Assembly (NCBI RefSeq): GCF_002733955.1
Contig: NZ_NVXQ01000029.1
Location: 1-64,000, forward strand
DNA from: Hoeflea sp.
GTDB taxonomy: Bacteria > Pseudomonadota > Alphaproteobacteria > Rhizobiales > Rhizobiaceae
Reading direction: 5' to 3'
Length of the DNA: 64,000 nucleotides
The translations under genes and the position numbers were made by a program. Within the stretch, counting starts at the first letter, position 1. The number at the start of each line of letters is the position of its first letter. The notes beneath the pieces are model-generated. The model had not been told where the DNA came from, made no database searches, and worked only from the letters and a program-made list of their open reading frames with translations. Of the stretch, positions 1 through 64,000 are shown piece by piece.

Positions 1-31
1 CGAGTGTCGCTTGCGCGGCTCTCTTTGGATA

Positions 32-80
32 ACACAAGGGCGAACTTCTTGGCGCCAGCGGCGCGCCGCCCTCGTTGTGT
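32..80 (-). repeat. imperfect inverted repeat in putative leader
   Basis: ACACAAGGGCG (32-42) pairs with CGCCCTCGTTGTGT (67-80) except for a three-base bulge. If the promoter at 87-116 is real, this would fold into a stem at the very 5' end of a leftward transcript. Its function is unknown. Confidence 0.3.
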
Positions 81-86
81 GAGCGG

Positions 87-116
87 TTTATAGGGGCCAC
101 CCTCACGAAGAGTCAA
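87..116 (-). promoter_or_regulatory. sigma70-like promoter pointing out of the window
   Basis: On the minus strand a TTGACT (116-111) lies 18 nt from a TATAAA (92-87). Transcription would start near position 80 and leave the window to the left. The gene it serves is not visible. Confidence 0.4.
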
Positions 117-529
117 CAGCCTTTTTCGCAAATCTGTCATTTTCTTTGACCAAAAAGGAAAATTCCGCGAGCCCCTATTTCGAAAGCCCGGAAAACCCCT
201 GCATCCACTGATATAAGCACCGATTTTCGCTGATCAAGGGCCCGACTTAACGCCGGAGCTGCAGGCAGACAGTCCGCGGCCGCGCCACCCCTGCCAAATC
301 AGCCAGGGCTTGGTTTCTTTGCAAAAGGGTTCGATGAGGTCGAATCCGGACGCACTCCCCCGACGCAACGGCAACAGGCAGAGCCATCTGCCGGGCCGAC
401 AGCCAGCCAGACCCGGAGTCGTGGCAGATTCCCCGCATCTCCAGTGCGGATAGCGGGTGGCATATATAAAAATATAATTTACAAATGAATATACGGAATT
501 ATGCTTGGGTCTTCGTCCGGGAGGGATCA

Positions 530-1678
530 ATGACACACAGGATTGAGTTGAAGGGGATGACCTGGTCGGACCCGCGCGGGTATGATCCGGTCGTCGCGGC
601 GGCAAAGGAATTTGCGTCACGCCACCCCGGGATCAGCATCAGCTGGGACAAACGTTCGCTGCAGGGGTTCGAGACGACGCCCGTCGACGAACTGGCAGCC
701 AGCTATGACCTGATGGTGATCGACCACCCCCATGTCGGCGCCGTTGCCGATCAGGGCTGCCTGCTTCCCTTCGAAACCCACGCCAGCGAGGATGCGCTGG
801 CCGCGCTCGCCAACCAGTCCGTCGGCAGGAGCTTCCAGAGCTATTTCCTTCATGGCCGGCAATGGGCCTTGCCGATCGATGCCGCAACCCAGGTCCAGGC
901 CCACCGCGCCGATCTCTCGCCACGGGTGGAGGGCTGGAGCGACGTGATCCGCAAGGCCCGCGACGGACACGTGATCTGGGCGCTGAGGCCGCCGCATGTG
1001 CTGATGAATTTCTACACCCTTGCCGCCAATCTCGGCCGCCCTTGCGCGACAAGTTATGGCGACCTCATCGATATCCCGACCGGCCTGCATGTCTTCGAGC
1101 AGCTTCGCGCCGTGTCGCAACACATGGATGATGCCTTCTACACGATGGACCCGATCGCCGTTCTCGATGAACTGTCCGGGACCGATCGCTACCATCTTTC
1201 GCCACTGGTCTATCTCTACAAGGGCTATGCCGATGAGGGCTACCGCGCCAACCGCATCAGCTTCACCGATATGCCGGTTCTGGGATGCAACGGCCCCCTG
1301 GGCTCTGCACTCGGCGGCACCGGCATCGCGATCTCGTCGAAAACGGCACATCCGGATCTCTGCACCGAGTTCGCTCTGTGGCTGGCCGGCGCAGAATGTC
1401 AGTCCGGCCTCTACGCACGATCCAATGGCCAACCGGGCAATGCGCTCGCCTGGAGCGACCCCTGCGTCAACACCCCCGTGGGAAACGCCTATTACAACAC
1501 GAGGCTGACCCACGAGACCGCATGGCTGCGCCCACGCCATGACGGCTACATGCAGTTCCAGGAAGAAGGTTCCGTGATCGTCACCGATGCCTTGCGCGGG
1601 CGGCTCGAACCGGGCAAGGCAGTCGCCTGTCTCAATGAGCGGTTTCGCGCCAGTTTTCTTAAGCGCGCTTCAGCCTGA
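530..1678 (+). CDS. solute-binding-protein-like protein without signal peptide
   Basis: A 382-residue protein with the general look of a carbohydrate ABC transporter substrate-binding protein: an early stretch SYDLMVIDHPHVG, a middle LGGTGIAISSKT and a C-terminal sugar-SBP-like lobe. I chose the ATG at 530 because GGGAGGG sits 5 nt upstream; the ATG at 485 has no ribosome binding site. No Sec, Tat or lipoprotein signal is visible from either start, so the protein may stay in the cytoplasm. No permease or ATPase gene lies beside it. It could be a sensor or ligand carrier, or its partners may lie elsewhere. The family assignment is moderate and the function unknown. Confidence 0.6.
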   Translation: MTHRIELKGMTWSDPRGYDPVVAAAKEFASRHPGISISWDKRSLQGFETTPVDELAASYDLMVIDHPHVGAVADQGCLLPFETHASEDALAALANQSVGRSFQSYFLHGRQWALPIDAATQVQAHRADLSPRVEGWSDVIRKARDGHVIWALRPPHVLMNFYTLAANLGRPCATSYGDLIDIPTGLHVFEQLRAVSQHMDDAFYTMDPIAVLDELSGTDRYHLSPLVYLYKGYADEGYRANRISFTDMPVLGCNGPLGSALGGTGIAISSKTAHPDLCTEFALWLAGAECQSGLYARSNGQPGNALAWSDPCVNTPVGNAYYNTRLTHETAWLRPRHDGYMQFQEEGSVIVTDALRGRLEPGKAVACLNERFRASFLKRASA

Positions 1679-1830
1679 ACACCGATCCTCTGCTCCTGTC
1701 TTCTCCCGCTGCGAGCTCACCGATCCTCCAATTTCAAGGCCGCGGACCCGCACCACTTGCAGTCCTCCTGCTGACAGCATTTGGGGAGAGCGCCGCATTG
1801 CCAAAACCAATGTGAAGGCGATCATCTCAC

Positions 1831-1860
1831 TTGTCATAACAATTATTCTCATACTATCCT
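1831..1860 (+). promoter_or_regulatory. promoter-like pair before the esterase gene
   Basis: TTGTCA (1831-1836) and TATCCT (1855-1860) are spaced by 18 nt and end about 54 nt before the chosen start codon at 1914. A small imperfect palindrome, ACTATCCTGATAGGTAGT, overlaps the -10 (1854-1871). Assigned by sequence pattern only. Confidence 0.35.
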
Positions 1861-1913
1861 GATAGGTAGTGACATTATCAGTCACAGAAGCAAATCTCTT
1901 GAGGGACAAAATA

Positions 1914-2948
1914 ATGAAAAAATGCTGTTCACGACCCCTATCCGCCTTTCTCGCAACCCTGGCGCTTGCCATGACAGGTTCAGCGGTAACCGAGGCCCAG
2001 GCGCAGGAATGCCCGGTTTCGCCCGCTACCGGGCTGATAGCCTTTGAAGTCGGCGTCTCCACCGTTCTCGGCCATATCCCGGAAACTGCGGCTGGAAAAC
2101 GGGTTCCGCTCGTCCTCAACCTGCACCCAAGTGGCGGCTCCGGCCTGCGCAGCCTTGAGGACAGCCGTCATGTGGCGGACGAGAACGGGTTCGTGCTCGT
2201 CACGCCGACCGGGGACGTCGGACCGATTTTTGGCGGCTGGACATGGAATGTACCGGGCGTCCCGACCTTCGGTGAGGGCAATTATCCTGCGGAGGATGCC
2301 CGCAATGAGGTCGAATTCCTGAGCCAGGTCATCGACAAGGCATCAGAGATTGCCTGCATCGACCCCAAGCGCATCTATGTCATGGGTTTTTCCGGTGGAG
2401 CCCGCATGGCGTCGCGCATGGCCTGCGACATGGCTGACCGGATTGCCGCCATTGCCCCCATCGGCGGCATCCGCTTTTCAAAACCTTCCGACACGGGGCT
2501 GGGCCTGCCCAATGCGCAGGCCTGCACACCCTCCCGTCCGGTGCCGGTCATGGCGCTTCATGGGCACTGGGACCCGACCAATGTCTGGTACGACAGCGAA
2601 CTGGGAGAAACCCCCTTCCTCAATCCGAGCGACGGCAGCAAGCGCGTCGCCGCCGCTCCGAAGCCCGGCACATCCTGGAGCTACAGCGGTGAAGCCGCTC
2701 TGGCCCGCTGGGTGGAGCACAATGGCTGCTCGCTCGAGCCAAAGATCACCGACATTGCCGATGATGTCCAACAGCGCGACTACCAGGATTGCCGCGACGG
2801 CGGTGATGTAACGCTGATGTTCTTCGAGGATGGCGGCCACGCCGTGCCCGGATACGACACCGCTTGGGGTCCCGGCCAGGGCATAAGCGATTTCGACGGC
2901 TATGCTGTCGCCTGGGATCTGTTGAAATCCCACAGCCTCCCGGAATGA
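1914..2948 (+). CDS. secreted PHB-depolymerase/feruloyl-esterase-type alpha/beta hydrolase
   Basis: A 344-residue exported hydrolase. The start at 1914 has GAGGGA 7 nt upstream. A classic Sec signal peptide occupies residues 1-30, with likely cleavage after AQA. The mature part shows the LpqC/esterase-PHB-depolymerase fold: LNLHPSGG (about 68-75, oxyanion region), the nucleophile elbow GFSGG with Ser at about 160, and a late EDGGHAVPG that supplies the catalytic His. Proteins of this family hydrolyse esters of polyhydroxyalkanoates, feruloyl or acetyl groups; the substrate cannot be told from sequence. The gene stands alone and is convergent with the flavoprotein gene. Secretion fits polymer or plant-ester attack, and aromatic catabolism genes occur further right. 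Confidence 0.8.
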   Translation: MKKCCSRPLSAFLATLALAMTGSAVTEAQAQECPVSPATGLIAFEVGVSTVLGHIPETAAGKRVPLVLNLHPSGGSGLRSLEDSRHVADENGFVLVTPTGDVGPIFGGWTWNVPGVPTFGEGNYPAEDARNEVEFLSQVIDKASEIACIDPKRIYVMGFSGGARMASRMACDMADRIAAIAPIGGIRFSKPSDTGLGLPNAQACTPSRPVPVMALHGHWDPTNVWYDSELGETPFLNPSDGSKRVAAAPKPGTSWSYSGEAALARWVEHNGCSLEPKITDIADDVQQRDYQDCRDGGDVTLMFFEDGGHAVPGYDTAWGPGQGISDFDGYAVAWDLLKSHSLPE

Positions 2949-2981
2949 AGATTGCCGTCTCGGCTTGATTGACCAGGAAAT

Positions 2982-3005
2982 GCCGGCGGGCTTGATCCCG
3001 CCGGC
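2982..3005. terminator. GC hairpin between convergent genes
   Basis: GCCGGCGGG (2982-2990), loop CTTGAT, CCCGCCGGC (2997-3005): a perfect 9-bp stem between the stop codons of the convergent esterase and flavoprotein genes. There is no clear T tract on either side, so it is only a possible bidirectional terminator. Confidence 0.4.
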
Positions 3006-3067
3006 GCTCGCACCGGCACATCGAACGATCAGATCCCGCCAGATGTCGGGTCAGATTGGTGCAGCTT

Positions 3068-4480
3068 TTACCCTGATACCACTGATGTCCCGGCAGCGTG
3101 TCCGGCGACAAAGCCGAAACCGATGGCCGTCAGCAAGCCATTGCCGGAAAGATAGCCCGACACATCCGGGCCCGACACACCGCAGGCCGCGCCACCCCCG
3201 GCAAACAGATTGGCAAATGGCGTGCCGTCATCCCGCACCACCCGGGCCTGATCATCGATCTTCAGGCCGCCCTGGGTGTGAAACAGGGCCCCGGTCACCT
3301 TCACCGCGTGAAACGGCGCCAGCAGAGCCGGCTTACCGGTGAAATTCCGGCCAAACGGATCGTCGGCCTTACCGGATTGAAAACGCGCCACCTCTGTCAG
3401 CGTTACTGACAGTGCCGTCTCGGGCAGTCCGGTCACCCAGGCCAGTTCGCCCACATCTGCGGCTTCACGGATAGCACCAGCCGCCATCGCCTCCTGGTAG
3501 TCCGGAAAGCCCTGGGCAAAGGCATGCAGCCGCGCATCGTAAATGTTCCAGGCGATTCCACCGGGTTGCGCCAGCACATTGACGGCCTGCTCGGAGTAGC
3601 CGCCATGCTCGTTGGAAAAACGCACCCCGTCCGCATTGACCTGGATGCCGCCTTCCATCATCAGCGCCCAGGAAATCAGGATGCCATGCGGATGCGCCAG
3701 CGAGCCGTGACCCTGGTAGCCCGAAAGATGATCGATGCGCGCGCCCAGCGTCTCGCCCCAGATAAGCGCATCGCCAGTATTGCCCTGATGGCCGTAATAG
3801 AGACCCTCGGCAATCTCGGGAATGTGCTCACGCACCAGCGCGGCATTTCCGCCAAAACCATTGCAGGCCAGCACCAGCGCCTTGCAGCCGAGCACTTCCC
3901 GTGCCCCATCCGGCCGGGTGATTTCGACAGCCGTGATCCTGTCTTCGGCGTCTGCATAGAGGGCGGTGACATGCGCTTCGGTGACAACCGGGATTTCCGC
4001 CGCCTCGACCGCAGCGAGTAACCGCGCTTCCAGCGCCGCACCGGTCTTTTCGGGCACCGCGTGCATCCGGTGCCGGGAATGGCCGGGATAGAGGAAATCA
4101 TCCAGCACGATCCACTCGAGCCCGTGCATATCAGCCAGCCATTCCAGTGCCGGGCCGATTGCTTGCGCGGCGAGCTGCGTCAGCGAAGCCACCGACTTGC
4201 CCTTGGATTTGGCCATGATGTCGGCCTCGAACCGCTCTGGCGTGTCATCTTCAACGCCAATGGCGCGCTGAAACCGGGTCGCAGGCGCCGGCACGAAGCC
4301 CGACGACATCGAGGTGGAGCCGGAAGGCGAGACATCGCGTTCAAGAACCATCACCTCGGCCCCGGCGGCCCTGGCCCGCAGCGCCGCGACCAGTCCGCAA
4401 GCGCCCGCACCGATCACAACGACATCAGCCTCGGCATCAATGTGGTCTGGCAAACTGTGCGAGATCCGGCCGCCGTTCAT
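3068..4480 (-). CDS. FAD-dependent dehydrogenase, fumarate-reductase/ketosteroid-dehydrogenase flavoprotein family
   Basis: About 470 residues. The N-terminal FAD-binding Rossmann motif VVVIGAGACG is followed by VLERD, and the C-terminal flavin motif reads LFAGGGAACGVSG with SGNGLLTAIGFG. This is the FAD_binding_2 family, which includes soluble fumarate reductases, 3-ketosteroid dehydrogenases and tricarballylate dehydrogenase; these oxidise or reduce C-C bonds next to carbonyl or carboxyl groups. It is the last gene of the leftward operon. I prefer the ATG at 4480, one base after the stop of the upstream gene; a GTG at 4489 would overlap that gene by 8 nt. Context suggests a desaturation step on the operon's unsaturated acid or cyclic imide, which is inference. 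Confidence 0.75.
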   Translation of the reverse strand: MNGGRISHSLPDHIDAEADVVVIGAGACGLVAALRARAAGAEVMVLERDVSPSGSTSMSSGFVPAPATRFQRAIGVEDDTPERFEADIMAKSKGKSVASLTQLAAQAIGPALEWLADMHGLEWIVLDDFLYPGHSRHRMHAVPEKTGAALEARLLAAVEAAEIPVVTEAHVTALYADAEDRITAVEITRPDGAREVLGCKALVLACNGFGGNAALVREHIPEIAEGLYYGHQGNTGDALIWGETLGARIDHLSGYQGHGSLAHPHGILISWALMMEGGIQVNADGVRFSNEHGGYSEQAVNVLAQPGGIAWNIYDARLHAFAQGFPDYQEAMAAGAIREAADVGELAWVTGLPETALSVTLTEVARFQSGKADDPFGRNFTGKPALLAPFHAVKVTGALFHTQGGLKIDDQARVVRDDGTPFANLFAGGGAACGVSGPDVSGYLSGNGLLTAIGFGFVAGHAAGTSVVSG

Positions 4481-4481
4481 C

Positions 4482-5099
4482 TCAGGCACCGGCGATCATG
4501 GCTGCCGCCTCGCTGCAGGTCAGGGTTTTCGCCACCGTCGACAGATCACCGATGGCGCGCTCATGGGTCTCGGCCGAGAACGCGGCACAACCGTCGCTGA
4601 GCACGAATGTCGAAAAATCCCGCACATGCGCGTCGCGCACGGTCGAGGCAACGCCGCCATTGGTGACGATGCCGCAGACCATCAGCGTCTCGATCCCGGC
4701 CTTGCGCAGCACCCATTCAAGCCGCGTCATGTAGAAGGCCGAATAGGCCACTTTCTCCACCGACAGATCGGCGGGCTGCAATTCATCCACCAGCGCATGG
4801 CCCCAGCTGCCAGGGGCAAAATCACCCTTGGCCAGGAACGGACGTATCTGCTTGAGATGCGGCGAGATGAATGGCTCGCCGCCCTTCCCCGGCACCAGCG
4901 TGAATTGCGTCGAGAGGATCCAGCCGCCTTTCTGCCTCAGTGCATTGGCCACCGGCAACACCCGTTCGGGCAGCGCGGCAATCGCTGAACTTTTCTGGTT
5001 GCCGCGTGCATAGGCGCCGTCGGGATGCAGAAAATCGTTTTGCAGATCGACGATCAGCAGGCCTGTGCGTGTGGGATCGAAAGACAGAGCCGTCATCAT
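4482..5099 (-). CDS. isochorismatase-family hydrolase with Gly at the nucleophile position
   Basis: A 205-residue protein of the cysteine hydrolase/isochorismatase fold. The catalytic Asp is in LLIVDLQNDFL (about residues 14-24) and a conserved Lys in VEKVAYSAFY. The loop that normally carries the nucleophilic Cys reads GIVTNGGVASTVRDA, with Gly (codon GGC) where amidases such as nicotinamidase or maleamate amidase have Cys. True isochorismatases (EntB, PhzD) also lack this Cys. The start ATG at 5099 directly abuts the TAG of the upstream oxoprolinase gene, so translation is probably coupled. The operon position suggests a hydrolytic step after ring opening, but the missing Cys makes ordinary amidase chemistry doubtful. 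Confidence 0.8.
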   Translation of the reverse strand: MMTALSFDPTRTGLLIVDLQNDFLHPDGAYARGNQKSSAIAALPERVLPVANALRQKGGWILSTQFTLVPGKGGEPFISPHLKQIRPFLAKGDFAPGSWGHALVDELQPADLSVEKVAYSAFYMTRLEWVLRKAGIETLMVCGIVTNGGVASTVRDAHVRDFSTFVLSDGCAAFSAETHERAIGDLSTVAKTLTCSEAAAMIAGA

Positions 5100-7151
5100 C
5101 TACGCTCCCGGGGTGATCACGAGATTGCCGAAATCATCGACCACGGCAACAAGTCCGGGATCGACGAAGATCGTGGTGTCGGCCTGCTCAAGCAGCGCCG
5201 GCCCGGCAATCGAAGCACCCACGGCCAGCTGCAAGCGTTCATAGACGCCTGCCTCATGCCATTTACCGTCAGCGAAGACCTGGCGTGTCCCGATCCGGCA
5301 GGCATCCGCCGGCTTGCCGTCGACCGGGGCGAAGACCGCCATGTCGAGCTTGGGGCGGCGGCCGATAACCGCAATCCGGTAGTTCATAACCCGCATCGGG
5401 ATACCATCGAGCAACCGGCCATAGGTTTCCCGGTAGGCAGTTTCGAACGCATCGCGGATGCCCCGTGTCGTCAGCCCGGATTCAGGAATGTCGATCGCCA
5501 CATTCACCGTGTGGGTCTGGCCAAGATAGAGCATGTCGAGCTCAATCACCCGGTCAACACGGGCAAAGGCGACGCCGGCATTTTCCAGCAGCGCTTCGGT
5601 CTCGTCACCAACGCGGATCATCTCGGCGCCGAGCTCTCCAGCATCAACCTGATCGAGCAGCCGGTTGACCGTCTGCACCCGGTCGTGGCGCATGTCGGCT
5701 ACGACGCAGCCGAGCGCCGATGTGACGCCGGGAAACCGCGGAACCAGTGCCGAGGCAAGACCGACTTCCTTGATCAACGCGCCTGTGTGCAAGGCACCAC
5801 CGCCGCCGAACGGCGTCGCCGAGAACTTCGCCGGATCATGGCCCTTCTCGATCGACACCAGCCGGATAGCGCCGGCCATCTTGGCATTAGCGAGCTGCAG
5901 GATTGCTTCCGCCGCATGCTCGATCGACAGCCCGAGCGGCGTCGCCAGATGCGTGTCGATCGCCCGCCGCGACGCCTCGACATCGAGCCGAGCCAGTTTG
6001 CCGCCGATCGGCCGGTCGGGATTGATCCGGCCGAGCACCACATTGGCGTCAGTCACCGTCGGCCGGTCGTTGCCGAGCCCGTAGCAGACAGGTCCCGGAT
6101 CGGAACCGGCCGATTCCGGACCGACCTGCAGCAGCCCGCCCGTGTCGAGCGAGGCGATGGATCCGCCGCCAGCGCCGATCGTGGTGATCTCGATCATCGG
6201 CGTGCGCACCACCATGCCGAAATCGATCGCCGTCTGCGCCGCAAGGGCTGCTTCATTGTTGGCAACCAGAGACACGTCGAACGAGGTGCCGCCCATGTCG
6301 CAGGTGATGATGTTGTCAAAGCCGGCAGCCTTGGCGATTGCCGTCGCGGCAATGACGCCGGCAGCCGGCCCCGAGAGCGCGGTTCTGACCGGATAGCGTT
6401 TGGCCATGTCGATCGACATCACCCCGCCATTCGACTGAACGATCAGGATGTCGCCGCCAAAGCCCTTGGCCTCGAGCCCCTTTTCCAGCTTGTCGAGATA
6501 GGACGATACCACCGGCTGCAGATAGGCGTTCAGCGTCGCCGTCGACAGCCGCTCAAACTCGCGGATCTCCGGCAGGATTTCCGTAGCCGCCGTGACATAG
6601 GCATTGGGCCAGACCGAGCGCACCGCCTCGACGGCGCGTTTCTCGTTCTCGTTGTTGGCGTAGCCATTGATGAAGAACACGCAGACCGCTTCGCAGCCAC
6701 TCTCGGCAAGCGCAGTCGCCTGCGCCTTGACTTCAGCCACGTCCACTCCGTCAAGCACGGTGCCGTCGGCCAGCACCCGTTCGCTGACTTCGACACGATC
6801 GGGCCGTTCCACCACCGGGGTGAAGGATCCCTTCAGGCCCCAGGTCGTCGGCCGGTCGCGGCGGCGCATTTCCAGCACGTCGCGAAACCCCTCCGTGGTG
6901 ATGATGCCGGTGCGCGCCCCCTTGCGCTCGAGCAGCGCATTGGTGCCGACGGTCGTGCCGTGCACCACGGTGGAGATATCGGCAAAGTTTTCTACCCTGC
7001 TGCCAATGCCTTCGACAAAGCCTTTCGACTGGTCGCCGCGGGTGGACGGCACCTTGGCGGTGGAAACCTTTCCGCTGGTTTCATCGAGAATGAAGACATC
7101 GGTAAAGGTGCCGCCGACGTCGACGCCGATGACGTAAGCTGGTCGTGTCAT
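5100..7151 (-). CDS. hyuA: hydantoinase/oxoprolinase subunit A
   Basis: A 683-residue protein with the full HyuA layout: an N-terminal actin/ASKHA-type phosphate loop, VIGVDVGGTFTDVF (residues 7-20), then HGTTVGTNALLERKG, a central CDMGGTSFDVS and a conserved glycine-rich GAGGGSIA. HyuA with HyuB forms ATP-dependent amidohydrolases that open hydantoins, 5-oxoproline and related lactams or imides; acetone carboxylase beta is a relative. It overlaps hyuB by ATGA (4 nt) and has GGGAGG upstream. The length is normal for the bacterial two-gene form. The exact substrate is unknown; the neighbours suggest an N-heterocycle that ends as a branched dicarboxylate. Confidence 0.9.
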   Translation of the reverse strand: MTRPAYVIGVDVGGTFTDVFILDETSGKVSTAKVPSTRGDQSKGFVEGIGSRVENFADISTVVHGTTVGTNALLERKGARTGIITTEGFRDVLEMRRRDRPTTWGLKGSFTPVVERPDRVEVSERVLADGTVLDGVDVAEVKAQATALAESGCEAVCVFFINGYANNENEKRAVEAVRSVWPNAYVTAATEILPEIREFERLSTATLNAYLQPVVSSYLDKLEKGLEAKGFGGDILIVQSNGGVMSIDMAKRYPVRTALSGPAAGVIAATAIAKAAGFDNIITCDMGGTSFDVSLVANNEAALAAQTAIDFGMVVRTPMIEITTIGAGGGSIASLDTGGLLQVGPESAGSDPGPVCYGLGNDRPTVTDANVVLGRINPDRPIGGKLARLDVEASRRAIDTHLATPLGLSIEHAAEAILQLANAKMAGAIRLVSIEKGHDPAKFSATPFGGGGALHTGALIKEVGLASALVPRFPGVTSALGCVVADMRHDRVQTVNRLLDQVDAGELGAEMIRVGDETEALLENAGVAFARVDRVIELDMLYLGQTHTVNVAIDIPESGLTTRGIRDAFETAYRETYGRLLDGIPMRVMNYRIAVIGRRPKLDMAVFAPVDGKPADACRIGTRQVFADGKWHEAGVYERLQLAVGASIAGPALLEQADTTIFVDPGLVAVVDDFGNLVITPGA

Positions 7152-8884
7152 TGGGCTGCCTCCCGGGCGCGCAGATCTCGTGTGGCGGCCTCATCAACGG
7201 TCCCATCCGGACCGATGACGACGCCGTAGTCGGCCTCGGTGTACTCAGCCGTGATGTAACCCAGCCGCAAATCACGGGCGACACTTTCAGGGTTACGCTC
7301 AAGGGCGCGGCCATAGCCGCCACCCCCGGGTGTTTCCAGCCGCAGCTTCTGGCCACGGTCAATGTGGACCCCGACGATTTTCGAGGCCATCGGCGGCACA
7401 TGCTCGCCGTCCGCCTGCTCATAGTGGAATGTGTTCAAGGCACCTGCCCCGCCGCCAACCACGCCGGGCGGCGCAAACCGCCCCCGCTCGCCGAACAGGA
7501 ACACATCCGCCTGTTTCTCCAGAAGCTCGATCTCGTAGACCGCGCCGAGGCCGCCACGGAATTCGCCTGCCCCGCCGGAATCGGGCCGCAGTGCCCATTG
7601 CGTGAACCGCACCGGATAGGCCGCTTCCAAAATTTCCAGCGGTGGAATCGTGGCGGTCGAAATCGGCGCATTGCCGTGGTTGAGACCGTCGCCGGCGCCC
7701 TGTGCGCCGTGACCGCCGCCGAAGAACGAGAACATCACCCAGCGCTGGCCATTGGCACGGTGTCCTGCCAGCGACAGCGCATTGATGGTGCCATAGGCGC
7801 AGGCCATGGCCGGTTCGGGCGCAATCTGCGCCACCGCCTGAAACACCACATCGATCAGCCGCAGGATCGTCTCGGTGTAACCGCCGACAGGTTTTGGCGC
7901 ACGAACAGACAGTAGCGAATCCTCATCAATGCGGAAGTCGACCGGTTCGAGCACCCCGGCATTGGCCGGTACGTCGCCGAAGATGTGCTTGAGCGCCACG
8001 TAACAGGCGGCAATCGTCGTCGCCCGCGAGATATTTACCGGACCGGCGCAGGCCGGCGAAGAGCGCGAGAAATCCATCACCATGCTGTCACCGTCGATGA
8101 TCAGGTCGAGCGCGATCTTCAACGGCTCGTCATTGATGCCGTCATTGTCGAGAAAATCTTCCGCCGAGACCGTGCCCGAGGTCAGGTTCGCGATCTGCGC
8201 CCGCATCATCTGCGCCGCACGCGCCGTCAGCTCGCCCATGCAGGCGGCAACCTTGCCGTCGCCATATTCATCGAGCAGCGCATTCATGCGCTTTTCGCCA
8301 AGCTGCAGCGCATTGATCTGGCCGTTGAGGTCGCCGTAGAGCGACAGCGGCAGCCGCGAGTTCGAGGACAGGATGTCGACAATGTCCTGGCGGAACTCGC
8401 CACGGTCATAAAGCTTGACCGGCGGGATCAGCATGCCTTCCTGGAAGCATTCGGTCGCGGCAGGATTGTAGTTGCCCGGCACATTGCCGCCAACATCGTG
8501 CCAGTGACCGACGGACGCCAGGTAACAGAACACCTCGCCATCGCGGAACACCGGCTTCACCAGTCGGAAGTCGGACAGATGCGTCCCGCCGTCATAGGGA
8601 TCGTTGAAAATCCAGACATCGCCTTCGTGGACACCGCCTTGTTTCGCCGCCTTGTCGATCACCGCCTTGACCGCAAACGCCATCACCCCGACGAAAATCG
8701 GCAGGCCGGACTTGCCTTGCACCAGCGTGTCGCCGGTCTTGGCGTCATAGATCCCGTGCGAGGCATCATGCGCCTCGGCAATGATCGGATTGAACGCGGA
8801 GCGGAACAGCGTTGCGTCCATCTCGTCGGCAATCTGTTCCAGCCGGCCTTTGAGGATGGCCAGTGTGACCGGATCAATCGTCAT
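7148..8884 (-). CDS. hyuB: hydantoinase/oxoprolinase subunit B
   Basis: A 578-residue partner of HyuA. The family signature FNDPYDGGTHLSDF lies near residues 90-105, with an early RSAFNPIIAEAHDASHGIYD and a C-terminal LETPGGGGYG, all typical of hydantoinase B. The product supplies the second half of an ATP-dependent lactam/imide hydrolase. It overlaps the upstream lyase gene by ATGA at 8881-8884 and the downstream hyuA by 4 nt, so the subunits should be made in step. The family is certain; the substrate is inferred only from the operon. Confidence 0.9.
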   Translation of the reverse strand: MTIDPVTLAILKGRLEQIADEMDATLFRSAFNPIIAEAHDASHGIYDAKTGDTLVQGKSGLPIFVGVMAFAVKAVIDKAAKQGGVHEGDVWIFNDPYDGGTHLSDFRLVKPVFRDGEVFCYLASVGHWHDVGGNVPGNYNPAATECFQEGMLIPPVKLYDRGEFRQDIVDILSSNSRLPLSLYGDLNGQINALQLGEKRMNALLDEYGDGKVAACMGELTARAAQMMRAQIANLTSGTVSAEDFLDNDGINDEPLKIALDLIIDGDSMVMDFSRSSPACAGPVNISRATTIAACYVALKHIFGDVPANAGVLEPVDFRIDEDSLLSVRAPKPVGGYTETILRLIDVVFQAVAQIAPEPAMACAYGTINALSLAGHRANGQRWVMFSFFGGGHGAQGAGDGLNHGNAPISTATIPPLEILEAAYPVRFTQWALRPDSGGAGEFRGGLGAVYEIELLEKQADVFLFGERGRFAPPGVVGGGAGALNTFHYEQADGEHVPPMASKIVGVHIDRGQKLRLETPGGGGYGRALERNPESVARDLRLGYITAEYTEADYGVVIGPDGTVDEAATRDLRAREAAQ

Positions 8885-9750
8885 TCCTGAGTGTCTCCAT
8901 CGTAGCGCTTGCCGCTGGCAAGCAGGTCGGCCGTGCCGATGACGCCATTGAGCCCGGCAAAATCGAACATGCGGTTGCGGAAAGCTTCGTTGGAACCCGA
9001 CGACAGGAGGTTCGCATAATAGTCCCGCGCGGTTGCGGCGATGGCGCGCACGATACCGCCTGGGAAGATGACGAAGCTGAACCCAAGCTCCTGTAAACCG
9101 GCAGCATTGATGATCGGCGTCTTGCCGCCCTCGACCATGTTGGCCATCAGCGGCACGCGGCCGCCAAAACGCTTCACAATAAGATGGATCTCGTCCATCG
9201 ACTGCGGCGCTTCGATGAACAGCATGTCGGCGCCGGCCTCGACATAGGCCTCGGCCCGCTCCATCGCCGCATCGAAGCCTTCGACCGCAATCGCGTCCGT
9301 GCGCCCGATCACCAGAGTTTCCTCCGAGTGCCGCGCGTCGCAGGCAGCGCGGATCTTGCCCGCCATCTCGCCCTTGGAGATCAGCGATTTTCCGTCCAGA
9401 TGGCCGCAGCGCTTCGGCATGGTCTGGTCTTCAAGCTGTAGCGCATTGGCGCCCATGCGCTCGAACACCCGCACCGTCCGCTGCACATTGAGCGCATTGC
9501 CGAAGCCGTTGTCGGCATCGACGATGATCGGCAACGCAATCCGGTCACGCAGCGCCGCGATGGTATCAGCCACCTCGCTCATCGAGACCAGTCCGATATC
9601 GGGCCGGCCGAACCGCGTATAGGCGATGGACGCGCCCGACAGATAGACCGCCTCGGCGCCGGACTGCTCGGCAATCAGGCCGGTCAGGGCATCATAGACA
9701 CCGGGTGCAAGCAGGATCTCTGCCTGGCCCAGCCGTTGTTTCAGGCTCAT
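8881..9750 (-). CDS. isocitrate lyase/PEP mutase family lyase (2-methylisocitrate- or dimethylmalate-lyase-like)
   Basis: A 289-residue TIM-barrel enzyme. The metal-binding stretch VDADNGFGN and the lid motif MPKRCGHLDGK (the Cys of KRCGH is the usual acid/base) are both intact. The N-terminal VYLSGASIAYTRFGRPD is typical of carboxy-phosphonoenolpyruvate mutase and methylisocitrate lyase relatives. Such enzymes split 2-hydroxy dicarboxylates to pyruvate or glyoxylate plus a smaller acid. The gene sits directly after a LeuC/LeuD-like pair. The same pairing (dimethylmaleate hydratase plus 2,3-dimethylmalate lyase) is known from nicotinate fermentation in Eubacterium barkeri. I infer a similar hydrate-then-cleave function here. 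Confidence 0.85.
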   Translation of the reverse strand: MSLKQRLGQAEILLAPGVYDALTGLIAEQSGAEAVYLSGASIAYTRFGRPDIGLVSMSEVADTIAALRDRIALPIIVDADNGFGNALNVQRTVRVFERMGANALQLEDQTMPKRCGHLDGKSLISKGEMAGKIRAACDARHSEETLVIGRTDAIAVEGFDAAMERAEAYVEAGADMLFIEAPQSMDEIHLIVKRFGGRVPLMANMVEGGKTPIINAAGLQELGFSFVIFPGGIVRAIAATARDYYANLLSSGSNEAFRNRMFDFAGLNGVIGTADLLASGKRYDGDTQE

Positions 9751-10253
9751 GCGCCTGCCTCCTTTTCGCGTTCCGCCGCGAAACGCTTTTTCAAATGCGG
9801 CACCAGCCCGCCATCGGCGAGCATCGGCTTGAGATTGTCCGGCAACGGCTCGAGCCGGACAGTTTGGTTCTTGTCGGTCAACCGCAGTTCTCCCTTCACC
9901 GGATCGAGCGCCACCGCGTCACCATCGGCAATTCCGTCGAGATTATCCGCGACCAGCACCGGCAGGCCGAGATTGAGCGCGTTTCGGTAGAAAATCCCGG
10001 CAAAGGACCTGGCCACGACACCGGCAAGCCCGAGATGTTTCAGCGCTTCCGCCGCCTGCTCCCGCGACGAGCCCACGCCAAAATTCTTGCCCGCCACGAT
10101 CACGTCGCCGGGCTTCACCGATCCGGCGAAATCCGGCCGCGCCGACTCAAGACAATGAGCCGCAAGCATGTCGAGACCACCCCTCATGTATTGGCCCGGT
10201 GCGAGCTGGTCCGTGTCGATATTGTCGCCGAGGAGGAAGATCCGTCCGCTCAT
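9747..10253 (-). CDS. aconitase-family hydratase small subunit (LeuD-like)
   Basis: A 168-residue swivel-domain subunit. GDNIDTDQLAPGQYM near the N-terminus and NFGVGSSREQAAEAL (around residues 56-70) match the LeuD/HacB/DmdB substrate-binding motif. With the large subunit beside it, it should form a [4Fe-4S] hydro-lyase. Neither a leuB homologue nor other leucine-biosynthesis genes are present, and the operon is catabolic, so isopropylmalate isomerase is unlikely. A maleate, methylmaleate or dimethylmaleate hydratase role fits better, by inference. It overlaps both neighbours by ATGA. Confidence 0.8.
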   Translation of the reverse strand: MSGRIFLLGDNIDTDQLAPGQYMRGGLDMLAAHCLESARPDFAGSVKPGDVIVAGKNFGVGSSREQAAEALKHLGLAGVVARSFAGIFYRNALNLGLPVLVADNLDGIADGDAVALDPVKGELRLTDKNQTVRLEPLPDNLKPMLADGGLVPHLKKRFAAEREKEAGA

Positions 10254-11530
10254 GCCGCGCCCTCCGCGTCAGCCAGGAATTCACGCGGATCGGCAATGCG
10301 CCCGGTAATCGCTGATGCCGCCACGGTCAGCGGCGAAGCCAGCCAGACCTTGGAGGACGCTGCGCCCATCCGCCCCTGGAAATTGCGCGCCGTCGAGGAA
10401 ATGCAGGTCACATCCTCACCCAAACGGTCCGCGCCGTATCCGGCACAGATGCCGCAGGCATTGGGGAGAATCTGCGCGCCGGCATCCTCGAAAACAGTCA
10501 TGATGCCTTCATCCGCGGCCCGCTGCTGGTCACGCATCGAAGCCGGGGCAACCTTGAGCGCAACACCGGGAGCCAGCTTGCGGCCGCGCAGGATCGCAGC
10601 AGCGCCCTTGAGATCCTCATATTTGGCGCCGGTGCAGGCACCGATGTAGGCCACCTCGAAACGGGTTTCCGGTGCCTCGGTCACCGGCATCGCGTTCGCC
10701 GGCGAGTGCGGTGCGGCCACCTGCGGCTCCAGCGCGGAGGCGTCAAAGACGTGGTGCGCAGCAAGCTCGGCGCCGGGATCGGTCACCAGCCCGTGCCAGT
10801 CACCTGCCGACCCGCCAACGCTTTCCAGATAGGCCGCGGTCGTTGCATCAGGCGCAATCAGTCCGGCCTGGCCGCCGAGTTCGGCCGCCATGTTCGAAAG
10901 CGTCATCCGCTCCTGCATCGACAGCGCCGCAATGGCCTCGCCGGTATATTCCACCGCCTGGTACTGCCCGCCATCCATGCCGAGGCGTCCGCACAGCGCC
11001 AGCATGATGTCCTTGGCCAGAACACCCGGCGACAGCTGGCCCTTGCATTCGATCAGGATGGTGCCGGGCACCTTGAGCCAGATCTCACCGGTGGCCAGAA
11101 CGCCCGCCATCTCGGTGGCGCCGATGCCGAACATGTAGGCCCCGAACGCACCGCCGGTTGGTGAATGACTGTCGCCGCCGACGACGAGCATCCCGGGTTT
11201 CAGGTGCCCGCGCTCCGGAAGCACCACATGGCAGATGCCTTCGCCGTTATGAAAGGCGACCTTGCGTTCTTTGGCCCATTGGCGCGTCAGCTCGAGGATG
11301 CGCGCGCCCTCATCGGTATCACCCGGCACGAAATGATCCGAAATCAGAACAACCTTGGAGGCGTCGAACAGACCAACGCCGAGTTCCTTGAGGATCGGCT
11401 CCACCCGTCGCGGCCCGCCCGAATCGTGGATCATCGCAAGATCCACCCGGGCGGTGACCACATCGCCGGGACGGACAGTTTCCACTCCGGCAGCACGGGC
11501 AATGATCTTTTGCGCAAGCGTCGATGCCAT
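10250..11530 (-). CDS. aconitase-family hydratase large subunit (LeuC-like)
   Basis: About 426 residues, the shorter archaeal-type LeuC/HacA/DmdA length rather than the roughly 470 of enterobacterial LeuC. Fe-S cluster ligands are visible as YIGACTGAKYEDL and PNACGICAGYG; VVGGDSHSPTGGAFGAY and the C-terminal SSTARNFQGRMG are also conserved. The ATG at 11530 overlaps the TGA of the ABC ATPase gene by one base; a GTG at 11533 would overlap it by four. It should hydrate or dehydrate a dicarboxylate together with the small subunit. Dimethylmaleate/maleate-type hydratase is my preferred guess from the adjacent lyase. Confidence 0.85.
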   Translation of the reverse strand: MASTLAQKIIARAAGVETVRPGDVVTARVDLAMIHDSGGPRRVEPILKELGVGLFDASKVVLISDHFVPGDTDEGARILELTRQWAKERKVAFHNGEGICHVVLPERGHLKPGMLVVGGDSHSPTGGAFGAYMFGIGATEMAGVLATGEIWLKVPGTILIECKGQLSPGVLAKDIMLALCGRLGMDGGQYQAVEYTGEAIAALSMQERMTLSNMAAELGGQAGLIAPDATTAAYLESVGGSAGDWHGLVTDPGAELAAHHVFDASALEPQVAAPHSPANAMPVTEAPETRFEVAYIGACTGAKYEDLKGAAAILRGRKLAPGVALKVAPASMRDQQRAADEGIMTVFEDAGAQILPNACGICAGYGADRLGEDVTCISSTARNFQGRMGAASSKVWLASPLTVAASAITGRIADPREFLADAEGAA

Positions 11531-12234
11531 CACGCCAGTCCCAGATAAGAGCGCTGCAGTTCCGGATCATCCATCAGGTCGGCCGGGATCCCCGACAGCT
11601 TGATCTCGCCGTTTTCCATGACGAAGGCACGGTCTGCGATTTCCATCGACTGCAGCACGTTCTGTTCGACCAGCAGGATTGTCAGCCCGTCGGTGTTGAG
11701 CTGCTTGATCAGCGAAAACATTTCTTCGACCAGCAGGGGAGACAGGCCAATCGACGGCTCGTCAAGAATGAGCAGTTGCGGCTCGGCCATCATGCCGCGG
11801 CCAATGGCCAGCATCTGCTGCTCGCCACCCGAAAGCGTACCGGCGTTTTGCGAGAACCGTTCGCGCAGGCGCGGAAAGATTTCGGCCACATGCTCGATGT
11901 TGCGCGTCCGGTTCGGCTTGCCGCGCCGGTAGCTGCCGAGTTCGAGATTTTCCCGCACCGTCATGTTGGGGAACACGTGCCGGCCTTCGGGGACCTGGAT
12001 CAGGCCCTCGTCGACAATCGCCTGCGGGCTAAGACCCGAAACCGACTTGCCCTCGAATGTGATCGATCCGCTCCAGGGCTGCATCAGCCCGGACACCACC
12101 GCCGAAAACGTCGTCTTGCCGACGCCGTTGGACCCCAGCAGCGTGACGATCTCGCCCTTGCTGATCGACAGGTCTATGCCGCGCAGGACCTCGACTGCAC
12201 CGTAGCCGGCGCGCAGATTGCTGACCTCAAGCAC
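11530..12234 (-). CDS. livF: branched-chain-amino-acid-type ABC transporter ATPase (LivF)
   Basis: About 234 residues, typical LivF length. Walker A is LLGSNGVGKTTF, the signature LSGGEQQMLAIGRGMM and Walker B LLILDEPSIGLSP, followed by VEQNVLQS. I set the start at the GTG at 12234: it opens PVLEVSNLRAGYG at the normal LivF N-terminus, has GGGAGG 6 nt upstream, and overlaps the stop of the LivG gene by 8 nt (GTGCTTGA). Starting further upstream would add 26 residues that are only the other frame of the LivG gene. It energises import by the LivHM permease pair. Confidence 0.9.
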   Translation of the reverse strand: MLEVSNLRAGYGAVEVLRGIDLSISKGEIVTLLGSNGVGKTTFSAVVSGLMQPWSGSITFEGKSVSGLSPQAIVDEGLIQVPEGRHVFPNMTVRENLELGSYRRGKPNRTRNIEHVAEIFPRLRERFSQNAGTLSGGEQQMLAIGRGMMAEPQLLILDEPSIGLSPLLVEEMFSLIKQLNTDGLTILLVEQNVLQSMEIADRAFVMENGEIKLSGIPADLMDDPELQRSYLGLA

Positions 12235-12973
12235 TGGCTGCCTCCCGCTTGGCGATGCGTTCGGCCATGCCCTTGCCCAAATAGGCTTCAATGACATGCG
12301 GATCGGAGACAACCTCGCGCGGCGGCCCCTCCGCGATGATCGCCCCCTGGTTCAACACCCAGGTGTAATCCGACAGGCTCATCACCGCCTGCATCACGTG
12401 TTCGATCAGCAGGATGGTGACCCCCGCATCGCGGATCGTGTTGATGACCGGGATCACATCGCGAATTTCGGACGGGTTGAGCCCGGCCAGAACCTCGTCA
12501 AACAGGATCATCTTCGGGTCGGTCGCCAACGCCCGTGCCACTTCGAGACGCTTGCGCCCGGCCACCGTCAGCGAACCCGCATCCATGTCCAGCCGGTCGC
12601 CGAGGCCAACCTGTCGGGCCACGTCTTCGGCCTTGGCAAGCGCCTCGGTGCGGCCGCGGATTTTCAGATGCGCGCCCACGGCGATGTTTTCCCTTACCGT
12701 CTGCCCCGCGAATGGCTGCACAGTCTGGAAGGTCCGGATCATGCCCCGTGTGGCGATCGCCTCCGGCGGCAGGCAGGTGATGTCCTGCCCCAGAAACCGC
12801 ACGGAACCGGAATCGGGCGTGTGAAACCCGGTGATCAGCGCAAACAGCGTGGTCTTGCCGGCGCCGTTCGGGCCGATCAGCGAGGTGATCCCGCCTTGCG
12901 GCACCGTCATCGTCACCGATTGGGACGCCTGCACGCCGCCAAAGCTTTTGCAAAGCGCATTGATCTCAAGCAT
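12227..12973 (-). CDS. livG: branched-chain-amino-acid-type ABC transporter ATPase (LivG)
   Basis: About 248 residues from the ATG at 12973, where MLEINALCKSFGG begins as LivG proteins do. Walker A is IGPNGAGKTTLF, the Walker B region MILFDEVLAGLNP and the H-loop LLIEHVM. The signature region is degenerate, reading LTVAGRKRLEVARAL, which is usual for LivG. The start overlaps the LivM gene stop by 8 nt (ATGCTTGA) with GAGGG upstream. It pairs with LivF to drive the importer that feeds the hydantoinase/lyase enzymes of the same operon. Confidence 0.9.
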   Translation of the reverse strand: MLEINALCKSFGGVQASQSVTMTVPQGGITSLIGPNGAGKTTLFALITGFHTPDSGSVRFLGQDITCLPPEAIATRGMIRTFQTVQPFAGQTVRENIAVGAHLKIRGRTEALAKAEDVARQVGLGDRLDMDAGSLTVAGRKRLEVARALATDPKMILFDEVLAGLNPSEIRDVIPVINTIRDAGVTILLIEHVMQAVMSLSDYTWVLNQGAIIAEGPPREVVSDPHVIEAYLGKGMAERIAKREAASA

Positions 12974-13958
12974 GGCCCTTGCCCTCTTCAACCCGGGATT
13001 CGGCCGGCTTTCCGCTGCGCAGATGCGACGCCAGACCAGCAAGGCCGCGTGGCACGAACAGCACCATGACAACGAGAAGCACGCCGTAGAGCACAAGGCT
13101 GATCCCCGGCGCATCGCCAATCACCGCACGCGACAGCTCCGACAATCCATGCAGGAAGGCTGCCCCGAGCAGCGGCCCGAACAGCGTGCCCATGCCGCCG
13201 ATAATCGGCACCAGCAGGCTTTCGACCGAAATCGCCGCGCCATAGGCAATATGCGGATCGAGATAGAGGAAATACTGCGCATAGAAGACCCCGGCGAGAC
13301 CGGCAAAGAACCCCGACAACATGATTGCGCCCATCTTCACCCGAAACGCATCAACACCCAGCGCCCGCGCCGCATCCTCGTTGTCGCGCACTGCCATCAG
13401 CTGTGCCCCGAAGCGGGAATTGCCGATCTTCCAGACCGTCAGGAAGGCGGCAAACGTCATCGCCCAGATCACCCAAAAGAAACCCTCCTTGCTTGCAAAC
13501 TGGAAATTGGCCGCACTGCGCTCGAGCGGGATCAGCAGTCCGACGCCGGCGCCGGTAAAGTCCACCGAGTTCGAGAGAATCCGCAGCACTTCGGCGAAAG
13601 CCAGCGTCACCAGCGCAAAATAGGATCCGCGCAGTCCGTAGCGGAAGGTGCAGAACCCGATGAATGCACCGACGGCCGCAGCGGCGAACCCGCCAACAAC
13701 AAGGCCGAGCCAGGGGTTGATGCCGAACTGCACCTGCAGCACCGCCACCGCATAGGCCCCGGTGCCAAAATAGGCCGCATGGCCGAACGAGACCTGCCCG
13801 CCATAGCCGCCGAGGATATTCCAGGCCTGGCCCAGCAGCGCGGCATAGAGCGTCATGATGACGATGTTGAGCAGTGATTCCTGCGTGATCAGCATCGGCG
13901 CGAGCGCGATCAGGCCGAAGACGACGATGAGCATCAGCAATTTGTTGGCTTGGTTCAT
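12966..13958 (-). CDS. livM: branched-chain-amino-acid-type ABC permease (LivM)
   Basis: A 330-residue inner-membrane permease with about nine hydrophobic segments. The LivM hallmarks GGYGGQVSFGHAAYFGTGAY, RDNEDAARALGV (contact region for the ATPase) and GGMGTLFGPLLGA are present. It overlaps the LivH gene by ATGA at its start and the LivG gene by 8 nt at its end. With LivH it forms the translocation channel. The ligand is not deducible from the permease. Confidence 0.9.
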   Translation of the reverse strand: MNQANKLLMLIVVFGLIALAPMLITQESLLNIVIMTLYAALLGQAWNILGGYGGQVSFGHAAYFGTGAYAVAVLQVQFGINPWLGLVVGGFAAAAVGAFIGFCTFRYGLRGSYFALVTLAFAEVLRILSNSVDFTGAGVGLLIPLERSAANFQFASKEGFFWVIWAMTFAAFLTVWKIGNSRFGAQLMAVRDNEDAARALGVDAFRVKMGAIMLSGFFAGLAGVFYAQYFLYLDPHIAYGAAISVESLLVPIIGGMGTLFGPLLGAAFLHGLSELSRAVIGDAPGISLVLYGVLLVVMVLFVPRGLAGLASHLRSGKPAESRVEEGKGHA

Positions 13959-14827
13959 GCCTTTGCTCCGAACAGGCCGTTGGGCCGGAAAATCAGCACC
14001 AGGATAAAGATCAGGAAGATGCCGATCTGGCCCAGGCTTTCGCCCAGAAACAAACCGCCCAGCGCTTCGACGACGCCGATGATCAACCCGCCGATCAGCG
14101 CACCGACGAAGGATCCCATGCCCCCGAGCACCACGATGGTGAAGGCGATCAGCACGAAACCGCCGCCGACCTGCGGATTGACGTAATAGCTCGGCAGCAG
14201 CAGACAGGCGGCGACGCCGAGACAGGCGACACCGAGGCCGAAGCTCATGGCAAACACGTGATCGGCGTTGATGCCCACCAGTTGCGCGCCCTTGCGCTCC
14301 TTGGCCAGCGCACGGATGGCCCGACCCAGATCAGTGTGGCTCATCAGCAGCCAGAGAAGCGCTGCGGTCACCAGAGCGCCGACAAAAGCCACCACCTTCG
14401 GATAGGGCAGAAAGGCGCCGAAGATCTCGACCACATCAAAGGAATAAGGCGTGTCGACGGTCCGGGTGTCGGAACGGAAGAAATAGAGTGACAGGTTTTC
14501 AATGATGATGGAAAGCCCGAGCGTGACCAACAGGATGTTTTCATCCCGGCCATGACTGGCGCGGCCGATGATGCCCCGCTGCAAGGCGTAGCCCAAGGCG
14601 AACATCGCCGGAGGCACGATCAGCAAGGCCAGATAGGGATCGATCCCGAACTGCACATTGAGGAAATAAACCGCGTAGAGCCCGAGCATCAGCAGCGCCC
14701 CATGGGCGAAATTGATGATGTGCAGAACGCCGTAGATCAGGGTCAGACCGAGCGCCACCAGGGCATAAAGCCCGCCAGTAGTCAGCCCGTTGAGAACCGA
14801 TGGAATGATGATTGCGCTGTCTGGCAT
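13955..14827 (-). CDS. livH: branched-chain-amino-acid-type ABC permease (LivH)
   Basis: About 290 residues. I chose the ATG at 14827 (MPDSAIIIPSVLNGL), the usual LivH N-terminus; the extra upstream frame runs through an intergenic hairpin. Hallmarks are LYALVALGLTLIYGVLHIINFAHG, split here as the GLTLIYG and NFAHGALLMLG motifs, then RALAKERKGAQLVGIN and VVLGGMGSFVGALIGG. No strong ribosome binding site is visible. It is preceded by a stem-loop after the SBP gene, which should lower its expression relative to the binding protein. Confidence 0.88.
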   Translation of the reverse strand: MPDSAIIIPSVLNGLTTGGLYALVALGLTLIYGVLHIINFAHGALLMLGLYAVYFLNVQFGIDPYLALLIVPPAMFALGYALQRGIIGRASHGRDENILLVTLGLSIIIENLSLYFFRSDTRTVDTPYSFDVVEIFGAFLPYPKVVAFVGALVTAALLWLLMSHTDLGRAIRALAKERKGAQLVGINADHVFAMSFGLGVACLGVAACLLLPSYYVNPQVGGGFVLIAFTIVVLGGMGSFVGALIGGLIIGVVEALGGLFLGESLGQIGIFLIFILVLIFRPNGLFGAKA

Positions 14828-14857
14828 GCTGGCCCGCGATCCGGATAGGGGAAATCC

Positions 14858-14882
14858 GGGCCGGACGCATGACGTCCGGCCC
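14858..14882 (-). terminator. intercistronic hairpin after the SBP gene (attenuator-like)
   Basis: GGGCCGGACG (14858-14867) and CGTCCGGCCC (14873-14882) form a perfect 10-bp stem with a 5-nt loop between the SBP and LivH genes. On the minus strand it is followed by GGATTTCCCC, so termination would be partial. Such stems are usual after SBP genes and protect or uncouple SBP mRNA. Confidence 0.5.
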
Positions 14883-14902
14883 GTCGGCATCGTTGAGACG
14901 AT

Positions 14903-16147
14903 TTACATCGTCATCGGGAAGACGGTTTCGGCAGACGCAAACTCTTCGGGATAGATCACTTCGATCTCGCCCTTCTGAACCTGCGTGTTGACCGGCTGTG
15001 CTCCCTCATTCTGGCCATTGACCATCTTGGTCGGACCATAGGGCATACCATGATTGGCCCATGTCGAGGATGCCAGCGCTGCATTGATGGCATCAGGATC
15101 CGTCGACCCCGCGCGCTCGATCGCGTCGGCAAGGAAGGCCACCGCGTTGTAGGCCAGGAACACTTCGTAGGTGTAGACCAGGCCAGCGGCTTCCGCAGCC
15201 TTGCGGCGTTCAAGCGCAACGTCCGACTTCGGATCATACCAGTGATTGCAGTCCATGATCAGCTCAGCCGCTTCCGGGAACTCACCCACGAACTGAAGGT
15301 TCGACGCAGCCCCGCCAAGCACCGAGTAGATGCCCTTGGCTTCGATCTTCTGCTGCCGCAGGGTGCGGGCCAGAAGCACATATTCATTGTAGTAGTTGGC
15401 CGGAATGATCAGGTCGGGCTTCTTCGACTTGATCTGCAGCGCGATGTTGGTGAAATCGCGGGTCGGGTTGGCGTGCTTGATCACGTCCACCACTTCGATG
15501 CCGATTCCCGGAAGCTGCTTGGACAGAAGCTCCGCAGTGCCCGTACCAAAGAGCGATTCCTCATGCACGATCATCGCGGTCTTGGCCGGCGATCCGGCCG
15601 CCTTGTTGATGGTGTCGAGATTGCTCACCGCCATCTCCGCAACCTTGCCGTAGCCGGGGCCGAAGCGGAAGGTGTTGGCCAGACCGCGGCTGACGATCGA
15701 GTCGGACACGCCGACATCGACCACATGCGGGGTATTCGTCTTGGCCGCTTCCTGCGATGTCGCAAGCGAAATCGCCGAGGAATAGCCGGCAACGAGGCCG
15801 TGCACGCCGGCCTCGGTCATCTTGGTCACCTCGGCAGCACCGATATCCGGCTTGCCCTGGCTATCGGCGAGCATCGCCTCGATCATGGCGCCGCCCATCG
15901 ACTTGATGCCGCCTGCAGCATTGATATCCGCAATCGCCATTTCCGCACCGGCGCGGCACTGCGAACCGGAAAACGCGATGAAGCCCGAAACCGGATGGAT
16001 CAGGCCGATCTTCACCGGCGCCGCCTGCGCCCGCAGCACCGCGGGAAATCCAGTCACACCAACGGCAAGTGCCGCGGCTCCCGTCGCGAGAAATTCGCGG
16101 CGGCCAATTGCTGAGGAATTGGTCTTCGTTGTCTTCGTATCAGCCAT
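14903..16147 (-). CDS. branched-chain-amino-acid-type ABC substrate-binding protein, Tat-exported
   Basis: About 414 residues. The N-terminus carries a twin-arginine signal, IGRREFLATGAAALAVG, ending near RAQA, so export through Tat is likely. The mature part is a Leu/Ile/Val-binding-protein-like periplasmic protein: KIGLIHPVSGFIAFSG, then DSQGKPDIGAAEVTKM and a VHGLVAGYSSA loop. Two adjacent ATGs exist (16150, 16147); 16147 gives a proper 6-nt gap to AGGAGG. It is the first structural gene after the GntR regulator. The ligand is probably the substrate of the hydantoinase operon rather than an amino acid, by inference from context. Confidence 0.88.
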   Translation of the reverse strand: MADTKTTKTNSSAIGRREFLATGAAALAVGVTGFPAVLRAQAAPVKIGLIHPVSGFIAFSGSQCRAGAEMAIADINAAGGIKSMGGAMIEAMLADSQGKPDIGAAEVTKMTEAGVHGLVAGYSSAISLATSQEAAKTNTPHVVDVGVSDSIVSRGLANTFRFGPGYGKVAEMAVSNLDTINKAAGSPAKTAMIVHEESLFGTGTAELLSKQLPGIGIEVVDVIKHANPTRDFTNIALQIKSKKPDLIIPANYYNEYVLLARTLRQQKIEAKGIYSVLGGAASNLQFVGEFPEAAELIMDCNHWYDPKSDVALERRKAAEAAGLVYTYEVFLAYNAVAFLADAIERAGSTDPDAINAALASSTWANHGMPYGPTKMVNGQNEGAQPVNTQVQKGEIEVIYPEEFASAETVFPMTM

Positions 16148-16181
16148 CATTCACCTCCTGTTTGGTCGACCCACGGTCGAT

Positions 16182-17060
16182 TCAGTGTTCCCCGGTTATG
16201 TTTGTTTCAGCACCGCCGGCCGGGACCGATGACGCAGTTTCTGTCGCCCATCGCATGCCTTCTCTTTCGCGAACGCGATTCATGGACATTTCGAAGCGAT
16301 AGATGTCGGGACGATAAAGAACCCGGATGTATTCGACCGGCCGGCCGGAGCTGTCGCGTACGACGCGGCGGACCTCGATCAGTGGTGTGCCGGCATGAAC
16401 CGACAGGGCGCTGGCCACGTCTGAATCGGCAAGTGAAGCGGATATGGTCTGGCGCGCCGAGGCCACCTTGACCCCCGCCAGCTCCAGCAGCAGCAGCAAC
16501 GGCTTGGCATCAAGGTCCTCGCGGCCGAACTGCCTGCCGATATCGGCAGGCACATAGGTCACCAGATAGGACATCGGCTCGCCATCAAGGCTACGCACAC
16601 GCACGGCGTGCTGAACCTCAGTTCCCGGCTCGATCTCGAGCGCATGGGCGATGTCTTCATTGGCGGGAACATAGTCGAGATCCAGCACTCGGGCTTCGGT
16701 CGCAATGCCCATCAGCGAGATGTTTTCCAGCCATCCGTCAATCGACGAGGTCACCGCCGGCGCCTTGGGCCGGTGGATCACCCGCGTGCCCCGGCCCCGT
16801 TCGCGCACCACAAGACCTGCGTCCGCAAGTTCGTTGAGCGCCCGCTTGGCGGTGATGCGCGAGACATTGAATTCGAGGGCCAGTTCCTGCTCGCCGGGCA
16901 CCAGCTCACCGGACTGAACCTCACCGCCGAAGATGCGATTGCGCAGGATCAGGAAGATCTGGTGATAGAGCGGAACCCGGGCATTCGGATCAAGCCGTAC
17001 GGGAGACCGCTCACCGCCTGCTTCGACTTTGTCCACCTGACCTGACTTAGACGTTTTCAT
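16182..17060 (-). CDS. GntR-family regulator with UTRA domain
   Basis: A 292-residue HutC-subfamily regulator. The winged helix-turn-helix spans about residues 28-95 (VPLYHQIFLILRNRI, then EFNVSRITAKRALNELADAG and RGRGTRV), followed by a UTRA ligand domain (about 115-265). It is the first gene of the leftward operon, 34 nt before the SBP gene, so it is probably co-transcribed and autoregulated. A 24-bp inverted repeat lies 25 nt upstream of its start codon. The effector is likely an intermediate of the imide/diacid pathway, which is inference. Confidence 0.9.
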   Translation of the reverse strand: MKTSKSGQVDKVEAGGERSPVRLDPNARVPLYHQIFLILRNRIFGGEVQSGELVPGEQELALEFNVSRITAKRALNELADAGLVVRERGRGTRVIHRPKAPAVTSSIDGWLENISLMGIATEARVLDLDYVPANEDIAHALEIEPGTEVQHAVRVRSLDGEPMSYLVTYVPADIGRQFGREDLDAKPLLLLLELAGVKVASARQTISASLADSDVASALSVHAGTPLIEVRRVVRDSSGRPVEYIRVLYRPDIYRFEMSMNRVREREGMRWATETASSVPAGGAETNITGEH

Positions 17061-17084
17061 ACCCGCTCCAGACCTTGTCGAAAC

Positions 17085-17108
17085 TAATGGTATGTCAATA
17101 TGCCATTA
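17085..17108. promoter_or_regulatory. candidate GntR operator
   Basis: TAATGGTAT (17085-17093), spacer GTCAAT, ATGCCATTA (17100-17108): 9-bp arms with one mismatch. It sits 25 bp upstream of the regulator's ATG and in the only promoter region of the operon. The size suits a GntR dimer. Confidence 0.5.
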
Positions 17109-17222
17109 TGTCAACAGATTCTGGGTTGCGCCTTGCATTTAAGGCTTCGCTGATCTTTCACCTCGCCCTTGATGTGGAGCTGACCGCCTGGGAATTGGCT
17201 AACGGTCAGGGGTTAAACGCAA

Positions 17223-17250
17223 ATGGGCGCCGCCTTTCGGCAGCGCCCAT
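17223..17250 (-). terminator. rho-independent-type terminator of the MarR/ligase operon
   Basis: On the minus strand a 12-bp stem with a GAAA tetraloop and one G-U pair runs from 17250 to 17223 and is followed by TTGCGTTT. It lies about 60 nt after the amidohydrolase stop codon and 115 nt before the next operon's promoter region. Confidence 0.7.
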
Positions 17251-17312
17251 CTGTAGAGCAAGCTGGGCTCGGCGGCCCCGCCTTCGATGGAAGGAGGGCA
17301 GGCTGGAAGGCC

Positions 17313-18194
17313 CTAGGTCTCGTCGGACACACCCAGCAGGCGCATGGCGTTCTGCTTCAGGATCAGCGGCCGCACCTCATCCTTGAATTCGGCCTTGTCG
17401 AACGCATTCAGCCATTTCTCCGGCGCGATCATCGGCCAGTCCGAGCCAAACAGCATCTTCTTCTTCAGAAGCGTGTTGGCATAACGCACAAGGATCGGCG
17501 GGAAATATTTCGGCGACCAGCCGGAAAGGTCGATATAAACATTGGGCTTGTGGGTGGCGACCGACAGCGCCTCTTCTTGCCACGGGAACGAAGGGTGCGC
17601 CAGGATGATCGGCATGTCCGGGAAATCGACCGCCAGATCATCCATATACATCGGGTTCGAATATTTCAGCCGCATGCCGTTGCCGCCCTTCATGCCCGAT
17701 CCGACACCGGTCTGGCCGGTGTGAAACAGCGCCGGCTTGCCGGTTTCGGCAATCGCCTCGTACAGATCATAGGCCATCCGGTCATTGGGGTAGAACCCCT
17801 GCATGGTCGGGTGGAACTTGAAGCCCTGGATGCCATGGTTCTTGACCAGATCAAGCGCCTCGCGGGCGCCGAGCTTGCCCTTGTGCGGGTCGATCGAGGC
17901 AAACGGGATAAGGATATCGCTTTCCTTGGCGCAGGCCTCCGCGACTTCGTAATTGTTGTAACGGCGGTAGCCGGTCTCACGCTCCGCATCGACCGGGAAG
18001 ATCACCGCCGCGATGTTCATCTCGCGGTAATGCGCTGCCGTTTCGGGAATGGTCGGCGGGTGCTGCCAGGGCGCACCGAAATATTTCGCCATTGTCGACT
18101 GCAGTTCATCATAGCCGTCATCGGCGTGGCAGCCGCAGGATTCCTCCGCGTGGGTGTGGAAGTCGATTGCACGGACTTTGGAAAAATCTACCAT
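17313..18194 (-). CDS. amidohydrolase-2 family metal-dependent hydrolase/decarboxylase
   Basis: A 293-residue TIM-barrel protein of the amidohydrolase 2 (ACMSD/pyrone-hydrolase) family. Metal ligands are visible: the HxH in AIDFHTHAEE near the N-terminus, a strand-5 HTGQTG, ILAHPSFPW and LFGSDWPM with the terminal Asp. Family members decarboxylate or hydrate aromatic breakdown products such as resorcylate, aminocarboxymuconate or oxalomesaconate. It is the last gene after marR and the acyl-CoA ligase, 7 nt behind the ligase stop. A role in hydroxycinnamate or related aromatic breakdown is likely; the exact reaction is open. Confidence 0.8.
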   Translation of the reverse strand: MVDFSKVRAIDFHTHAEESCGCHADDGYDELQSTMAKYFGAPWQHPPTIPETAAHYREMNIAAVIFPVDAERETGYRRYNNYEVAEACAKESDILIPFASIDPHKGKLGAREALDLVKNHGIQGFKFHPTMQGFYPNDRMAYDLYEAIAETGKPALFHTGQTGVGSGMKGGNGMRLKYSNPMYMDDLAVDFPDMPIILAHPSFPWQEEALSVATHKPNVYIDLSGWSPKYFPPILVRYANTLLKKKMLFGSDWPMIAPEKWLNAFDKAEFKDEVRPLILKQNAMRLLGVSDET

Positions 18195-18201
18195 TGTTAC
18201 C

Positions 18202-20016
18202 TCACACCCGGATCAGAGCCGGGTCTTCATTGTCATACAGCCGTTCGAGAAGATCGGCACGGCGGGTGATGATCTTGCGCACATTGAGCGACCCCTTGTC
18301 GGTCACCTCGGAGTCTTTCAGGCTTGGCGGATCGGCAAGAATGATGGCGCGGGCAATGCGCTTGGCCGATCCGGATGAGGCTTTCGCCATGGCGCGCAGC
18401 CGGGATTCGATTGCCGCCTGAAGCTCCGGATCGATGACCGCGCCATCGGAGCTGTTGTCGCCGTGGACCTGGTCGGGTTTCGGAAAAATGAACAGGCCGA
18501 TCTCGCCACGATCATGGCCGCAGACAACAACATCCTGAACCAGGCCGCGAAGGCTGTCCAGCGCGTCCAGCCGCAGCTTGCCGGCCTGCACCCAGGTGCC
18601 GGTCAAGAGCTTGAAGTCTTCCGAGACCCGGCCGTCAAACGACAGGCCGCGTTCCGGATCGTCCGGATTGACGAACCGCACCGCATCGCCGGTGATCAGA
18701 AAGCGTTCCTCATCGAAAGCTGCCGCGGATTTTTCCTTGTCGCCCCAATAGCCCGACATGATGTTGGGGCCCTTGACCCGCAACTCGCAGCGCATCTCGT
18801 CGTCGGGGATCAGTTTCAGCTCGGTTCCCGGCAGCGGCACGCCGATCACGCCCGAACGGCCAATCGGCTCATGCACCATGATGGTGGCTGGCGCGGTTTC
18901 CGTCATGCCCCAACTCGAGATCATCAGCGGCAGCCTGCCACGCACCTCGATTGCCATTTCTTCCAGCCGCGTCCAGACGTCCTGCGGCAGCGACGCGCCT
19001 GCGTAAAACAGCATGTCCAGTTCGCTGAAATAGGCTTTCCGGAGTTCGAGGTTGGTTTCCATCTCCTGCACCAGCATGCCAAAGCCCACCGGCACGTTGA
19101 AGGACAGCGTGCCGGGCTTTTCGATGATGTTCGCGACGGTCTGCGGGAACGCCGAACTGGTCGGCTTGCCGTTGTCGATGTACAAGCTGCCGCCATGCGC
19201 CAGCATCATCAGCGTATTGTGCGAGCCGCCAAACACGTGGTTCCATGGCAGCCAGTCCATGATCCGGGGCGGACGCTCCTTCAGGAAAGGCAGTACGCTG
19301 GCCATTTGCGCCTGGTTGGCGCACATCATGTGATGCGTTGTCAGAACACCCTTCGGATCGGATGACGAACCCGAGGTAAACAGGATCTTCGCCAGCGTGT
19401 CAGGCCCGACCTTGGCGTGAACGCTTGCCAGGTCAACGCCTGCGTTCCCACGCAGGAGATCATCGAACGACGTGACCCCGACAGGCGCACCATCGGTCCG
19501 GCTTGCAACGATCTCGACACCGTCCAGTTCCGGCCGTGAAATGGCTGCGCCATAGCGCCCCGCATCATCGACAAACGCCATGGTCGGCTTGATCTTGTTG
19601 AGCACATAGACCAGCCGCTCGTGCGCTTCGGGGATCAGCGAATACTGCTCGGCCAGCGGCACGGTGGGGACACCGGCATATTGCGCTCCGAGCGACAGCA
19701 GCGCATGGTCCACACTGTTGCCGGACATGATCACGATCGGGGTCGAGGCATCCATTCCCCGCGCGGCCAGGCTTGCGGCAATGGCATGGACCGCATCACG
19801 GACCTCCGCATAGCCCATTTCACGCCATCCGGCTCCCGATCTTTCAGCTAGAAAGATCCGCGACGGCGCATCCTTGGCCCATTTGTCGAGCCAGACACCG
19901 GTGTTTGATACCACCGGATCGCAAGGCGTCCGGCTCGTCATCACCAGATCGTCGGTTCGCCGTTCCATCTTGACGGCATGGGGGACCAGTGTCAGCCCCG
20001 TTGTGTTGTCTCTCAT
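18202..20016 (-). CDS. acyl-CoA ligase, feruloyl-CoA synthetase-like
   Basis: About 604 residues. The AMP-binding motif is LFTSGSSSDPKGVL, then SWGMTETAPATIM, GYWGDKEKSAAAF and the hinge region ITGDAVRFVN...DGRVSEDFKL; the C-terminal DKGSLNVRK carries the adenylation Lys. The long N-terminus and extended C-terminus fit the feruloyl-CoA synthetase (Fcs/FerA) branch. I chose the ATG at 20016, 6 nt from GGGAGG. The gene follows marR by 22 nt and shares a unit with crotonase and SDR genes. It likely activates a phenylpropenoic or other aryl acid with ATP and CoA; ferulate itself is inferred. Confidence 0.8.
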   Translation of the reverse strand: MRDNTTGLTLVPHAVKMERRTDDLVMTSRTPCDPVVSNTGVWLDKWAKDAPSRIFLAERSGAGWREMGYAEVRDAVHAIAASLAARGMDASTPIVIMSGNSVDHALLSLGAQYAGVPTVPLAEQYSLIPEAHERLVYVLNKIKPTMAFVDDAGRYGAAISRPELDGVEIVASRTDGAPVGVTSFDDLLRGNAGVDLASVHAKVGPDTLAKILFTSGSSSDPKGVLTTHHMMCANQAQMASVLPFLKERPPRIMDWLPWNHVFGGSHNTLMMLAHGGSLYIDNGKPTSSAFPQTVANIIEKPGTLSFNVPVGFGMLVQEMETNLELRKAYFSELDMLFYAGASLPQDVWTRLEEMAIEVRGRLPLMISSWGMTETAPATIMVHEPIGRSGVIGVPLPGTELKLIPDDEMRCELRVKGPNIMSGYWGDKEKSAAAFDEERFLITGDAVRFVNPDDPERGLSFDGRVSEDFKLLTGTWVQAGKLRLDALDSLRGLVQDVVVCGHDRGEIGLFIFPKPDQVHGDNSSDGAVIDPELQAAIESRLRAMAKASSGSAKRIARAIILADPPSLKDSEVTDKGSLNVRKIITRRADLLERLYDNEDPALIRV

Positions 20017-20038
20017 GACATGCCTCCCGGGCAATCAG

Positions 20039-20515
20039 TCAGCTCTTGCGATTGTCTTCGATGATGCGCCCCAAAAGGGCCTTGAGCGTCTCGCGCTCCG
20101 CTGGCGTCAGGCCGGACAGGATCCCGTCTTCATGCTCGTGAACCAGCTTTTCGGTGCGGCTCCACAGGTTGCGGCCCTTTAGCGTCGCCCGCAGCGCATA
20201 GGAGCGCCGGTCGCCTTCCACCTTGTTGCGCGAAATCAGATCAGCGTTTTCGAGCTCGTCGACTATGACCACGACACCGGAGCGTTCGATCTGCAGCGCA
20301 TGCGACAGCTGGGTCTGCGAAATGTCCGGGTTTTCCACCACGATCCCCAGTGCCGAAAAGGTCACGATCCTTAGCCCCGTGGGCTTCAGGATCCGCGTCA
20401 TGTCCTCCTGGATCAGAAGATACGCCATCTTCATCTCGTAGCCGGCAAACTGGCGAAGCCGGGTCTGCGCCAGGGATTCAGGTTTTCCGGCTGTATCGGC
20501 TGCGCGCTTTTTCAT
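20039..20515 (-). CDS. MarR-family regulator of the aryl-CoA operon
   Basis: About 158 residues from the ATG at 20515 (AGGAG 7 nt upstream). The winged-helix core reads QTQLSHALQIERSGVVVIVDELENADLI, with the wing NKVEGDRRSYALRAT, which is typical MarR. MarR proteins of this size (CouR, FerR) repress hydroxycinnamate genes and respond to the aryl-CoA ester. It lies between the crotonase and ligase genes in the same direction. The repeated inverted motif at 22192-22216 and 28572-28610 is the natural candidate for its operator. Confidence 0.85.
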   Translation of the reverse strand: MKKRAADTAGKPESLAQTRLRQFAGYEMKMAYLLIQEDMTRILKPTGLRIVTFSALGIVVENPDISQTQLSHALQIERSGVVVIVDELENADLISRNKVEGDRRSYALRATLKGRNLWSRTEKLVHEHEDGILSGLTPAERETLKALLGRIIEDNRKS

Positions 20516-20599
20516 TTCTGCTCCTGCCCCTTGCCACCTCATTCCCACCCTTCCATGGGTGAGACATCGGTTGTTGTGATCACATGCAGCCCGTTGTCC

Positions 20600-21373
20600 T
20601 TAGCGGAACACCGGACGGCGCTTCTCGAGGAAGGACCGCAGGCCTTCTTCGGCGTCTTCGCTGGTCTGCGACACCGCCGCGCACATGCTTTCGGCAAACA
20701 GCCCATCCGACTTCGACATGTCCGAGATTCGGCTGATCGCCTGGATCATCATGTAGTTGGACAGGCTGGCATTGTTGGCGATCTTGCTGGCCAGCTTCTG
20801 CGCCAGCGCCATCGCCTCGCCTTCGCCGACGGAATAATGCGTGAGCCCCAGCGCCAGGCCTTCCTCGGCATTGTATTTCCGCCCGGTCAGCATCATTTCG
20901 CACATCCGGTCGGAGCCGATGATGCGGCCGACGCGAACCGTGGCGCCGCCGCCGACAAAGATGCCGCGCATGCCTTCCGGCAGCTGGAAGATGGTTGAAG
21001 GCTCGGCAATCCGTACATGGGTCGACGTGGCAAGCTCCAGCCCGCCGCCGATAACGGCGCCGAACATGGCTGAAACCACCGGAAGCCCGGAAAACTGGAT
21101 GATGTCCATCACCCGGTGCCAGTTGCGCGAATGCCGCATCGTGCCTTCCGCATCACGCGACACATGCTCTGACAGATCAAGGCCGGAGCAGTAATGCCCG
21201 GCGGTGCCAGTCAGGATAACCGCGCGGACACCCTCAGGCGGTTTTGTGAAAAACGCCTCGAGCGCTTCGAGCAGCTCATCGCACATGGCGTTGCGCTTGG
21301 TCGGGCGGTTCATGGTCAGGGTGGCAACCGGTCCGTCGGTCGTCACCAGGAGGATGTCACTGGAGCTGGTCAT
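20600..21373 (-). CDS. enoyl-CoA hydratase/crotonase family enzyme
   Basis: A 257-residue crotonase. The oxyanion-hole motif is HYCSGLDLSEHV and the second glycine stretch MFGAVIGGGLELA. Both usual catalytic glutamates appear: one in FQLPEGMRG, the other in RMCEMMLTG. Hydration of an enoyl-CoA is therefore plausible, and hydratase-lyases such as feruloyl-CoA hydratase belong to the same fold. Next to an aryl-CoA ligase and a 3-hydroxyacyl-CoA-dehydrogenase-like SDR, it probably performs the hydration of a CoA-activated side chain. It starts 16 nt after the SDR gene. Confidence 0.85.
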   Translation of the reverse strand: MTSSSDILLVTTDGPVATLTMNRPTKRNAMCDELLEALEAFFTKPPEGVRAVILTGTAGHYCSGLDLSEHVSRDAEGTMRHSRNWHRVMDIIQFSGLPVVSAMFGAVIGGGLELATSTHVRIAEPSTIFQLPEGMRGIFVGGGATVRVGRIIGSDRMCEMMLTGRKYNAEEGLALGLTHYSVGEGEAMALAQKLASKIANNASLSNYMMIQAISRISDMSKSDGLFAESMCAAVSQTSEDAEEGLRSFLEKRRPVFR

Positions 21374-21389
21374 TGAGATTCCTGAATTG

Positions 21390-22157
21390 CTATTTGGCCG
21401 GCATGCGGGCGGCGCCGTCCAGCCGGATGGTACAGCCGTTCAGCATCGTGTTTTCAACAATCTGCTGTACCAGCTGCGCATATTCTGCGGGCAAGCCCAT
21501 TCGGCTTGGAAACGGCACATTCATGAGGATCTGTCCGCGAATGTCATCGGGGAGGCCGGCGCTCATACCTGTTTCAAACAGGCCCGGTGCGATCGCAACC
21601 ACCCGGATTCCGAATCGCGCCAGCTCCCGTGCCGCAGGCAGGGTCATCGACACCACGCCGCCCTTGGACGCGGAATAGGCCACCTGCCCGATCTGCCCGT
21701 CCTCGAATGCCACCGATGCGGTGTTGACGATCACGCCGCGCGCACCGTCATCGTCCATAGGCTCGGCAGCTGCCATCGCACGGGCGGCGACGTTCATCAC
21801 GGCATAGGTGCCTATCAGGTTGACCCGGATTGTCTTGTCGAAAATCTCTGTGGTCAGCGAGCCGTCGCGCGGCAAAATGCGCGATGCGGTGCCTATGCCC
21901 GCGCAGGAAACCACCACCCGCGGCGCCCCGCCAAGGGCCTCGGTCGCCTGCTCGAAGGCCGCTTCCACCTCTGCGGTGTTGGACACATCGGCAGCAAGTG
22001 CCACCCCGTCGATATCACCGGCCACGTGGCTGGCGGCCTCAAGCGACAGGTCAAGCACGGCGACACGCGCACCGGCCTGCGCCAGACGGCGGGCCGTTGC
22101 CTCGCCAAGCCCGCTGCCCGCCCCGGTGACAAGCGCGATGGTTCCGTTCAGATTCAT
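21390..22157 (-). CDS. SDR, 3-hydroxyacyl-CoA dehydrogenase type (HSD17B10-like)
   Basis: A 255-residue short-chain dehydrogenase. The cofactor motif is ALVTGAGSGLGEATA and the catalytic YSASK is in VAYSASKGGVV; VLDLS after strand 2 gives an Asp, favouring NAD. The sequence resembles type-10 17-beta-HSD/2-methyl-3-hydroxybutyryl-CoA dehydrogenases (LPDDIRGQILMNVPFP, ENTMLNGCTIRLDG). It would oxidise the 3-hydroxyacyl-CoA made by the neighbouring crotonase, which points to a beta-oxidative side-chain route. It is the first gene of its unit, with GAGGAG before the ATG and an operator/promoter at 22178-22216. Confidence 0.85.
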   Translation of the reverse strand: MNLNGTIALVTGAGSGLGEATARRLAQAGARVAVLDLSLEAASHVAGDIDGVALAADVSNTAEVEAAFEQATEALGGAPRVVVSCAGIGTASRILPRDGSLTTEIFDKTIRVNLIGTYAVMNVAARAMAAAEPMDDDGARGVIVNTASVAFEDGQIGQVAYSASKGGVVSMTLPAARELARFGIRVVAIAPGLFETGMSAGLPDDIRGQILMNVPFPSRMGLPAEYAQLVQQIVENTMLNGCTIRLDGAARMPAK

Positions 22158-22177
22158 GATGCTTCTCCTCGCCAGAA

Positions 22178-22216
22178 ATAGTGGACATTTGCAATTGTTC
22201 TGTCAATGAACAATTG
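22178..22216 (-). promoter_or_regulatory. operator with embedded -35 before the SDR/marR operon
   Basis: CAATTGTT (22192-22199) and AACAATTG (22209-22216) flank CTGTCAATG. The minus strand of the spacer contains a consensus -35, TTGACA (22206-22201), with CACTAT 17 nt downstream (22183-22178). The core TTGTTnTGTCAATGAACAA is shared with the site at 28572-28610. Confidence 0.55.
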
Positions 22217-22300
22217 TGTCGCAACTCACCCTTCATGAAACTGGATACCGCCAGCCTTCAGCATAGCCGGGACTGGCGGCCAAGTTTCGCGGGTCAGACC

Positions 22301-23926
22301 CTATTTTAGCGGTGTCGGATGAATGAAGGGCCAGGGCGACGTGTCCGACCCGCGCGGGATGCTGACTTCGATCACCACGGGTTCATTGGCTTCCAGCGCT
22401 TCGGTGAGTTTGCCGCGGAGATCTTCCGGGCTGTCCACTTTCATCGCCATCACGCCAAAGGACCTGGCCAGGGCGACAAAATCCGGATTTTCCAGATCGG
22501 CGCCAATCAGGCGATTGCCGTAAACCGTCTGCTGGTCGCGGCGCACATTGCCGTAAGCCTGATTGTTGAAGACGATGGCCACGACGGCAATGTTGAACTG
22601 CTTGGCTGTCGCCAGCTCCTGCACCCCGAACATGAAGCCGCCGTCGCCGGAAACTGACACAACCGCCTTGTCGGGATTGGCGACCTTCACACCGAGCGCG
22701 GTGTTGAAGCCGAAGCCGAGATTGTCTTGGTAGCCGCAGGTAACATACTGCCGTGCCGCATAGACCGGAAAGCACATCCGCGCGGTAAACCCTACCTGGG
22801 ACACCTCTTCGACAAAAAACCCGTCGCGCGGCAGCACATCACGGATCACCCGCAGATAGCCTTCCTGCGGCTGAACGCTGCTCAAGGCCTCAACGGCGTC
22901 CGCCTTGAGCTTTTCAAACTCGGCTTCACGCGAGGACCGCGCGGGCAAGCCCTTGAGTTCGTCAATCAACGCACGGACGCCGGCCGCCGAATCCGTCACC
23001 ATCCCGACATCGGGTTTCAATCGCACCATCTCCGTCGGATCAATATCGACGCGCACGACCTTCAGCTCTTCGGGCATCCAGCGCCAGCGGAAATACTGCA
23101 GCTCCAGCCGCGAGCCGATGCCGATCAGCAGGTCGCAGGTCTGCCAGTAGTGCCAGGCCGCAGGCGGCAACAATGCAAGCGGATCATCATCCGGCAGAAC
23201 ACCCTTGCCCGACCGGTGCGCGGTCACCGGCGCCTGCAGCAGGCGGGCCAGTTCGGCAACTTCGGCTTCCGCGCCAATGGCGCCTGACCCGAGCATGATC
23301 ATCGGGTTCTTGGCTTCGCGGATCAACGCCGCAGCCTTTTCGACAGCCTCGGGATCAGGACGCGGCGCGGCAACCGGTTGCGCGGCTTGCGGCATGTCGA
23401 CGTCTGCCGCCATGCCGAACACATCCCACGGCGCTTCAATGCCGACAGGCCGCTGCCGGCCCGACAGCATCTGCTTGAAGCCCTCATTCATCACAGTGCC
23501 GGCATCAGTCGGATGATTGATCCGCTCGGCCCATTTGGTCAGCCCCTTCAGCGTGCCCAGGTGATCCGGCAATTCGTGCAACTGGCCCCTGCCCTGACCG
23601 ATCAGGTGCGACATGATGTTGCCGGTCAGGCACATCACCGGCGCATTGGCGCCATAGGCTGTGCAGAGCGCAGCACCCGAGTTCAGAAGCCCCGGCCCCG
23701 GCACCACGGTATAGGCGCCCACCCGTCCGGTGGATTTCGCATAGCCATAGGCCATGTAGCCAGCACCCTGCTCATGCCGTGTATGGATGAAACGGATGCT
23801 CTCGGCCTCGCGCGCAATCGCATCGTTGAAATCATACATATGCGCGCCGGGAATGCCGAAGACGGTATCCACGCCATTGGCAATGAGCGACTTGGCCATT
23901 ACTTCGCCGGTGGTCATGCGGGTCAT
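22301..23926 (-). CDS. thiamine-diphosphate-dependent enzyme (acetolactate-synthase/benzoylformate-decarboxylase fold)
   Basis: A 541-residue ThDP enzyme. The cofactor-activating Glu is in THRHEQGAGYMAYGYAK and the ThDP/Mg motif is GDGGFMFGVQELATAK ending in IVFNN. The three-domain layout (PYR, central, PP) is complete. Biosynthetic acetolactate synthase is unlikely because no small subunit follows and the context is catabolic. A 2-oxoacid decarboxylase or C-C lyase that yields an aldehyde for the adjacent aldehyde dehydrogenase would fit. It starts 9 nt after that gene, with AGGA upstream. The substrate is unknown. Confidence 0.8.
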   Translation of the reverse strand: MTRMTTGEVMAKSLIANGVDTVFGIPGAHMYDFNDAIAREAESIRFIHTRHEQGAGYMAYGYAKSTGRVGAYTVVPGPGLLNSGAALCTAYGANAPVMCLTGNIMSHLIGQGRGQLHELPDHLGTLKGLTKWAERINHPTDAGTVMNEGFKQMLSGRQRPVGIEAPWDVFGMAADVDMPQAAQPVAAPRPDPEAVEKAAALIREAKNPMIMLGSGAIGAEAEVAELARLLQAPVTAHRSGKGVLPDDDPLALLPPAAWHYWQTCDLLIGIGSRLELQYFRWRWMPEELKVVRVDIDPTEMVRLKPDVGMVTDSAAGVRALIDELKGLPARSSREAEFEKLKADAVEALSSVQPQEGYLRVIRDVLPRDGFFVEEVSQVGFTARMCFPVYAARQYVTCGYQDNLGFGFNTALGVKVANPDKAVVSVSGDGGFMFGVQELATAKQFNIAVVAIVFNNQAYGNVRRDQQTVYGNRLIGADLENPDFVALARSFGVMAMKVDSPEDLRGKLTEALEANEPVVIEVSIPRGSDTSPWPFIHPTPLK

Positions 23927-23935
23927 TGAAATATC

Positions 23936-25351
23936 CTACTTTGCCATGCTGAGTATCTGGACGGTGGTGTATTCGCGCAAGCCTTCCTCGCCGAATTCGA
24001 CCCCGATGCCCGATTGCTTGACGCCACCCATCGGAACTGTCGGGTTGAGTACCCCGTGGCGGTTCACCCAGCGGGTGCCGGCAACCATCTTGCGCGCCAC
24101 CTTTGCGGCCTCTTCCGGGTCGTTGCCCCAGGCCGAAGCCCCGAGCCCGACTTCCAGCGCATTGGCCTTGGCGATTGCGTCATCGAGATTGCTGTAGCGG
24201 ATCACCGGCAGGATCGGGCCGAACTGCTCTTCGGCAACAACCCGCATCTCATCGGTGGCATCCGCAATGATGGTCAGCGGATAGATATAGCCGTTGCCGT
24301 TCGGCGTCTCGCCACCGGTAAGGATGCGCGCACCCTTGGCGCGGGCATCCTCGACCAGCTCGACAATCTTGTCGAACTGCATCTTGTTCGACAGCGGCCC
24401 GATCAGCGTGTCCGGCTCGGCGCCGTTGCCGACCTTGATGCCGGCCACGAAATTCGCAAGCCCCTCGCAGACGGCGTCGTAGTCGTCTTCATGCACGTAA
24501 AGCCGCTTCAGGCACGAGCAGGTCTGGCCGGCATTGATGAACGAACCCCAGAACAGGTCTTCCATCCGTTTGCTCATGTCCGTTCCCGGGAGCACGATAC
24601 CGGCATCATTGCCGCCAAGCTCCAGCGTCAGGCGCTTCAGCGTAGATCCCGCACGCTCCATGATCCGCCGGCCGGTGGCGATCGAGCCGGTGAAGGCGAT
24701 CTTGTCGATATCGGGATGGCTGGAGATGCGGTCGCCAACCTCGGCGTCGCCGGTCACCACGTTGAGGACCCCGGCCGGCAGAATGCCCGCCTCGTTGATC
24801 AGCTGAACCAGCTTCAGGGTACTGAGCGGTGTGTAGGGTGACGGCTTCATCACCACCGTGCAGCCCGCCCTGAGCGCCGGCATCACGTGCCAGACGGCAA
24901 TCATCAGTGGCCAGTTCCAGGGTGTGATCGAAGCCACGACACCGACAGGCTCGCGGATCAGCTCGACCCGCTCCTCGTCACTGTCGATAAGAACCTCAGG
25001 TCCAGTCGACAATCCTTGCGTCACCCTTGTCCAGGCCACGCAGCCGCCAACCTCGAACGGCGCACCGGGGCCTGCCTGCGGCTTGCCCTGCTCGGCGGTG
25101 ATCAGCGCGGCCAGCTCTTCCTGATGCGCCTCGATGAGATCGGCAATCTTGCCCAGCGCGTCCTGACGCTCGCTATCCGGCGTCGCCGCCCAGGCCGGGA
25201 AAGCGCGTCTGGCAGCAGCCACCGCACTGTCCAGATCGGCAACCGATCCCTGCGGGCAGGCTGACAGAACCTCGCCGGTCGCCGGGTTGATCACGTCAAA
25301 CGTCCTGGGCGTTGCAACCGCCTTGCCGTCAATGATGAGTGAATAGGTCAT
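23936..25351 (-). CDS. aldehyde dehydrogenase
   Basis: A 471-residue NAD(P)-dependent aldehyde dehydrogenase. The general-base Glu is in TLELGGNDAG, the nucleophilic Cys in NAGQTCSCLKRLY and the NAD-loop motif in AFTGSIATGRRI. The length is standard. GGGAGGA precedes the ATG. It stands between the TRAP large permease and the ThDP enzyme on the same strand. It probably oxidises the aldehyde produced by the ThDP enzyme or by side-chain cleavage of an imported aryl acid; that coupling is inferred. Confidence 0.88.
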   Translation of the reverse strand: MTYSLIIDGKAVATPRTFDVINPATGEVLSACPQGSVADLDSAVAAARRAFPAWAATPDSERQDALGKIADLIEAHQEELAALITAEQGKPQAGPGAPFEVGGCVAWTRVTQGLSTGPEVLIDSDEERVELIREPVGVVASITPWNWPLMIAVWHVMPALRAGCTVVMKPSPYTPLSTLKLVQLINEAGILPAGVLNVVTGDAEVGDRISSHPDIDKIAFTGSIATGRRIMERAGSTLKRLTLELGGNDAGIVLPGTDMSKRMEDLFWGSFINAGQTCSCLKRLYVHEDDYDAVCEGLANFVAGIKVGNGAEPDTLIGPLSNKMQFDKIVELVEDARAKGARILTGGETPNGNGYIYPLTIIADATDEMRVVAEEQFGPILPVIRYSNLDDAIAKANALEVGLGASAWGNDPEEAAKVARKMVAGTRWVNRHGVLNPTVPMGGVKQSGIGVEFGEEGLREYTTVQILSMAK

Positions 25352-25413
25352 CGGTTTTCCTCCCTTGCACGCGGCAAATCCACGAGTGTCCTAAAGCCTT
25401 GCCCTCCGGAACC

Positions 25414-26733
25414 TCAATTCCACACGGAGACCAGCCAGTAGCTGAGCCACGGAAACGAGATCAGAAGCACGATCCGCGTGAGTTCCGAGAAAATGAAGGG
25501 GATGGTTCCCCTGAAGATGGCCCGCGTCGGAATGTCCTTGGCGATGGCTGAAATGATGAACAGGTTCATGCCGACCGGCGGCGTGATCATGCCGACCTCG
25601 ACAACCACCAGCGTCAGGATGCCGAACCAGATCGCCTGCTGTTCCGGCATCAGCCCGAAATCAAGGCTCATCACGGTTGGGAAGAAAACCGGCACGGTAA
25701 GCAGGATCATCGACAGGCTGTCCATGACACAGCCCATCACCAGGTAGAAAACAACGATACACAGCAGCACCACCATCGGCGCAACGTCAGCGGCGATGAA
25801 CCAGTCGGCCAGCGCCGTCGGCATTCGCGACAGGGCCATGGCGACGTTGAACAGGTCGGCGCCGAAGATGATGACGAAGATCATCGCGCTGGCTGCCGCC
25901 GTGTCGATCAGGCTGGTGATCACCGCCTCAAGCGTCAGCTCCCGGGCCAGAAGCCCCGCAAGCGCGGTCAGGATGACCCCGACCGAAGCCCCCTCTGCCG
26001 GTGTGAAGAAACCGCCATAGATGCCGCCGAGCACGACGACGAAAATGCCGATGATGTGCCAGACCTGGCCCAGGCTCTTGATTCTGGTTTTCAGGCTGGC
26101 CGGCTGCTGTGACGGGCCTTCCTCGGGAAAAATGCGGACATAGATGGCGATGGTGATCATGAAGCCGACGATGGCCAGCAGACCGGGCAGCGTCGCGGCC
26201 AGAAACAACTTGACGATGTTCTGCTCCGTCAGCAGCGCATAGATGATCAGCACGATCGAGGGTGGAATGAGAATGCCGAGCGTACCACCCGCAGCCAGGC
26301 ATCCGGACGCCAGCGCGTCTGAATATTTGTGCTTGCGCATTTCGGGCAGTGCCACGCGCGCCATTGTCGAGGCGGTTGCGATCGAAGAGCCCGAGATGGC
26401 GCCGAACATGGCGCAGCCTGCCACCGAGGCCATAGCGAGCCCGCCGCGGAAATGCCCGATCCATGCATTGGACGCGGAAAACAGCGCCGCGGAAATGCCG
26501 GTGCGGGTGGCAAGATTGCCCATCAGGATGAACAGCGGCACGATCGCCAGCTCATAAGACAGGAAGCGGTCCGGCCAGGCCGAGGCGATATAGGCCTGAA
26601 GCCCTGCGGTGCTGGAAAGCATGGCATAGCCGGCAGCACCGACGAGGCCCATGGCCAGTCCGATCGGCGCCCGCAGCAGGATCGCGCCGAGCAGAACCAC
26701 AACCATGATGACGGAAAGAAATGTGGGATCCAT
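25414..26733 (-). CDS. dctM: TRAP transporter large permease (DctM)
   Basis: A 439-residue DctM with about 12 hydrophobic helices. Typical motifs are LGAILLRAPIGLAMGLVG at the start, GAISGSSIATASTMARVALPEM, LGILIPPSIVLIIYALLTEQ and VGMITPPVGMNLFIIS. It forms the sodium-driven channel with DctQ and DctP encoded upstream in the same unit. The unit is led by the operator at 28572-28610, so import of the aromatic or organic acid should be coregulated with the ligase operon. Confidence 0.92.
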   Translation of the reverse strand: MDPTFLSVIMVVVLLGAILLRAPIGLAMGLVGAAGYAMLSSTAGLQAYIASAWPDRFLSYELAIVPLFILMGNLATRTGISAALFSASNAWIGHFRGGLAMASVAGCAMFGAISGSSIATASTMARVALPEMRKHKYSDALASGCLAAGGTLGILIPPSIVLIIYALLTEQNIVKLFLAATLPGLLAIVGFMITIAIYVRIFPEEGPSQQPASLKTRIKSLGQVWHIIGIFVVVLGGIYGGFFTPAEGASVGVILTALAGLLARELTLEAVITSLIDTAAASAMIFVIIFGADLFNVAMALSRMPTALADWFIAADVAPMVVLLCIVVFYLVMGCVMDSLSMILLTVPVFFPTVMSLDFGLMPEQQAIWFGILTLVVVEVGMITPPVGMNLFIISAIAKDIPTRAIFRGTIPFIFSELTRIVLLISFPWLSYWLVSVWN

Positions 26734-26735
26734 GC

Positions 26736-27275
26736 TCAGTGTCCAGTCGGTCCGGCGAGTTCGTCACGCCAGATAAATGTTTGAGCCAGGGCGATGAAGC
26801 TCGACAGGCCCGCCCCGACAATGGACGGGATGAACCCCCACCACATCGGGATTTTCAAAAGCATCGACCGGTCGTCATAGGCCCGGATCTCTTCCATGCC
26901 GCGAAACATAAAGAAAAACAGGCAGGCCCAGGCGATGGCGAAAACAAGCGTCCAGAACTGGTCGATCCGCACGACAATCTTTTCAGGCAGCCAGTTGGTG
27001 AACAGGTCGACCATGACATGGCCCTTGTTCAGCTGGCACAGCGGCAGAAACAGCCCCGCGGCATACACACACGACATCTGCACCAGCTCAAAATCACCGG
27101 TGACGCCGCGCAGCCCGACATTACGCATGATGACCGACACCGTGACAATCAGCGCAACAGTCAGAATGACGGCGCCGCCCAGCGCGCCCGAAAGCGTCGC
27201 CAGGCGAAGCAGCCAAGTGTGCAGGGGGGAATATCCCCCCTGCTGCGCCGGCCAGAGACTGGACCAACGGGACAT
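26736..27275 (-). CDS. dctQ: TRAP transporter small permease (DctQ)
   Basis: A 179-residue membrane protein with four predicted helices (GAVILTVALIVTVSVIMRN and others) and the DctQ motif PLCQLNKGHVMVDLF. It is sandwiched between the SBP and large permease genes with 2-nt gaps. Codons for residues 11-18 contain a strong 9-bp hairpin (27221-27243), unusual inside a coding region and possibly an attenuator lowering permease relative to SBP synthesis. Confidence 0.88.
   Translation of the reverse strand: MSRWSSLWPAQQGGYSPLHTWLLRLATLSGALGGAVILTVALIVTVSVIMRNVGLRGVTGDFELVQMSCVYAAGLFLPLCQLNKGHVMVDLFTNWLPEKIVVRIDQFWTLVFAIAWACLFFFMFRGMEEIRAYDDRSMLLKIPMWWGFIPSIVGAGLSSFIALAQTFIWRDELAGPTGH
27221..27243 (-). 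terminator. GC hairpin inside the 5' end of dctQ
   Basis: GCAGGGGGG (27221-27229), 5-nt loop, CCCCCCTGC (27235-27243): a perfect 9-bp stem about 35-55 nt after the dctP stop codon. No T tract follows. It may stabilise or uncouple the upstream dctP message. Confidence 0.4.
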
Positions 27276-27277
27276 GC

Positions 27278-28321
27278 TTAACTGTCCAGCAGTTCGTTGG
27301 CGCGGGCGATGATGGCAGCGCCATCGTGGCCTGCGTCATCCAGCGTCTTCTGCCAATTGGCATAGACCGGCTTGGATGCTTCCTGCCATTTGGCGATCTC
27401 GTCGGTTGCGATTTCGACAATCTCGTTGCCGCTCTTCTCGACAATACCGCGGCCAACCGCTTCGAACTGATCGAAGGTCTGGCCGATGCGCTGCGACAGG
27501 GCAATGCCGCTGTTGGCGTCGATGACGCCGCGCAGATCGTCCGACAGACCTTCGTAAGACGCCTGGTTCATCAACAACGTGTTGGTGTTGGCGTAAAGAC
27601 CGCGCGCACCGGGAGCCGCCTCGCAGGAGAACTTGGTCAGTTCCTGCAGCTTGAACGGCGGCACCACTTCGTAAGGCAGGCAGCAGCCGTCAATGACGCC
27701 GTTGCTCAAACCGACAACCATTTCGGTGACCGGGAAGAAGACCGGCTCTGCACCCATCGATTCCAGCAATTCGCCCATTGCCGAGTTGGGGCTGCGGATC
27801 TTCATGCCCTCAAGATCGGCCGCGGTGCGGATCGCCTTGTCGCGCATGTGCAGCTTGCCGCCGTCATGGCTCCAGTAGGCGAGGTTCTTCATGCCTGCAT
27901 ATTCATCGCCACCGAATTCATCCATCAGCGTGTGAAGCGCAACCGAGGTCTTTTCGGCATTGGTCACCATGAATGGCAGGCCCATGGTTTCGGCAACCGG
28001 GTAGCGGCCAGGCGTGTAGGTCGGCAGCGCCCAGGCGATGTCCACGATACCGTTCTTGACCTGGTCAGCCAGCTGCGGCGGCTTGCCGCCCAACTGCATG
28101 GCCGGGAAGATCTGAACTTCGATGGCGCCGTTGGATGCGTCCATGATTTCCTGCGCCCACGGCACAAAGAACTTCGAATGCATCGGCGCAACCGGGGGCA
28201 GGAAATGGTGCAGGCGCAGCGTGACTTCGGCTGCCTTGGCATTCCTGATGAAAGCCGGGGTCGCCAGAACGGCTGCCATTCCGCCCAGCACATGACGGCG
28301 TGAAACGTTGAATTTGCTCAT
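27278..28321 (-). CDS. dctP: TRAP transporter substrate-binding protein (DctP)
   Basis: A 347-residue periplasmic binding protein with a signal sequence that contains RRHVLGGMAAVLATPAF, so either Tat or Sec export is possible. DctP family features are LRLHHFLPPVAPMHSKF, FPAMQLGGKPPQLADQV and the ligand-contact region MKIRSPNSAMGELLESMGA with its conserved Arg for a carboxylate. AGGAGGAG lies before the ATG. It is the first gene of the dctPQM-aldehyde dehydrogenase-ThDP unit. A carboxylate ligand is expected from the family, probably an aryl or alkyl acid. Confidence 0.9.
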   Translation of the reverse strand: MSKFNVSRRHVLGGMAAVLATPAFIRNAKAAEVTLRLHHFLPPVAPMHSKFFVPWAQEIMDASNGAIEVQIFPAMQLGGKPPQLADQVKNGIVDIAWALPTYTPGRYPVAETMGLPFMVTNAEKTSVALHTLMDEFGGDEYAGMKNLAYWSHDGGKLHMRDKAIRTAADLEGMKIRSPNSAMGELLESMGAEPVFFPVTEMVVGLSNGVIDGCCLPYEVVPPFKLQELTKFSCEAAPGARGLYANTNTLLMNQASYEGLSDDLRGVIDANSGIALSQRIGQTFDQFEAVGRGIVEKSGNEIVEIATDEIAKWQEASKPVYANWQKTLDDAGHDGAAIIARANELLDS

Positions 28322-28651
28322 TTCGTTACTCCTCCTTTGGATCCGGAGATCCGCTCATAAGAAACGGGGTCAATTCCCCGCTCTGATCTGCTTCGCCCTG
28401 AATGCGGAACCACCACCTCGACTGGCGGAAGGCGTCTTCCCGATCAAAGCCGGTCAACCGTGATGGTGTCATTCCCCAGGGACCAGAGCCTGAACGCCGC
28501 GGGCCTGTGGCTCCGAAACCGGCAGCCTGCGTCCCTCCATTCAGTCCCATTCCTCTTCCGACAAACTGTGCACAGCAATAATTGTTATGTCAATGAACAA
28601 TTATTGCTGTCGTGCATGCTTGCAACCTGCTGCCGGCACCCGAGCAGACGC
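28322..28651. other. intergenic region holding the dctP promoter
   Basis: A 330-bp gap between the metallo-beta-lactamase-fold gene and dctP, both leftward. It holds the 39-bp operator at 28572-28610. No gene was found; the remaining sequence shows no clear terminator for the upstream gene. Confidence 0.5.
28572..28610 (-). promoter_or_regulatory. long inverted-repeat operator before dctP
   Basis: ACAGCAATAATTGTT (28572-28586), spacer ATGTCAATG, AACAATTATTGCTGT (28596-28610): perfect 15-bp arms. The minus-strand spacer carries a consensus -35 TTGACA (28593-28588); the matching -10 is weak. The core TTGTTnTGTCAATGAACAA is the same as at 22192-22216, so one regulator, probably the MarR protein at 20039-20515, should bind both. 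Confidence 0.6.
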
Positions 28652-29656
28652 CTATTTTTTCTTCTCGATCTCCAGCCGCTCGACAGCGCCTGCGCGCAGT
28701 GTCTCGACCTGGCTGAGAAGCGCCTGGGGATCGACGAAAACATTTGGCTCGCCGAGCTTCCGCGTCAGGTGCTGCTGCCGGTTCTCGTCCAGATTGTTGG
28801 AAAACCCATGCGTGGTCAGATGAACCTCGACAGCCTCGTCACCACTCTCGACCAGGGTCCGGACCCGGTCGACGCTTTCGATATAGGCTTCGACCTGTGG
28901 CGGGCCGTCGATTGCGTTGAGGCCAAGGCCACCGATGGTGATGGCGCGATAGGTTTCGTCTTGGTCCTTGACGTCATAGCTGTAGGACGCGGTCCCCCAG
29001 GTGTGGCCCGGCGTTTCGATCACCTTGAAACTGTTGTCGCCAAGCTCGATGGTGTCTCCATCCTCGACCACCATATCCTGCTCGATCATTTTCCACGCGC
29101 GCCGGCCTTCCGACTTTTCGGCCGATTCGATGGCCTCGTCCCAGCCGCCCTGCGTCATGACGAACTTGGCGTTGGGCAGAAGCGGCTTCAGCGCGGCTGC
29201 GCCACCGACATGGTCGAAATGCCCATGCGTCATCAGCACGTATTTGATGTCAGCGAAATCGACGCCGGTGGATTTGAGGTTTTCGATCAGCTGGCCGATG
29301 AACGGGCCATAGAGCGTATCGATGAGAACATGGCCTTCACTGGTTTCGATCAACCAGGATGAGACCCAGCACACACCGACAAAGGTTACATTGTCGAATG
29401 GTTTCCAGGGCTCGACCTTCTGCGCTTCCGCATCATTGAGCCATTTGCCCAGATCCGGTGGCATCTTGCCGCTGCGCCCAAACTCCTCGAAGCGTTCCAG
29501 GATCTGCCCCGACGGACAGCCATCAAACAACGCCTGCGCCGAAACCTGCGACGTGCCGGCCATCGTCACGAAACCTGCAGCCAGGGCCATGGCGGAGAGC
29601 GTCTGCAACTGCCGTTTCACGGACAGTCTGGCTAGACGAGAATTGCTGTCTTTCAT
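28652..29656 (-). CDS. exported metallo-beta-lactamase-fold hydrolase
   Basis: About 334 residues with a Sec-type signal peptide (hydrophobic stretch LSAMALAAGFVTMAG, cleavage near VSAQA). The zinc motif THGHFDHVGG and a later GHTWGTASY His are visible, as is LIDTLYG after the first strands. It is related to B3-type lactamases and periplasmic lactonase/hydrolase members of the MBL superfamily. The ATG at 29656 follows GGGAGG. The gene lies 40 nt behind the FAD oxidase gene and is probably co-transcribed. The substrate is unknown; a lactone or ester made by the oxidase is one idea. Confidence 0.82.
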   Translation of the reverse strand: MKDSNSRLARLSVKRQLQTLSAMALAAGFVTMAGTSQVSAQALFDGCPSGQILERFEEFGRSGKMPPDLGKWLNDAEAQKVEPWKPFDNVTFVGVCWVSSWLIETSEGHVLIDTLYGPFIGQLIENLKSTGVDFADIKYVLMTHGHFDHVGGAAALKPLLPNAKFVMTQGGWDEAIESAEKSEGRRAWKMIEQDMVVEDGDTIELGDNSFKVIETPGHTWGTASYSYDVKDQDETYRAITIGGLGLNAIDGPPQVEAYIESVDRVRTLVESGDEAVEVHLTTHGFSNNLDENRQQHLTRKLGEPNVFVDPQALLSQVETLRAGAVERLEIEKKK

Positions 29657-29696
29657 GGTCAACCTCCCTTTTTTGGTTTCATGCCCACCCGGCTTT

Positions 29697-31163
29697 TCAC
29701 TCTGCCGCCGGAACGAGCCGGCCGGGATTCATGATGTTGTCCGGATCAAGCGCACGCTTGATGGCGCGCATCGCGTCAAGTTGCGCGGGCTCTTTCAGCA
29801 CGCGCATGACATCGAGCTTGCTTTGCCCGATTCCGTGTTCGGCGCTGAAGGAGCCGTTGAGCTGTTTGAGCAGTTCGAAGGCCTTGGCCTTGGCCTCGCC
29901 GAGCGGCAAGTCTTGCCATGCCTCTCGGTCCGCTGAGACCAGCGCATAATGGAGATTTCCATCGCCCAGGTGACCGATGGTCAGGGTTTCAAACCCCAGC
30001 TCGGCTGCCGTGAGATCCATCTCCCTCAGGAACCAGGAAACATTGGCCAGCGGCAGCGAGATGTCGAAATGATAGGCCGCCCCATAGGCCATGATCGATT
30101 CCAGCACCAGCTCCCGCATGCGCCACAGATCCGCGCGCTGCTGCTCGGACTGCGCAATCACCGCGTCGCGAATATCGCCCGATTCCATCAGCTCTTCGAA
30201 GATCGCCAACAGTTCGGTGGCGAGCTGATTGGATCCGTCATCATCTGTTTTGGCGTCCGACAGGCGGCTCGAGCCGACTTCCATCAGCACTCCGGTTTCA
30301 ACCGGCCCCTGCAACGGCGACTTAAGCACTGGAAAGGCCTTTTCGACCGCACTCAGCACCGGCTGCGGAATGTATTCGAACGCCTCGATCGAGTGACCGG
30401 TGCGGTCCTGAACCAGGTTGAGAGCACGGATGGCCGCATCCACCGAAGCCATCGACAAGAGCGCCGTGACCCGGGTCAGCGGTTTTGGATAAAGCTTGAA
30501 AACGGCCGCGGTTATGACGCCGAGCGTCCCCTCGGACCCGATCAGCAGATCCTTGAGATCATAGCCTGTATTGTCCTTGCGCAAACCAGTCAGCCCGTTG
30601 AAGATCGAGCCGTCCGGCAGCACCGCCTCGAGGCCGAGGCACAGCTCGCGGGTATTGCCGTATCGGACCACGTTGGAGCCGCCGGCATTGGTTGCCAGGT
30701 TCCCACCCAGTGTGCAGCTGCCCTTGGCGCCAAAAGTCAGCGGGAACTGGAGACCGCGCTCGTCCACATAGGATTGCAGCGTTTCAAGAACCACGCCTGC
30801 CTCCGCCACAACGGTCCGCCCTGCTTCATCGAAGTGGCGAATGGCCTGCATGCGCGACAACGACAAGACGATCGAGGCCACGCCCTTTGAAGGCACCCCG
30901 CCGCCTGCAAGGCTGGTGTTTCCGCCCTGCGGAACAATGGATATCCCGGCCGAAGCGCACAGCTTGACGATCTGCGAAACCTGCTCCGCGTCCGCAGGCC
31001 GGACGACGGCCACCGCGTCTGCGGAGTACTGGCTGGTCCAGTCGGTGAGATAGCCGGCCATATCTGCAGGCTCGGTAAACACGTGGCGCGCGCCGGCGAT
31101 GCGCCGCAGCGCGTCGACAAAATCCGCAGCGAAATTTTCCGCTAAGCGTCCGGCCTGGCTCAC
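29697..31163 (-). CDS. FAD-linked 2-hydroxyacid oxidase/dehydrogenase (GlcD/D-lactate dehydrogenase family)
   Basis: A 488-residue VAO/PCMH-type flavoprotein. The FAD-binding domain shows VPQGGNTSLAGGGVPS and TFGAKGSCTLGGNLATNAGG; the C-terminal FAD-oxidase_C domain ends with HLGDGNLHYALVS and SAEHGIGQSKL. Such enzymes oxidise D-lactate, glycolate, D-2-hydroxyglutarate or related 2-hydroxyacids and pass electrons to quinone or ETF. The start is a GTG at 31163 with GGAGGAG 6 nt upstream. It is divergent from a GntR/FCD regulator, with a large inverted repeat between them; FCD regulators often sense hydroxyacids. Confidence 0.88.
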   Translation of the reverse strand: MSQAGRLAENFAADFVDALRRIAGARHVFTEPADMAGYLTDWTSQYSADAVAVVRPADAEQVSQIVKLCASAGISIVPQGGNTSLAGGGVPSKGVASIVLSLSRMQAIRHFDEAGRTVVAEAGVVLETLQSYVDERGLQFPLTFGAKGSCTLGGNLATNAGGSNVVRYGNTRELCLGLEAVLPDGSIFNGLTGLRKDNTGYDLKDLLIGSEGTLGVITAAVFKLYPKPLTRVTALLSMASVDAAIRALNLVQDRTGHSIEAFEYIPQPVLSAVEKAFPVLKSPLQGPVETGVLMEVGSSRLSDAKTDDDGSNQLATELLAIFEELMESGDIRDAVIAQSEQQRADLWRMRELVLESIMAYGAAYHFDISLPLANVSWFLREMDLTAAELGFETLTIGHLGDGNLHYALVSADREAWQDLPLGEAKAKAFELLKQLNGSFSAEHGIGQSKLDVMRVLKEPAQLDAMRAIKRALDPDNIMNPGRLVPAAE

Positions 31164-31217
31164 GCTGCACTCCTCCGCACGACACGCCTTTCCAGGCGAG
31201 ATTTGGTCGATCGCAAA

Positions 31218-31268
31218 CTAACATGGTACATGGCAGATGAGATTGTCAAGCACCATGTAGCATGTTAG
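31218..31268. promoter_or_regulatory. large inverted repeat between GntR and FAD oxidase genes
   Basis: CTAACATGGTACATGG (31218-31233) and CCATGTAGCATGTTAG (31253-31268) are 16-bp arms with one mismatch, separated by 19 nt. Each arm contains two CATG units. Candidate operator for the divergent GntR/FCD regulator, controlling both directions. Confidence 0.55.
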
Positions 31269-31276
31269 ATTTTCTC

Positions 31277-31981
31277 ATGAGCAGCAGTCTGAGACCAATC
31301 GCCCCGCCAACCTCCCTGATGGAAGTCACTGTCGACCGGATCCGCGATGCCATCATCGCCGGTGAATTGCCCTTGGGATGCAAGCTGTCGGAACAACGCC
31401 TGGCCGACATGTTCGGCATCAGCCGCTCGCCGGTGCGCGACGCGCTTGCTGCGCTTCAGATGGAAGGGCTGGTCACGATCTCGCCCAAACGCGGCTCGTT
31501 TGTCTTCACCCCGGACCTCAAGGCCGTGGATGAAATTTGCGAGCACCGCTGCATCCTGGAAAAGGCAGCGGTGCGCAAGGCCATCGCGATCAATCACGCG
31601 GGTCTGATCAAGAGCCTGACGGCCGCCTGCAAGACGATGACCGAGGCCTCCCAACGCGGCAACGCACTCGATTACACCAAGGGTGACATCGACTTTCACA
31701 ACTCGGTCATCCGAAGCGGCGGCAACCACTCCATCATCTCATCCTACAAGCGCACGATTGGTCCGCTGATGGCGCTGCGAACCCATCTCTTCACCATCAT
31801 GAACGAGACCCTGGAGCGCTCGATGAATGAGCATCTGGCGTTGCTGGATGCCTGCCGGAGAAAAAAAATCGAGGACGCGGAAAGGCTCATTGATGAACAC
31901 GCCGCCCATCTCGTGGATGCCTATCGCACCGCGCTTGCGGAAACATCCCTGTTCGACGGGCTGTCGACCGGAGCCGCATAA
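31277..31981 (+). CDS. GntR-family regulator with FCD domain
   Basis: About 234 residues. The winged HTH reads VDRIRDAIIAGELPLGCKL, ADMFGISRSPVRDALAAL and ISPKRGSFVF; the FCD ligand domain begins near residue 85 with a metal-site-like DIDFHNSVIRSGGN and ends with NEHLALLDACRRK and IDEHAAHLVDAY. FCD metal His residues are present. An ATG at 31262 would lie inside the large inverted repeat and has no ribosome binding site, so I prefer 31277, although that also lacks one. It is divergent from the FAD oxidase gene, its likely target. Confidence 0.85.
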   Translation: MSSSLRPIAPPTSLMEVTVDRIRDAIIAGELPLGCKLSEQRLADMFGISRSPVRDALAALQMEGLVTISPKRGSFVFTPDLKAVDEICEHRCILEKAAVRKAIAINHAGLIKSLTAACKTMTEASQRGNALDYTKGDIDFHNSVIRSGGNHSIISSYKRTIGPLMALRTHLFTIMNETLERSMNEHLALLDACRRKKIEDAERLIDEHAAHLVDAYRTALAETSLFDGLSTGAA

Positions 31982-32003
31982 CCCCACAGGCCACATCCTG
32001 GCG

Positions 32004-32468
32004 TTAGATCCGGGTCTGCTGCAGCTCGTCGAGCAGATCGAGCAGAAGATCGAGTTTTTCCCGTCCGAACTCCGCTTCTATGGTCGCAAAGATTTCGGCA
32101 TTGCGGGCGCGGTGCCGGGCAATCAGCGACCTTCCCTCGGCCGTGATAGTGACCACGGTTCGCCGCCGGTCCGCCTCGTCGGTCTTGCGCGCCACCAACC
32201 CGTCCGCTTCCATCGATTTGAGAATCCGCGTCAGACTGGGAAGCTGAAGACATGCCGCATGGGCAATCGCCGTCTGCTCCATTCCGTCCGCCTCGTCCAG
32301 CACCCGCAGAATGCGCCATTGCTGCTCCGAAATCCCGCTTTGCTGCAACATCTCCCGAATCGGAACCATGATGCGTTCGCGCGCGCGCAACAGCGCGATC
32401 GGCAGGGAACGGGAGGTTGCGCCAAAATTGCTCGAGACGGGGACCGAACTGGGGTCTGGCTTGTCCAT
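32004..32468 (-). CDS. hpaR: MarR-family repressor of homoprotocatechuate genes (HpaR)
   Basis: About 154 residues from the ATG at 32468. The core RERIMVPIREMLQQSGISEQ and QQWRILRVLDEADGMEQT match the HpaR/HpcR family closely; the wing is KTDEADRRRTVVTIT. HpaR represses the meta-cleavage operon until 4-hydroxyphenylacetate or homoprotocatechuate is present. The gene is divergent from hpaF, with an inverted repeat AATGGTTG...CAACCATT in the 104-bp gap. Confidence 0.85.
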   Translation of the reverse strand: MDKPDPSSVPVSSNFGATSRSLPIALLRARERIMVPIREMLQQSGISEQQWRILRVLDEADGMEQTAIAHAACLQLPSLTRILKSMEADGLVARKTDEADRRRTVVTITAEGRSLIARHRARNAEIFATIEAEFGREKLDLLLDLLDELQQTRI

Positions 32469-32513
32469 GCTGATTGAAGGGCTCCACGATAAGACGAAAG
32501 GACCTTGCAACAT

Positions 32514-32557
32514 AATGGTTGACATAGCAACTAATATTACTTAACAAAGCAACCATT
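32514..32557. promoter_or_regulatory. hpa promoter region with inverted repeat
   Basis: AATGGTTG (32514-32521) and CAACCATT (32550-32557) bracket an AT-rich segment. A TTGACA overlaps the first arm at 32519-32524. It lies immediately upstream of the hpaF ribosome binding site GGGAGGA and is a possible HpaR site. Confidence 0.4.
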
Positions 32558-32572
32558 CGGGAGGATTGGAGC

Positions 32573-32965
32573 ATGCCGCATTTCCATATCGACTATTCAG
32601 CCAATCTGGAGCAACGGCTCAACATTGCAGAGCTGCTGACTGTCATCCGCGACGCTGCGATGGAAACCGGTGTCTTTCCGCTGGCAGGCATCCGCATCCG
32701 GGCCACGGCCTGCGACCACTGGCTGATAGCCGACGGCAATCCCGATCATGCCTTTCTGGATATCTCCATCCGCCTGCGCGCCGGACGTCCCGACGAAGCC
32801 AAGAAGCAGGCCACCCAGCATATCTTCGCCGCGGCGGAAGCATTCTGCGCCGATGTCATGGCCACTTCTTCTTTCATGCTGTCGCTCGAGATGCGCGACA
32901 TCGACCCCGAACTCAGCCCCAAGGCCAGTTCGATCCGCAAATATCTTCCGGGAGAACACACATGA
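32573..32965 (+). CDS. hpaF: 5-carboxymethyl-2-hydroxymuconate delta-isomerase
   Basis: A 130-residue CHMI of the tautomerase superfamily. After Met removal, Pro1 (MPHFHIDYSANLE) is the catalytic base. Conserved stretches are GVFPLAGIRIRA, DHAFLDISIRLRAGR and LSLEMRDIDPELSPK. It converts 5-carboxymethyl-2-hydroxymuconate to 2-oxo-hept-3-ene-1,7-dioate in homoprotocatechuate breakdown. It is the first gene of the hpa operon and overlaps hpaE by ATGA. Confidence 0.92.
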   Translation: MPHFHIDYSANLEQRLNIAELLTVIRDAAMETGVFPLAGIRIRATACDHWLIADGNPDHAFLDISIRLRAGRPDEAKKQATQHIFAAAEAFCADVMATSSFMLSLEMRDIDPELSPKASSIRKYLPGEHT

Positions 32966-34467
32966 GCGATCTTTCCACCCATCTGGCAAAGCTCGACAGC
33001 CATCTGGCCCGCTTTAAAGACAAAGGCATCTCCAACCTGATTGACGGAAAGGACATCGCCCCGGACGAAACCTTCGAGACGCGCTCTCCGGTCGATGAAA
33101 GCCTGATCTGCACCGTCGCCAGAGGAACCGCGGCAGATATCGACGCCGCGGCCAGGGCCGCCAAGGCCGCCTTCCCTGCCTGGGCCGCAATGAGCGGTGA
33201 CGCCCGCAAGAAAATCCTCAACAAGATCGCCGATCTGATTGTCGAGCGCGCGGAGGAAATCGCCCTGTGCGAATGCTGGGACACCGGCCAGGCCTATCGC
33301 TTCATGTCGAAGGCGGCACTGCGTGGCGCCGAGAACTTCCGCTACTACGCCGACCTGGCGCCGAGCGCCCGCGATGGCCAGTCGCTGCCGACCAACACCC
33401 ATCTCAATGTTTCCAGCCGCAGTCCGATCGGACCGGTCGGGGTGATTACGCCGTGGAACACGCCTTTCATGCTGTCCACCTGGAAGATCGCCCCTGCGCT
33501 GGCCGCCGGCTGCACCGTGGTGCACAAGCCCGCCGAATTCAGCCCGCTGACCGCCCGCATCCTGGCAGAAATCGCCCATGAGGCCGGTCTTCCCGCCGGC
33601 GTCTGGAACCTGGTCAACGGTTTTGGCGAAGACGCCGGCAAGGCGCTCACCGAGCATCCCGACATCAAGGCCATCGCCTTTGTCGGCGAAAGCCGCACCG
33701 GCTCGATGATCATGAAACAGGGTGCCGACACGCTCAAGCGCGTGCATTTCGAACTCGGCGGCAAGAACCCGGTCATCGTCTTCGATGACGCCGACCTTGA
33801 TCGCGCGCTCGATGCGGCGATCTTCATGATCTATTCGCTCAATGGCGAACGCTGCACCTCCTCCAGCCGCCTGCTGGTGCAGGAAAGCATTGCCGACGAG
33901 TTCGAGGCCAGGCTCACCGAACGCGTCAACAACATCAAGGTTGGCCATCCCCTCGATCCGGCCACGGAAATCGGCCCGCTGATCCACAAGGTGCATTTCG
34001 ACAAGGTCACCGAATATGTCGGCATCGGAAAGACCGACGGCGCCAAGCTGGCGGCCGGCGGCGAGCGGATCGGCGATACCGGCTGGTTCATCCAGCCAAC
34101 CCTTTTCACCGGCGCCAACACCACCATGCGCATCGCCCAGGAAGAAGTCTTCGGTCCCTTCCTGACCTCCATCCGCTTCAAGGACGAAGCCGAAGCGCTG
34201 GAGATTGCCAATGACGTCCAGTACGGCCTCACCGGCTACATCTGGACCAATGATGTCACCCGCGCGCTGCGGTTCTCCGATGCGCTGGAAGCAGGCATGA
34301 TCTGGGTGAACTCCGAAAACGTCCGCCACCTTCCCACGCCCTTCGGTGGCGTGAAATCCAGCGGCATTGGCCGCGACGGCGGGCAATGGTCGTTCGAATT
34401 CTACATGGAACAGAAGAACGTGGCCTTTGCCCTGGGCCAGCACAAGATCGCCCGTCTGGGCGCCTGA
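32962..34467 (+). CDS. hpaE: 5-carboxymethyl-2-hydroxymuconate semialdehyde dehydrogenase
   Basis: A 501-residue aldehyde dehydrogenase. The ATG at 32962 overlaps the hpaF stop and starts MSDLSTHLAKLD. The general-base Glu is in HFELGGKNPVIVF and the catalytic Cys in SLNGERCTSSSRLL; the GPVGVITPWNTPFMLSTWK block is characteristic of HpaE. It oxidises the semialdehyde made by ring cleavage to the dicarboxylate with NAD. Its position between hpaF and hpaD and its high likeness to HpaE make the call firm. Confidence 0.93.
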   Translation: MSDLSTHLAKLDSHLARFKDKGISNLIDGKDIAPDETFETRSPVDESLICTVARGTAADIDAAARAAKAAFPAWAAMSGDARKKILNKIADLIVERAEEIALCECWDTGQAYRFMSKAALRGAENFRYYADLAPSARDGQSLPTNTHLNVSSRSPIGPVGVITPWNTPFMLSTWKIAPALAAGCTVVHKPAEFSPLTARILAEIAHEAGLPAGVWNLVNGFGEDAGKALTEHPDIKAIAFVGESRTGSMIMKQGADTLKRVHFELGGKNPVIVFDDADLDRALDAAIFMIYSLNGERCTSSSRLLVQESIADEFEARLTERVNNIKVGHPLDPATEIGPLIHKVHFDKVTEYVGIGKTDGAKLAAGGERIGDTGWFIQPTLFTGANTTMRIAQEEVFGPFLTSIRFKDEAEALEIANDVQYGLTGYIWTNDVTRALRFSDALEAGMIWVNSENVRHLPTPFGGVKSSGIGRDGGQWSFEFYMEQKNVAFALGQHKIARLGA

Positions 34468-34479
34468 GGAGGAGAAATC

Positions 34480-35460
34480 ATGGCCATTCCCGCACCCAAC
34501 CTGACCCCGCCCTTCAACATCGTCCGGCTCAGCCACACCGAGCTGCGCGTCACCGATCTCGACTGGTCGCGCGCATACTACGTCGACACGCTGGGCCTTC
34601 AGGTCACCCATGAGGATTCCGAGACGATCTACCTGAGGGCCATGGAAGAACGCGGCCACCACTGCATGATCCTGAAAAAGGCCGCCCAACCATCGGTCGG
34701 CGTGCTCGGCTTCAAGGTCTGGAGCGAGGAAGACCTCGACAAGGCGGAAAGCTGGTTCAAATCCCGCGATCTCCCCACCTCCTGGACCGAGCGCCCCTTC
34801 ATGGGCCGGGTGCTGAGCACCCGTGATCCCTTCGGTGTCCCGCTTGAGTTCTACGCCAAGATGGACCGGCTTGAGCCCGTGCATCAGAAGTACAAGCTCT
34901 ACCGCGGTGTCAAACCGCTCCGCATCGACCATTTCAACCTGTTCTCGCCCAATGTCGACGAGAGCATCAAGTTCTACGGAGACATCGGGTTCCGCGTCAG
35001 CGAATACACCGAAGATGCAGAGACCGGTCGCAGCTGGGCAGCCTGGATGCACCGCAAGGGCGGCGTTCACGACATCGCCTTTACCAACGGCACCGGCCCG
35101 CGGCTGCACCACACCGCCTTCTGGGTGCCGACACCGCTCAACATCATCGACCTGCTCGATCTGATGTCGACCACAGGCTATGTCGGCAACATCGAACGCG
35201 GCCCCGGCCGCCACGGCATTTCCAACGCCTTCTTCCTCTACATCCGCGATCAGGACGGCCACCGCACCGAAATCTACTGCTCGGACTACCAGACCATTGA
35301 CCCGGACCACGAGCCGATCAAGTGGGACCTCCAGGATCCCCAGCGCCAGACGCTCTGGGGCGCGCCCGCACCACGAAGCTGGTTTGAACTGGGGTCTGAA
35401 TTCGAAGGGACCGATCTGGTGGAAAGCGATCTCAAGTCGCAGCCGATCATCGCACCGTAA
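34480..35460 (+). CDS. hpaD: 3,4-dihydroxyphenylacetate 2,3-dioxygenase
   Basis: A 326-residue extradiol dioxygenase of the vicinal-oxygen-chelate fold. The metal ligands are His in LRIDHFNLFSP, His in RLHHTAFWVP and Glu in HRTEIYCSDY, all intact. It cleaves homoprotocatechuate next to the hydroxyls. GAGGAG lies 6 nt before the ATG. The following 83-nt gap contains CCATCCG (35471-35477) and CGGATGG (35512-35518), which could form a weak stem between hpaD and hpaG. Confidence 0.93.
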   Translation: MAIPAPNLTPPFNIVRLSHTELRVTDLDWSRAYYVDTLGLQVTHEDSETIYLRAMEERGHHCMILKKAAQPSVGVLGFKVWSEEDLDKAESWFKSRDLPTSWTERPFMGRVLSTRDPFGVPLEFYAKMDRLEPVHQKYKLYRGVKPLRIDHFNLFSPNVDESIKFYGDIGFRVSEYTEDAETGRSWAAWMHRKGGVHDIAFTNGTGPRLHHTAFWVPTPLNIIDLLDLMSTTGYVGNIERGPGRHGISNAFFLYIRDQDGHRTEIYCSDYQTIDPDHEPIKWDLQDPQRQTLWGAPAPRSWFELGSEFEGTDLVESDLKSQPIIAP

Positions 35461-35543
35461 GACGACATTCCCATCCGTCCGACCGGCGTGACACGCTCGT
35501 GAGGAGCCGTTCGGATGGACCTGGAGCCCGATAGGAGAAGCCT

Positions 35544-36398
35544 ATGAAACTGGCCACATTCACCGCTGACGACCAGCAGTTCTGGGGTGTTGTCACCGAC
35601 GGCGGCATGATCGCGCTATCGCCGGAGTTTCCGCAATGGAAGACCCTGCGCAACGTGATCGAGGCGGGGGCTATGCAAACCGTGCTCGAGGCCGCTGCCG
35701 GCAAGCCGGTCACCCATGCCGAAGGCTCGTTCCGCTGGGACATCCCCGTGCCTGATCCTGAAAAGATCATCTGTGTCGGCGTGAACTTTCCTGATCGCAA
35801 TGCCGAATACAAGGACGGCCAGGAAGCGCCGCCCAATATGAGCCTGTTTATCCGTTTCCCGCGCTCTTTTGTCGGTCACGAGACGCCGCTGACCCGCCCG
35901 CCTGAAACCCCGCAGCTCGACTATGAAGGCGAGATCGCCATCGTCATCGGCAAGGGCGGACGCAGGATTCCCGAAGCCGAAGCCCTGTCCCACATTGCCG
36001 GCCTGACGCTGTGCAACGAGGGCACCCTGCGCGACTGGGTGCGGCATGCAAAATTCAATGTCACCCAGGGCAAGAACTGGGATGGCTCGGGCGCCATGGG
36101 CCCCTGGCTGGTGCCGTTCAGCGATCCCGGCCAGATCGTCGACGTGCATCTGCAGACCCGCGTCAACGGCGAGTCCCGCCAGGATGACCGCACCGGCCGC
36201 ATGCTGTTCCCCGTGGCCCGGCAGATCGCCTATATCTCGACCTTTACCACGCTGGTTCCCGGCGACATCATCGTCACCGGTACGCCGACCGGCGCCGGCG
36301 CGCGCTTCGACCCGCCCCTCTGGCTCGTCCCTGGCGACACGATCGAGGTTGAAGCCGACGGCATCGGCACCTTGCGCAACGGGGTGGTGGACGAATGA
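35544..36398 (+). CDS. hpaG: fumarylacetoacetate-hydrolase-family decarboxylase/isomerase (single-domain HpaG)
   Basis: A 284-residue FAH-family protein. The metal-site block YEGEIAIVIGKGGR, the SRDW-like region EGTLRDWVRHAKFNVTQGK and the C-terminal TGTPTGAGARFDPP are present. In the pathway HpaG decarboxylates 5-oxopent-3-ene-1,2,5-tricarboxylate and isomerises the product. Enterobacterial HpaG is a fusion of two FAH domains (about 430 residues); here only one domain is encoded and no second FAH gene is in the operon. The single subunit may do both steps, or hpaF may supply the isomerisation. It overlaps hpaH by ATGA. Confidence 0.82.
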   Translation: MKLATFTADDQQFWGVVTDGGMIALSPEFPQWKTLRNVIEAGAMQTVLEAAAGKPVTHAEGSFRWDIPVPDPEKIICVGVNFPDRNAEYKDGQEAPPNMSLFIRFPRSFVGHETPLTRPPETPQLDYEGEIAIVIGKGGRRIPEAEALSHIAGLTLCNEGTLRDWVRHAKFNVTQGKNWDGSGAMGPWLVPFSDPGQIVDVHLQTRVNGESRQDDRTGRMLFPVARQIAYISTFTTLVPGDIIVTGTPTGAGARFDPPLWLVPGDTIEVEADGIGTLRNGVVDE

Positions 36399-37195
36399 CC
36401 CCGGATCAGATCACAGAGGCAGCAAATCGCCTGTTTGAAGCCGAAAGGACCGGCACACAATGCGGCCTCCTGAGCCTTGCCTATCCGGGCATGACGCTCG
36501 ATGACGCCTATGCAGTCCAATCTGCCCTGGTCGCCCGGAAGCGCGCCGCGGGCCTCGGCGTCATCGGCTGGAAGATCGGCCTCACCAGCCGCGCCATGCA
36601 GCAGGCGCTCAACATCACCACGCCCGACAGCGGCGTGCTTTTGGAAGACATGCTCTTTGCCAACGGCGTGGCAATCCCCGCCGCCCGCTTCATCCAGCCC
36701 CGCGTCGAAGCCGAGATTGCCTTTGTCATGAAGTCCGATCTCGCGGGCGAACATGTCACCCGCGACGATGTGCTGGCAGCCACTGCCCACGTCGCCCCGT
36801 CACTCGAAATTCTCGATACTCGCATTCTCCGGGCCGATCCCGAAACCGGGAAGGCGCGGATCATCACCGACACCATCTCCGACAACGCCGCCAATGCCGG
36901 CATTGTCCTGGGCGAGGAGCGTCATGCCGTCGATGCGTTTGATCTGCGTTGGGTCGGCGCCATCGTCAAGCGCGACAATGTCGTGGAGGAAACAGGCCTT
37001 GGTGCCGGCGTTCTCAATGATCCGGTGACCGGCATCCTGTGGCTGGTCCACCGTCTTGCCCGATACGGCGACGGCCTGTCAGCCGGCGACATCGTCCTGT
37101 CCGGCTCCTTCATCCGCCCCATCGAAGCGCCATCAGGCTCGACCTTCGACGCCGATTTCGGCGATTTCGGGTCGGTTTCTGTCTCATTCAGCTAA
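36395..37195 (+). CDS. hpaH: 2-oxo-hept-4-ene-1,7-dioate hydratase
   Basis: A 266-residue hydratase of the HpaH/MhpD family. IGWKIGLTSRAMQQAL, SGVLLEDMLFANG and QPRVEAEIAFVMKSDL match HpaH proteins; the conserved acidic residues of the metal site are in the last block. It adds water to 2-oxo-hept-4-ene-1,7-dioate to give the substrate of HpaI. It overlaps hpaG by 4 nt and ends 9 nt before hpaI. Confidence 0.92.
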   Translation: MTPDQITEAANRLFEAERTGTQCGLLSLAYPGMTLDDAYAVQSALVARKRAAGLGVIGWKIGLTSRAMQQALNITTPDSGVLLEDMLFANGVAIPAARFIQPRVEAEIAFVMKSDLAGEHVTRDDVLAATAHVAPSLEILDTRILRADPETGKARIITDTISDNAANAGIVLGEERHAVDAFDLRWVGAIVKRDNVVEETGLGAGVLNDPVTGILWLVHRLARYGDGLSAGDIVLSGSFIRPIEAPSGSTFDADFGDFGSVSVSFS

Positions 37196-37204
37196 GGAAT
37201 TCCC

Positions 37205-37978
37205 ATGCCAGCTCCCGAAAACATTCTCAAGCGCCGGCTTCAGGCCGGTGAAGCCCTGATCGGCTGCTGGCTTGGCATGGCCGAGCCTTATCTGGCGGAG
37301 ATTTCTGCAACAGCAGGTTTCGACTGGCTGCTGGTCGACGGCGAGCATGCGCCCAATGATATCCGTTCGATGGCCGCGCAACTGGCCGTGCTCGAAGCCG
37401 GCGGATCGTCAACGGTGCTTCGCCTGCCCGATGACAACCCGGCCAGGATCAAGCAGGCGCTGGATATCGGCGCGCAGACGCTGCTGATCCCGATGGTTGA
37501 AAGTGCCGCGCAAGCCGAGCAGATCTACCGCGCCACCCGCTATCCGCCACTTGGCTTCCGTGGTGTCGGCTCCGCCCTTGCCCGGGCCTCGAAATTCGCT
37601 GCCATACCGGATTATCTGACCACCGCCGACGACCAGATTTGCGTGCTGGCCCAGGTGGAAAGCCGGGCTGGGCTCGAAGCTCTGGACGGAATTCTCGAGA
37701 TCGACGGAATCGATGGCGTGTTTATCGGCCCCTCCGATCTGGCCGCCGACATGGGCCATATCGGCAAGCCGGCCGAACCGGAAGTCAAAAACGCCGTGCT
37801 CGATGCGCTCAAGCGAACCCGCGCTGCGGGGAAGATCGCGGGCGTTCTATCCATGGACCCGCAATATATTGCCGATTGCCGCGAGGCAGGCGCGAACTTT
37901 CTCGGCGTTGGCATCGACGTCACACTGTTTGCCGGCGCCATGCGGGCGCATGCGAAGAAATACAAGTCTGGTTCCTGA
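37205..37978 (+). CDS. hpaI: 4-hydroxy-2-oxoheptane-1,7-dioate aldolase
   Basis: A 257-residue class II aldolase of the HpcH/HpaI family. Typical stretches are FDWLLVDGEHAPND, TVLRLPDDNPARIKQALDIG, TLLIPMVES and VFIGPSDLAADMGH; the metal ligands Glu and Asp are expected in the third and fourth blocks. It splits 4-hydroxy-2-oxoheptanedioate into pyruvate and succinic semialdehyde, the last step of the route. It is the last gene of the hpa operon. Confidence 0.93.
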   Translation: MPAPENILKRRLQAGEALIGCWLGMAEPYLAEISATAGFDWLLVDGEHAPNDIRSMAAQLAVLEAGGSSTVLRLPDDNPARIKQALDIGAQTLLIPMVESAAQAEQIYRATRYPPLGFRGVGSALARASKFAAIPDYLTTADDQICVLAQVESRAGLEALDGILEIDGIDGVFIGPSDLAADMGHIGKPAEPEVKNAVLDALKRTRAAGKIAGVLSMDPQYIADCREAGANFLGVGIDVTLFAGAMRAHAKKYKSGS

Positions 37979-38065
37979 CACCGGTTTTGCCAACACCGCC
38001 GCTCCGCTGCCCTTGCGCGGGAACGGCGGACCCTTTGCCCGCTCCCGGCCGATCAACGGTCCGGT

Positions 38066-38965
38066 TCAGAGCGCACGGATACGGGTGACGTAGTTCTCGA
38101 AGAAATCCGAGAATTTCTTCACCCGCAGCGGCAATTTCTCATAGGGCGGATAATATAGCGTCAACCACAGCGGCGTCGGCTCCCATTCGGGCAAGACCTT
38201 CTGCAAGCGCTTTCCGGAGAGTGCCGGCTCGACAATGAACAGCGGCAGCAGCGCCACGCCTTCGCCGTTCTCGGCCAGCCGCGCCAGCAGATCCCCATTG
38301 TTGCCGGCCAGCGCCTGCCCGGCCCTGACCTTGTGGGTCCGGCCTGCATTGGAGAGTTCCCAGGTTTCGCTGACAGCTTCCTCGTCATAGGCAAGGCAAG
38401 CGTGGTCGTGCAGGTCTTCCGGCTTGGTGATGCTGCCAAAGGCCGCCAGGTAGCCCGGCGAAGCGACCAGCACGCGCCGCACCCGGCAGATCTTGCGCCA
38501 GATCGTCGACTTGTCCTTCGGCGCCTGCGAGATCCGGATGGCCAGATCGATCTTGTCGGAAACCACATCGACAAACCGGTCTGTCAGGCTGAAGGACAAC
38601 GTCGTGTCGGGATGCTCCACCCGAAACCCCGACGCCACATCCGGCAGCACCTGCAGCCCCAGCGACATCGGCGCATTGATCCGCAGCAGCCCGGCCGCTT
38701 CCCCCTGCTCTTCGCGCACCTCTTCCGCAGCTTTTTCGAACTCGGCCAGCAAGGGTTTGACACGCGCCGCATAGATCGCCCCGGCCGAGGTCAGCGATAC
38801 CTGCCGGGTGGTCCTGAGCAGCAACTGCACTCCGAGCCTTTCTTCCAGAGCACTCACCGCACGCGTGACCGAAGGCGCCGTCATCGACAAGAGCCGCGCG
38901 GCGGCGACAAAGCTGTGCAGCTCGGCAACCGCGAGAAAGGCTCTGATCTGGGAGAACTCGTGCAT
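38066..38965 (-). CDS. LysR-family regulator
   Basis: About 299 residues from the ATG at 38965. The N-terminal HTH reads FLAVAELHSFVAAARLLSMT, followed by SVTRAVSALEERLGVQLL; the C-terminal effector domain includes FVDVVSDKIDLAIRI. The type is close to the LysR regulators that act on neighbouring redox or quinone genes. It is divergent from the mhqO-like dioxygenase gene, with about 120 bp between the starts. Activation or repression of mhqO/mhqD is the probable role. Confidence 0.88.
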   Translation of the reverse strand: MHEFSQIRAFLAVAELHSFVAAARLLSMTAPSVTRAVSALEERLGVQLLLRTTRQVSLTSAGAIYAARVKPLLAEFEKAAEEVREEQGEAAGLLRINAPMSLGLQVLPDVASGFRVEHPDTTLSFSLTDRFVDVVSDKIDLAIRISQAPKDKSTIWRKICRVRRVLVASPGYLAAFGSITKPEDLHDHACLAYDEEAVSETWELSNAGRTHKVRAGQALAGNNGDLLARLAENGEGVALLPLFIVEPALSGKRLQKVLPEWEPTPLWLTLYYPPYEKLPLRVKKFSDFFENYVTRIRAL

Positions 38966-38967
38966 CA

Positions 38968-39010
38968 GCAATTATTACGCAAAGTGAAACAATCTTGTCA
39001 ATATTATTGC
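38968..39010. promoter_or_regulatory. divergent LysR/mhqO promoter region
   Basis: GCAATTATTA (38968-38977) and TATTATTGC (39002-39010) form an imperfect inverted repeat. A minus-strand TTGACA lies between the arms with a TAATAA about 18 nt on, which would serve the LysR gene. This is the only space for LysR binding between the two genes. Confidence 0.35.
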
Positions 39011-39087
39011 CATTCAACTCAGCCCCATTATGCCCCATCTTGGGATCAAGACTGGACACCAGCTCCGCTATGGAAAGGACTCCCATC

Positions 39088-40020
39088 ATGATCACGCAAA
39101 TCAAGGGCCTGCATCACGTCACCTCGATGGCCGGCCATGCGCAGCAGAACAGCGATTTCTTCACCAAGAAACTTGGCCTGCGCCGGGTCAAGAAGACCGT
39201 CAACTTCGACGCCCCCGATGTCTACCATCTCTATTACGGCGACGAGTTCGGCACGCCGGGATCGGTGATGACCTATTTCCCCTTCCCCAACATCGCGCAG
39301 GGGCGTCAGGGAGCCGGTGAAGTCGGTGATACCTATTTCTCCGTGCCCCGGGGCACCATGAATTTCTGGAAAGACCGGCTGGTGGCTCAGGGCGTTACGG
39401 GCCTGGGCGAGAGCGAGATCTTTGGCGAAAGACGGCTTCGTTTCGACGGCCCCGATCGTGACAGCTTCTCGCTGATCGAAACCGACGGCGACAGCCGCAC
39501 CGGCTGGCAGCACGGCGAGATTTCGTCATCTGAGGCCATTCAGGGCTTTCGCGGCGCCAGCCTCAGGGTCAAGGATGCAGCAGCCACCGGCGAACTGCTC
39601 CGCTTCATGGGCTATGAACAGGTTGACAATCAGGGCAACCACACCCGCTTTGCGATCCCCGGCGGCAATGGCGCCGATGTCATCGATGTCGAGGCTGTCC
39701 CCGGCGCAAGCGACGCCCGCCAGGGCGCGGGCTCGGTGCACCACATCGCCTTTGCGGTGGAAGACCGCGCAGCCCAGCTCGAGGTTCGAAAAGCGCTGAT
39801 GGACACCGGTTACCAGGTTACGCCGGTGATCGACCGCGACTATTTCTGGGCGATCTATTTCCGCACGCCGGGCGGCGTGCTGTTCGAGGTCGCCACCAAC
39901 GAGCCGGGTTTTGACCGTGACGAAGACATCGCCCATCTTGGCGAGAGCCTGAAGCTGCCGACCCGCTATGAGCAGCACCGTCAGCAGATCGAACAGCTGC
40001 TCGAGCCGATCACCGACTGA
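39088..40020 (+). CDS. mhqO: ring-cleaving dioxygenase, MhqO/hydroquinone type
   Basis: A 310-residue two-domain vicinal-oxygen-chelate protein. Metal ligands are His in IKGLHHVTSMAG, His in GSVHHIAFAV and Glu in GVLFEVATNEPGF. MhqO, LinE and PcpA-like enzymes cleave hydroquinones rather than catechols. I chose the ATG at 39088 because GGAAAGGA lies just upstream. It is followed 41 nt later by an mhqD-like hydrolase, and in Bacillus the mhqO/mhqD pair answers quinone stress. It may serve detoxification of quinones made by the nearby aromatic pathways, which is inference. Confidence 0.85.
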   Translation: MITQIKGLHHVTSMAGHAQQNSDFFTKKLGLRRVKKTVNFDAPDVYHLYYGDEFGTPGSVMTYFPFPNIAQGRQGAGEVGDTYFSVPRGTMNFWKDRLVAQGVTGLGESEIFGERRLRFDGPDRDSFSLIETDGDSRTGWQHGEISSSEAIQGFRGASLRVKDAAATGELLRFMGYEQVDNQGNHTRFAIPGGNGADVIDVEAVPGASDARQGAGSVHHIAFAVEDRAAQLEVRKALMDTGYQVTPVIDRDYFWAIYFRTPGGVLFEVATNEPGFDRDEDIAHLGESLKLPTRYEQHRQQIEQLLEPITD

Positions 40021-40061
40021 ATCTTGAAGGCGGGGGTGCGCTCCCGCCGCCGGAGGCTATC

Positions 40062-40670
40062 ATGACAACATCACAGTACCATGCCCTGACAAAAGCCCCT
40101 GCTGCGGGCGCGCCCCTGGTTTTCGCCTTTCACGGCACCGGCGGCGACGAACACCAGTTCTCCGAACTGGTCGGCCAGATCCTTCCCGACGCCGGCCTCG
40201 TCTCGCCGCGCGGAGACGTGTCCGAGAACGGCGCGCTGCGCTTCTTCCGCCGCGCCGCCGAAGGCGTCTACGACATGGAAGACCTCGCCGAACGGACGGA
40301 AAAGATGGCCGAATTCATCGCAGCTCACAAGGCGGCAAACCCCGGTCACCCGATCTATGGGCTGGGCTATTCCAACGGCGCCAACATTCTCGCTTCCGTC
40401 GCCTTCAAGCATCCGGAACTGTTTGACCGCATTGCCCTGCTGCATCCGCTGATCCCGTGGACGCCCGATGCCAATCCCGGCCTTGCCGCCAGCCGGGTCC
40501 TGATCACCGCCGGACGCCGCGATCCGATCTGTCCGTTTCCGCTGACCGAGGGGCTCGTGAGCTATTTCAAGGCACAGAGCAGTCCGCTGCAGACCAGCAT
40601 CCATGATGGCGGCCACGAAATCCGTCAGCCCGAACTTTCAGCGCTTGAGGCGTTTCTGACGGCGCCCTGA
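40062..40670 (+). CDS. mhqD: alpha/beta hydrolase, MhqD-like carboxylesterase
   Basis: A 202-residue compact serine hydrolase of the phospholipase/carboxylesterase family. The oxyanion motif is FHGTGGDEHQF, the nucleophile elbow GLGYSNGAN, the Asp is in AGRRDPICP and the catalytic His in DGGHEIRQPE. It sits behind the MhqO-like dioxygenase gene, the same pairing seen in Bacillus and many proteobacteria. It likely hydrolyses an ester or thio-adduct formed from quinones. GGAGG is found before the ATG. Confidence 0.85.
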   Translation: MTTSQYHALTKAPAAGAPLVFAFHGTGGDEHQFSELVGQILPDAGLVSPRGDVSENGALRFFRRAAEGVYDMEDLAERTEKMAEFIAAHKAANPGHPIYGLGYSNGANILASVAFKHPELFDRIALLHPLIPWTPDANPGLAASRVLITAGRRDPICPFPLTEGLVSYFKAQSSPLQTSIHDGGHEIRQPELSALEAFLTAP

Positions 40671-41069
40671 GCCGAACAGTGACATCGAACCAACCGAATG
40701 CACCGCCCGACCCGATCTTGCCATCGCATCAGTCGGCCGGTGCATTCGACATGCTCGAAGCGGTCCTCGCGGCGCGGAATTCTTCAGCCTCAGGGGCGCC
40801 AGCACCAAAGCGCTCACTACGGCATCGTCCGGTAGTCCCTCGAGTGCCACGCCAGACGCCGTGTGTCCGGCCAATGCCGCAGCCACAGGCGGAACGTTGA
40901 CCGGGGCTCGCCTCTTTCAGAGCTGAGCACGGCAACGCCTCATCCGGAGCCTCATCAGGCCAGTAACTTCAAAAGTCTTGGGAAAATCTTTCGTTGACAG
41001 CACAACATGTTATCGATACCTCTGTTATCGATAACATGTGGACTTGAAAACCACTCTCGGAGGAGAGCT
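40671..41069. other. intergenic region upstream of the second TRAP operon
   Basis: A 399-bp gap. It holds a TTGACA at 40994-40999 and two tandem operator copies at 41008-41036, both just ahead of the GTG start at 41070. No gene was found in 40671-40990. Confidence 0.5.
41008..41036. promoter_or_regulatory. tandem TGTTATCGATAACA operators before the TRAP operon
   Basis: A partial copy TGTTATCGATACC (41008-41020) and a perfect 14-bp palindrome TGTTATCGATAACA (41023-41036) lie 15 bp apart. The same palindrome occurs at 46023-46036 and, with one change, 48613-48626. The TGTTA-N4-TAACA form resembles operators of gluconate/idonate LacI regulators. The LacI protein at 48740-49771 is the likely binder. 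Confidence 0.6.
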
Positions 41070-41558
41070 GTGAGATTTCTCAACACGCTATGGCGTTTCG
41101 TAGACATTGTAATGGCGCTGACCCTCGTGATCATGATCGCGCTGGTCTTCACCAATGTCGTCTTGCGCTACGGGTTTCAATCGGGACTGCGGCCGTCGGT
41201 GGAATTGTCCCGGCTCGGGCTCGTCTGGCTGGTCATGCTCGGTGCTGCCGTGGTGCTGCGCCGCAATGAGCATCTTGCAGTCGCCGAGTTCAGCGAAGCC
41301 CTGTTCCCGCGTGCGGTTCCGCTGCTTCGCCGTCTGTCCTATGCCGTGATCCTGTTTGCAGTTCTGATGCTGTTCTGGGGCGCGTTCAACCAGATGAATG
41401 CCAACTGGAACAACATTTCACAACTAACCGGCCTGCCCTCGGCGCTGTTCTATCTGGCAGGCGTTGTCTCCTCCGTGGCCATGACGGTGATTGCGCTGGT
41501 GCGCATCATCAATCCTGATGCATTGCGTGACCCCAGGGACGAGGTTCAACCCGAATGA
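41070..41558 (+). CDS. dctQ: TRAP transporter small permease (DctQ)
   Basis: About 162 residues from a GTG start at 41070, set by GGAGGAG 5 nt upstream; an ATG at 41007 would start inside the operator. Four helices (VDIVMALTLVIMIALVFTN onward) and the motif SVELSRLGLVWLVMLGAAVVLRRNEH, here cited as SRLGLVWLVMLGAAV, mark DctQ. It overlaps dctM by ATGA. The gene order Q-M-P differs from the P-Q-M order of the other TRAP operon in the window. It probably imports a sugar acid. Confidence 0.88.
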   Translation: MRFLNTLWRFVDIVMALTLVIMIALVFTNVVLRYGFQSGLRPSVELSRLGLVWLVMLGAAVVLRRNEHLAVAEFSEALFPRAVPLLRRLSYAVILFAVLMLFWGAFNQMNANWNNISQLTGLPSALFYLAGVVSSVAMTVIALVRIINPDALRDPRDEVQPE

Positions 41559-42835
41559 CTTTGGCTTTGTTTCTGGGTGTCCTGCTGGGCTCGATCCTGC
41601 TTGGATTGCCGGTCGCGTTCGCACTGCTTCTGGCAGCCATCGCGCTCATGCTGCAGATGGACCTTTTCAGCACCGACATTCTTGCCCAGGCGCTGATCAA
41701 CGGCGTCGACAGCTTTCCGCTGCTGGCGATCCCGTTCTTTCTCGTGGCCGGTGAAGTCATGTCCCGCGGCGGGCTTTCCAAACGGATTGTCCGCATGGCC
41801 ATGGCGCTGCTCGGACACCGGAAAGGCGGCCTTGGCTATGTCGCTATCCTGACCGCCATCCTGCTTGCCGGCCTTTCCGGTTCGGCGGTCGCCGACGCCG
41901 CTGCGCTGGTCTCGATCCTCTACCCGATGATGCGCAAGGCAGGCTATCCGGAAGGCCGGTCCGTTGGCCTGCTCGCCGCCGGTGGCATCATTGCTCCCGT
42001 TATCCCGCCGTCGCTGCCCCTCATTCTGGTGGGCGTTGCCGGCAACATCTCGATCAAGAACCTGTTTCTGGGCGGCGTCGTTCCCGGGCTCATCATGGGC
42101 ATAACCCTGATGCTCGTCTGGGGCTACCTGATGCGCTCGGAGAATGTGGAAGCCTTCCCCAAGGCAGACAGGCAGGAGCGCATCGCCGCGTTTCGCGATG
42201 GCATATGGGCGCTGTTCCTGCCGATCATCATCATTGGCGGCATCCGTTTCGGCATCTTCACCCCGACCGAAGCTGCGGTCGTGGCCGCAGTCTATGCGCT
42301 GTTCGTGACCACTTTCATCTACCGCGAGATGACGCTCAAGCTGCTGTTTGAGATTCTCGTCAATGCAGGCCGCGCCACCGCCATGGTGATGTTCCTCGTC
42401 GGCTGCGCCATGGTTGCCGCCTGGCTGATCACGGTTGCGCAATTGCCGCAGCAACTCGCGACGCTGCTTGGGCCGCTGGTTGAAAACCCGCGCCTGCTGA
42501 TGGCCGCCATCATGATCCTCGTTCTGCTCGTCGGGATGGTGATGGATCTTTCGCCAACCATCCTGATCCTGGTCCCGCTGCTGATGCCCGTCATCAAGCT
42601 GGCAGGCATCGATCCGGTCTATTTCGGACTGATGTTCGTCATCAATTGCTCGATCGGCCTGATCACCCCGCCGGTCGGCACCGTTCTCAACGTCGTCTGC
42701 GGCGTTGGACGCGTGCCGATGTCCGCCGCCGTGCGCGGCAGCTGGCCGTTCATTCTCGCTTACCTGGTGCTCCTGGTTCTCTTCGTTGTGTTCCCGGACA
42801 TCATCATCATGCCGATGAAGTTTTTCATCGGATAA
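41555..42835 (+). CDS. dctM: TRAP transporter large permease (DctM)
   Basis: A 426-residue channel subunit with about 12 helices. Family motifs are FPLLAIPFFLVAGEVMSRGG, LAGLSGSAVADAAALVSILY, GGIIAPVIPPSLPLILVG and FGIFTPTEAAVVAAVYAL. It works with DctQ (overlapping) and DctP (15 nt downstream). The operon is preceded by the TGTTATCGATAACA operators shared with idonate/gluconate genes, so an aldonic or keto-sugar acid is the probable cargo. Confidence 0.92.
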   Translation: MTLALFLGVLLGSILLGLPVAFALLLAAIALMLQMDLFSTDILAQALINGVDSFPLLAIPFFLVAGEVMSRGGLSKRIVRMAMALLGHRKGGLGYVAILTAILLAGLSGSAVADAAALVSILYPMMRKAGYPEGRSVGLLAAGGIIAPVIPPSLPLILVGVAGNISIKNLFLGGVVPGLIMGITLMLVWGYLMRSENVEAFPKADRQERIAAFRDGIWALFLPIIIIGGIRFGIFTPTEAAVVAAVYALFVTTFIYREMTLKLLFEILVNAGRATAMVMFLVGCAMVAAWLITVAQLPQQLATLLGPLVENPRLLMAAIMILVLLVGMVMDLSPTILILVPLLMPVIKLAGIDPVYFGLMFVINCSIGLITPPVGTVLNVVCGVGRVPMSAAVRGSWPFILAYLVLLVLFVVFPDIIIMPMKFFIG

Positions 42836-42850
42836 CCTTGGAGGAAAAAC

Positions 42851-43834
42851 ATGAAACAGACACTCAAAGCAGCCCTAATCGGCTCCGTCATGGCCCTGAC
42901 GGCGACCACCGCCTCGCTGGCTGAAACCACGCTCAAATTTGCCCATGCGGCGCCTGAAACCGACCTGCAGCAGGATCTTGCAACCTTCTTCCAGGAACAG
43001 GTTGCCGAACGCACCGGCGGCGAAGTGAAGGTGCAGATCTTCCCGCAGGGCCAGCTCGGCAACGATGCCGCCATGATCGACGGCACCCGCTCCGGCATCA
43101 TCGACATCACCATGGTCGGCCTGAACAACTTCTCCGGCCTGATGCCTGAATCCGCTGCGTTCACCCTGCCCTTCATGTTCCCGACCCGCGAGACCGCCTA
43201 CAAGGTTCTCGACGGCGAAGTCGGCCAGTCGGTTCTCGCACAGTTTGAAGAGCACGGCCTGAAGGGACTTGGCTTCCCCGAGAACGGTTACCGCAACATG
43301 ACCAACAACAAAGGCCCGATCAAGACACCGGCCGATGTCGAAGGTCTGCAGATGCGCGTGAACAACTCGAAGGCACTCAACGACATGTTTGCCGCACTCG
43401 GCGCCAACCCGCAGCAGATCCCGGTGGCCGAGCTCTACACCGCGCTGGAAACCGGCGTTGTCGACAGCCAGGATCACCCGATAGGCGTGACCCTGTCCTT
43501 CAAGTTCTATGAAGTTCAGAAGTATCTCAGCCTGACCAACCACTCCTACTCGCCGCTGGCAGTTGCCATGAACCTCAACAAGTTCAACGGCCTGACAGAG
43601 GAGCAGCAGAAGATCGTGCTCGAAGTCGCATCGGAAGCAGTCGACATGCAGCGCGAACTCTCGATTGCCAAGGAAGACGAAATGATCGCAGCTCTTGAAG
43701 CTGAAGGCATGGAAGTCAACCGCGACGTCGACGGCGCCGCATTCCAGGCAAAGGTCAAGCCGGTCTGGGAGGCTTTCATCGCCGACAATGGCGACACCCT
43801 GATCAAGGCCATCGAGGCGGCTTCTGCCAACTGA
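42851..43834 (+). CDS. dctP: TRAP transporter substrate-binding protein (DctP)
   Basis: A 327-residue periplasmic protein with a Sec signal peptide (KQTLKAALIGSVMALTATTA, cleavage near SLAE). The DctP signatures are LKFAHAAPETDLQQDLA, IFPQGQLGNDAAMIDGT and the carboxylate-binding Arg region VEGLQMRVNNSKALNDMF. GGAGG precedes the ATG. It closes the Q-M-P operon, followed by a strong terminator at 43874-43905. Confidence 0.92.
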   Translation: MKQTLKAALIGSVMALTATTASLAETTLKFAHAAPETDLQQDLATFFQEQVAERTGGEVKVQIFPQGQLGNDAAMIDGTRSGIIDITMVGLNNFSGLMPESAAFTLPFMFPTRETAYKVLDGEVGQSVLAQFEEHGLKGLGFPENGYRNMTNNKGPIKTPADVEGLQMRVNNSKALNDMFAALGANPQQIPVAELYTALETGVVDSQDHPIGVTLSFKFYEVQKYLSLTNHSYSPLAVAMNLNKFNGLTEEQQKIVLEVASEAVDMQRELSIAKEDEMIAALEAEGMEVNRDVDGAAFQAKVKPVWEAFIADNGDTLIKAIEAASAN

Positions 43835-43873
43835 TCCGATCAGACACGGGCGGAACAGATAACCGCCATACAG

Positions 43874-43905
43874 AAAAGCCCGATCTGTTGCAGATCGGGC
43901 TTTTT
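43874..43905 (+). terminator. rho-independent terminator after dctP
   Basis: A perfect 14-bp stem, AAAAGCCCGATCTG/CAGATCGGGCTTTT with a TTG loop, followed by a T run to 43905. Because the stem starts with AAAA it can also act for the convergent idonate-dehydrogenase-like gene on the minus strand. Confidence 0.85.
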
Positions 43906-43994
43906 ACATTTCCGGGGGATGTTTGGTTCCAGGCTCTTCCCAGCAATGCATTCAACGGGGGAACAGGCTTGGCGGACGGTTCAGCCGTGCCGGC

Positions 43995-45026
43995 TCACTG
44001 AAAACTGAGCTGAACCTTCATCGCCTGCGACCGGTCGCCGGCCAGTTCGAAAGCCGACACCGCCTCATCGATCGGCATCGTGTGCGAGATCAGCGGTTCG
44101 ACATCGATCCGCCCCGCCTGCATCAGCCTGACCGCCATGGCAAATTCCTCGTGGAACCGGAAGGACCCGCGCAGATCAATTTCCTTGGCCGTCATCGCCT
44201 GTATGGGCAGTGTCATGTCCCCGCCCAGACCGAGCTGCATGATCACCGACCTCGGACGCATCGCCGGGATTGCACCCGCCAGCGCCGGCGCAGCCCCCGA
44301 GCATTCATAGAGAACATCGAAGCTGCCCTTGCCCACGGCATAGGCGTTCAGCGCCTCGGGATCGATGCCGGTGTTGATGACCCGGTCGGCCCCGACCTTG
44401 GTGGCATAGCTCAACGCCGCATCCGACAAGTCGGTGACGACGATCTCCACCGCCCCTGCCGCCCGCGCCGCGAGCACGCACAATGTGCCGATGGGGCCGG
44501 AGCCTGTGATCAGAACCCGTTTGCCCAGCAAGTCGCCGGCGCGCCGCGTTGCATGCAGGCACACGGAAAGCGGTTCAGCCATCGCTGCCTGCCCGGCAGA
44601 CAGCCCATCGGCCTTGACGCACTGGCTTTCCAACGCCACCAGCTGCTCGCGGAACGCACCCTGGATATGCGGGAAAGGCATCGCCGATCCGTAAAACCGC
44701 ATGTTTTCGCAGTGATTGCGCAACCCCTGTCCGCAATAGCTGCAGTGACCACATGGACGCGACGGCGAAACCGCGACCAGGTCACCGACAGCCAGGCTCG
44801 AGACACCCTCGCCCAATGCCGTGACATGGCCCGAGACTTCATGCCCCAGAACCATCGGCTGTTTCAGCCGCACTGCGCCAAATCCGCCGTGGTTGTAGTA
44901 GTGCAGATCCGAGCCGCAAATGCCGCCGCTGGCAAGCTTGATGGCGACCTCGCCCGGCCCCGGTGTTTCCACCGGGTAGTCTTCCAGGCGCAGATCCTTG
45001 GCTTCATGAATGATAATCGCGCGCAT
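43995..45026 (-). CDS. idnD: zinc-dependent alcohol dehydrogenase, L-idonate 5-dehydrogenase-like
   Basis: A 343-residue medium-chain dehydrogenase. The catalytic zinc site is GICGSDLHYY and LGHEVSGHV; the four structural-zinc cysteines are in PCGHCSYCGQGLRNHC; the cofactor motif is ITGSGPIGTL. The N-terminus (IIHEAKDLRLEDYPVE) and size match IdnD/sorbitol-type enzymes. It would oxidise L-idonate to 5-ketogluconate, which the SDR nearby could reduce to gluconate. It is 9 nt downstream of the 2-hydroxyacid dehydrogenase gene, in one leftward unit controlled from 46023-46036. Confidence 0.82.
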   Translation of the reverse strand: MRAIIIHEAKDLRLEDYPVETPGPGEVAIKLASGGICGSDLHYYNHGGFGAVRLKQPMVLGHEVSGHVTALGEGVSSLAVGDLVAVSPSRPCGHCSYCGQGLRNHCENMRFYGSAMPFPHIQGAFREQLVALESQCVKADGLSAGQAAMAEPLSVCLHATRRAGDLLGKRVLITGSGPIGTLCVLAARAAGAVEIVVTDLSDAALSYATKVGADRVINTGIDPEALNAYAVGKGSFDVLYECSGAAPALAGAIPAMRPRSVIMQLGLGGDMTLPIQAMTAKEIDLRGSFRFHEEFAMAVRLMQAGRIDVEPLISHTMPIDEAVSAFELAGDRSQAMKVQLSFQ

Positions 45027-45035
45027 GGCACATCC

Positions 45036-45995
45036 TCACAGAACGGGGGTCAGAAGATCGGCACCGGAGAAGTGCGCGATCAGATTGTCTCGAACCAGCT
45101 TACCCATCGCCTTCCGGGTCTCGAAGGTTCCCGAGGCATGGTGCGGCTGCAGCAGCACATTGTCGAGCGCCAGGAACCGCGGATTGAGCTTTGGCTCCCC
45201 TTCGAACACATCAAGCGCGGCAGATCCCAGCCTACCTTGTTCCAGCGCATCGAGAAGCGCGTCCTCGTCGATATTCGCCGCCCGCGAGATGTTGATGATC
45301 ATGCCCTCGGGTCCGACAGCGTCGATCACCTCGCGGCCAACGATGTGCCGGGTCTGGGCCGACGCAGCCAGCGTCACGAACAGGAAGTCGGCATGCCGCG
45401 CGAGTTCCACCGGGCTCTCGATGAAGGTCCAGTCCGGTGCGTAGTCTTTCGCAGCCACGTCGCTATAGGCGATATCCATGTCGAAGCCCGCAAGCCGCTT
45501 GGCGACCTCGAAACCGATACGACCGAGCCCAAGAACCCCGGCCTTCTTGCCGAAGACCCGTTTCTGCAACGGGTACAGCCCCCTGGCAGCCCAGGATCCG
45601 TCCCGGACCCATTTTTCGGCGCCGATCATGCCGCGCGACTGCACCATCATCATGGCAACCCCGAGATCGGCGACATCCTTGGTCAAAACATCCGGCGTGT
45701 TGGTCACGCGGATACCGCGCTCACGGCAGGCAGCCAGATCAACAGCATCATAGCCAACACCATAGACACTGATCACTTCCAGCTTCGGCAATGCTTCGAT
45801 CAGGGCCCGGTCAGCGCCCAGTTCGCCCCGCGTGGCGATGCCACGCACGTTTGAACCGACCGCGGCAAGAAACCCTTTTTTGTCGTCGGCTTCGAAATAT
45901 CGGTGCATGGTAAAGGCCGCGTCGAGTGGCTGCTGGTCCCATTCGGGATAGGGGCCAATCTGCAATATCTCGACGGCGGGAGTGGAAGCAGGCAT
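45036..45995 (-). CDS. D-2-hydroxyacid dehydrogenase (2-ketogluconate/glyoxylate reductase-like)
   Basis: About 319 residues from the ATG at 45995 (GGAG 7 nt upstream); the frame stays open far upstream but that part is antisense to the SDR gene. The NAD(P) motif is GVLGLGRIGFEVAKRL; the catalytic Arg is in NISRAANID, Glu in DVFEGEPKLNP and His in LQPHHASGTFETR. GhrB/2-ketoaldonate reductases of this family reduce 2-ketogluconate to gluconate. It is divergent from the gluconate-dehydrogenase-like SDR across the palindrome at 46023-46036. Confidence 0.85.
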   Translation of the reverse strand: MPASTPAVEILQIGPYPEWDQQPLDAAFTMHRYFEADDKKGFLAAVGSNVRGIATRGELGADRALIEALPKLEVISVYGVGYDAVDLAACRERGIRVTNTPDVLTKDVADLGVAMMMVQSRGMIGAEKWVRDGSWAARGLYPLQKRVFGKKAGVLGLGRIGFEVAKRLAGFDMDIAYSDVAAKDYAPDWTFIESPVELARHADFLFVTLAASAQTRHIVGREVIDAVGPEGMIINISRAANIDEDALLDALEQGRLGSAALDVFEGEPKLNPRFLALDNVLLQPHHASGTFETRKAMGKLVRDNLIAHFSGADLLTPVL

Positions 45996-46022
45996 TACAA
46001 ACTCCGTAAACAATCTTGACTG

Positions 46023-46036
46023 TGTTATCGATAACA
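46023..46036. promoter_or_regulatory. TGTTATCGATAACA operator in divergent promoter
   Basis: A perfect 14-bp palindrome centred between the starts of the 2-hydroxyacid dehydrogenase (45995, minus) and the SDR (46086, plus). A TTGACT at 46016-46021 abuts it. One bound repressor could shut both directions. Confidence 0.6.
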
Positions 46037-46085
46037 TATAGACCTGATACAGCAATGTCGACACCAATTTACCGAGGAACTTCTG

Positions 46086-46856
46086 ATGGCAGATCTCAGC
46101 CTGTTTGACCTGAGCGGGCGCACGGCGCTCATTACCGGATCTTCGCAGGGGATCGGCTACGCGCTTGCCGCAGGCCTTGCCAAAGCCGGCGCAAACCTGG
46201 TGCTGAACGGCCGCGACAAGGCCAAGCTGGCGGATGCGGCCACGCGGCTGGCCGATACCGGCGCGACCATTCATCAGCTTGCCTTTGACGTGACCGACCA
46301 TGCCGCAGCCCGTGCGGCCGTGGACGAGTTCGAAGCATCCGTGGGCGCCATCGACATCTGCGTCAACAATGCCGGCATGCAGCATCGCGCGCCGCTGGAG
46401 GATTTCCCTGCCGACGCCTTCGAGACGCTTCTGCGCACCAATATCAGCTCGGTATTCAATGTCGGCCAGGCCGTGGCGCGTCACATGATCGAGCGTAAAG
46501 GCGGCAAGATCATCAACATCGCTTCGGTGCAGACCGCGCTGGCCCGGCCCTCGATCGCGCCCTACACCGCAACCAAGGGCGCCGTCGGCAATCTGACCAA
46601 GGGCATGGCCACCGACTGGGCCAGGCATGGGCTTCAGTGCAACGCAATCGCGCCGGGGTATTTCGACACCCCGCTCAATGCCGCCCTGGTGGCAGACCCG
46701 GAATTCAGCGCCTGGCTCGAAAAGCGCACCCCCGCCGGCCGCTGGGGCAATGTCGAAGAGCTCGTCGGCGCCTGCATCTTCCTGTCGTCCGATGCCGGCT
46801 CCTTCGTCAATGGCCACACGCTTTATGTCGACGGCGGCATCACTGCATCGCTCTGA
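46086..46856 (+). CDS. idnO: SDR, gluconate 5-dehydrogenase-like
   Basis: A 256-residue short-chain dehydrogenase. The cofactor motif ALITGSSQGIGYALA is followed by LNGRDKAKL, whose Arg favours NADP. The catalytic residues lie in NIASVQTALARPSIAPY and YTATKGAVGNLTKG. The sequence resembles IdnO/gluconate 5-dehydrogenases. It would interconvert 5-ketogluconate and gluconate before the kinase encoded one base downstream. GAGGAAC sits before the ATG. Confidence 0.85.
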   Translation: MADLSLFDLSGRTALITGSSQGIGYALAAGLAKAGANLVLNGRDKAKLADAATRLADTGATIHQLAFDVTDHAAARAAVDEFEASVGAIDICVNNAGMQHRAPLEDFPADAFETLLRTNISSVFNVGQAVARHMIERKGGKIINIASVQTALARPSIAPYTATKGAVGNLTKGMATDWARHGLQCNAIAPGYFDTPLNAALVADPEFSAWLEKRTPAGRWGNVEELVGACIFLSSDAGSFVNGHTLYVDGGITASL

Positions 46857-46857
46857 G

Positions 46858-47361
46858 ATGACCCGCTACGCAATTATCATGGGCGTTTCAGGCTGCGGCA
46901 AGACCAGCGTCGGCGAAGGCCTGGCGCAAAGCACCGGCATCCGCTTCGTTGACGGTGACGCCCTGCACCCGAAGGCCAACGTCGACAAGATGTCCGCGGG
47001 CACTCCACTGACCGATGAAGACCGCTGGCCCTGGCTCGAGCTGATAGGTCGCGAATTCGCAAACAGCCCGGCGCCGCTCATCATCGGCTGTTCCGCGCTC
47101 AAACGCGGCTACCGTGACATGATCCGCCACCATGCCGGCGCCATGGTTTCGTTCATCCACCTCAGCGGCTCCCGCGAGATCATTGCCCGGCGCATGCAGG
47201 CCCGCAAGGACCACTTCATGCCGCCAGCCCTGCTCGACAGCCAGTTTGCCGCACTTGAGCCGCTGGCAGCTGACGAGGATTCGGTATCCATCGATATAGA
47301 CCAGCCGCTTGAAGCCATCATCGCGCAGGCGACCCGCCATCTGGAAGGAAAAACACCGTGA
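46858..47361 (+). CDS. gntK: gluconokinase
   Basis: A 167-residue P-loop kinase, normal GntK length. Walker A is MGVSGCGKTSVGEGLA; the substrate region reads FVDGDALHPKANVDKMSAG and LTDEDRWPWLE; the later GCSALKRGYRD and HLSGSREIIARRMQARKDHF are GntK hallmarks. It phosphorylates D-gluconate to 6-phosphogluconate with ATP. The start is one base after the SDR stop. Together with the SDR and IdnD-like enzyme it gives a complete idonate-to-6-phosphogluconate route. Confidence 0.93.
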   Translation: MTRYAIIMGVSGCGKTSVGEGLAQSTGIRFVDGDALHPKANVDKMSAGTPLTDEDRWPWLELIGREFANSPAPLIIGCSALKRGYRDMIRHHAGAMVSFIHLSGSREIIARRMQARKDHFMPPALLDSQFAALEPLAADEDSVSIDIDQPLEAIIAQATRHLEGKTP

Positions 47362-48245
47362 CAGAGAAAGTAGCCCTGATCGGAGCCGGCGCCATGGGTG
47401 GCGCAATTGGAACGCGCCTGCTGGAAACGGGCAATCGGCTCGCCGTTTTCGACCTCGACGCCGGAAAGGTCGCGGAACTGGTGGCCAGGGGCGCGGTCGC
47501 TGCAAGCTCCGCCGCTGAAGCCGCAGCCCAATCCGATTATGTCATCACCAGCCTCAATTCGCCCGAGATTGTCCATCGAGCCGTGTTCGGGCAAGCCGGC
47601 GTTGCCGAGGGCGCGAAACCCGGCACCATCATCATCGACATGTCGTCGATCGATCCGGTGGCCACGCGGCAATTGAGCCAGGATGCCAGCGAAAAGGGCC
47701 TGCGCTGGGTCGATTCCCCCTTGTCGGGCGGGGCACCGAAAGCGCTGATCGGCGAGCTGACCTTGATGGCCGGCGGCGAGGCCGCGGATGTCGAACAGGC
47801 CCACACCGTGTTGCGCCATGTGGCCAGCAATTACACCCATATGGGCCCAAGCGGTGCCGGCCAGACCACCAAGCTGATCAACCAGGTGCTGTGCGGGCTT
47901 GGCTTCCTCGCCGTCGCCGAAGCCACCCAGCTCGCGCTCGATGCAGGCGTCGACGCCGCAAAGATCCCGCAAGCGCTCAAGGGCGGGCGTGCCGACAGTG
48001 CTATTTTGCAGGAATACATGCCGCGCTTCGTCAGCAAGGATTACCGCCGCACCGGCCGCATCGACAACATGGTCAAGGACCTCAACGGCGCGCTCGACCT
48101 CGCACGGGCCAGCCACACCTCCATGCCGATGACGGCACTCTGCGCCGAAATTCACCGCATGCTGACAGCAGCCGGAATCGGCGGCGAAGACCAGGCCGCC
48201 GTGATGGAATATTTCAAAGGCCCTGATAAGGAACAGTTCAAATGA
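47358..48245 (+). CDS. beta-hydroxyacid dehydrogenase (GarR/3-hydroxyisobutyrate dehydrogenase family)
   Basis: A 295-residue NAD(P)-dependent enzyme starting with GTG in a 4-nt overlap (GTGA) with gntK. The cofactor motif is IGAGAMGGAIGTRLLE, the substrate motif DSPLSGGAPKALIGELT and the catalytic Lys is in GAGQTTKLINQVL. Known family members reduce tartronate semialdehyde or oxidise 3-hydroxyisobutyrate and 4-carbon sugar acids. In this sugar-acid operon a tartronate-semialdehyde reductase or L-threonate-type dehydrogenase role is plausible, without proof. Confidence 0.82.
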   Translation: MTEKVALIGAGAMGGAIGTRLLETGNRLAVFDLDAGKVAELVARGAVAASSAAEAAAQSDYVITSLNSPEIVHRAVFGQAGVAEGAKPGTIIIDMSSIDPVATRQLSQDASEKGLRWVDSPLSGGAPKALIGELTLMAGGEAADVEQAHTVLRHVASNYTHMGPSGAGQTTKLINQVLCGLGFLAVAEATQLALDAGVDAAKIPQALKGGRADSAILQEYMPRFVSKDYRRTGRIDNMVKDLNGALDLARASHTSMPMTALCAEIHRMLTAAGIGGEDQAAVMEYFKGPDKEQFK

Positions 48246-48574
48246 TCACCCGCTACGCCCTGTTTGAAGGCTCGGTGAAACCCGGCATGACGGAGACCTT
48301 CCGCTCAGCTGTTCTGGATCGCCTGGTGCCACTGTGGAAGCAGTTCGCAGGCGCCCAGGAAGTGCGTGTCATGTTCGGCGAGGAACGCGACGAGGGCGCG
48401 CCGGAATTTCCGCTGATCCTCGCCATCAGTTACCCCGACCGCGCGGCGATGGACCAGGCGCTGCAAAGCCCCGCCCGGGCGCAATCCCGCGAGGTCACCG
48501 GCAAAATCGTGGCCGAGTGCTTCGATGGCCGTATCCACCATCATGTCACCCTGGCGAATTCATTCCCCGTCTAG
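48242..48574 (+). CDS. small dimeric alpha-beta barrel protein, function unknown
   Basis: A 110-residue protein that overlaps the upstream dehydrogenase by ATGA, so it belongs to the operon. The layout (RYALFEGSVKPGMTETF at the start, LILAISYPDRAAMDQAL, then EVTGKIVAECFDGRIHHHV) looks like an EthD/ABM-type ferredoxin-like barrel. No catalytic motif is evident. Such small proteins can be mutarotase-like or monooxygenase-like helpers. I do not assign a function. Confidence 0.7.
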   Translation: MITRYALFEGSVKPGMTETFRSAVLDRLVPLWKQFAGAQEVRVMFGEERDEGAPEFPLILAISYPDRAAMDQALQSPARAQSREVTGKIVAECFDGRIHHHVTLANSFPV

Positions 48575-48612
48575 GACGATGATGGAGCGGGCATGGTGCA
48601 ACGAAGCCTTGT

Positions 48613-48626
48613 TGTTATCGATAACT
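48613..48626. promoter_or_regulatory. operator upstream of the LacI regulator gene
   Basis: TGTTATCGATAACT differs from the palindrome at 41023 and 46023 only in its last base. It lies 114 bp before the LacI start, which suggests autoregulation. Confidence 0.5.
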
Positions 48627-48739
48627 CTTGTTGCTACGATTCACCGTCGGAGACAGGGGGCGTTTGACGATGCGGGGGAGCTTTCGAACCATGCCGGTTC
48701 CGTCTCCTGCGCGGACGTTTCGCCGGGGGGCGTAGAAGC

Positions 48740-49771
48740 ATGAAATCATCCAGAAAAACGCCGACCATGGCCGATGTCGCCCGCGAGGCCGGCGTCTCTC
48801 CGATGACAGTCTCGCGCGCCTTCAAATCCGACGCCTATGTCAATGACGAAACCCGCAAGGCCATCCTGGCTGCCGCAGAACGGCTCGGCTATGTCATGGA
48901 CAGCATGGCATCGGGCCTGTCGTCGCGCAAAACCGGCTTTGTCGCCGTGACCATCCCTTCGGTCAACAATGCCAATTTTGCCGACACCATCCGCGGCCTC
49001 ACCGAAGGTCTGCAGGAAAAGGGACTGCAGGTTCTGCTCGGCTACACCAGCTACAATCTGGAAGAGGAAGAGCGGCTCGTCCGCCAATTGCTGACCCGCC
49101 GTCCCGAGGCAATCGTCGTCACCGGCGGCAAACACACCGAAAAATGCCGCGCCATGCTTGAAAACGCCGGCATCCCGGTGATCGAAACCTGGGACATTCC
49201 CAGTGACCCGATCGATTCCGTGGTGGGTTTCTCCAATGCGGAAGCCTCGGCCATGATCGTCCGGCACCTGGTCTCTACCGGACGCACGAAAATCGCCTTT
49301 CTCGGCGGCGACACCAGCCGCGACACCAGAGGTTTCGATCGTCGCCGCGGCTTCACCCGGACAATGGAACAGCTGGGGTTCGACGCAACCCGGCTGACGG
49401 AAGCCGGCCCGCCCCCGATTTCCATGCGCGAAGGGGCCGATGCATTTTCACGCCTGATGCAGAAATGGCCCGATACCGAGGCCGTCGTCTGCGTCTCGGA
49501 TCTGGCCGGGTTCGGCGCCCTGACCGAATGCCAGCGTCTGGGGATCGACGTGCCCGGCAAGATGGCGATCGCCGGCTTCGGCGCCTACGAGATATCCGAT
49601 ATCTGCGTCCCGCCGATCACGAGTGTTGATCCGCACTGCTACCAGATTGGAATGTTGTCGGCCCAACGGATCATCGACCTGCTGTCCGATGCCGATGAGG
49701 AAACCACGACCAGCCAGACAGTCCTCGAACCCGAACTCCTCATTCGAGCTTCAACAGTCTCAACATCCTGA
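48740..49771 (+). CDS. LacI-family regulator of the idonate/gluconate module
   Basis: A 343-residue LacI/GalR protein. The HTH is MADVAREAGVSPMTVSRAFK followed by the hinge helix AAERLGYVMDSMASGLSS; the sugar-binding domain includes VAVTIPSVNNANFADTIRG and MAIAGFGAYEISDICVP. The GntR/IdnR branch of LacI proteins recognises TGTTA-N4-TAACA operators, and three such sites flank this module. No strong ribosome binding site is seen. It follows the small barrel gene by 165 bp and has its own operator. Confidence 0.9.
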   Translation: MKSSRKTPTMADVAREAGVSPMTVSRAFKSDAYVNDETRKAILAAAERLGYVMDSMASGLSSRKTGFVAVTIPSVNNANFADTIRGLTEGLQEKGLQVLLGYTSYNLEEEERLVRQLLTRRPEAIVVTGGKHTEKCRAMLENAGIPVIETWDIPSDPIDSVVGFSNAEASAMIVRHLVSTGRTKIAFLGGDTSRDTRGFDRRRGFTRTMEQLGFDATRLTEAGPPPISMREGADAFSRLMQKWPDTEAVVCVSDLAGFGALTECQRLGIDVPGKMAIAGFGAYEISDICVPPITSVDPHCYQIGMLSAQRIIDLLSDADEETTTSQTVLEPELLIRASTVSTS

Positions 49772-49839
49772 TCCCGAGCCACAACGGCAAAAAAACAGAA
49801 GTGCCGCGTCCGTCGGAACCGGTTCGAGCGGTTATCCTG

Positions 49840-49871
49840 TCCGCAATCAACATCGAGGCGCCGATTGCGGA
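49840..49871. repeat. perfect 9-bp inverted repeat between convergent genes
   Basis: TCCGCAATC (49840-49848) and GATTGCGGA (49863-49871) with a 14-nt spacer, in the 213-bp gap between the LacI gene and the convergent kinase gene. There is no T tract. It may be a weak bidirectional terminator. Confidence 0.25.
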
Positions 49872-49984
49872 TCAGCTCAAGCGCCTTGAACAACCGCTGG
49901 CTAGAATCGGGGCAATGCCAACGACCATCCTGCCTGGGCACGATCTGAACAGCCTGCGCCGTCAGCGTGTGAGAGCCCACATTG

Positions 49985-50941
49985 TCAGGCCCGCATGCGC
50001 TCCATCTGCTGGCCTGAGAGCAAGGCGTCGAGTTCCTCCAGCGAAGAATTTCCTTCCATCGGTCCACGCTTGGCAACAGCCAGCGCACCTGCGGCATTGG
50101 CGTAGCGCGCCGCCATCTCAACCGAATGTCCTTGAGTGAACATCGCCAGGAAGGTTCCGCAAAAGCTCTCGCCCGCCCCCGACGGATCGACGTTCTCGAC
50201 ATCATGACCGGCAAAGTCGTAGCGCGCATCACCGTGCAGAACCACTGCGCCATCTGCTCCACATTTGCGGACCACAATATCAGCACCGGAAGAGCGAAGC
50301 GCTGCAACTGCAGCTTCCTCGGACTTGCCGGGATAGAGCAAGGCCAGATCGCTGGAACCGCAGAAAAGTATTGAACTTGAAGCCATGACCTTGTGAAGCG
50401 CCTCCACGGCCTTTGGCGCCGCCATCAATTCTGGCCCGACGTCGAGATCGCAGCTGATCCGTCCGCCCCGAGCCAGAACTTCATCACACACTGTCAGGAT
50501 CAAGGCCCGCAACCGCGCATTGACGAGCGATGCCCCGGACACATGCAGAAGCAAATCAGTTGAAGGAAGCGCCGGCACAACCTTGCCCGCCCACTCGGCC
50601 GCAGTGTTGTTGACATGGACTATTCGACTGCGGCTTGCGTCGTCGAATTCAGACACGAAGGCCACGCCGGTGGCTTTGTCGCCGTGAAGCGCGAGGCCAC
50701 TGGTGTCGACCCCGCTTTCCGCCAGGCGCTCGACCAGCGCGCAGCCGAAACCATCCTCACCGATGCCACCGAAAATCTTTGTCTGCGCGCCCATCCGTGC
50801 AGCCTGATCCAGCGAGATAGCCACGGCACCGCCGGGATAGGGACCTGAATAGGCCGCCAGCTCGCTCAACGCGCACCCTGTGGCATGAGACACAAACTCA
50901 ACGCGGAGTTCACCCACTGAAATAATCGTTGTCGCTGACAT
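49985..50941 (-). CDS. PfkB-family sugar kinase (fructo-/tagatose-kinase-like) with GAGE instead of GAGD
   Basis: About 318 residues from the ATG at 50941. Ribokinase-fold features are the N-terminal GPYPGGAVAISLDQAARMGA, FGGIGEDGFG and the C-terminal nucleotide/anion-hole motif VDPSGAGESFCGTFLAMF. The usual catalytic Asp of GAGD is Glu here (codon GAG). It is divergent from the polyol LacI gene and shares its operator, so it likely phosphorylates the ketose (fructose, tagatose or sorbose) produced by SmoS and MtlK. Whether the Glu variant is active needs testing. Confidence 0.82.
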   Translation of the reverse strand: MSATTIISVGELRVEFVSHATGCALSELAAYSGPYPGGAVAISLDQAARMGAQTKIFGGIGEDGFGCALVERLAESGVDTSGLALHGDKATGVAFVSEFDDASRSRIVHVNNTAAEWAGKVVPALPSTDLLLHVSGASLVNARLRALILTVCDEVLARGGRISCDLDVGPELMAAPKAVEALHKVMASSSILFCGSSDLALLYPGKSEEAAVAALRSSGADIVVRKCGADGAVVLHGDARYDFAGHDVENVDPSGAGESFCGTFLAMFTQGHSVEMAARYANAAGALAVAKRGPMEGNSSLEELDALLSGQQMERMRA

Positions 50942-50952
50942 CACCGGTCACC

Positions 50953-51005
50953 TTGCTCAAATTTTTGTTGCCGCGATATAATCTAAACTTTTACGCATGT
51001 CAAAA
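50953..51005. promoter_or_regulatory. overlapping divergent promoters with LacI operator
   Basis: Plus strand: TTGCTC (50953-50958), 18 nt, TATAAT (50977-50982). Minus strand: TTGACA (51003-50998), 17 nt, TATATC (50980-50975). TTTTACGCATGTCAAAA (50989-51005) covers the plus start site and the minus -35. The same motif returns at 52241-52257, so one LacI protein should control the kinase, itself and the smo operon. Confidence 0.6.
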
Positions 51006-51101
51006 TTTCAGCTGGATTTTTCCGCCAGAAAATTTACAATACGTACCTCAAGAGAAGAAAATAGCCGCAAAACACACCTCGAACTGGTACTGAGTCCGCA
51101 A

Positions 51102-52145
51102 ATGCAGAAACCAAAAATACGGACTATGGAAAAACTGTCGTCCGAAATAGGAGTTTCAAGGCCTACGCTGTCACGCTTTTTTCAGGATCCGACTTCGGTG
51201 CGAACCTCAACCCGCGCCCGAATTGAAAACGCGCTGCAAACGGTTGATTACGTTCCGAATTTTTTCGCCACCAAGATGAACCGGAAATCCAGCGGCTTGA
51301 TCGGCGTCATCGTCCCCCACCTTAACGACCTGTTTTTCAGCGGCCTGATTGAAGCAATCGAAACCTCGGCGCTTGCCGCCGATTACATGGTGATCACGCA
51401 GAACTCGCACAATGACCCGGCGCTGGAAGCTCAAGCTGCCCGGAACATGATCGCCATGGGCGCGGACGGGGTCATCATGGCGCCGATTGGTGATGCAAGT
51501 TCAATTGACGCCCTGTCGCGGCTCAAGCAGGAACGCCCGATGGTATTCGTAGATTCGCGCCTGCAAGACCACTTCCAGGATGTCGATTTCATCGGCACCG
51601 ACAATCAACAGAGTATCGGGCTTATCGTTGACTACCTCTGCCGCTCAGGAGAACCTCCAGCGTTTCTTGCAATGCCAAATCTCAACTCCAACAATCTGGA
51701 ACGAGAACAGGCCTATACCAGCCGCATGCATGAGCTCGGCCATGAGCCGATGGTAATCCCCCGGTCCACCAACGGGGAAACTCTCGGCTTCGAGGAATAT
51801 GCCTACAGGCTGATGGATGCGTATTTCAGCCATGGCAACCTGGTGGACCAGACAATACTTTGCGCCAATGATCGGCTTGCGATCGGCGTCATCCGGGCGG
51901 CAAACCGGCACAGCCTGTTCGGAACCGCGGGCAAGGACCCTTCCCGCTTTCGGGTCGCCGGGCATGATGACTATCCGCTGAGTGCTTTTGTCTTCCCCAG
52001 CCTGACCACCGTGACGCAGAACACGCAGGCAATCGCCGAGGCCGCAACCGGGCAATTGCTTCGTCATATCCGACGCGAAGACCGCATCGAGGATGCCGTG
52101 TCGCTGACTTTTGACGCCGAACTGCGTCTGCGCGATTCCGCCTAA
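51102..52145 (+). CDS. LacI-family regulator of the polyol module
   Basis: About 347 residues if started at the ATG at 51102. The HTH, TMEKLSSEIGVSRPTLSRFF, then sits at the usual N-terminal place. The frame is open back to an ATG at 50997, but that codon lies inside the operator, only 8 nt from the predicted start of transcription, and the extra 35 residues do not look like LacI. The effector domain shows IGVIVPHLNDLFFSGLIEAI and RFRVAGHDDYPLSAF. It likely responds to sorbitol, mannitol or a related polyol. Confidence 0.88.
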   Translation: MQKPKIRTMEKLSSEIGVSRPTLSRFFQDPTSVRTSTRARIENALQTVDYVPNFFATKMNRKSSGLIGVIVPHLNDLFFSGLIEAIETSALAADYMVITQNSHNDPALEAQAARNMIAMGADGVIMAPIGDASSIDALSRLKQERPMVFVDSRLQDHFQDVDFIGTDNQQSIGLIVDYLCRSGEPPAFLAMPNLNSNNLEREQAYTSRMHELGHEPMVIPRSTNGETLGFEEYAYRLMDAYFSHGNLVDQTILCANDRLAIGVIRAANRHSLFGTAGKDPSRFRVAGHDDYPLSAFVFPSLTTVTQNTQAIAEAATGQLLRHIRREDRIEDAVSLTFDAELRLRDSA

Positions 52146-52211
52146 CTCCCTGAAATCTCACGCTCTGACGCCGTGCTTGAGCAACCGCTTGATGTTTTCC
52201 TGAAGCTCCCA

Positions 52212-52257
52212 TTGACTCTTTCCCCTGGTTCCATCTAATATTTTACGCGTGTTAAGA
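52212..52257 (+). promoter_or_regulatory. smo operon promoter with LacI operator
   Basis: TTGACT (52212-52217), 18 nt, TAATAT (52236-52241), then TTTTACGCGTGTTAAGA (52241-52257), which matches TTTTACGCrTGTyAArA of the site at 50989. Repression by blocking the start of transcription is likely. The ribosome binding site GGGAGGAG follows before the ATG at 52273. Confidence 0.6.
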
Positions 52258-52272
52258 ATGGGAGGAGCCAAC

Positions 52273-53583
52273 ATGACACTTTCTGGGAAATTTTCATCAA
52301 CCGCACTCGGGTTGATTGCTGCCTTGTCGATGTCTTCGGCTGCAACGTCGGAAGAACTGACCATCGCCACCGTCAACAATGGCGACATGATCCGCATGCA
52401 GGGTCTGACCGAAGACTTTACCGAAAAGACCGGCCACACCGTTGAGTGGGTCACGCTGGAAGAAAACGTCCTGCGTCAGCGCGTCACCACCGACATTTCG
52501 ACCAAGGGCGGCGCATTCGACCTGATGACCATCGGCATGTACGAGACGCCGATCTGGGCCAAGAATGGCTGGCTGGTGCCGCTCGACGATCTGTCGGACG
52601 AGTACAACGCCGACGACATTCTGCCGGCAATGGCAAACGGCCTGTCCTATGACGGCACGCTCTATGCCGCACCGTTCTACGGTGAATCGTCGATGATCAT
52701 GTACCGCACCGACCTGATGGAGAAGGCCGGGCTGACCATGCCCGAAGCCCCGACCTGGGACTTCATCAAGGAAGCGGCAATCGCGATGACCGATCGCGAC
52801 AACGAGATCAACGGCATCTGCCTGCGCGGCAAGGCCGGCTGGGGTGAAGGCGGCGCTTTCATCACCGCAATGTCGAACTCGTTCGGCGCCCGCTGGTTCG
52901 ACGAAAACTGGAAGCCCCAGTTCGACACCCAGCCATGGGCTGACACACTCAACTTCTACGTCGACCTGATGAACGAAGCGGGCCCTCCCGGATACGCCAC
53001 CAATGGCTTCAACGAAAACCTGTCGCTGTTCCAGCAGGGCAAATGCGGCATGTGGATCGACGCCACCGTGGCGGCCTCTTTCGTGACCAATCCGAACGAT
53101 TCCACCGTGGCTGACAAGGTCGGCTTCGCGCTCGCTCCCGACAACGGCCTTGGCAAACGCTCCAACTGGCTGTGGGCCTGGGCACTGGCAATTCCTGCCG
53201 GCACCGAGAAGGAAGCTGCTGCCAAGGAATTCATCGAATGGGCAACCGGCACCAGCTACATCGAACTGGTGGCGGAAAAGGAAGGCTGGGCCAACGTGCC
53301 CCCGGGTGCGCGTACCTCGCTGTACGAGAACCCGAACTACCAGTCGGTGCCGTTCGCCAAGATGACCCTGGATTCGATCCTCTCGGCTGATCCGAACAAC
53401 CCGACCGTCGACCCGGTGCCCTATGTCGGCATCCAGTTTGCGGCCATTCCGGAGTTCGCCGGCATCGCGACCGAAGTCAGCCAGGAATTCTCGGCAGTCT
53501 ATGCCGGTCAGCAGACAGTGGAAGAAGCCCTGGAAAAGGCCCAGGCGCTGACCACCGACGCCATGGAAGCCGCAGGTTACTGA
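52273..53583 (+). CDS. smoE: polyol ABC transporter substrate-binding protein (SmoE-like)
   Basis: About 436 residues; the ATG at 52273 has GGGAGGAG 5-6 nt upstream. A Sec signal peptide covers residues 1-28 (LGLIAALSMSSAATS). The mature protein is a family-1 sugar-binding protein: NGDMIRMQGLTEDFTEKTGH, FDLMTIGMYETPIWAKNGWL and NWLWAWALAIPAGTEKEAA. It matches sorbitol/mannitol-binding proteins of Rhodobacter and rhizobia. It is the first gene of the smo operon; a stem-loop follows its stop codon. Confidence 0.9.
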   Translation: MTLSGKFSSTALGLIAALSMSSAATSEELTIATVNNGDMIRMQGLTEDFTEKTGHTVEWVTLEENVLRQRVTTDISTKGGAFDLMTIGMYETPIWAKNGWLVPLDDLSDEYNADDILPAMANGLSYDGTLYAAPFYGESSMIMYRTDLMEKAGLTMPEAPTWDFIKEAAIAMTDRDNEINGICLRGKAGWGEGGAFITAMSNSFGARWFDENWKPQFDTQPWADTLNFYVDLMNEAGPPGYATNGFNENLSLFQQGKCGMWIDATVAASFVTNPNDSTVADKVGFALAPDNGLGKRSNWLWAWALAIPAGTEKEAAAKEFIEWATGTSYIELVAEKEGWANVPPGARTSLYENPNYQSVPFAKMTLDSILSADPNNPTVDPVPYVGIQFAAIPEFAGIATEVSQEFSAVYAGQQTVEEALEKAQALTTDAMEAAGY

Positions 53584-53596
53584 GGCATCCTCCCGG

Positions 53597-53629
53597 GCCG
53601 GAGGGCGGTTTAAGCAGCCGTCCTCCGGC
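53597..53629 (+). terminator. intercistronic hairpin after smoE
   Basis: GCCGGAGGGCGG (53597-53608) and CCGTCCTCCGGC (53618-53629) form a 12-bp stem with one G-T pair, followed by TTACTTCCTATTT. It probably acts as a partial terminator or mRNA stabiliser, so that more binding protein than permease is made. Confidence 0.6.
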
Positions 53630-53695
53630 TTACTTCCTATTTCCAAATGACATTTGTTCCTGGCAGCCTGTAGCTGCCCATTGTGGAGACACGTC

Positions 53696-54562
53696 ATGGC
53701 CACTCAGCAATCCCGTTCCGCAGCCCGACTGATGATGGCGCCCGCCGTGATCCTGCTACTTGGCTGGATGCTGGTGCCCCTGATCATGACGCTGTGGTTT
53801 TCATTCCGCGTCTACCTGCCCATGCGCGGCGGCGACCAGGGCTGGGCCGGACTTGACAACTACATCCGTTTCGTAAGCTCCAGCTCGTTCTGGCCAAGCA
53901 TCCAGGTCACCCTGATCATCGTCGGTGGTGTTCTCGCGATCACCATCGTCTTCGGGATCATGCTGGCGCTACTGCTTGATCAGCCAATGTGGGGACAGGG
54001 CATCGTCCGCATCCTGGTGATCGCGCCCTTCTTCGTCATGCCCACCGTGTCGGCTCTGGTCTGGAAGAACATCTTCATGGACCCGGTGAACGGCCTGTTC
54101 GCGCATTTGTGGAAATTCTTCGGTGCAACGCCCGTTGAATGGTTGAGCCAAGCCTCGCTGCAATCGATCATCATGATCGTGTCCTGGCAATGGCTGCCCT
54201 TCGCAACGCTGATCCTGCTCACTGCCGTGCAGTCTCTCGACAGCGAACAGATGGAAGCAGCCGAGATGGACGGCGCGCCGGTTCACAAGCGCTTCTGGTT
54301 CCTGACGCTGCCGCATCTGGGCCGCGCCATCACCATCGTGGTCCTGATCCAGACCATCTTTCTCCTGTCGATCTTCGCCGAGATTTTCGTCACCACAGGC
54401 GGCGCCTTCGGCACCCGGACGCTCACCTACCTGATCTTCCAGCGTGTGCTGGAAAGCCAGAATGTCGGCCTCGGTTCGGCCGGCGGTGTCTACGCAATCA
54501 TTCTTGCCAATATCGTTGCCATCTTCCTGATGCGCATCGTCGGCAAGAACCTTGACAAGTGA
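53696..54562 (+). CDS. smoF: polyol ABC transporter permease (SmoF-like)
   Basis: About 288 residues from the ATG at 53696. It has six hydrophobic segments, and the cytoplasmic EAA loop that docks with the ATPase reads EQMEAAEMDGAPVHKRFWFLTLP. It belongs to the MalF/UgpA-type permease family. It pairs with the next gene, 11 nt downstream, to form the channel. Confidence 0.9.
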   Translation: MATQQSRSAARLMMAPAVILLLGWMLVPLIMTLWFSFRVYLPMRGGDQGWAGLDNYIRFVSSSSFWPSIQVTLIIVGGVLAITIVFGIMLALLLDQPMWGQGIVRILVIAPFFVMPTVSALVWKNIFMDPVNGLFAHLWKFFGATPVEWLSQASLQSIIMIVSWQWLPFATLILLTAVQSLDSEQMEAAEMDGAPVHKRFWFLTLPHLGRAITIVVLIQTIFLLSIFAEIFVTTGGAFGTRTLTYLIFQRVLESQNVGLGSAGGVYAIILANIVAIFLMRIVGKNLDK

Positions 54563-54573
54563 GGTGAACGGAC

Positions 54574-55404
54574 ATGGCACGCACAGTCACGACCAACCGC
54601 AAGCTTATCAACACGCTCATCGCCTGGACCATCGGGCTGCTCATCTTCTTCCCGATTCTCTGGACAATCCTGACCAGCTTCAAGACCGAGGCGCAGGCAA
54701 TCAGCGATCCGCCGGTCTTCCTGTTCTTCGACTGGACGCTGGAAAACTATGCCGTCGTGCAGGAACGCTCGAACTATATGCGGTTTCTGTGGAACTCGAT
54801 CATCATTGCCGGCGGTTCGACCGTGCTCGGTCTGATCATCGCGGTGCCAGCAGCCTGGTCGATGGCTTTTGTCCCCTCGAAGCGCACCAAGGACATCCTT
54901 CTGTGGATGCTCTCGACCAAGATGCTTCCGGCGGTCGGCGTGCTCTACCCGATCTACCTGATCTTCATCCAGCTTGGCATTCTTGATACCCGCGCCGGCC
55001 TGGTGATCGTGCTGATGCTGATCAACCTGCCGATCATCGTCTGGATGCTCTACACCTATTTCAAGGAGATCCCGGGCGAGATCCTCGAAGCCGCAAGGAT
55101 GGACGGTGCCTCATTGAAGGACGAGATCCTTTATGTGCTCACCCCGATGGCGGTGCCCGGCATAGCCTCCACGCTACTGCTCAACTTCATCCTCGCCTGG
55201 AACGAAGCCTTCTGGACGCTCAATCTCACCGCCGCCAAGGCGGCGCCGCTGACCGCATTCATTGCCAGCTACTCCAGTCCGGAAGGGCTGTTCTACGCCA
55301 AGCTCTCGGCGGCCTCGACCATGGCCATCGCGCCGATCCTTGTGCTGGGCTGGTTCAGCCAGAAACAACTTGTCCGGGGCTTGACCTTCGGCGCTGTGAA
55401 GTGA
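54574..55404 (+). CDS. smoG: polyol ABC transporter permease (SmoG-like)
   Basis: A 276-residue MalG-type permease with six helices. The EAA loop is [20 protein letters not shown], and [20 protein letters not shown] resembles SmoG and MtlG proteins. It ends 10 nt before the ATPase gene. It works with SmoF in the inner membrane. Confidence 0.9.
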
Positions 55405-55414
55405 GGAGCCAATC

Positions 55415-56415
<1,001 letters not shown>

Positions 56416-56419
<4 letters not shown>

Positions 56420-57189
56420 AACGCCTTGCTGGCAAATCAGCGCTGATCACGGGGGCCGCCCGCGGCATCGGGCGGGCATTCGCTGAAGCCTATGCCCGCG
56501 AGGGCGCCACCGTTGCCATTGCCGACATCAATCTCGAGGCCGCGCAGGCCACGGCCGCGGAAATCGGCGACGCTGCCTATGCCGTTGAGATCGACGTCAG
56601 CCAGCAGGACAGCATTGATGCAGCCATTGCCACGGTCGCAGACAAAGCCGGCAAGCTCGACATCCTGATCAACAACGCGGCTCTTTTCGACGCGGCAGAG
56701 ACCGTCGACATCACCCGCGCCAGCTACGAGAAGCTCTATGCCGTCAATGTCAGCGGCACCTTGTTCACGATGCAGGCCGCTGCCCGGCAGATGATCAGGC
56801 AGGGCCATGGCGGCAAGATCATCAACATGGCGTCCCAGGCAGGGCGCCGCGGCGAAAGCCTGGTCCTGGTCTATTGCTCGACCAAGGCGGCCGTCATTTC
56901 CATGACCCAATCGGCGGGCCTGAACCTGATCAAGCACGGCATCAACGTCAATGCCATCGCCCCCGGCGTGGTCGATGGCGAGCACTGGGAGCATGTCGAT
57001 GCCATGTTCGCAAAACTGGAGCACAAGAAACCCGGCGAGAAGAAAGCCGAAGTCGCAGCAGGCGTGCCCGCGGGCCGCTTTGCTACCCCTGATGACCTGA
57101 CCGGCATGGCCATCTTCCTGGCCTCGTCCGAGTCCGACTACATCCTGTCGCAGACCTACAATGTCGACGGCGGGCAGTGGATGAGCTGA
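56416..57189 (+). CDS. smoS: sorbitol dehydrogenase (SmoS-type SDR)
   Basis: A 257-residue short-chain dehydrogenase. [18 protein letters not shown] is the cofactor motif and [12 protein letters not shown] contains the Asp that selects NAD. The catalytic Tyr/Lys lie in [36 protein letters not shown] and the C-terminal [10 protein letters not shown] are typical of SmoS. It oxidises D-sorbitol to fructose, and related enzymes also take galactitol to tagatose. It overlaps smoK (ATGA) and mtlK (TGATG). Confidence 0.92.
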
Positions 57190-58655
57190 TGAAACTCTCG
57201 AACGCCAATCTCGACCAGCTCCCCCCCGGCATCGATGTGCCTGGTTATGACCGCGCCGGGCTAACCCCCGGCATCGTTCACATCGGTGTCGGCAATTTCC
57301 ACCGCGCCCACCAGGCGGTCTATCTGCACCGTCTGTTCGAAACCGGCCGTGACCACGACTGGGCCATCATCGGCGCCGGCGTGAAATCCTATGACGAAGC
57401 CATGCGCCAGCGGCTTCAACCACAGGACTGGCTCACCACAATTGTCGAACTGGATCCTGCGGGTTTCTCCGCGATGATATGCGGATCGATGATCGACTTC
57501 TGCGCCATCGACGCAGGCCAGCTGATCGAGACGATGGCAAGGCCTGAAATCCGCATCGTCTCGCTGACAGTGACCGAGGGTGGGTATTACGTCGATGCAA
57601 AAACCGGTGGTTTCGACGCTTCACATCCCGACATTATCGCTGATGCCGGAAATCCCGACCGCCCGGCCACCGTGTTCGGCATCATCATCGCGGCGCTGAT
57701 GGCGCGGCGGGCCGCCGGCATCGCGCCCTTCACCGTGATGTCGTGTGACAACCTTCCCGAGAACGGCCATGTCGCGCGCAACGCCGTGGTCGGACTGGCA
57801 AAACTGCGTAGTGACGACCTGGCCCGTTGGATCGAGGCCAATGTTGCCTTTCCCTGCGGCATGGTCGATTGCATCACCCCTGCGACCGGCCCGCGCGAGA
57901 TCTCCATTGTGGCCGAGAAATTCGGGATCGAGGATGCGGCCCCTGTCGTCTGCGAACCGTTCCGGCAATGGGTGCTCGAAGACAATTTCCCGATGGGGCG
58001 CCCCGCGCTGGAGACGGTCGGCGTACAATTCGTCCCCGATGTCGCGCCCTATGAACTGATGAAACTGCGCATCCTCAATGGCGGCCATGCAACCATCGCC
58101 TATCCCGCCGGCCTGCTCGGGATCAATTTCGTCCATGACGCGATGACAAACCCGCTCGTCACGGGATTCCTCGACAGGCTGCAGCATGAGGAAATCATGC
58201 CGACGGTACCGAGCATCGAAGGCGTCAGCACCGAGAGCTACTACCGCAAATGCGTCGAACGGTTTTCCAACCCGGCGATCGGCGACACCATCCCGCGGCT
58301 GTGTTTCGACGGCTCCAACCGGCAACCGAAATTCATCCTGCCAACGATAGAAGCCCGGCTCGCGGCAGGCCAACCAGTCGATGGCCTGGCGCTCGAATCC
58401 GCACTCTGGTGCCGCTATTGTTACGGAACAACCGACAGCGGCGAGATGATCCCGCCCAATGATCCCAACTGGGACCGGCTGACCGCACAGGCAAAACTTG
58501 CCCGGGACACCCCGCAGAAATGGCTGGAGATGGCGGACATCTACGGCGATCTTGGCAGCAATCCGGTCTTCGCCCAAGCCTTTGCCGCAGCCCTCACAGC
58601 GCTCTGGCAAAACGGCGCCGAGGCCACCCTGACGGCCTATATCAACGGCGACTGA
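57189..58655 (+). CDS. mtlK: mannitol 2-dehydrogenase
   Basis: A 488-residue polyol-specific long-chain dehydrogenase. The N-terminal NAD site is IVHIGVGNFHRAHQAVYLHR. The catalytic Lys-Asn-His set is visible in MKLRILNGGHATIAYPAG. CDNLPENGHVARNAVVG and TPATGPREI are also conserved. It oxidises D-mannitol (and D-arabitol) to the ketose. The ATG at 57189 shares one base with the smoS stop. It is the last gene of the polyol operon; a terminator lies at 58897-58918. Confidence 0.93.
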   Translation: MKLSNANLDQLPPGIDVPGYDRAGLTPGIVHIGVGNFHRAHQAVYLHRLFETGRDHDWAIIGAGVKSYDEAMRQRLQPQDWLTTIVELDPAGFSAMICGSMIDFCAIDAGQLIETMARPEIRIVSLTVTEGGYYVDAKTGGFDASHPDIIADAGNPDRPATVFGIIIAALMARRAAGIAPFTVMSCDNLPENGHVARNAVVGLAKLRSDDLARWIEANVAFPCGMVDCITPATGPREISIVAEKFGIEDAAPVVCEPFRQWVLEDNFPMGRPALETVGVQFVPDVAPYELMKLRILNGGHATIAYPAGLLGINFVHDAMTNPLVTGFLDRLQHEEIMPTVPSIEGVSTESYYRKCVERFSNPAIGDTIPRLCFDGSNRQPKFILPTIEARLAAGQPVDGLALESALWCRYCYGTTDSGEMIPPNDPNWDRLTAQAKLARDTPQKWLEMADIYGDLGSNPVFAQAFAAALTALWQNGAEATLTAYINGD

Positions 58656-58896
58656 CGTCAGTCCAATACGGCAACAAGGGGAGTCGCCGGCGGCCAGCCT
58701 GTCTGGAACTGCCCGCCACAGTTCGAGCCCGTCATCACGCAGCCTCGCTCCTCCGCGACCATTGGAGGAGCTTCCTGGTGCGCAAAGCGGCTTCCCGGCG
58801 CGGCCAAGTCCGAGGCCGCAAATTCCGGCCACACGCGATAGGCCTCAGTCAGGAATCAAACCGGCGCCCACGTTTTCAACGAAGGGTGCCAGTGGA

Positions 58897-58918
58897 CCAC
58901 CGGCAGTTTTGCCGGTGG
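58897..58918 (+). terminator. terminator after mtlK
   Basis: CCACCGGCA (58897-58905), loop GTTT, TGCCGGTGG (58910-58918), followed by CTTCTTCGG. It lies in the 298-bp gap after mtlK, where no gene was seen. It could also end transcription of the convergent Liv operon. Confidence 0.6.
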
Positions 58919-58953
58919 CTTCTTCGGGGTCCGGGTGTTTCCCCGGGAATGCT

Positions 58954-60402
58954 TCAGATTGGATAATGCGGGGTGCCGTCCTGGATGGTGATCCACCTCA
59001 GTTCTGTGAATTCGGCAATGCCCCAGTTTCCGCCAAAGCGTCCATAGCCGGATGCCTTGACGCCGCCGAAGGGCATCTGCGCCTCGTCGTGGACCGTTGG
59101 GCCATTGATGTGGCAGATGCCGCTTTCGATCCGCTTGGCAACGGCCATCGCCTGCATCACGTCCCTGGAGAACACGGCGGAAGACAGCCCGAATTCGGTG
59201 TCATTGGCAATCCGTACGGCTTCATCGACCGAGCCGGCACGAATGATGCTGACGACCGGTCCGAAACTCTCCTCGGTGTAAAGCCGCATGTCGGGGGTCA
59301 CATGATCCAGTGCCGCGGCGTTCAGGATTGTGCCATTGCCGCCGCCGGCAATCAGTTTGGCGCCCTTGGCAACGCCGTCCTCGATGAGCTCCTGAATCCG
59401 TTCGGCCGCACTGCTGGTGACAAGCGAGCCAAGCGGCGACGAACCTTCGCGTGGATCTCCGGCGGTGAGCCCAGCCACTTTCTTCGAAAAGGCCTCGACG
59501 AACTTGTCGCCGACCGAGCCGACCACGATGATGCGTTCCGTCGACATGCAGATCTGGCCCTGGTTCATGTAGGCGCCGAACCCGGCTGCGGCGACTGCCG
59601 CATCGACATCAGCGTCTTCGAGCACGATCATCGGCGCCTTGCCGCCGAGTTCCAGCAATGCCGGCTTCAGATAGCGCCCTGCCAGTTCGCCGATCACCTT
59701 GCCGACCCGGGTCGATCCGGTGAAGTTGATCCGCCGGATTGCCGGATTTGCGATCATTTCCTCCACCAGCGCCGGTGCATCTTCCGGCGCATTCGAAATC
59801 GCGTTGAGCACCCCGTCAGGCAGACCGCCCTGGGCCAGCGCCTCGATGATCAGTGCATGTGTCCGCGGGCAGAGCTCGGATGTCTTCATCACCACGGTGT
59901 TGCCGCAGGCCAGGGGCGTGGCCACGGAGCGGACACCGAGGATGACCGGTGCATTCCAGGGCGCCATCGCCAGGACCACGCCTGCCGGCTGGCGCACAGC
60001 CATTGCCATCGAGCCGGGCCGGTTCGAGGGAACGATTTCGCCCTTGATCTGCGTGGTCAGAGAGGCGGCCTCGATCAGCATGTTCGACGCCAGCATGACG
60101 TTGAAGCGGGCCCAGCCCTCGGTCGCGCCGATTTCCTCGCCCATCGCCTTGACGATATCGTCCGCGCGATCGGTCAGGGAGGCGGCAGCCGCAAGCAGGA
60201 TCTTGCGCCGCTCGGCCGGGCCGGTTTCCGACCACGCCGGAAATGCCTTGGCCGCCGCATCAACGGCCTTTGCCGCGTCTTCAAGCGTTGCAGCGGCTGC
60301 AACTGTGACGGTTTCACCGGTAACAGGATTCTTGCGCTCGAACGTCGCGTTGTTGGAAGCGGCGACATACTGTCCGCCAATATAGTGACCGAGATTATCC
60401 AT
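58954..60402 (-). other. aldehyde dehydrogenase part of the fusion with its own ribosome binding site
   Basis: The ATG at 60402 begins MDNLGHYIGGQYVAAS, the normal N-terminus of a 482-residue aldehyde dehydrogenase, and GAGGA lies 8 nt upstream. The CAA codon at 60429-60427 would be a TAA stop with a single C-to-T change, placing a normal LivF end at LGGT. This suggests the fusion arose by loss of a stop and the two halves may still be made separately. Confidence 0.6.
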
Positions 60403-61134
60403 GCTGCTGTTCCTCGTTGTGGAGTGTTGGGTTCCGCCCAGGAAGGCGCGAATGACGGCCGGGTCGCTGCGCAGGTCGGCAGCGGTGCCGGAACCGGTAA
60501 TGGAGCCTGTTTCAATCAGGTAGGCCCGATCGGCCAATGCAAGTGTGGCGCGGGCATTCTGTTCGACAATCACGATTGTCAGCCCGGTCTCACGGATCTT
60601 GGCGAGCGCCGCAAAGACTTCCTGCGCAACGATCGGCGCCAGTCCGAGCGAAGGCTCGTCAAGCAGCAGCAGATCCGGCGCCGACATCAGCGCCCGCCCG
60701 ATCGCCACCATCTGCTGCTCTCCGCCCGACATGGTGCCGGCCAGTTGGCTGCCGCGTTCGGCAAGCCGCGGAAACAGCGCGTGAACCAGCTCCAGGTTCT
60801 TCGCCCTGTCCTTGTGTGCGCGTTCGGGCAGCGCACCGAGCCTGAGGTTTTCCGCCACGGTAAGTTGTGGGAAGATGCCGCGTCCCTCCGGCACGATGAC
60901 GATCCCGTGCTCGACCACCTCGTGCGGCTTGAGTGCGAGAATGTCGCGCCCGTTGTAGGTCACCTCGCCGCCGGAGGGCTTGATCCGCCCGCCGATGGCC
61001 CCGAGCAGCGAGGACTTGCCTGCGCCATTGGCCCCGAGAATGGCCACCATCTCGCCCTTGCTGACGCCGAGCGAAATCTGGTCGATGGCGACATGCTTTC
61101 CGTAGACGACGCTGATATCTTTGATCTCAAGCAT
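58954..61134 (-). CDS. in-frame fusion of LivF-type ABC ATPase and vanillin-dehydrogenase-like aldehyde dehydrogenase
   Basis: One open frame of about 726 residues joins two complete proteins. Residues 1-240 are a LivF ATPase: Walker A ILGANGAGKSSLLGAIGG, signature MSGGEQQMVAIGRALM, Walker B LLLLDEPSLGLAP. Residues 245-726 are a full aldehyde dehydrogenase: NFTGSTRVGKVIGE, LLELGGKAPMIVL with the Glu, and MNQGQICMSTERIIV with the Cys; this matches vanillin/salicylaldehyde dehydrogenases. LivF proteins normally stop just after FLGG; here GGTQHSTTRNSS leads straight into the aldehyde dehydrogenase Met. An internal GAGGA 8 nt before that ATG means separate translation is also possible. The start at 61134 overlaps the LivG gene by 8 nt. 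Confidence 0.85.
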   Translation of the reverse strand: MLEIKDISVVYGKHVAIDQISLGVSKGEMVAILGANGAGKSSLLGAIGGRIKPSGGEVTYNGRDILALKPHEVVEHGIVIVPEGRGIFPQLTVAENLRLGALPERAHKDRAKNLELVHALFPRLAERGSQLAGTMSGGEQQMVAIGRALMSAPDLLLLDEPSLGLAPIVAQEVFAALAKIRETGLTIVIVEQNARATLALADRAYLIETGSITGSGTAADLRSDPAVIRAFLGGTQHSTTRNSSMDNLGHYIGGQYVAASNNATFERKNPVTGETVTVAAAATLEDAAKAVDAAAKAFPAWSETGPAERRKILLAAAASLTDRADDIVKAMGEEIGATEGWARFNVMLASNMLIEAASLTTQIKGEIVPSNRPGSMAMAVRQPAGVVLAMAPWNAPVILGVRSVATPLACGNTVVMKTSELCPRTHALIIEALAQGGLPDGVLNAISNAPEDAPALVEEMIANPAIRRINFTGSTRVGKVIGELAGRYLKPALLELGGKAPMIVLEDADVDAAVAAAGFGAYMNQGQICMSTERIIVVGSVGDKFVEAFSKKVAGLTAGDPREGSSPLGSLVTSSAAERIQELIEDGVAKGAKLIAGGGNGTILNAAALDHVTPDMRLYTEESFGPVVSIIRAGSVDEAVRIANDTEFGLSSAVFSRDVMQAMAVAKRIESGICHINGPTVHDEAQMPFGGVKASGYGRFGGNWGIAEFTELRWITIQDGTPHYPI

Positions 61135-61855
61135 CTTCGGCATCTCCCAGATAGGCCGCGATCACGGAAGGGTCGGACAGCACTTGCGATGTCTCGCCAT
61201 CGGCGATCAGCTTGCCGGCATTCATCACCGCGCAGCGAGGACACAGCGCCCGCACCGCTTCCATGATGTGTTCGACCATGATGATGGTGATTCCAGATCC
61301 CGACAACGAGCTGATCAGCCGGATGCCCTCCTGCAGTTCGGTCGGGTTGAGACCCGCCAGCCACTCGTCAAGCAGCAGCAGTTCGGGCTCGGCGGCAAGT
61401 GCCCGGGCCAGTTCCAGCCGCTTCTGGTCAATATAGTTGAGATCCCCGGCATGGGCGCCGGCGCGGTCGCCGAGACCGGTCTTCTCAAGCGCTTCACGCG
61501 CCACCCGGTCGGCTTCCTTGCCCCAATGCGCCCGGTGGCCGAAAACCGCCGGAAGCATGACATTTTCCAGCAGGGTCAGCGACGGCAGGATCCGCACCAG
61601 CTGGAATGTCCGGGCGATGCCGGCGCGGGCGATCTTGTCGACGCGGGCGCCGGCGAGGTTCTGGCCATTGAAGACGATCCTGCCCGAGGAGGGCGCGAGA
61701 AAACCCGAGATCAGGTTCAAAAGCGTTGTCTTGCCGGACCCGTTGGGGCCGAGCAGCCCCATGATGGTCCCGCTTTCCATTTCAAACGAAACCTGGTCGA
61801 CCGCTTTCAGACCACCAAAATTCCGTGCCGCCTTGTCAACATGCAAAAGGCTCAT
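61127..61855 (-). CDS. livG: branched-chain-amino-acid-type ABC transporter ATPase (LivG)
   Basis: A 242-residue LivG. Walker A is LLGPNGSGKTTLLNLISG; Walker B LLLLDEWLAGLNP; the H-loop MVEHIMEAVRAL. The LivG-type degenerate signature region is LNYIDQKRLELARAL. It overlaps the LivM gene by ATGA at the start and the ATPase-aldehyde dehydrogenase gene by ATGCTTGA at the end. The transporter it serves may import an aromatic acid or aldehyde precursor, given the aldehyde dehydrogenase fused next to it. Confidence 0.9.
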   Translation of the reverse strand: MSLLHVDKAARNFGGLKAVDQVSFEMESGTIMGLLGPNGSGKTTLLNLISGFLAPSSGRIVFNGQNLAGARVDKIARAGIARTFQLVRILPSLTLLENVMLPAVFGHRAHWGKEADRVAREALEKTGLGDRAGAHAGDLNYIDQKRLELARALAAEPELLLLDEWLAGLNPTELQEGIRLISSLSGSGITIIMVEHIMEAVRALCPRCAVMNAGKLIADGETSQVLSDPSVIAAYLGDAEDA

Positions 61856-62766
61856 GGTCTTGTCCTTCCAAACCTTGCGCGCAGATCATCGAAGCCGGCG
61901 AGCAGGCCGTTGGGCAGCACGAAGACGACGGCAATGAACATCAGCCCGAGGAAGATCGGATAGGTGTCGGGGAAATTCACCGACAGCCATTCAAACAGCA
62001 GGAACAGCGGAATGGCCCCGACAAGCGGTCCCCACAGACGGTTGGCCCCGCCCAAGAGCGCCATGATGACGGTGAGGAAGCTGACGGTCGGATTGAACAC
62101 GATCAGCGGCTCGACATAGACCCATCTTGGCGACGCGACCGCGCCGACCAGCGTGATCAGCGTTGCCGAGATGGTGAAGGCAAACAGTTTGGTCCGCGCC
62201 AGGTGAATGCCCGAATGCGCGGCCACCACCTCGTCATCGCCGATCGCCCTGAGCGCCAGACCCAGCCGCGAGCGGTTGATCCAGGCGGTGAGACCGATGG
62301 CGATCGCCACCAGCGCCAGCATCTGCCAGTAGATGTCGCGTGCGGTAAGATCGAGAAAGATATAGCGGCCCAGCGTGCCGGTAACCGTCACTTCGTACCA
62401 GGTGATCAGCTGGCGGACCAGTTCGGCCAGGCCGAAGGTGAAGATCACGAAATAGATGCCCGAGAGGCGCAGTGTCGAAAGTCCGACCAGCAGCGCCATC
62501 GCCGCCCCGATAAGGCCCGCGCAGAGGATCACCACCGGGTAAGGCAGGGTCTCGTTGAGCACCGCCACAGTGTAGGCCCCGGTTCCGTAAAACGCCACGG
62601 TGGCCAGCGAGATGTAGCGGGTGTGGCCTGAAAACAGTGCCCACGCCGAGGCCAGGGCCACATAGCTGGCCATGCCGATCATCAGGCCGAGCTCGTATTC
62701 GGAGACGAACATCGGCACCACGGCCAGTGCCGCGAGTGCTGCAAGTGCGATTGCCAGACGGATCAT
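61852..62766 (-). CDS. livM: branched-chain-amino-acid-type ABC permease (LivM)
   Basis: About 304 residues from the ATG at 62766, 5 nt behind GGGAGG and overlapping the LivH gene by 4 nt; an upstream in-frame start would only add LivH-frame residues. Hydrophobic segments and the LivM features YISLATVAFYGTGAYTVAV, RAIGDDEVVAAHSGIH and LLGGANRLWGPLVGA are visible. It is the second channel subunit of the right-hand Liv operon. Confidence 0.9.
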   Translation of the reverse strand: MIRLAIALAALAALAVVPMFVSEYELGLMIGMASYVALASAWALFSGHTRYISLATVAFYGTGAYTVAVLNETLPYPVVILCAGLIGAAMALLVGLSTLRLSGIYFVIFTFGLAELVRQLITWYEVTVTGTLGRYIFLDLTARDIYWQMLALVAIAIGLTAWINRSRLGLALRAIGDDEVVAAHSGIHLARTKLFAFTISATLITLVGAVASPRWVYVEPLIVFNPTVSFLTVIMALLGGANRLWGPLVGAIPLFLLFEWLSVNFPDTYPIFLGLMFIAVVFVLPNGLLAGFDDLRARFGRTRP

Positions 62767-63629
62767 TGACGCCTCCCGAACAGGCCTTGCGGACGCCATA
62801 TCAGGACGGCAAGAAAGATGGTGAAGGTCGCGGCCAGTGTCAGGCCGGGGTCGAAGGTGGTGGCCACAAAGGTTTCAACCAGTCCCAGTGCAAAGCCTGC
62901 AGCGAGCGCGCCGGCCACGTTGCCGACCCCGCCCATGATCACGATGATGAGCGCCTTCATGGTGAACACGACGCCGTCATTGGCCGAAAATGTCTGGTAC
63001 ATGGCGACGCTGGCGCCGCCGACAGAGGCCAGCGCAGTGCCGAGAGCAAAGCCTTGCCGGCTGACCTTGTTGACATCGATACCGACCAGCGGCGCCGAGC
63101 CGGGCGTCAGCGCCACCGCGCGCAGGATCAGACCCCAGCGGCTGCGGGCAAGCAGCACCACCAGCGAAAGGCCCGCAACAAGACAGATGGCAAAGGCGAT
63201 CAGCCGGTTCAGCGCCACCGAGACGCCAAACACGTCGATGCCCTGGTCGAGATAGGAAATCGAGGTGAAGTTGGCGCCGAACAGCACCAGCATGATGCCT
63301 TGCAGCACGAACAGCAGCCCGAATGTCGCCAGTATGGAATCCACTTCCAGCTTGCCGGCATTGCCCTGAGCTCGTTGCACCAGCGGTCGCATCATCACGG
63401 TGTAGAGCAGCCAGCCCGCGAGATAGCCTGACGGACCGATCAGCAGGATCGAGATCAATGGCGGCAGGCCGGCCGACTGGAACAGGAAGACCAACACGAA
63501 GGCGGCCAGCAATGTCACTTCACCATAGGCAAGGTTCATGATCCGGGCGATGCCGTATTGCAGCGTCAGCCCGAGCGCCAGCAGCGCATAGGTGCCGCCC
63601 AGCACGAGGCCGAGCACGAGCGTCGTCAT
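62763..63629 (-). CDS. livH: branched-chain-amino-acid-type ABC permease (LivH)
   Basis: A 288-residue LivH. LGLVLGGTYALLALGLTLQY, IMNLAYGEVTLLAAFVLVF, LRAVALTPGSAPLVGIDVN and MGGVGNVAGALAAGFALG are typical. It follows the binding-protein gene after an 86-nt gap that contains a 10-bp stem-loop. It overlaps the LivM gene by ATGA. Confidence 0.9.
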   Translation of the reverse strand: MTTLVLGLVLGGTYALLALGLTLQYGIARIMNLAYGEVTLLAAFVLVFLFQSAGLPPLISILLIGPSGYLAGWLLYTVMMRPLVQRAQGNAGKLEVDSILATFGLLFVLQGIMLVLFGANFTSISYLDQGIDVFGVSVALNRLIAFAICLVAGLSLVVLLARSRWGLILRAVALTPGSAPLVGIDVNKVSRQGFALGTALASVGGASVAMYQTFSANDGVVFTMKALIIVIMGGVGNVAGALAAGFALGLVETFVATTFDPGLTLAATFTIFLAVLIWRPQGLFGRRQ

Positions 63630-63678
63630 TGCAGTGTTCCGATTCTTCTGGTTGCCGGCTTCAGGGCCGGAAAAAGGA

Positions 63679-63700
63679 GGGCAGCCGGCTCCGGCTGCCC
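63679..63700 (-). terminator. intercistronic hairpin after the second Liv SBP gene
   Basis: GGGCAGCCGG (63679-63688) and CCGGCTGCCC (63691-63700) form a 10-bp stem; on the minus strand it is followed by TCCTTTTTCC. A partial terminator between the SBP and permease genes is likely. Confidence 0.6.
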
Positions 63701-63715
63701 ATCCGGTGAGACCTG

Positions 63716-64000
63716 TTACCAGTCAGGCTTCGGTATGACGGGGGCAACAGCGCCGTCCTTGTCGGACGGGTTCACCGCCACGAAGGTACCATTCTGCCAC
63801 TGCCCGACCCACCAGAGATCGCGCAACTGGTTGTCTTCCAGCTTGACGTCACCGATGATGGTGCTGAACGTGCCGTTGGACAGCTCTTCCGCAAGCTTGG
63901 CGTGGTCGAGACCGACGCGCTCGATCGACTGTGCCAGCATCTCGAGCGATGCATAGGTGATCGCCGAAGCCCAGCTGTCGGGCGGAGCGCCGGCACTGTC
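63716..64000 (-). CDS. ABC transporter substrate-binding protein, C-terminal part (cut by the window)
   Basis: The last 94 residues of a Liv-type periplasmic binding protein; the frame runs off the right edge. The visible end (SWASAITYASLEMLAQSIERV, LAEELSNGTFSTIIGDVKLE, then WWVGQWQNGTFVAVNP) is typical of the LivJ/aromatic-acid-binding family, where the tail carries the final helix and strand. It is the first visible gene of the leftward Liv operon. The ligand is unknown. Confidence 0.8.
   Translation of the reverse strand, partial: DSAGAPPDSWASAITYASLEMLAQSIERVGLDHAKLAEELSNGTFSTIIGDVKLEDNQLRDLWWVGQWQNGTFVAVNPSDKDGAVAPVIPKPDW

What the first reader, a model, noticed from the sequence alone, without database searches (positions are those of the whole stretch)
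58954..61134. LivF ATPase fused in frame to an aldehyde dehydrogenase by loss of one stop codon
The sequence shows a continuous frame from a complete LivF ATPase into a complete vanillin-dehydrogenase-like enzyme. The linker is only about 12 residues (TQHSTTRNSS region) and the CAA codon at 60429-60427 is one transition from TAA. The aldehyde dehydrogenase keeps its own ribosome binding site. A transporter ATPase tethered to a metabolic enzyme would couple import to oxidation; alternatively both forms are made, or this is a recent mutation or sequencing error.
Basis: partly seen in the sequence, partly recalled or inferred. Interest (0 to 1): 0.7.

Follow-up and report, generated by a model that had tools for sequence, protein, structure and literature searches.

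The report
Importer ATPase fused to aldehyde dehydrogenase
Several groups of bacteria carry a gene that joins the motor part of a nutrient importer to an enzyme that oxidises (probably aromatic) aldehydes; the joint is old and a second start signal for the enzyme alone is kept, so this is a stable fused gene and not a mutation or sequencing error.

Summary
One minus-strand frame (58954-61143; likelier start 61134) runs from a complete LivF-type ABC ATPase through a 10-residue linker into a complete aromatic-type aldehyde dehydrogenase (ALDH). It is not a sequencing error or recent mutation: 7 of 7 genus genomes with the whole locus are open, so are 3 more distant members of the same supported clade, and the fusion recurs in Hyphomicrobium and in a Burkholderiales clade of 21. 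That clade is one supported branch with no frame change where its split sister clade shows nine. Linkers are hydrophilic in the fused frame (3.5% hydrophobic residues against 12 and 18% in the other frames). Internal ribosome-binding sites are, on median, as strong as in unfused relatives, though weaker in the window's own clade. Best reading: a maintained fusion that also makes free ALDH by internal initiation, holding ALDH at the importer. Nothing here measures protein, transport or activity; coupling of import to oxidation is inference. In the window's own clade, absence of stops alone does not reject neutrality (P 0.08-0.57).

The parts
60433..61134 (-). LivF-type ABC ATPase part (residues 4-237 of the 729-aa frame; Walker A, signature SGGEQQ and Walker B intact)
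   Evidence: Pfam ABC_tran E 4e-30; BCA_ABC_TP_C only below its cut-off, 21.1 of 25.5 bits; NCBIfam LivF model matched over its length but below its cut-off; motif residues invariant or nearly so in 32 aligned fusions; start chosen
60403..60432 (-). In-frame linker TQHSTTRNSS
   Evidence: AlphaFold pLDDT below 50 at residues 236-247; hydrophilic-linker test
60411..60415 (-). Shine-Dalgarno-like GAGGA, 8 nt before the internal ATG
   Evidence: GAGG present in 7 of 7 genus loci; duplex energy -5.9, tied weakest of the 36 fused loci with L089, L090, L091
60400..60402 (-). Internal ATG, the probable start of free ALDH
58954..60402 (-). Aromatic-type aldehyde dehydrogenase part (residues 248-729 and stop)
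   Evidence: Pfam Aldedh; nearest solved sequences salicylaldehyde DH 6qhn and vanillin DH 9ihb; Foldseek top match 6qhn; Asn397, Glu498, Cys532 invariant in 32 fusions
61127..61855 (-). LivG-type ABC ATPase, overlapping the start of the fusion gene
61852..62799 (-). LivM-type permease
62763..63629 (-). LivH-type permease
63716..64000 (-). Periplasmic binding protein gene (Peripla_BP_6), cut by the window's end; whole gene at contig C18 63716-64945

Best explanation
A maintained gene fusion at the end of a Liv-type importer operon (binding protein, LivH, LivM, LivG, LivF-ALDH). Ribosomes that translate livF meet no stop before the ALDH, so LivF-ALDH is made (follows from the sequence, not measured). 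A second entry at the retained internal ribosome-binding site makes free ALDH (inferred from conservation). The LivF part sits with LivG under the LivHM permease and holds one ALDH subunit on a short flexible tether; free ALDH subunits complete the ALDH oligomer (inferred). The incoming compound, or an aldehyde made from it, is then oxidised at the membrane to a charged acid, which would limit aldehyde toxicity and back-diffusion (inferred).
For: Open frame in 7 of 7 genus genomes with the full locus and in a 10-row fused clade over three family codes, SH-aLRT 100 on a quick tree. In Burkholderiales 21 fused rows form one clade, 98/99, one change in 97% of 200 bootstrap trees. No frame change there over tree length 2.15, against 9 over 2.12 in the split sister clade, P about 1e-4; about 10 linker length changes. 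Simulated neutral absence of stops in those 21: P 0.0015-0.012. Linker hydrophobic residues 20/567 in frame, 66/567 and 100/567 in the other frames, 136/673 in split spacers; 24 hand-chosen clade representatives 3.4% vs 15.4%, Wilcoxon p 2e-5. Internal SD median -8.3 in 36 fused and -8.3 in 61 split loci, -3.0 at 4714 internal ATG/GTG controls. dN/dS 0.04-0.14 in both parts over 5 genus pairs. Catalytic and ATPase motif residues invariant in the 32 of 36 fusions aligned.
Against: No protein, transport or enzyme data. In the window's own clade the absence of stops alone fits neutral drift: P 0.35-0.57 for the 7 genus rows, 0.08-0.24 for the 10 rows. Internal SDs are weak there: 4 of 7 genus loci are tied weakest of 36, and with a shorter anti-SD string three other members (L098, L127, L128) fall to -3.7 or -3.8 while 33 of 36 reach -5.5. 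Two ALDHs that group by ALDH tree with the fused Burkholderiales clade (L192, L207) stand without LivF. Unfused operons are common: 61 of 97 rows; in the class sample of 337 genomes both matches other than the window's have stops; of 9 plasmid records covering most of the query I looked at 3, all split. So fusion is not required for the pathway.
Confidence: 0.62

Rival explanations
1. Fusion only: the internal ribosome-binding site is a leftover and all ALDH is made as LivF-ALDH.
For: In the window clade the internal SD is modest: GAGG, -5.9 in 4 and -6.7 in 3 of the 7 genus loci; L098, L127, L128 only -3.7 or -3.8 with the shorter anti-SD string. No ribosome data exist.
Against: Over all 36 fused loci SDs are as strong as in 61 split loci (median -8.3 both, p 0.39) and stronger than internal controls, also across the 21-row Burkholderiales clade where linker residues vary.
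Confidence: 0.18
2. Neutral fusion: the stop codon was lost by drift, the C-terminal extension of LivF is harmless, and internal initiation supplies the working ALDH; the tether has no function.
For: Linker residues vary; the two genes are separate in many relatives; stops alone do not reject neutrality in the window clade; two relocated free ALDHs.
Against: No frame change in the Burkholderiales fused clade vs 9 in its split sister, stop simulation P 0.0015-0.012 there, and in-frame hydrophilic linkers.
Confidence: 0.18
3. Sequencing or assembly error, or a mutation in this strain only.
For: The CAA codon is one transition from TAA.
Against: 6 of 6 other genus genomes with the locus are open with different linker sequences; so are 29 further distinct loci outside the genus.
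Confidence: 0.02

Closest known systems
Separate LivF and ALDH genes in Liv-type uptake operons (Ensifer sp. PDNC004 plasmid, NZ_CP070354.1; Shinella sp. SUS2, L010)
   Same: Same gene order binding protein-LivH-LivM-LivG-LivF-ALDH (annotation; for L010); protein match 66% over residues 4-729 in Ensifer
   Different: A stop codon ends LivF before the ALDH start. In Ensifer SDR, TPP-enzyme and dihydroxyacetophenone-dioxygenase genes follow; in the window the next gene after the fusion is a convergent mannitol dehydrogenase
Salicylaldehyde / vanillin dehydrogenases (PDB 6qhn, 9ihb, 4jz6)
   Same: ALDH part matches at E 3e-180, 2e-179, 4e-150; 58% identity to 6qhn in the Foldseek alignment
   Different: The deposited chains of 6qhn and 9ihb are 470 and 467 residues long, matched over nearly their whole length by the ALDH part alone
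Convergent ALDH-ADH fusion enzymes AdhE and BdhE (PMC12454647; start of abstract and 8 passages seen)
   Same: Independent fusions that join an ALDH to a partner; the paper argues for substrate channelling
   Different: Partner there is a second enzyme; here it is an importer ATPase. The word 'transporter' does not occur in that paper's main text
Peptidase-containing ABC transporters, PCATs (PMC6959990; start of abstract seen in the listing)
   Same: An enzyme acting on the cargo is part of an ABC transporter
   Different: Exporter with peptidase; here an importer ATPase with an oxidoreductase

Membership tests
LivF / branched-chain amino acid ABC ATPase family | ABC ATPase motifs and LivF-type profile match | tested here: met
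   Pfam ABC_tran E 4e-30; NCBIfam LivF equivalog matched over 4-237 of 237 at 243.5 bits, below its cut-off of 441, so LivF-like rather than a member of that equivalog
LivF / branched-chain amino acid ABC ATPase family | Operon with LivH, LivM, LivG and a Peripla_BP_6 binding protein | tested here: met
LivF / branched-chain amino acid ABC ATPase family | Transports branched-chain amino acids | not testable with these tools
   Neighbouring catabolic genes suggest another cargo
Aldehyde dehydrogenase superfamily | Aldedh domain with catalytic Cys, Glu and Asn | tested here: met
   Pfam E 2e-143; C532, E498, N397 invariant in 32 fusions; the catalytic roles are recalled
Salicylaldehyde/vanillin dehydrogenase group | Nearest solved relatives are named as aromatic aldehyde dehydrogenases | tested here: met
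Salicylaldehyde/vanillin dehydrogenase group | A curated family model for a named ALDH activity is passed | tested here: not met
   The ALDH models among the 25 shown of 116 NCBIfam matches score far below their cut-offs (best 341 of 646 bits); substrate itself not tested
Gene fusion kept by selection | Open junction kept on a supported clade beyond neutral expectation | tested here: met
   Met in the Burkholderiales clade
Gene fusion kept by selection | The same within the window's own clade, by absence of stops | tested here: inconclusive
   P 0.35-0.57 (7 rows), 0.08-0.24 (10 rows)

The most novel reading that the evidence does not exclude
A dual-product gene that builds an import-and-oxidise complex: the fused form anchors one ALDH subunit per importer, free ALDH made from the internal start fills the oligomer around it, and the aldehyde is oxidised as it enters. 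The design arose in several lineages of Alpha- and Betaproteobacteria.
Probability: 0.33. Interest if true: 0.72.

Novelty: new variant of a known kind. Interest (0 to 1): 0.55.

Why it matters
Fusions that join an importer's ATPase to the first catabolic enzyme would give genetic evidence of coupling between uptake and metabolism of toxic aldehydes. Split and fused versions exist in sister clades, so the benefit of tethering can be tested. It also means that a gene caller which picks only the long or only the short start would miss one product of a two-product gene.

Tried and rejected
Sequencing error or recent mutation: rejected. A single TAA-to-CAA event at 60429-60427: not supported. AGG at the SD as a rare codon kept for initiation: dropped, because AGG is 16 of 149 Arg codons in 8 window genes and the 7 genus loci share descent. 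Stops alone as proof of selection in the window clade: inconclusive. Extended LivF tails of 15 split Burkholderiales loci (median 22 aa, against 5 in the other split loci) looked like fission remnants on the first quick tree; the careful tree makes the fused rows one clade with a split sister, so fission is not needed. Internal promoter scan: 2 hits against 0.4 expected, one spanning 60423-60394, given no weight. The top 50 fold matches shown are to the ALDH part and say nothing on the pair of domains.

Literature: ten searches; papers listed of papers found: 15 of 17; 14 of 14; 6 of 6; 10 of 766; 12 of 417; 10 of 552; 10 of 19; 8 of 2,508; 10 of 58; 10 of 27. No listed title or abstract start describes a LivF-ALDH fusion. 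Open-licence PMC only; one paper was opened, for passages.

Sampling limits: loci were found with a joined protein, so same-frame cases are over-represented (41 of 61 split rows are in the same frame, counted by hand); 36 of 98 is not a natural frequency. Seven duplicate loci were removed and one paralogue locus (L084) dropped before the tree and SD counts. One search drew 299 genomes evenly from a larger family; all 47 that matched at E 1e-250 were looked at, and 3 had no LivF beside the ALDH in the fetched stretch (L192, L203, L207). Only 32 of the 36 fused loci went into the protein alignment. In the SD test the best start among nearby in-frame codons was taken for fused and split loci (chosen) but not for the controls, which favours both over the controls. 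The neutral scale comes from one genus pair and was used for Burkholderiales too.

Full report
OBSERVATION. On the minus strand one open frame of 729 codons plus stop (58954-61143) encodes an ABC ATPase followed by an aldehyde dehydrogenase. Pfam places ABC_tran at residues 21-165 and Aldedh at 262-718. GC by codon position fits coding in both parts: third-position GC 0.79 in LivF, 0.76 in ALDH.

IT IS NOT LOCAL. Of 18 genus genomes searched (the window's own included), 7 hold the full locus and all 7 are open. One more (G007) holds only the last 291 residues of the ALDH, one (G011) matches only a 40% ALDH relative, and 9 have no match at E 1e-100. Linkers differ (TQHSTTRNSS, NQNSTTRHST, EQTKATRQST, EQTQKRPNS and others) and by one whole codon. 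Synonymous divergence between genus members is 0.73-1.02 with dN/dS 0.04-0.14 in both parts, 5 pairs.

WIDER SEARCHES. Family (297 genomes): besides the window, 11 rows cover both parts, 2 open and 9 with one stop. Order (397): among the rows covering both parts, the new open ones are L127, L128 and L134, the others have a stop. Class (337): 2 matches besides the window, both with stops. One genus of the same order (60 genomes sampled): 3 of 8 matches open, 5 with stops, so fused and split coexist in a genus. GTDB contigs, 80 loci kept: Hyphomicrobium sp. (L013), a Roseateles MAG (L016), a Burkholderiaceae MAG (L034) and a Rubrivivax MAG (L078) are open. The phylum and Burkholderiales-family searches added the rest. 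Plasmids: 9 records cover most of the query; the 3 I looked at are split. After removing 7 duplicates, 98 loci have the two parts adjacent, 36 of them fused. This share is biased, because searches were made with the joined protein.

PHYLOGENY. On a quick tree of 97 rows the label fused/split needs at least 7 changes, with 6 forced by starred branches. The window's locus lies in a 10-row all-fused clade (SH-aLRT 100) that spans three family codes. Fused rows also occur as L099, as L013/L134/L190 (with split L133 among them), singly as L188 beside the split L132, and in Burkholderiales. For Burkholderiales I added 16 stretches so that all 47 genomes matching were looked at. On a careful tree of 55 rows the 21 fused loci are one clade (98/99; one change in 97% of 200 bootstrap trees, although the bootstrap had not settled) with a sister clade of 24 split loci. 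Over nearly equal tree length the split clade changed frame 9 times and the fused clade never (Poisson P about 1e-4), although fused linkers changed length about 10 times. A fused row is in frame by definition; the point is that no examined member of the clade with LivF beside ALDH has left the frame. Two ALDHs that group with this clade by a quick ALDH-only tree have no LivF beside them at all (L192, L207).

LINKER AND INTERNAL START. In 34 distinct linkers, 20 of 567 residues are hydrophobic in the fused frame, against 66 and 100 of 567 in the two other frames and 136 of 673 in split spacers read in the LivF frame. For 24 hand-chosen representatives the means are 3.4% and 15.4%, p 2e-5. Linkers are rich in Ala, Ser, Thr, Pro, Lys and Glu. 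AlphaFold gives residues 236-247 pLDDT below 50 between two folded parts; the model is middling (mean pLDDT 78.8, pTM 0.59, 32 sequences) and also drops below 50 in four ALDH stretches, one of them around Cys532. So the linker looks translated and kept flexible. The internal Shine-Dalgarno is as strong in fused (median -8.3, n=36) as in split loci (-8.3, n=61) and stronger than at 4714 internal ATG/GTG codons (-3.0). The window clade is at the weak end: -5.9 in 4 and -6.7 in 3 of the 7 genus loci, and with a shorter anti-SD string L098, L127 and L128 reach only -3.7 or -3.8. A neutral substitution model predicts loss of the open linker in the 21-row clade (P of no stop 0.0015-0.012) but not firmly in the window clade (0.08-0.24 for 10 rows, 0.35-0.57 for the genus). 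The model is crude: one rate scale from dS of one genus pair, no indels.

WHAT THE PARTS DO. The operon is binding protein (Peripla_BP_6), LivH, LivM, LivG, LivF-ALDH. The same order shows in alphaproteobacterial relatives; in the Burkholderiales loci with lower similarity LivH, and in some the binding protein or LivG, fell below my 38% identity filter. Further upstream of the window's operon are an AraC-type regulator, a double CoA-transferase, a GMC oxidoreductase and a LysR regulator. A distant split relative has a GMC gene next to the ALDH; a closer one has SDR, TPP-enzyme and dihydroxyacetophenone-dioxygenase genes downstream. The nearest solved structures are salicylaldehyde and vanillin dehydrogenases, but no NCBIfam ALDH model shown reaches its cut-off. 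An aromatic alcohol, aldehyde or ketone is therefore the likely cargo, by inference. ATPase motif and ALDH active-site residues are invariant in the 32 fusions aligned.

MECHANISM. Shown: open junction, intact parts, internal start signals present, in-frame linker evolution. Following from sequence: a ribosome that translates livF makes LivF-ALDH. Inferred: free ALDH from internal initiation, mixed oligomers, tethering to the importer, oxidation at entry.

NOVELTY. The ten literature searches listed no paper whose title or abstract start describes this fusion; several lists were capped far below the number found. Enzyme-to-transporter fusions (PCATs) and ALDH fusions (AdhE, BdhE) are known, so I file this as a new variant of a known kind.

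Noticed in passing
L191:2587-5097 (contig C18, upstream of the window): An 836-aa protein with two CoA-transferase family III stretches, itself an apparent fusion of two subunits, in the same neighbourhood.
   Followed up: no
L095 (G007), about 1501-2373: A genus member keeps only the last 291 residues of the ALDH, in an open frame of 299 aa with no LivF match in the fetched stretch: apparently a truncated remnant.
   Followed up: partly
15 split Burkholderiales loci, e.g. L015, L171, L179, L181: LivF there ends in a tail of median 22 aa, often TTAADA..RRR-like, against 5 aa in other split loci; function unknown.
   Followed up: partly
L192 and L207: ALDH genes that group with the fused clade found in other surroundings (a frame upstream in L192 looks thiolase-like by eye, not scanned), without LivF.
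   Followed up: partly
window 53654-58655 (+): A neighbouring polyol-type cluster on the other strand: two permease-like frames, an ABC ATPase, a short-chain dehydrogenase (these by eye) and a mannitol dehydrogenase family protein (only the last was scanned).
   Followed up: no
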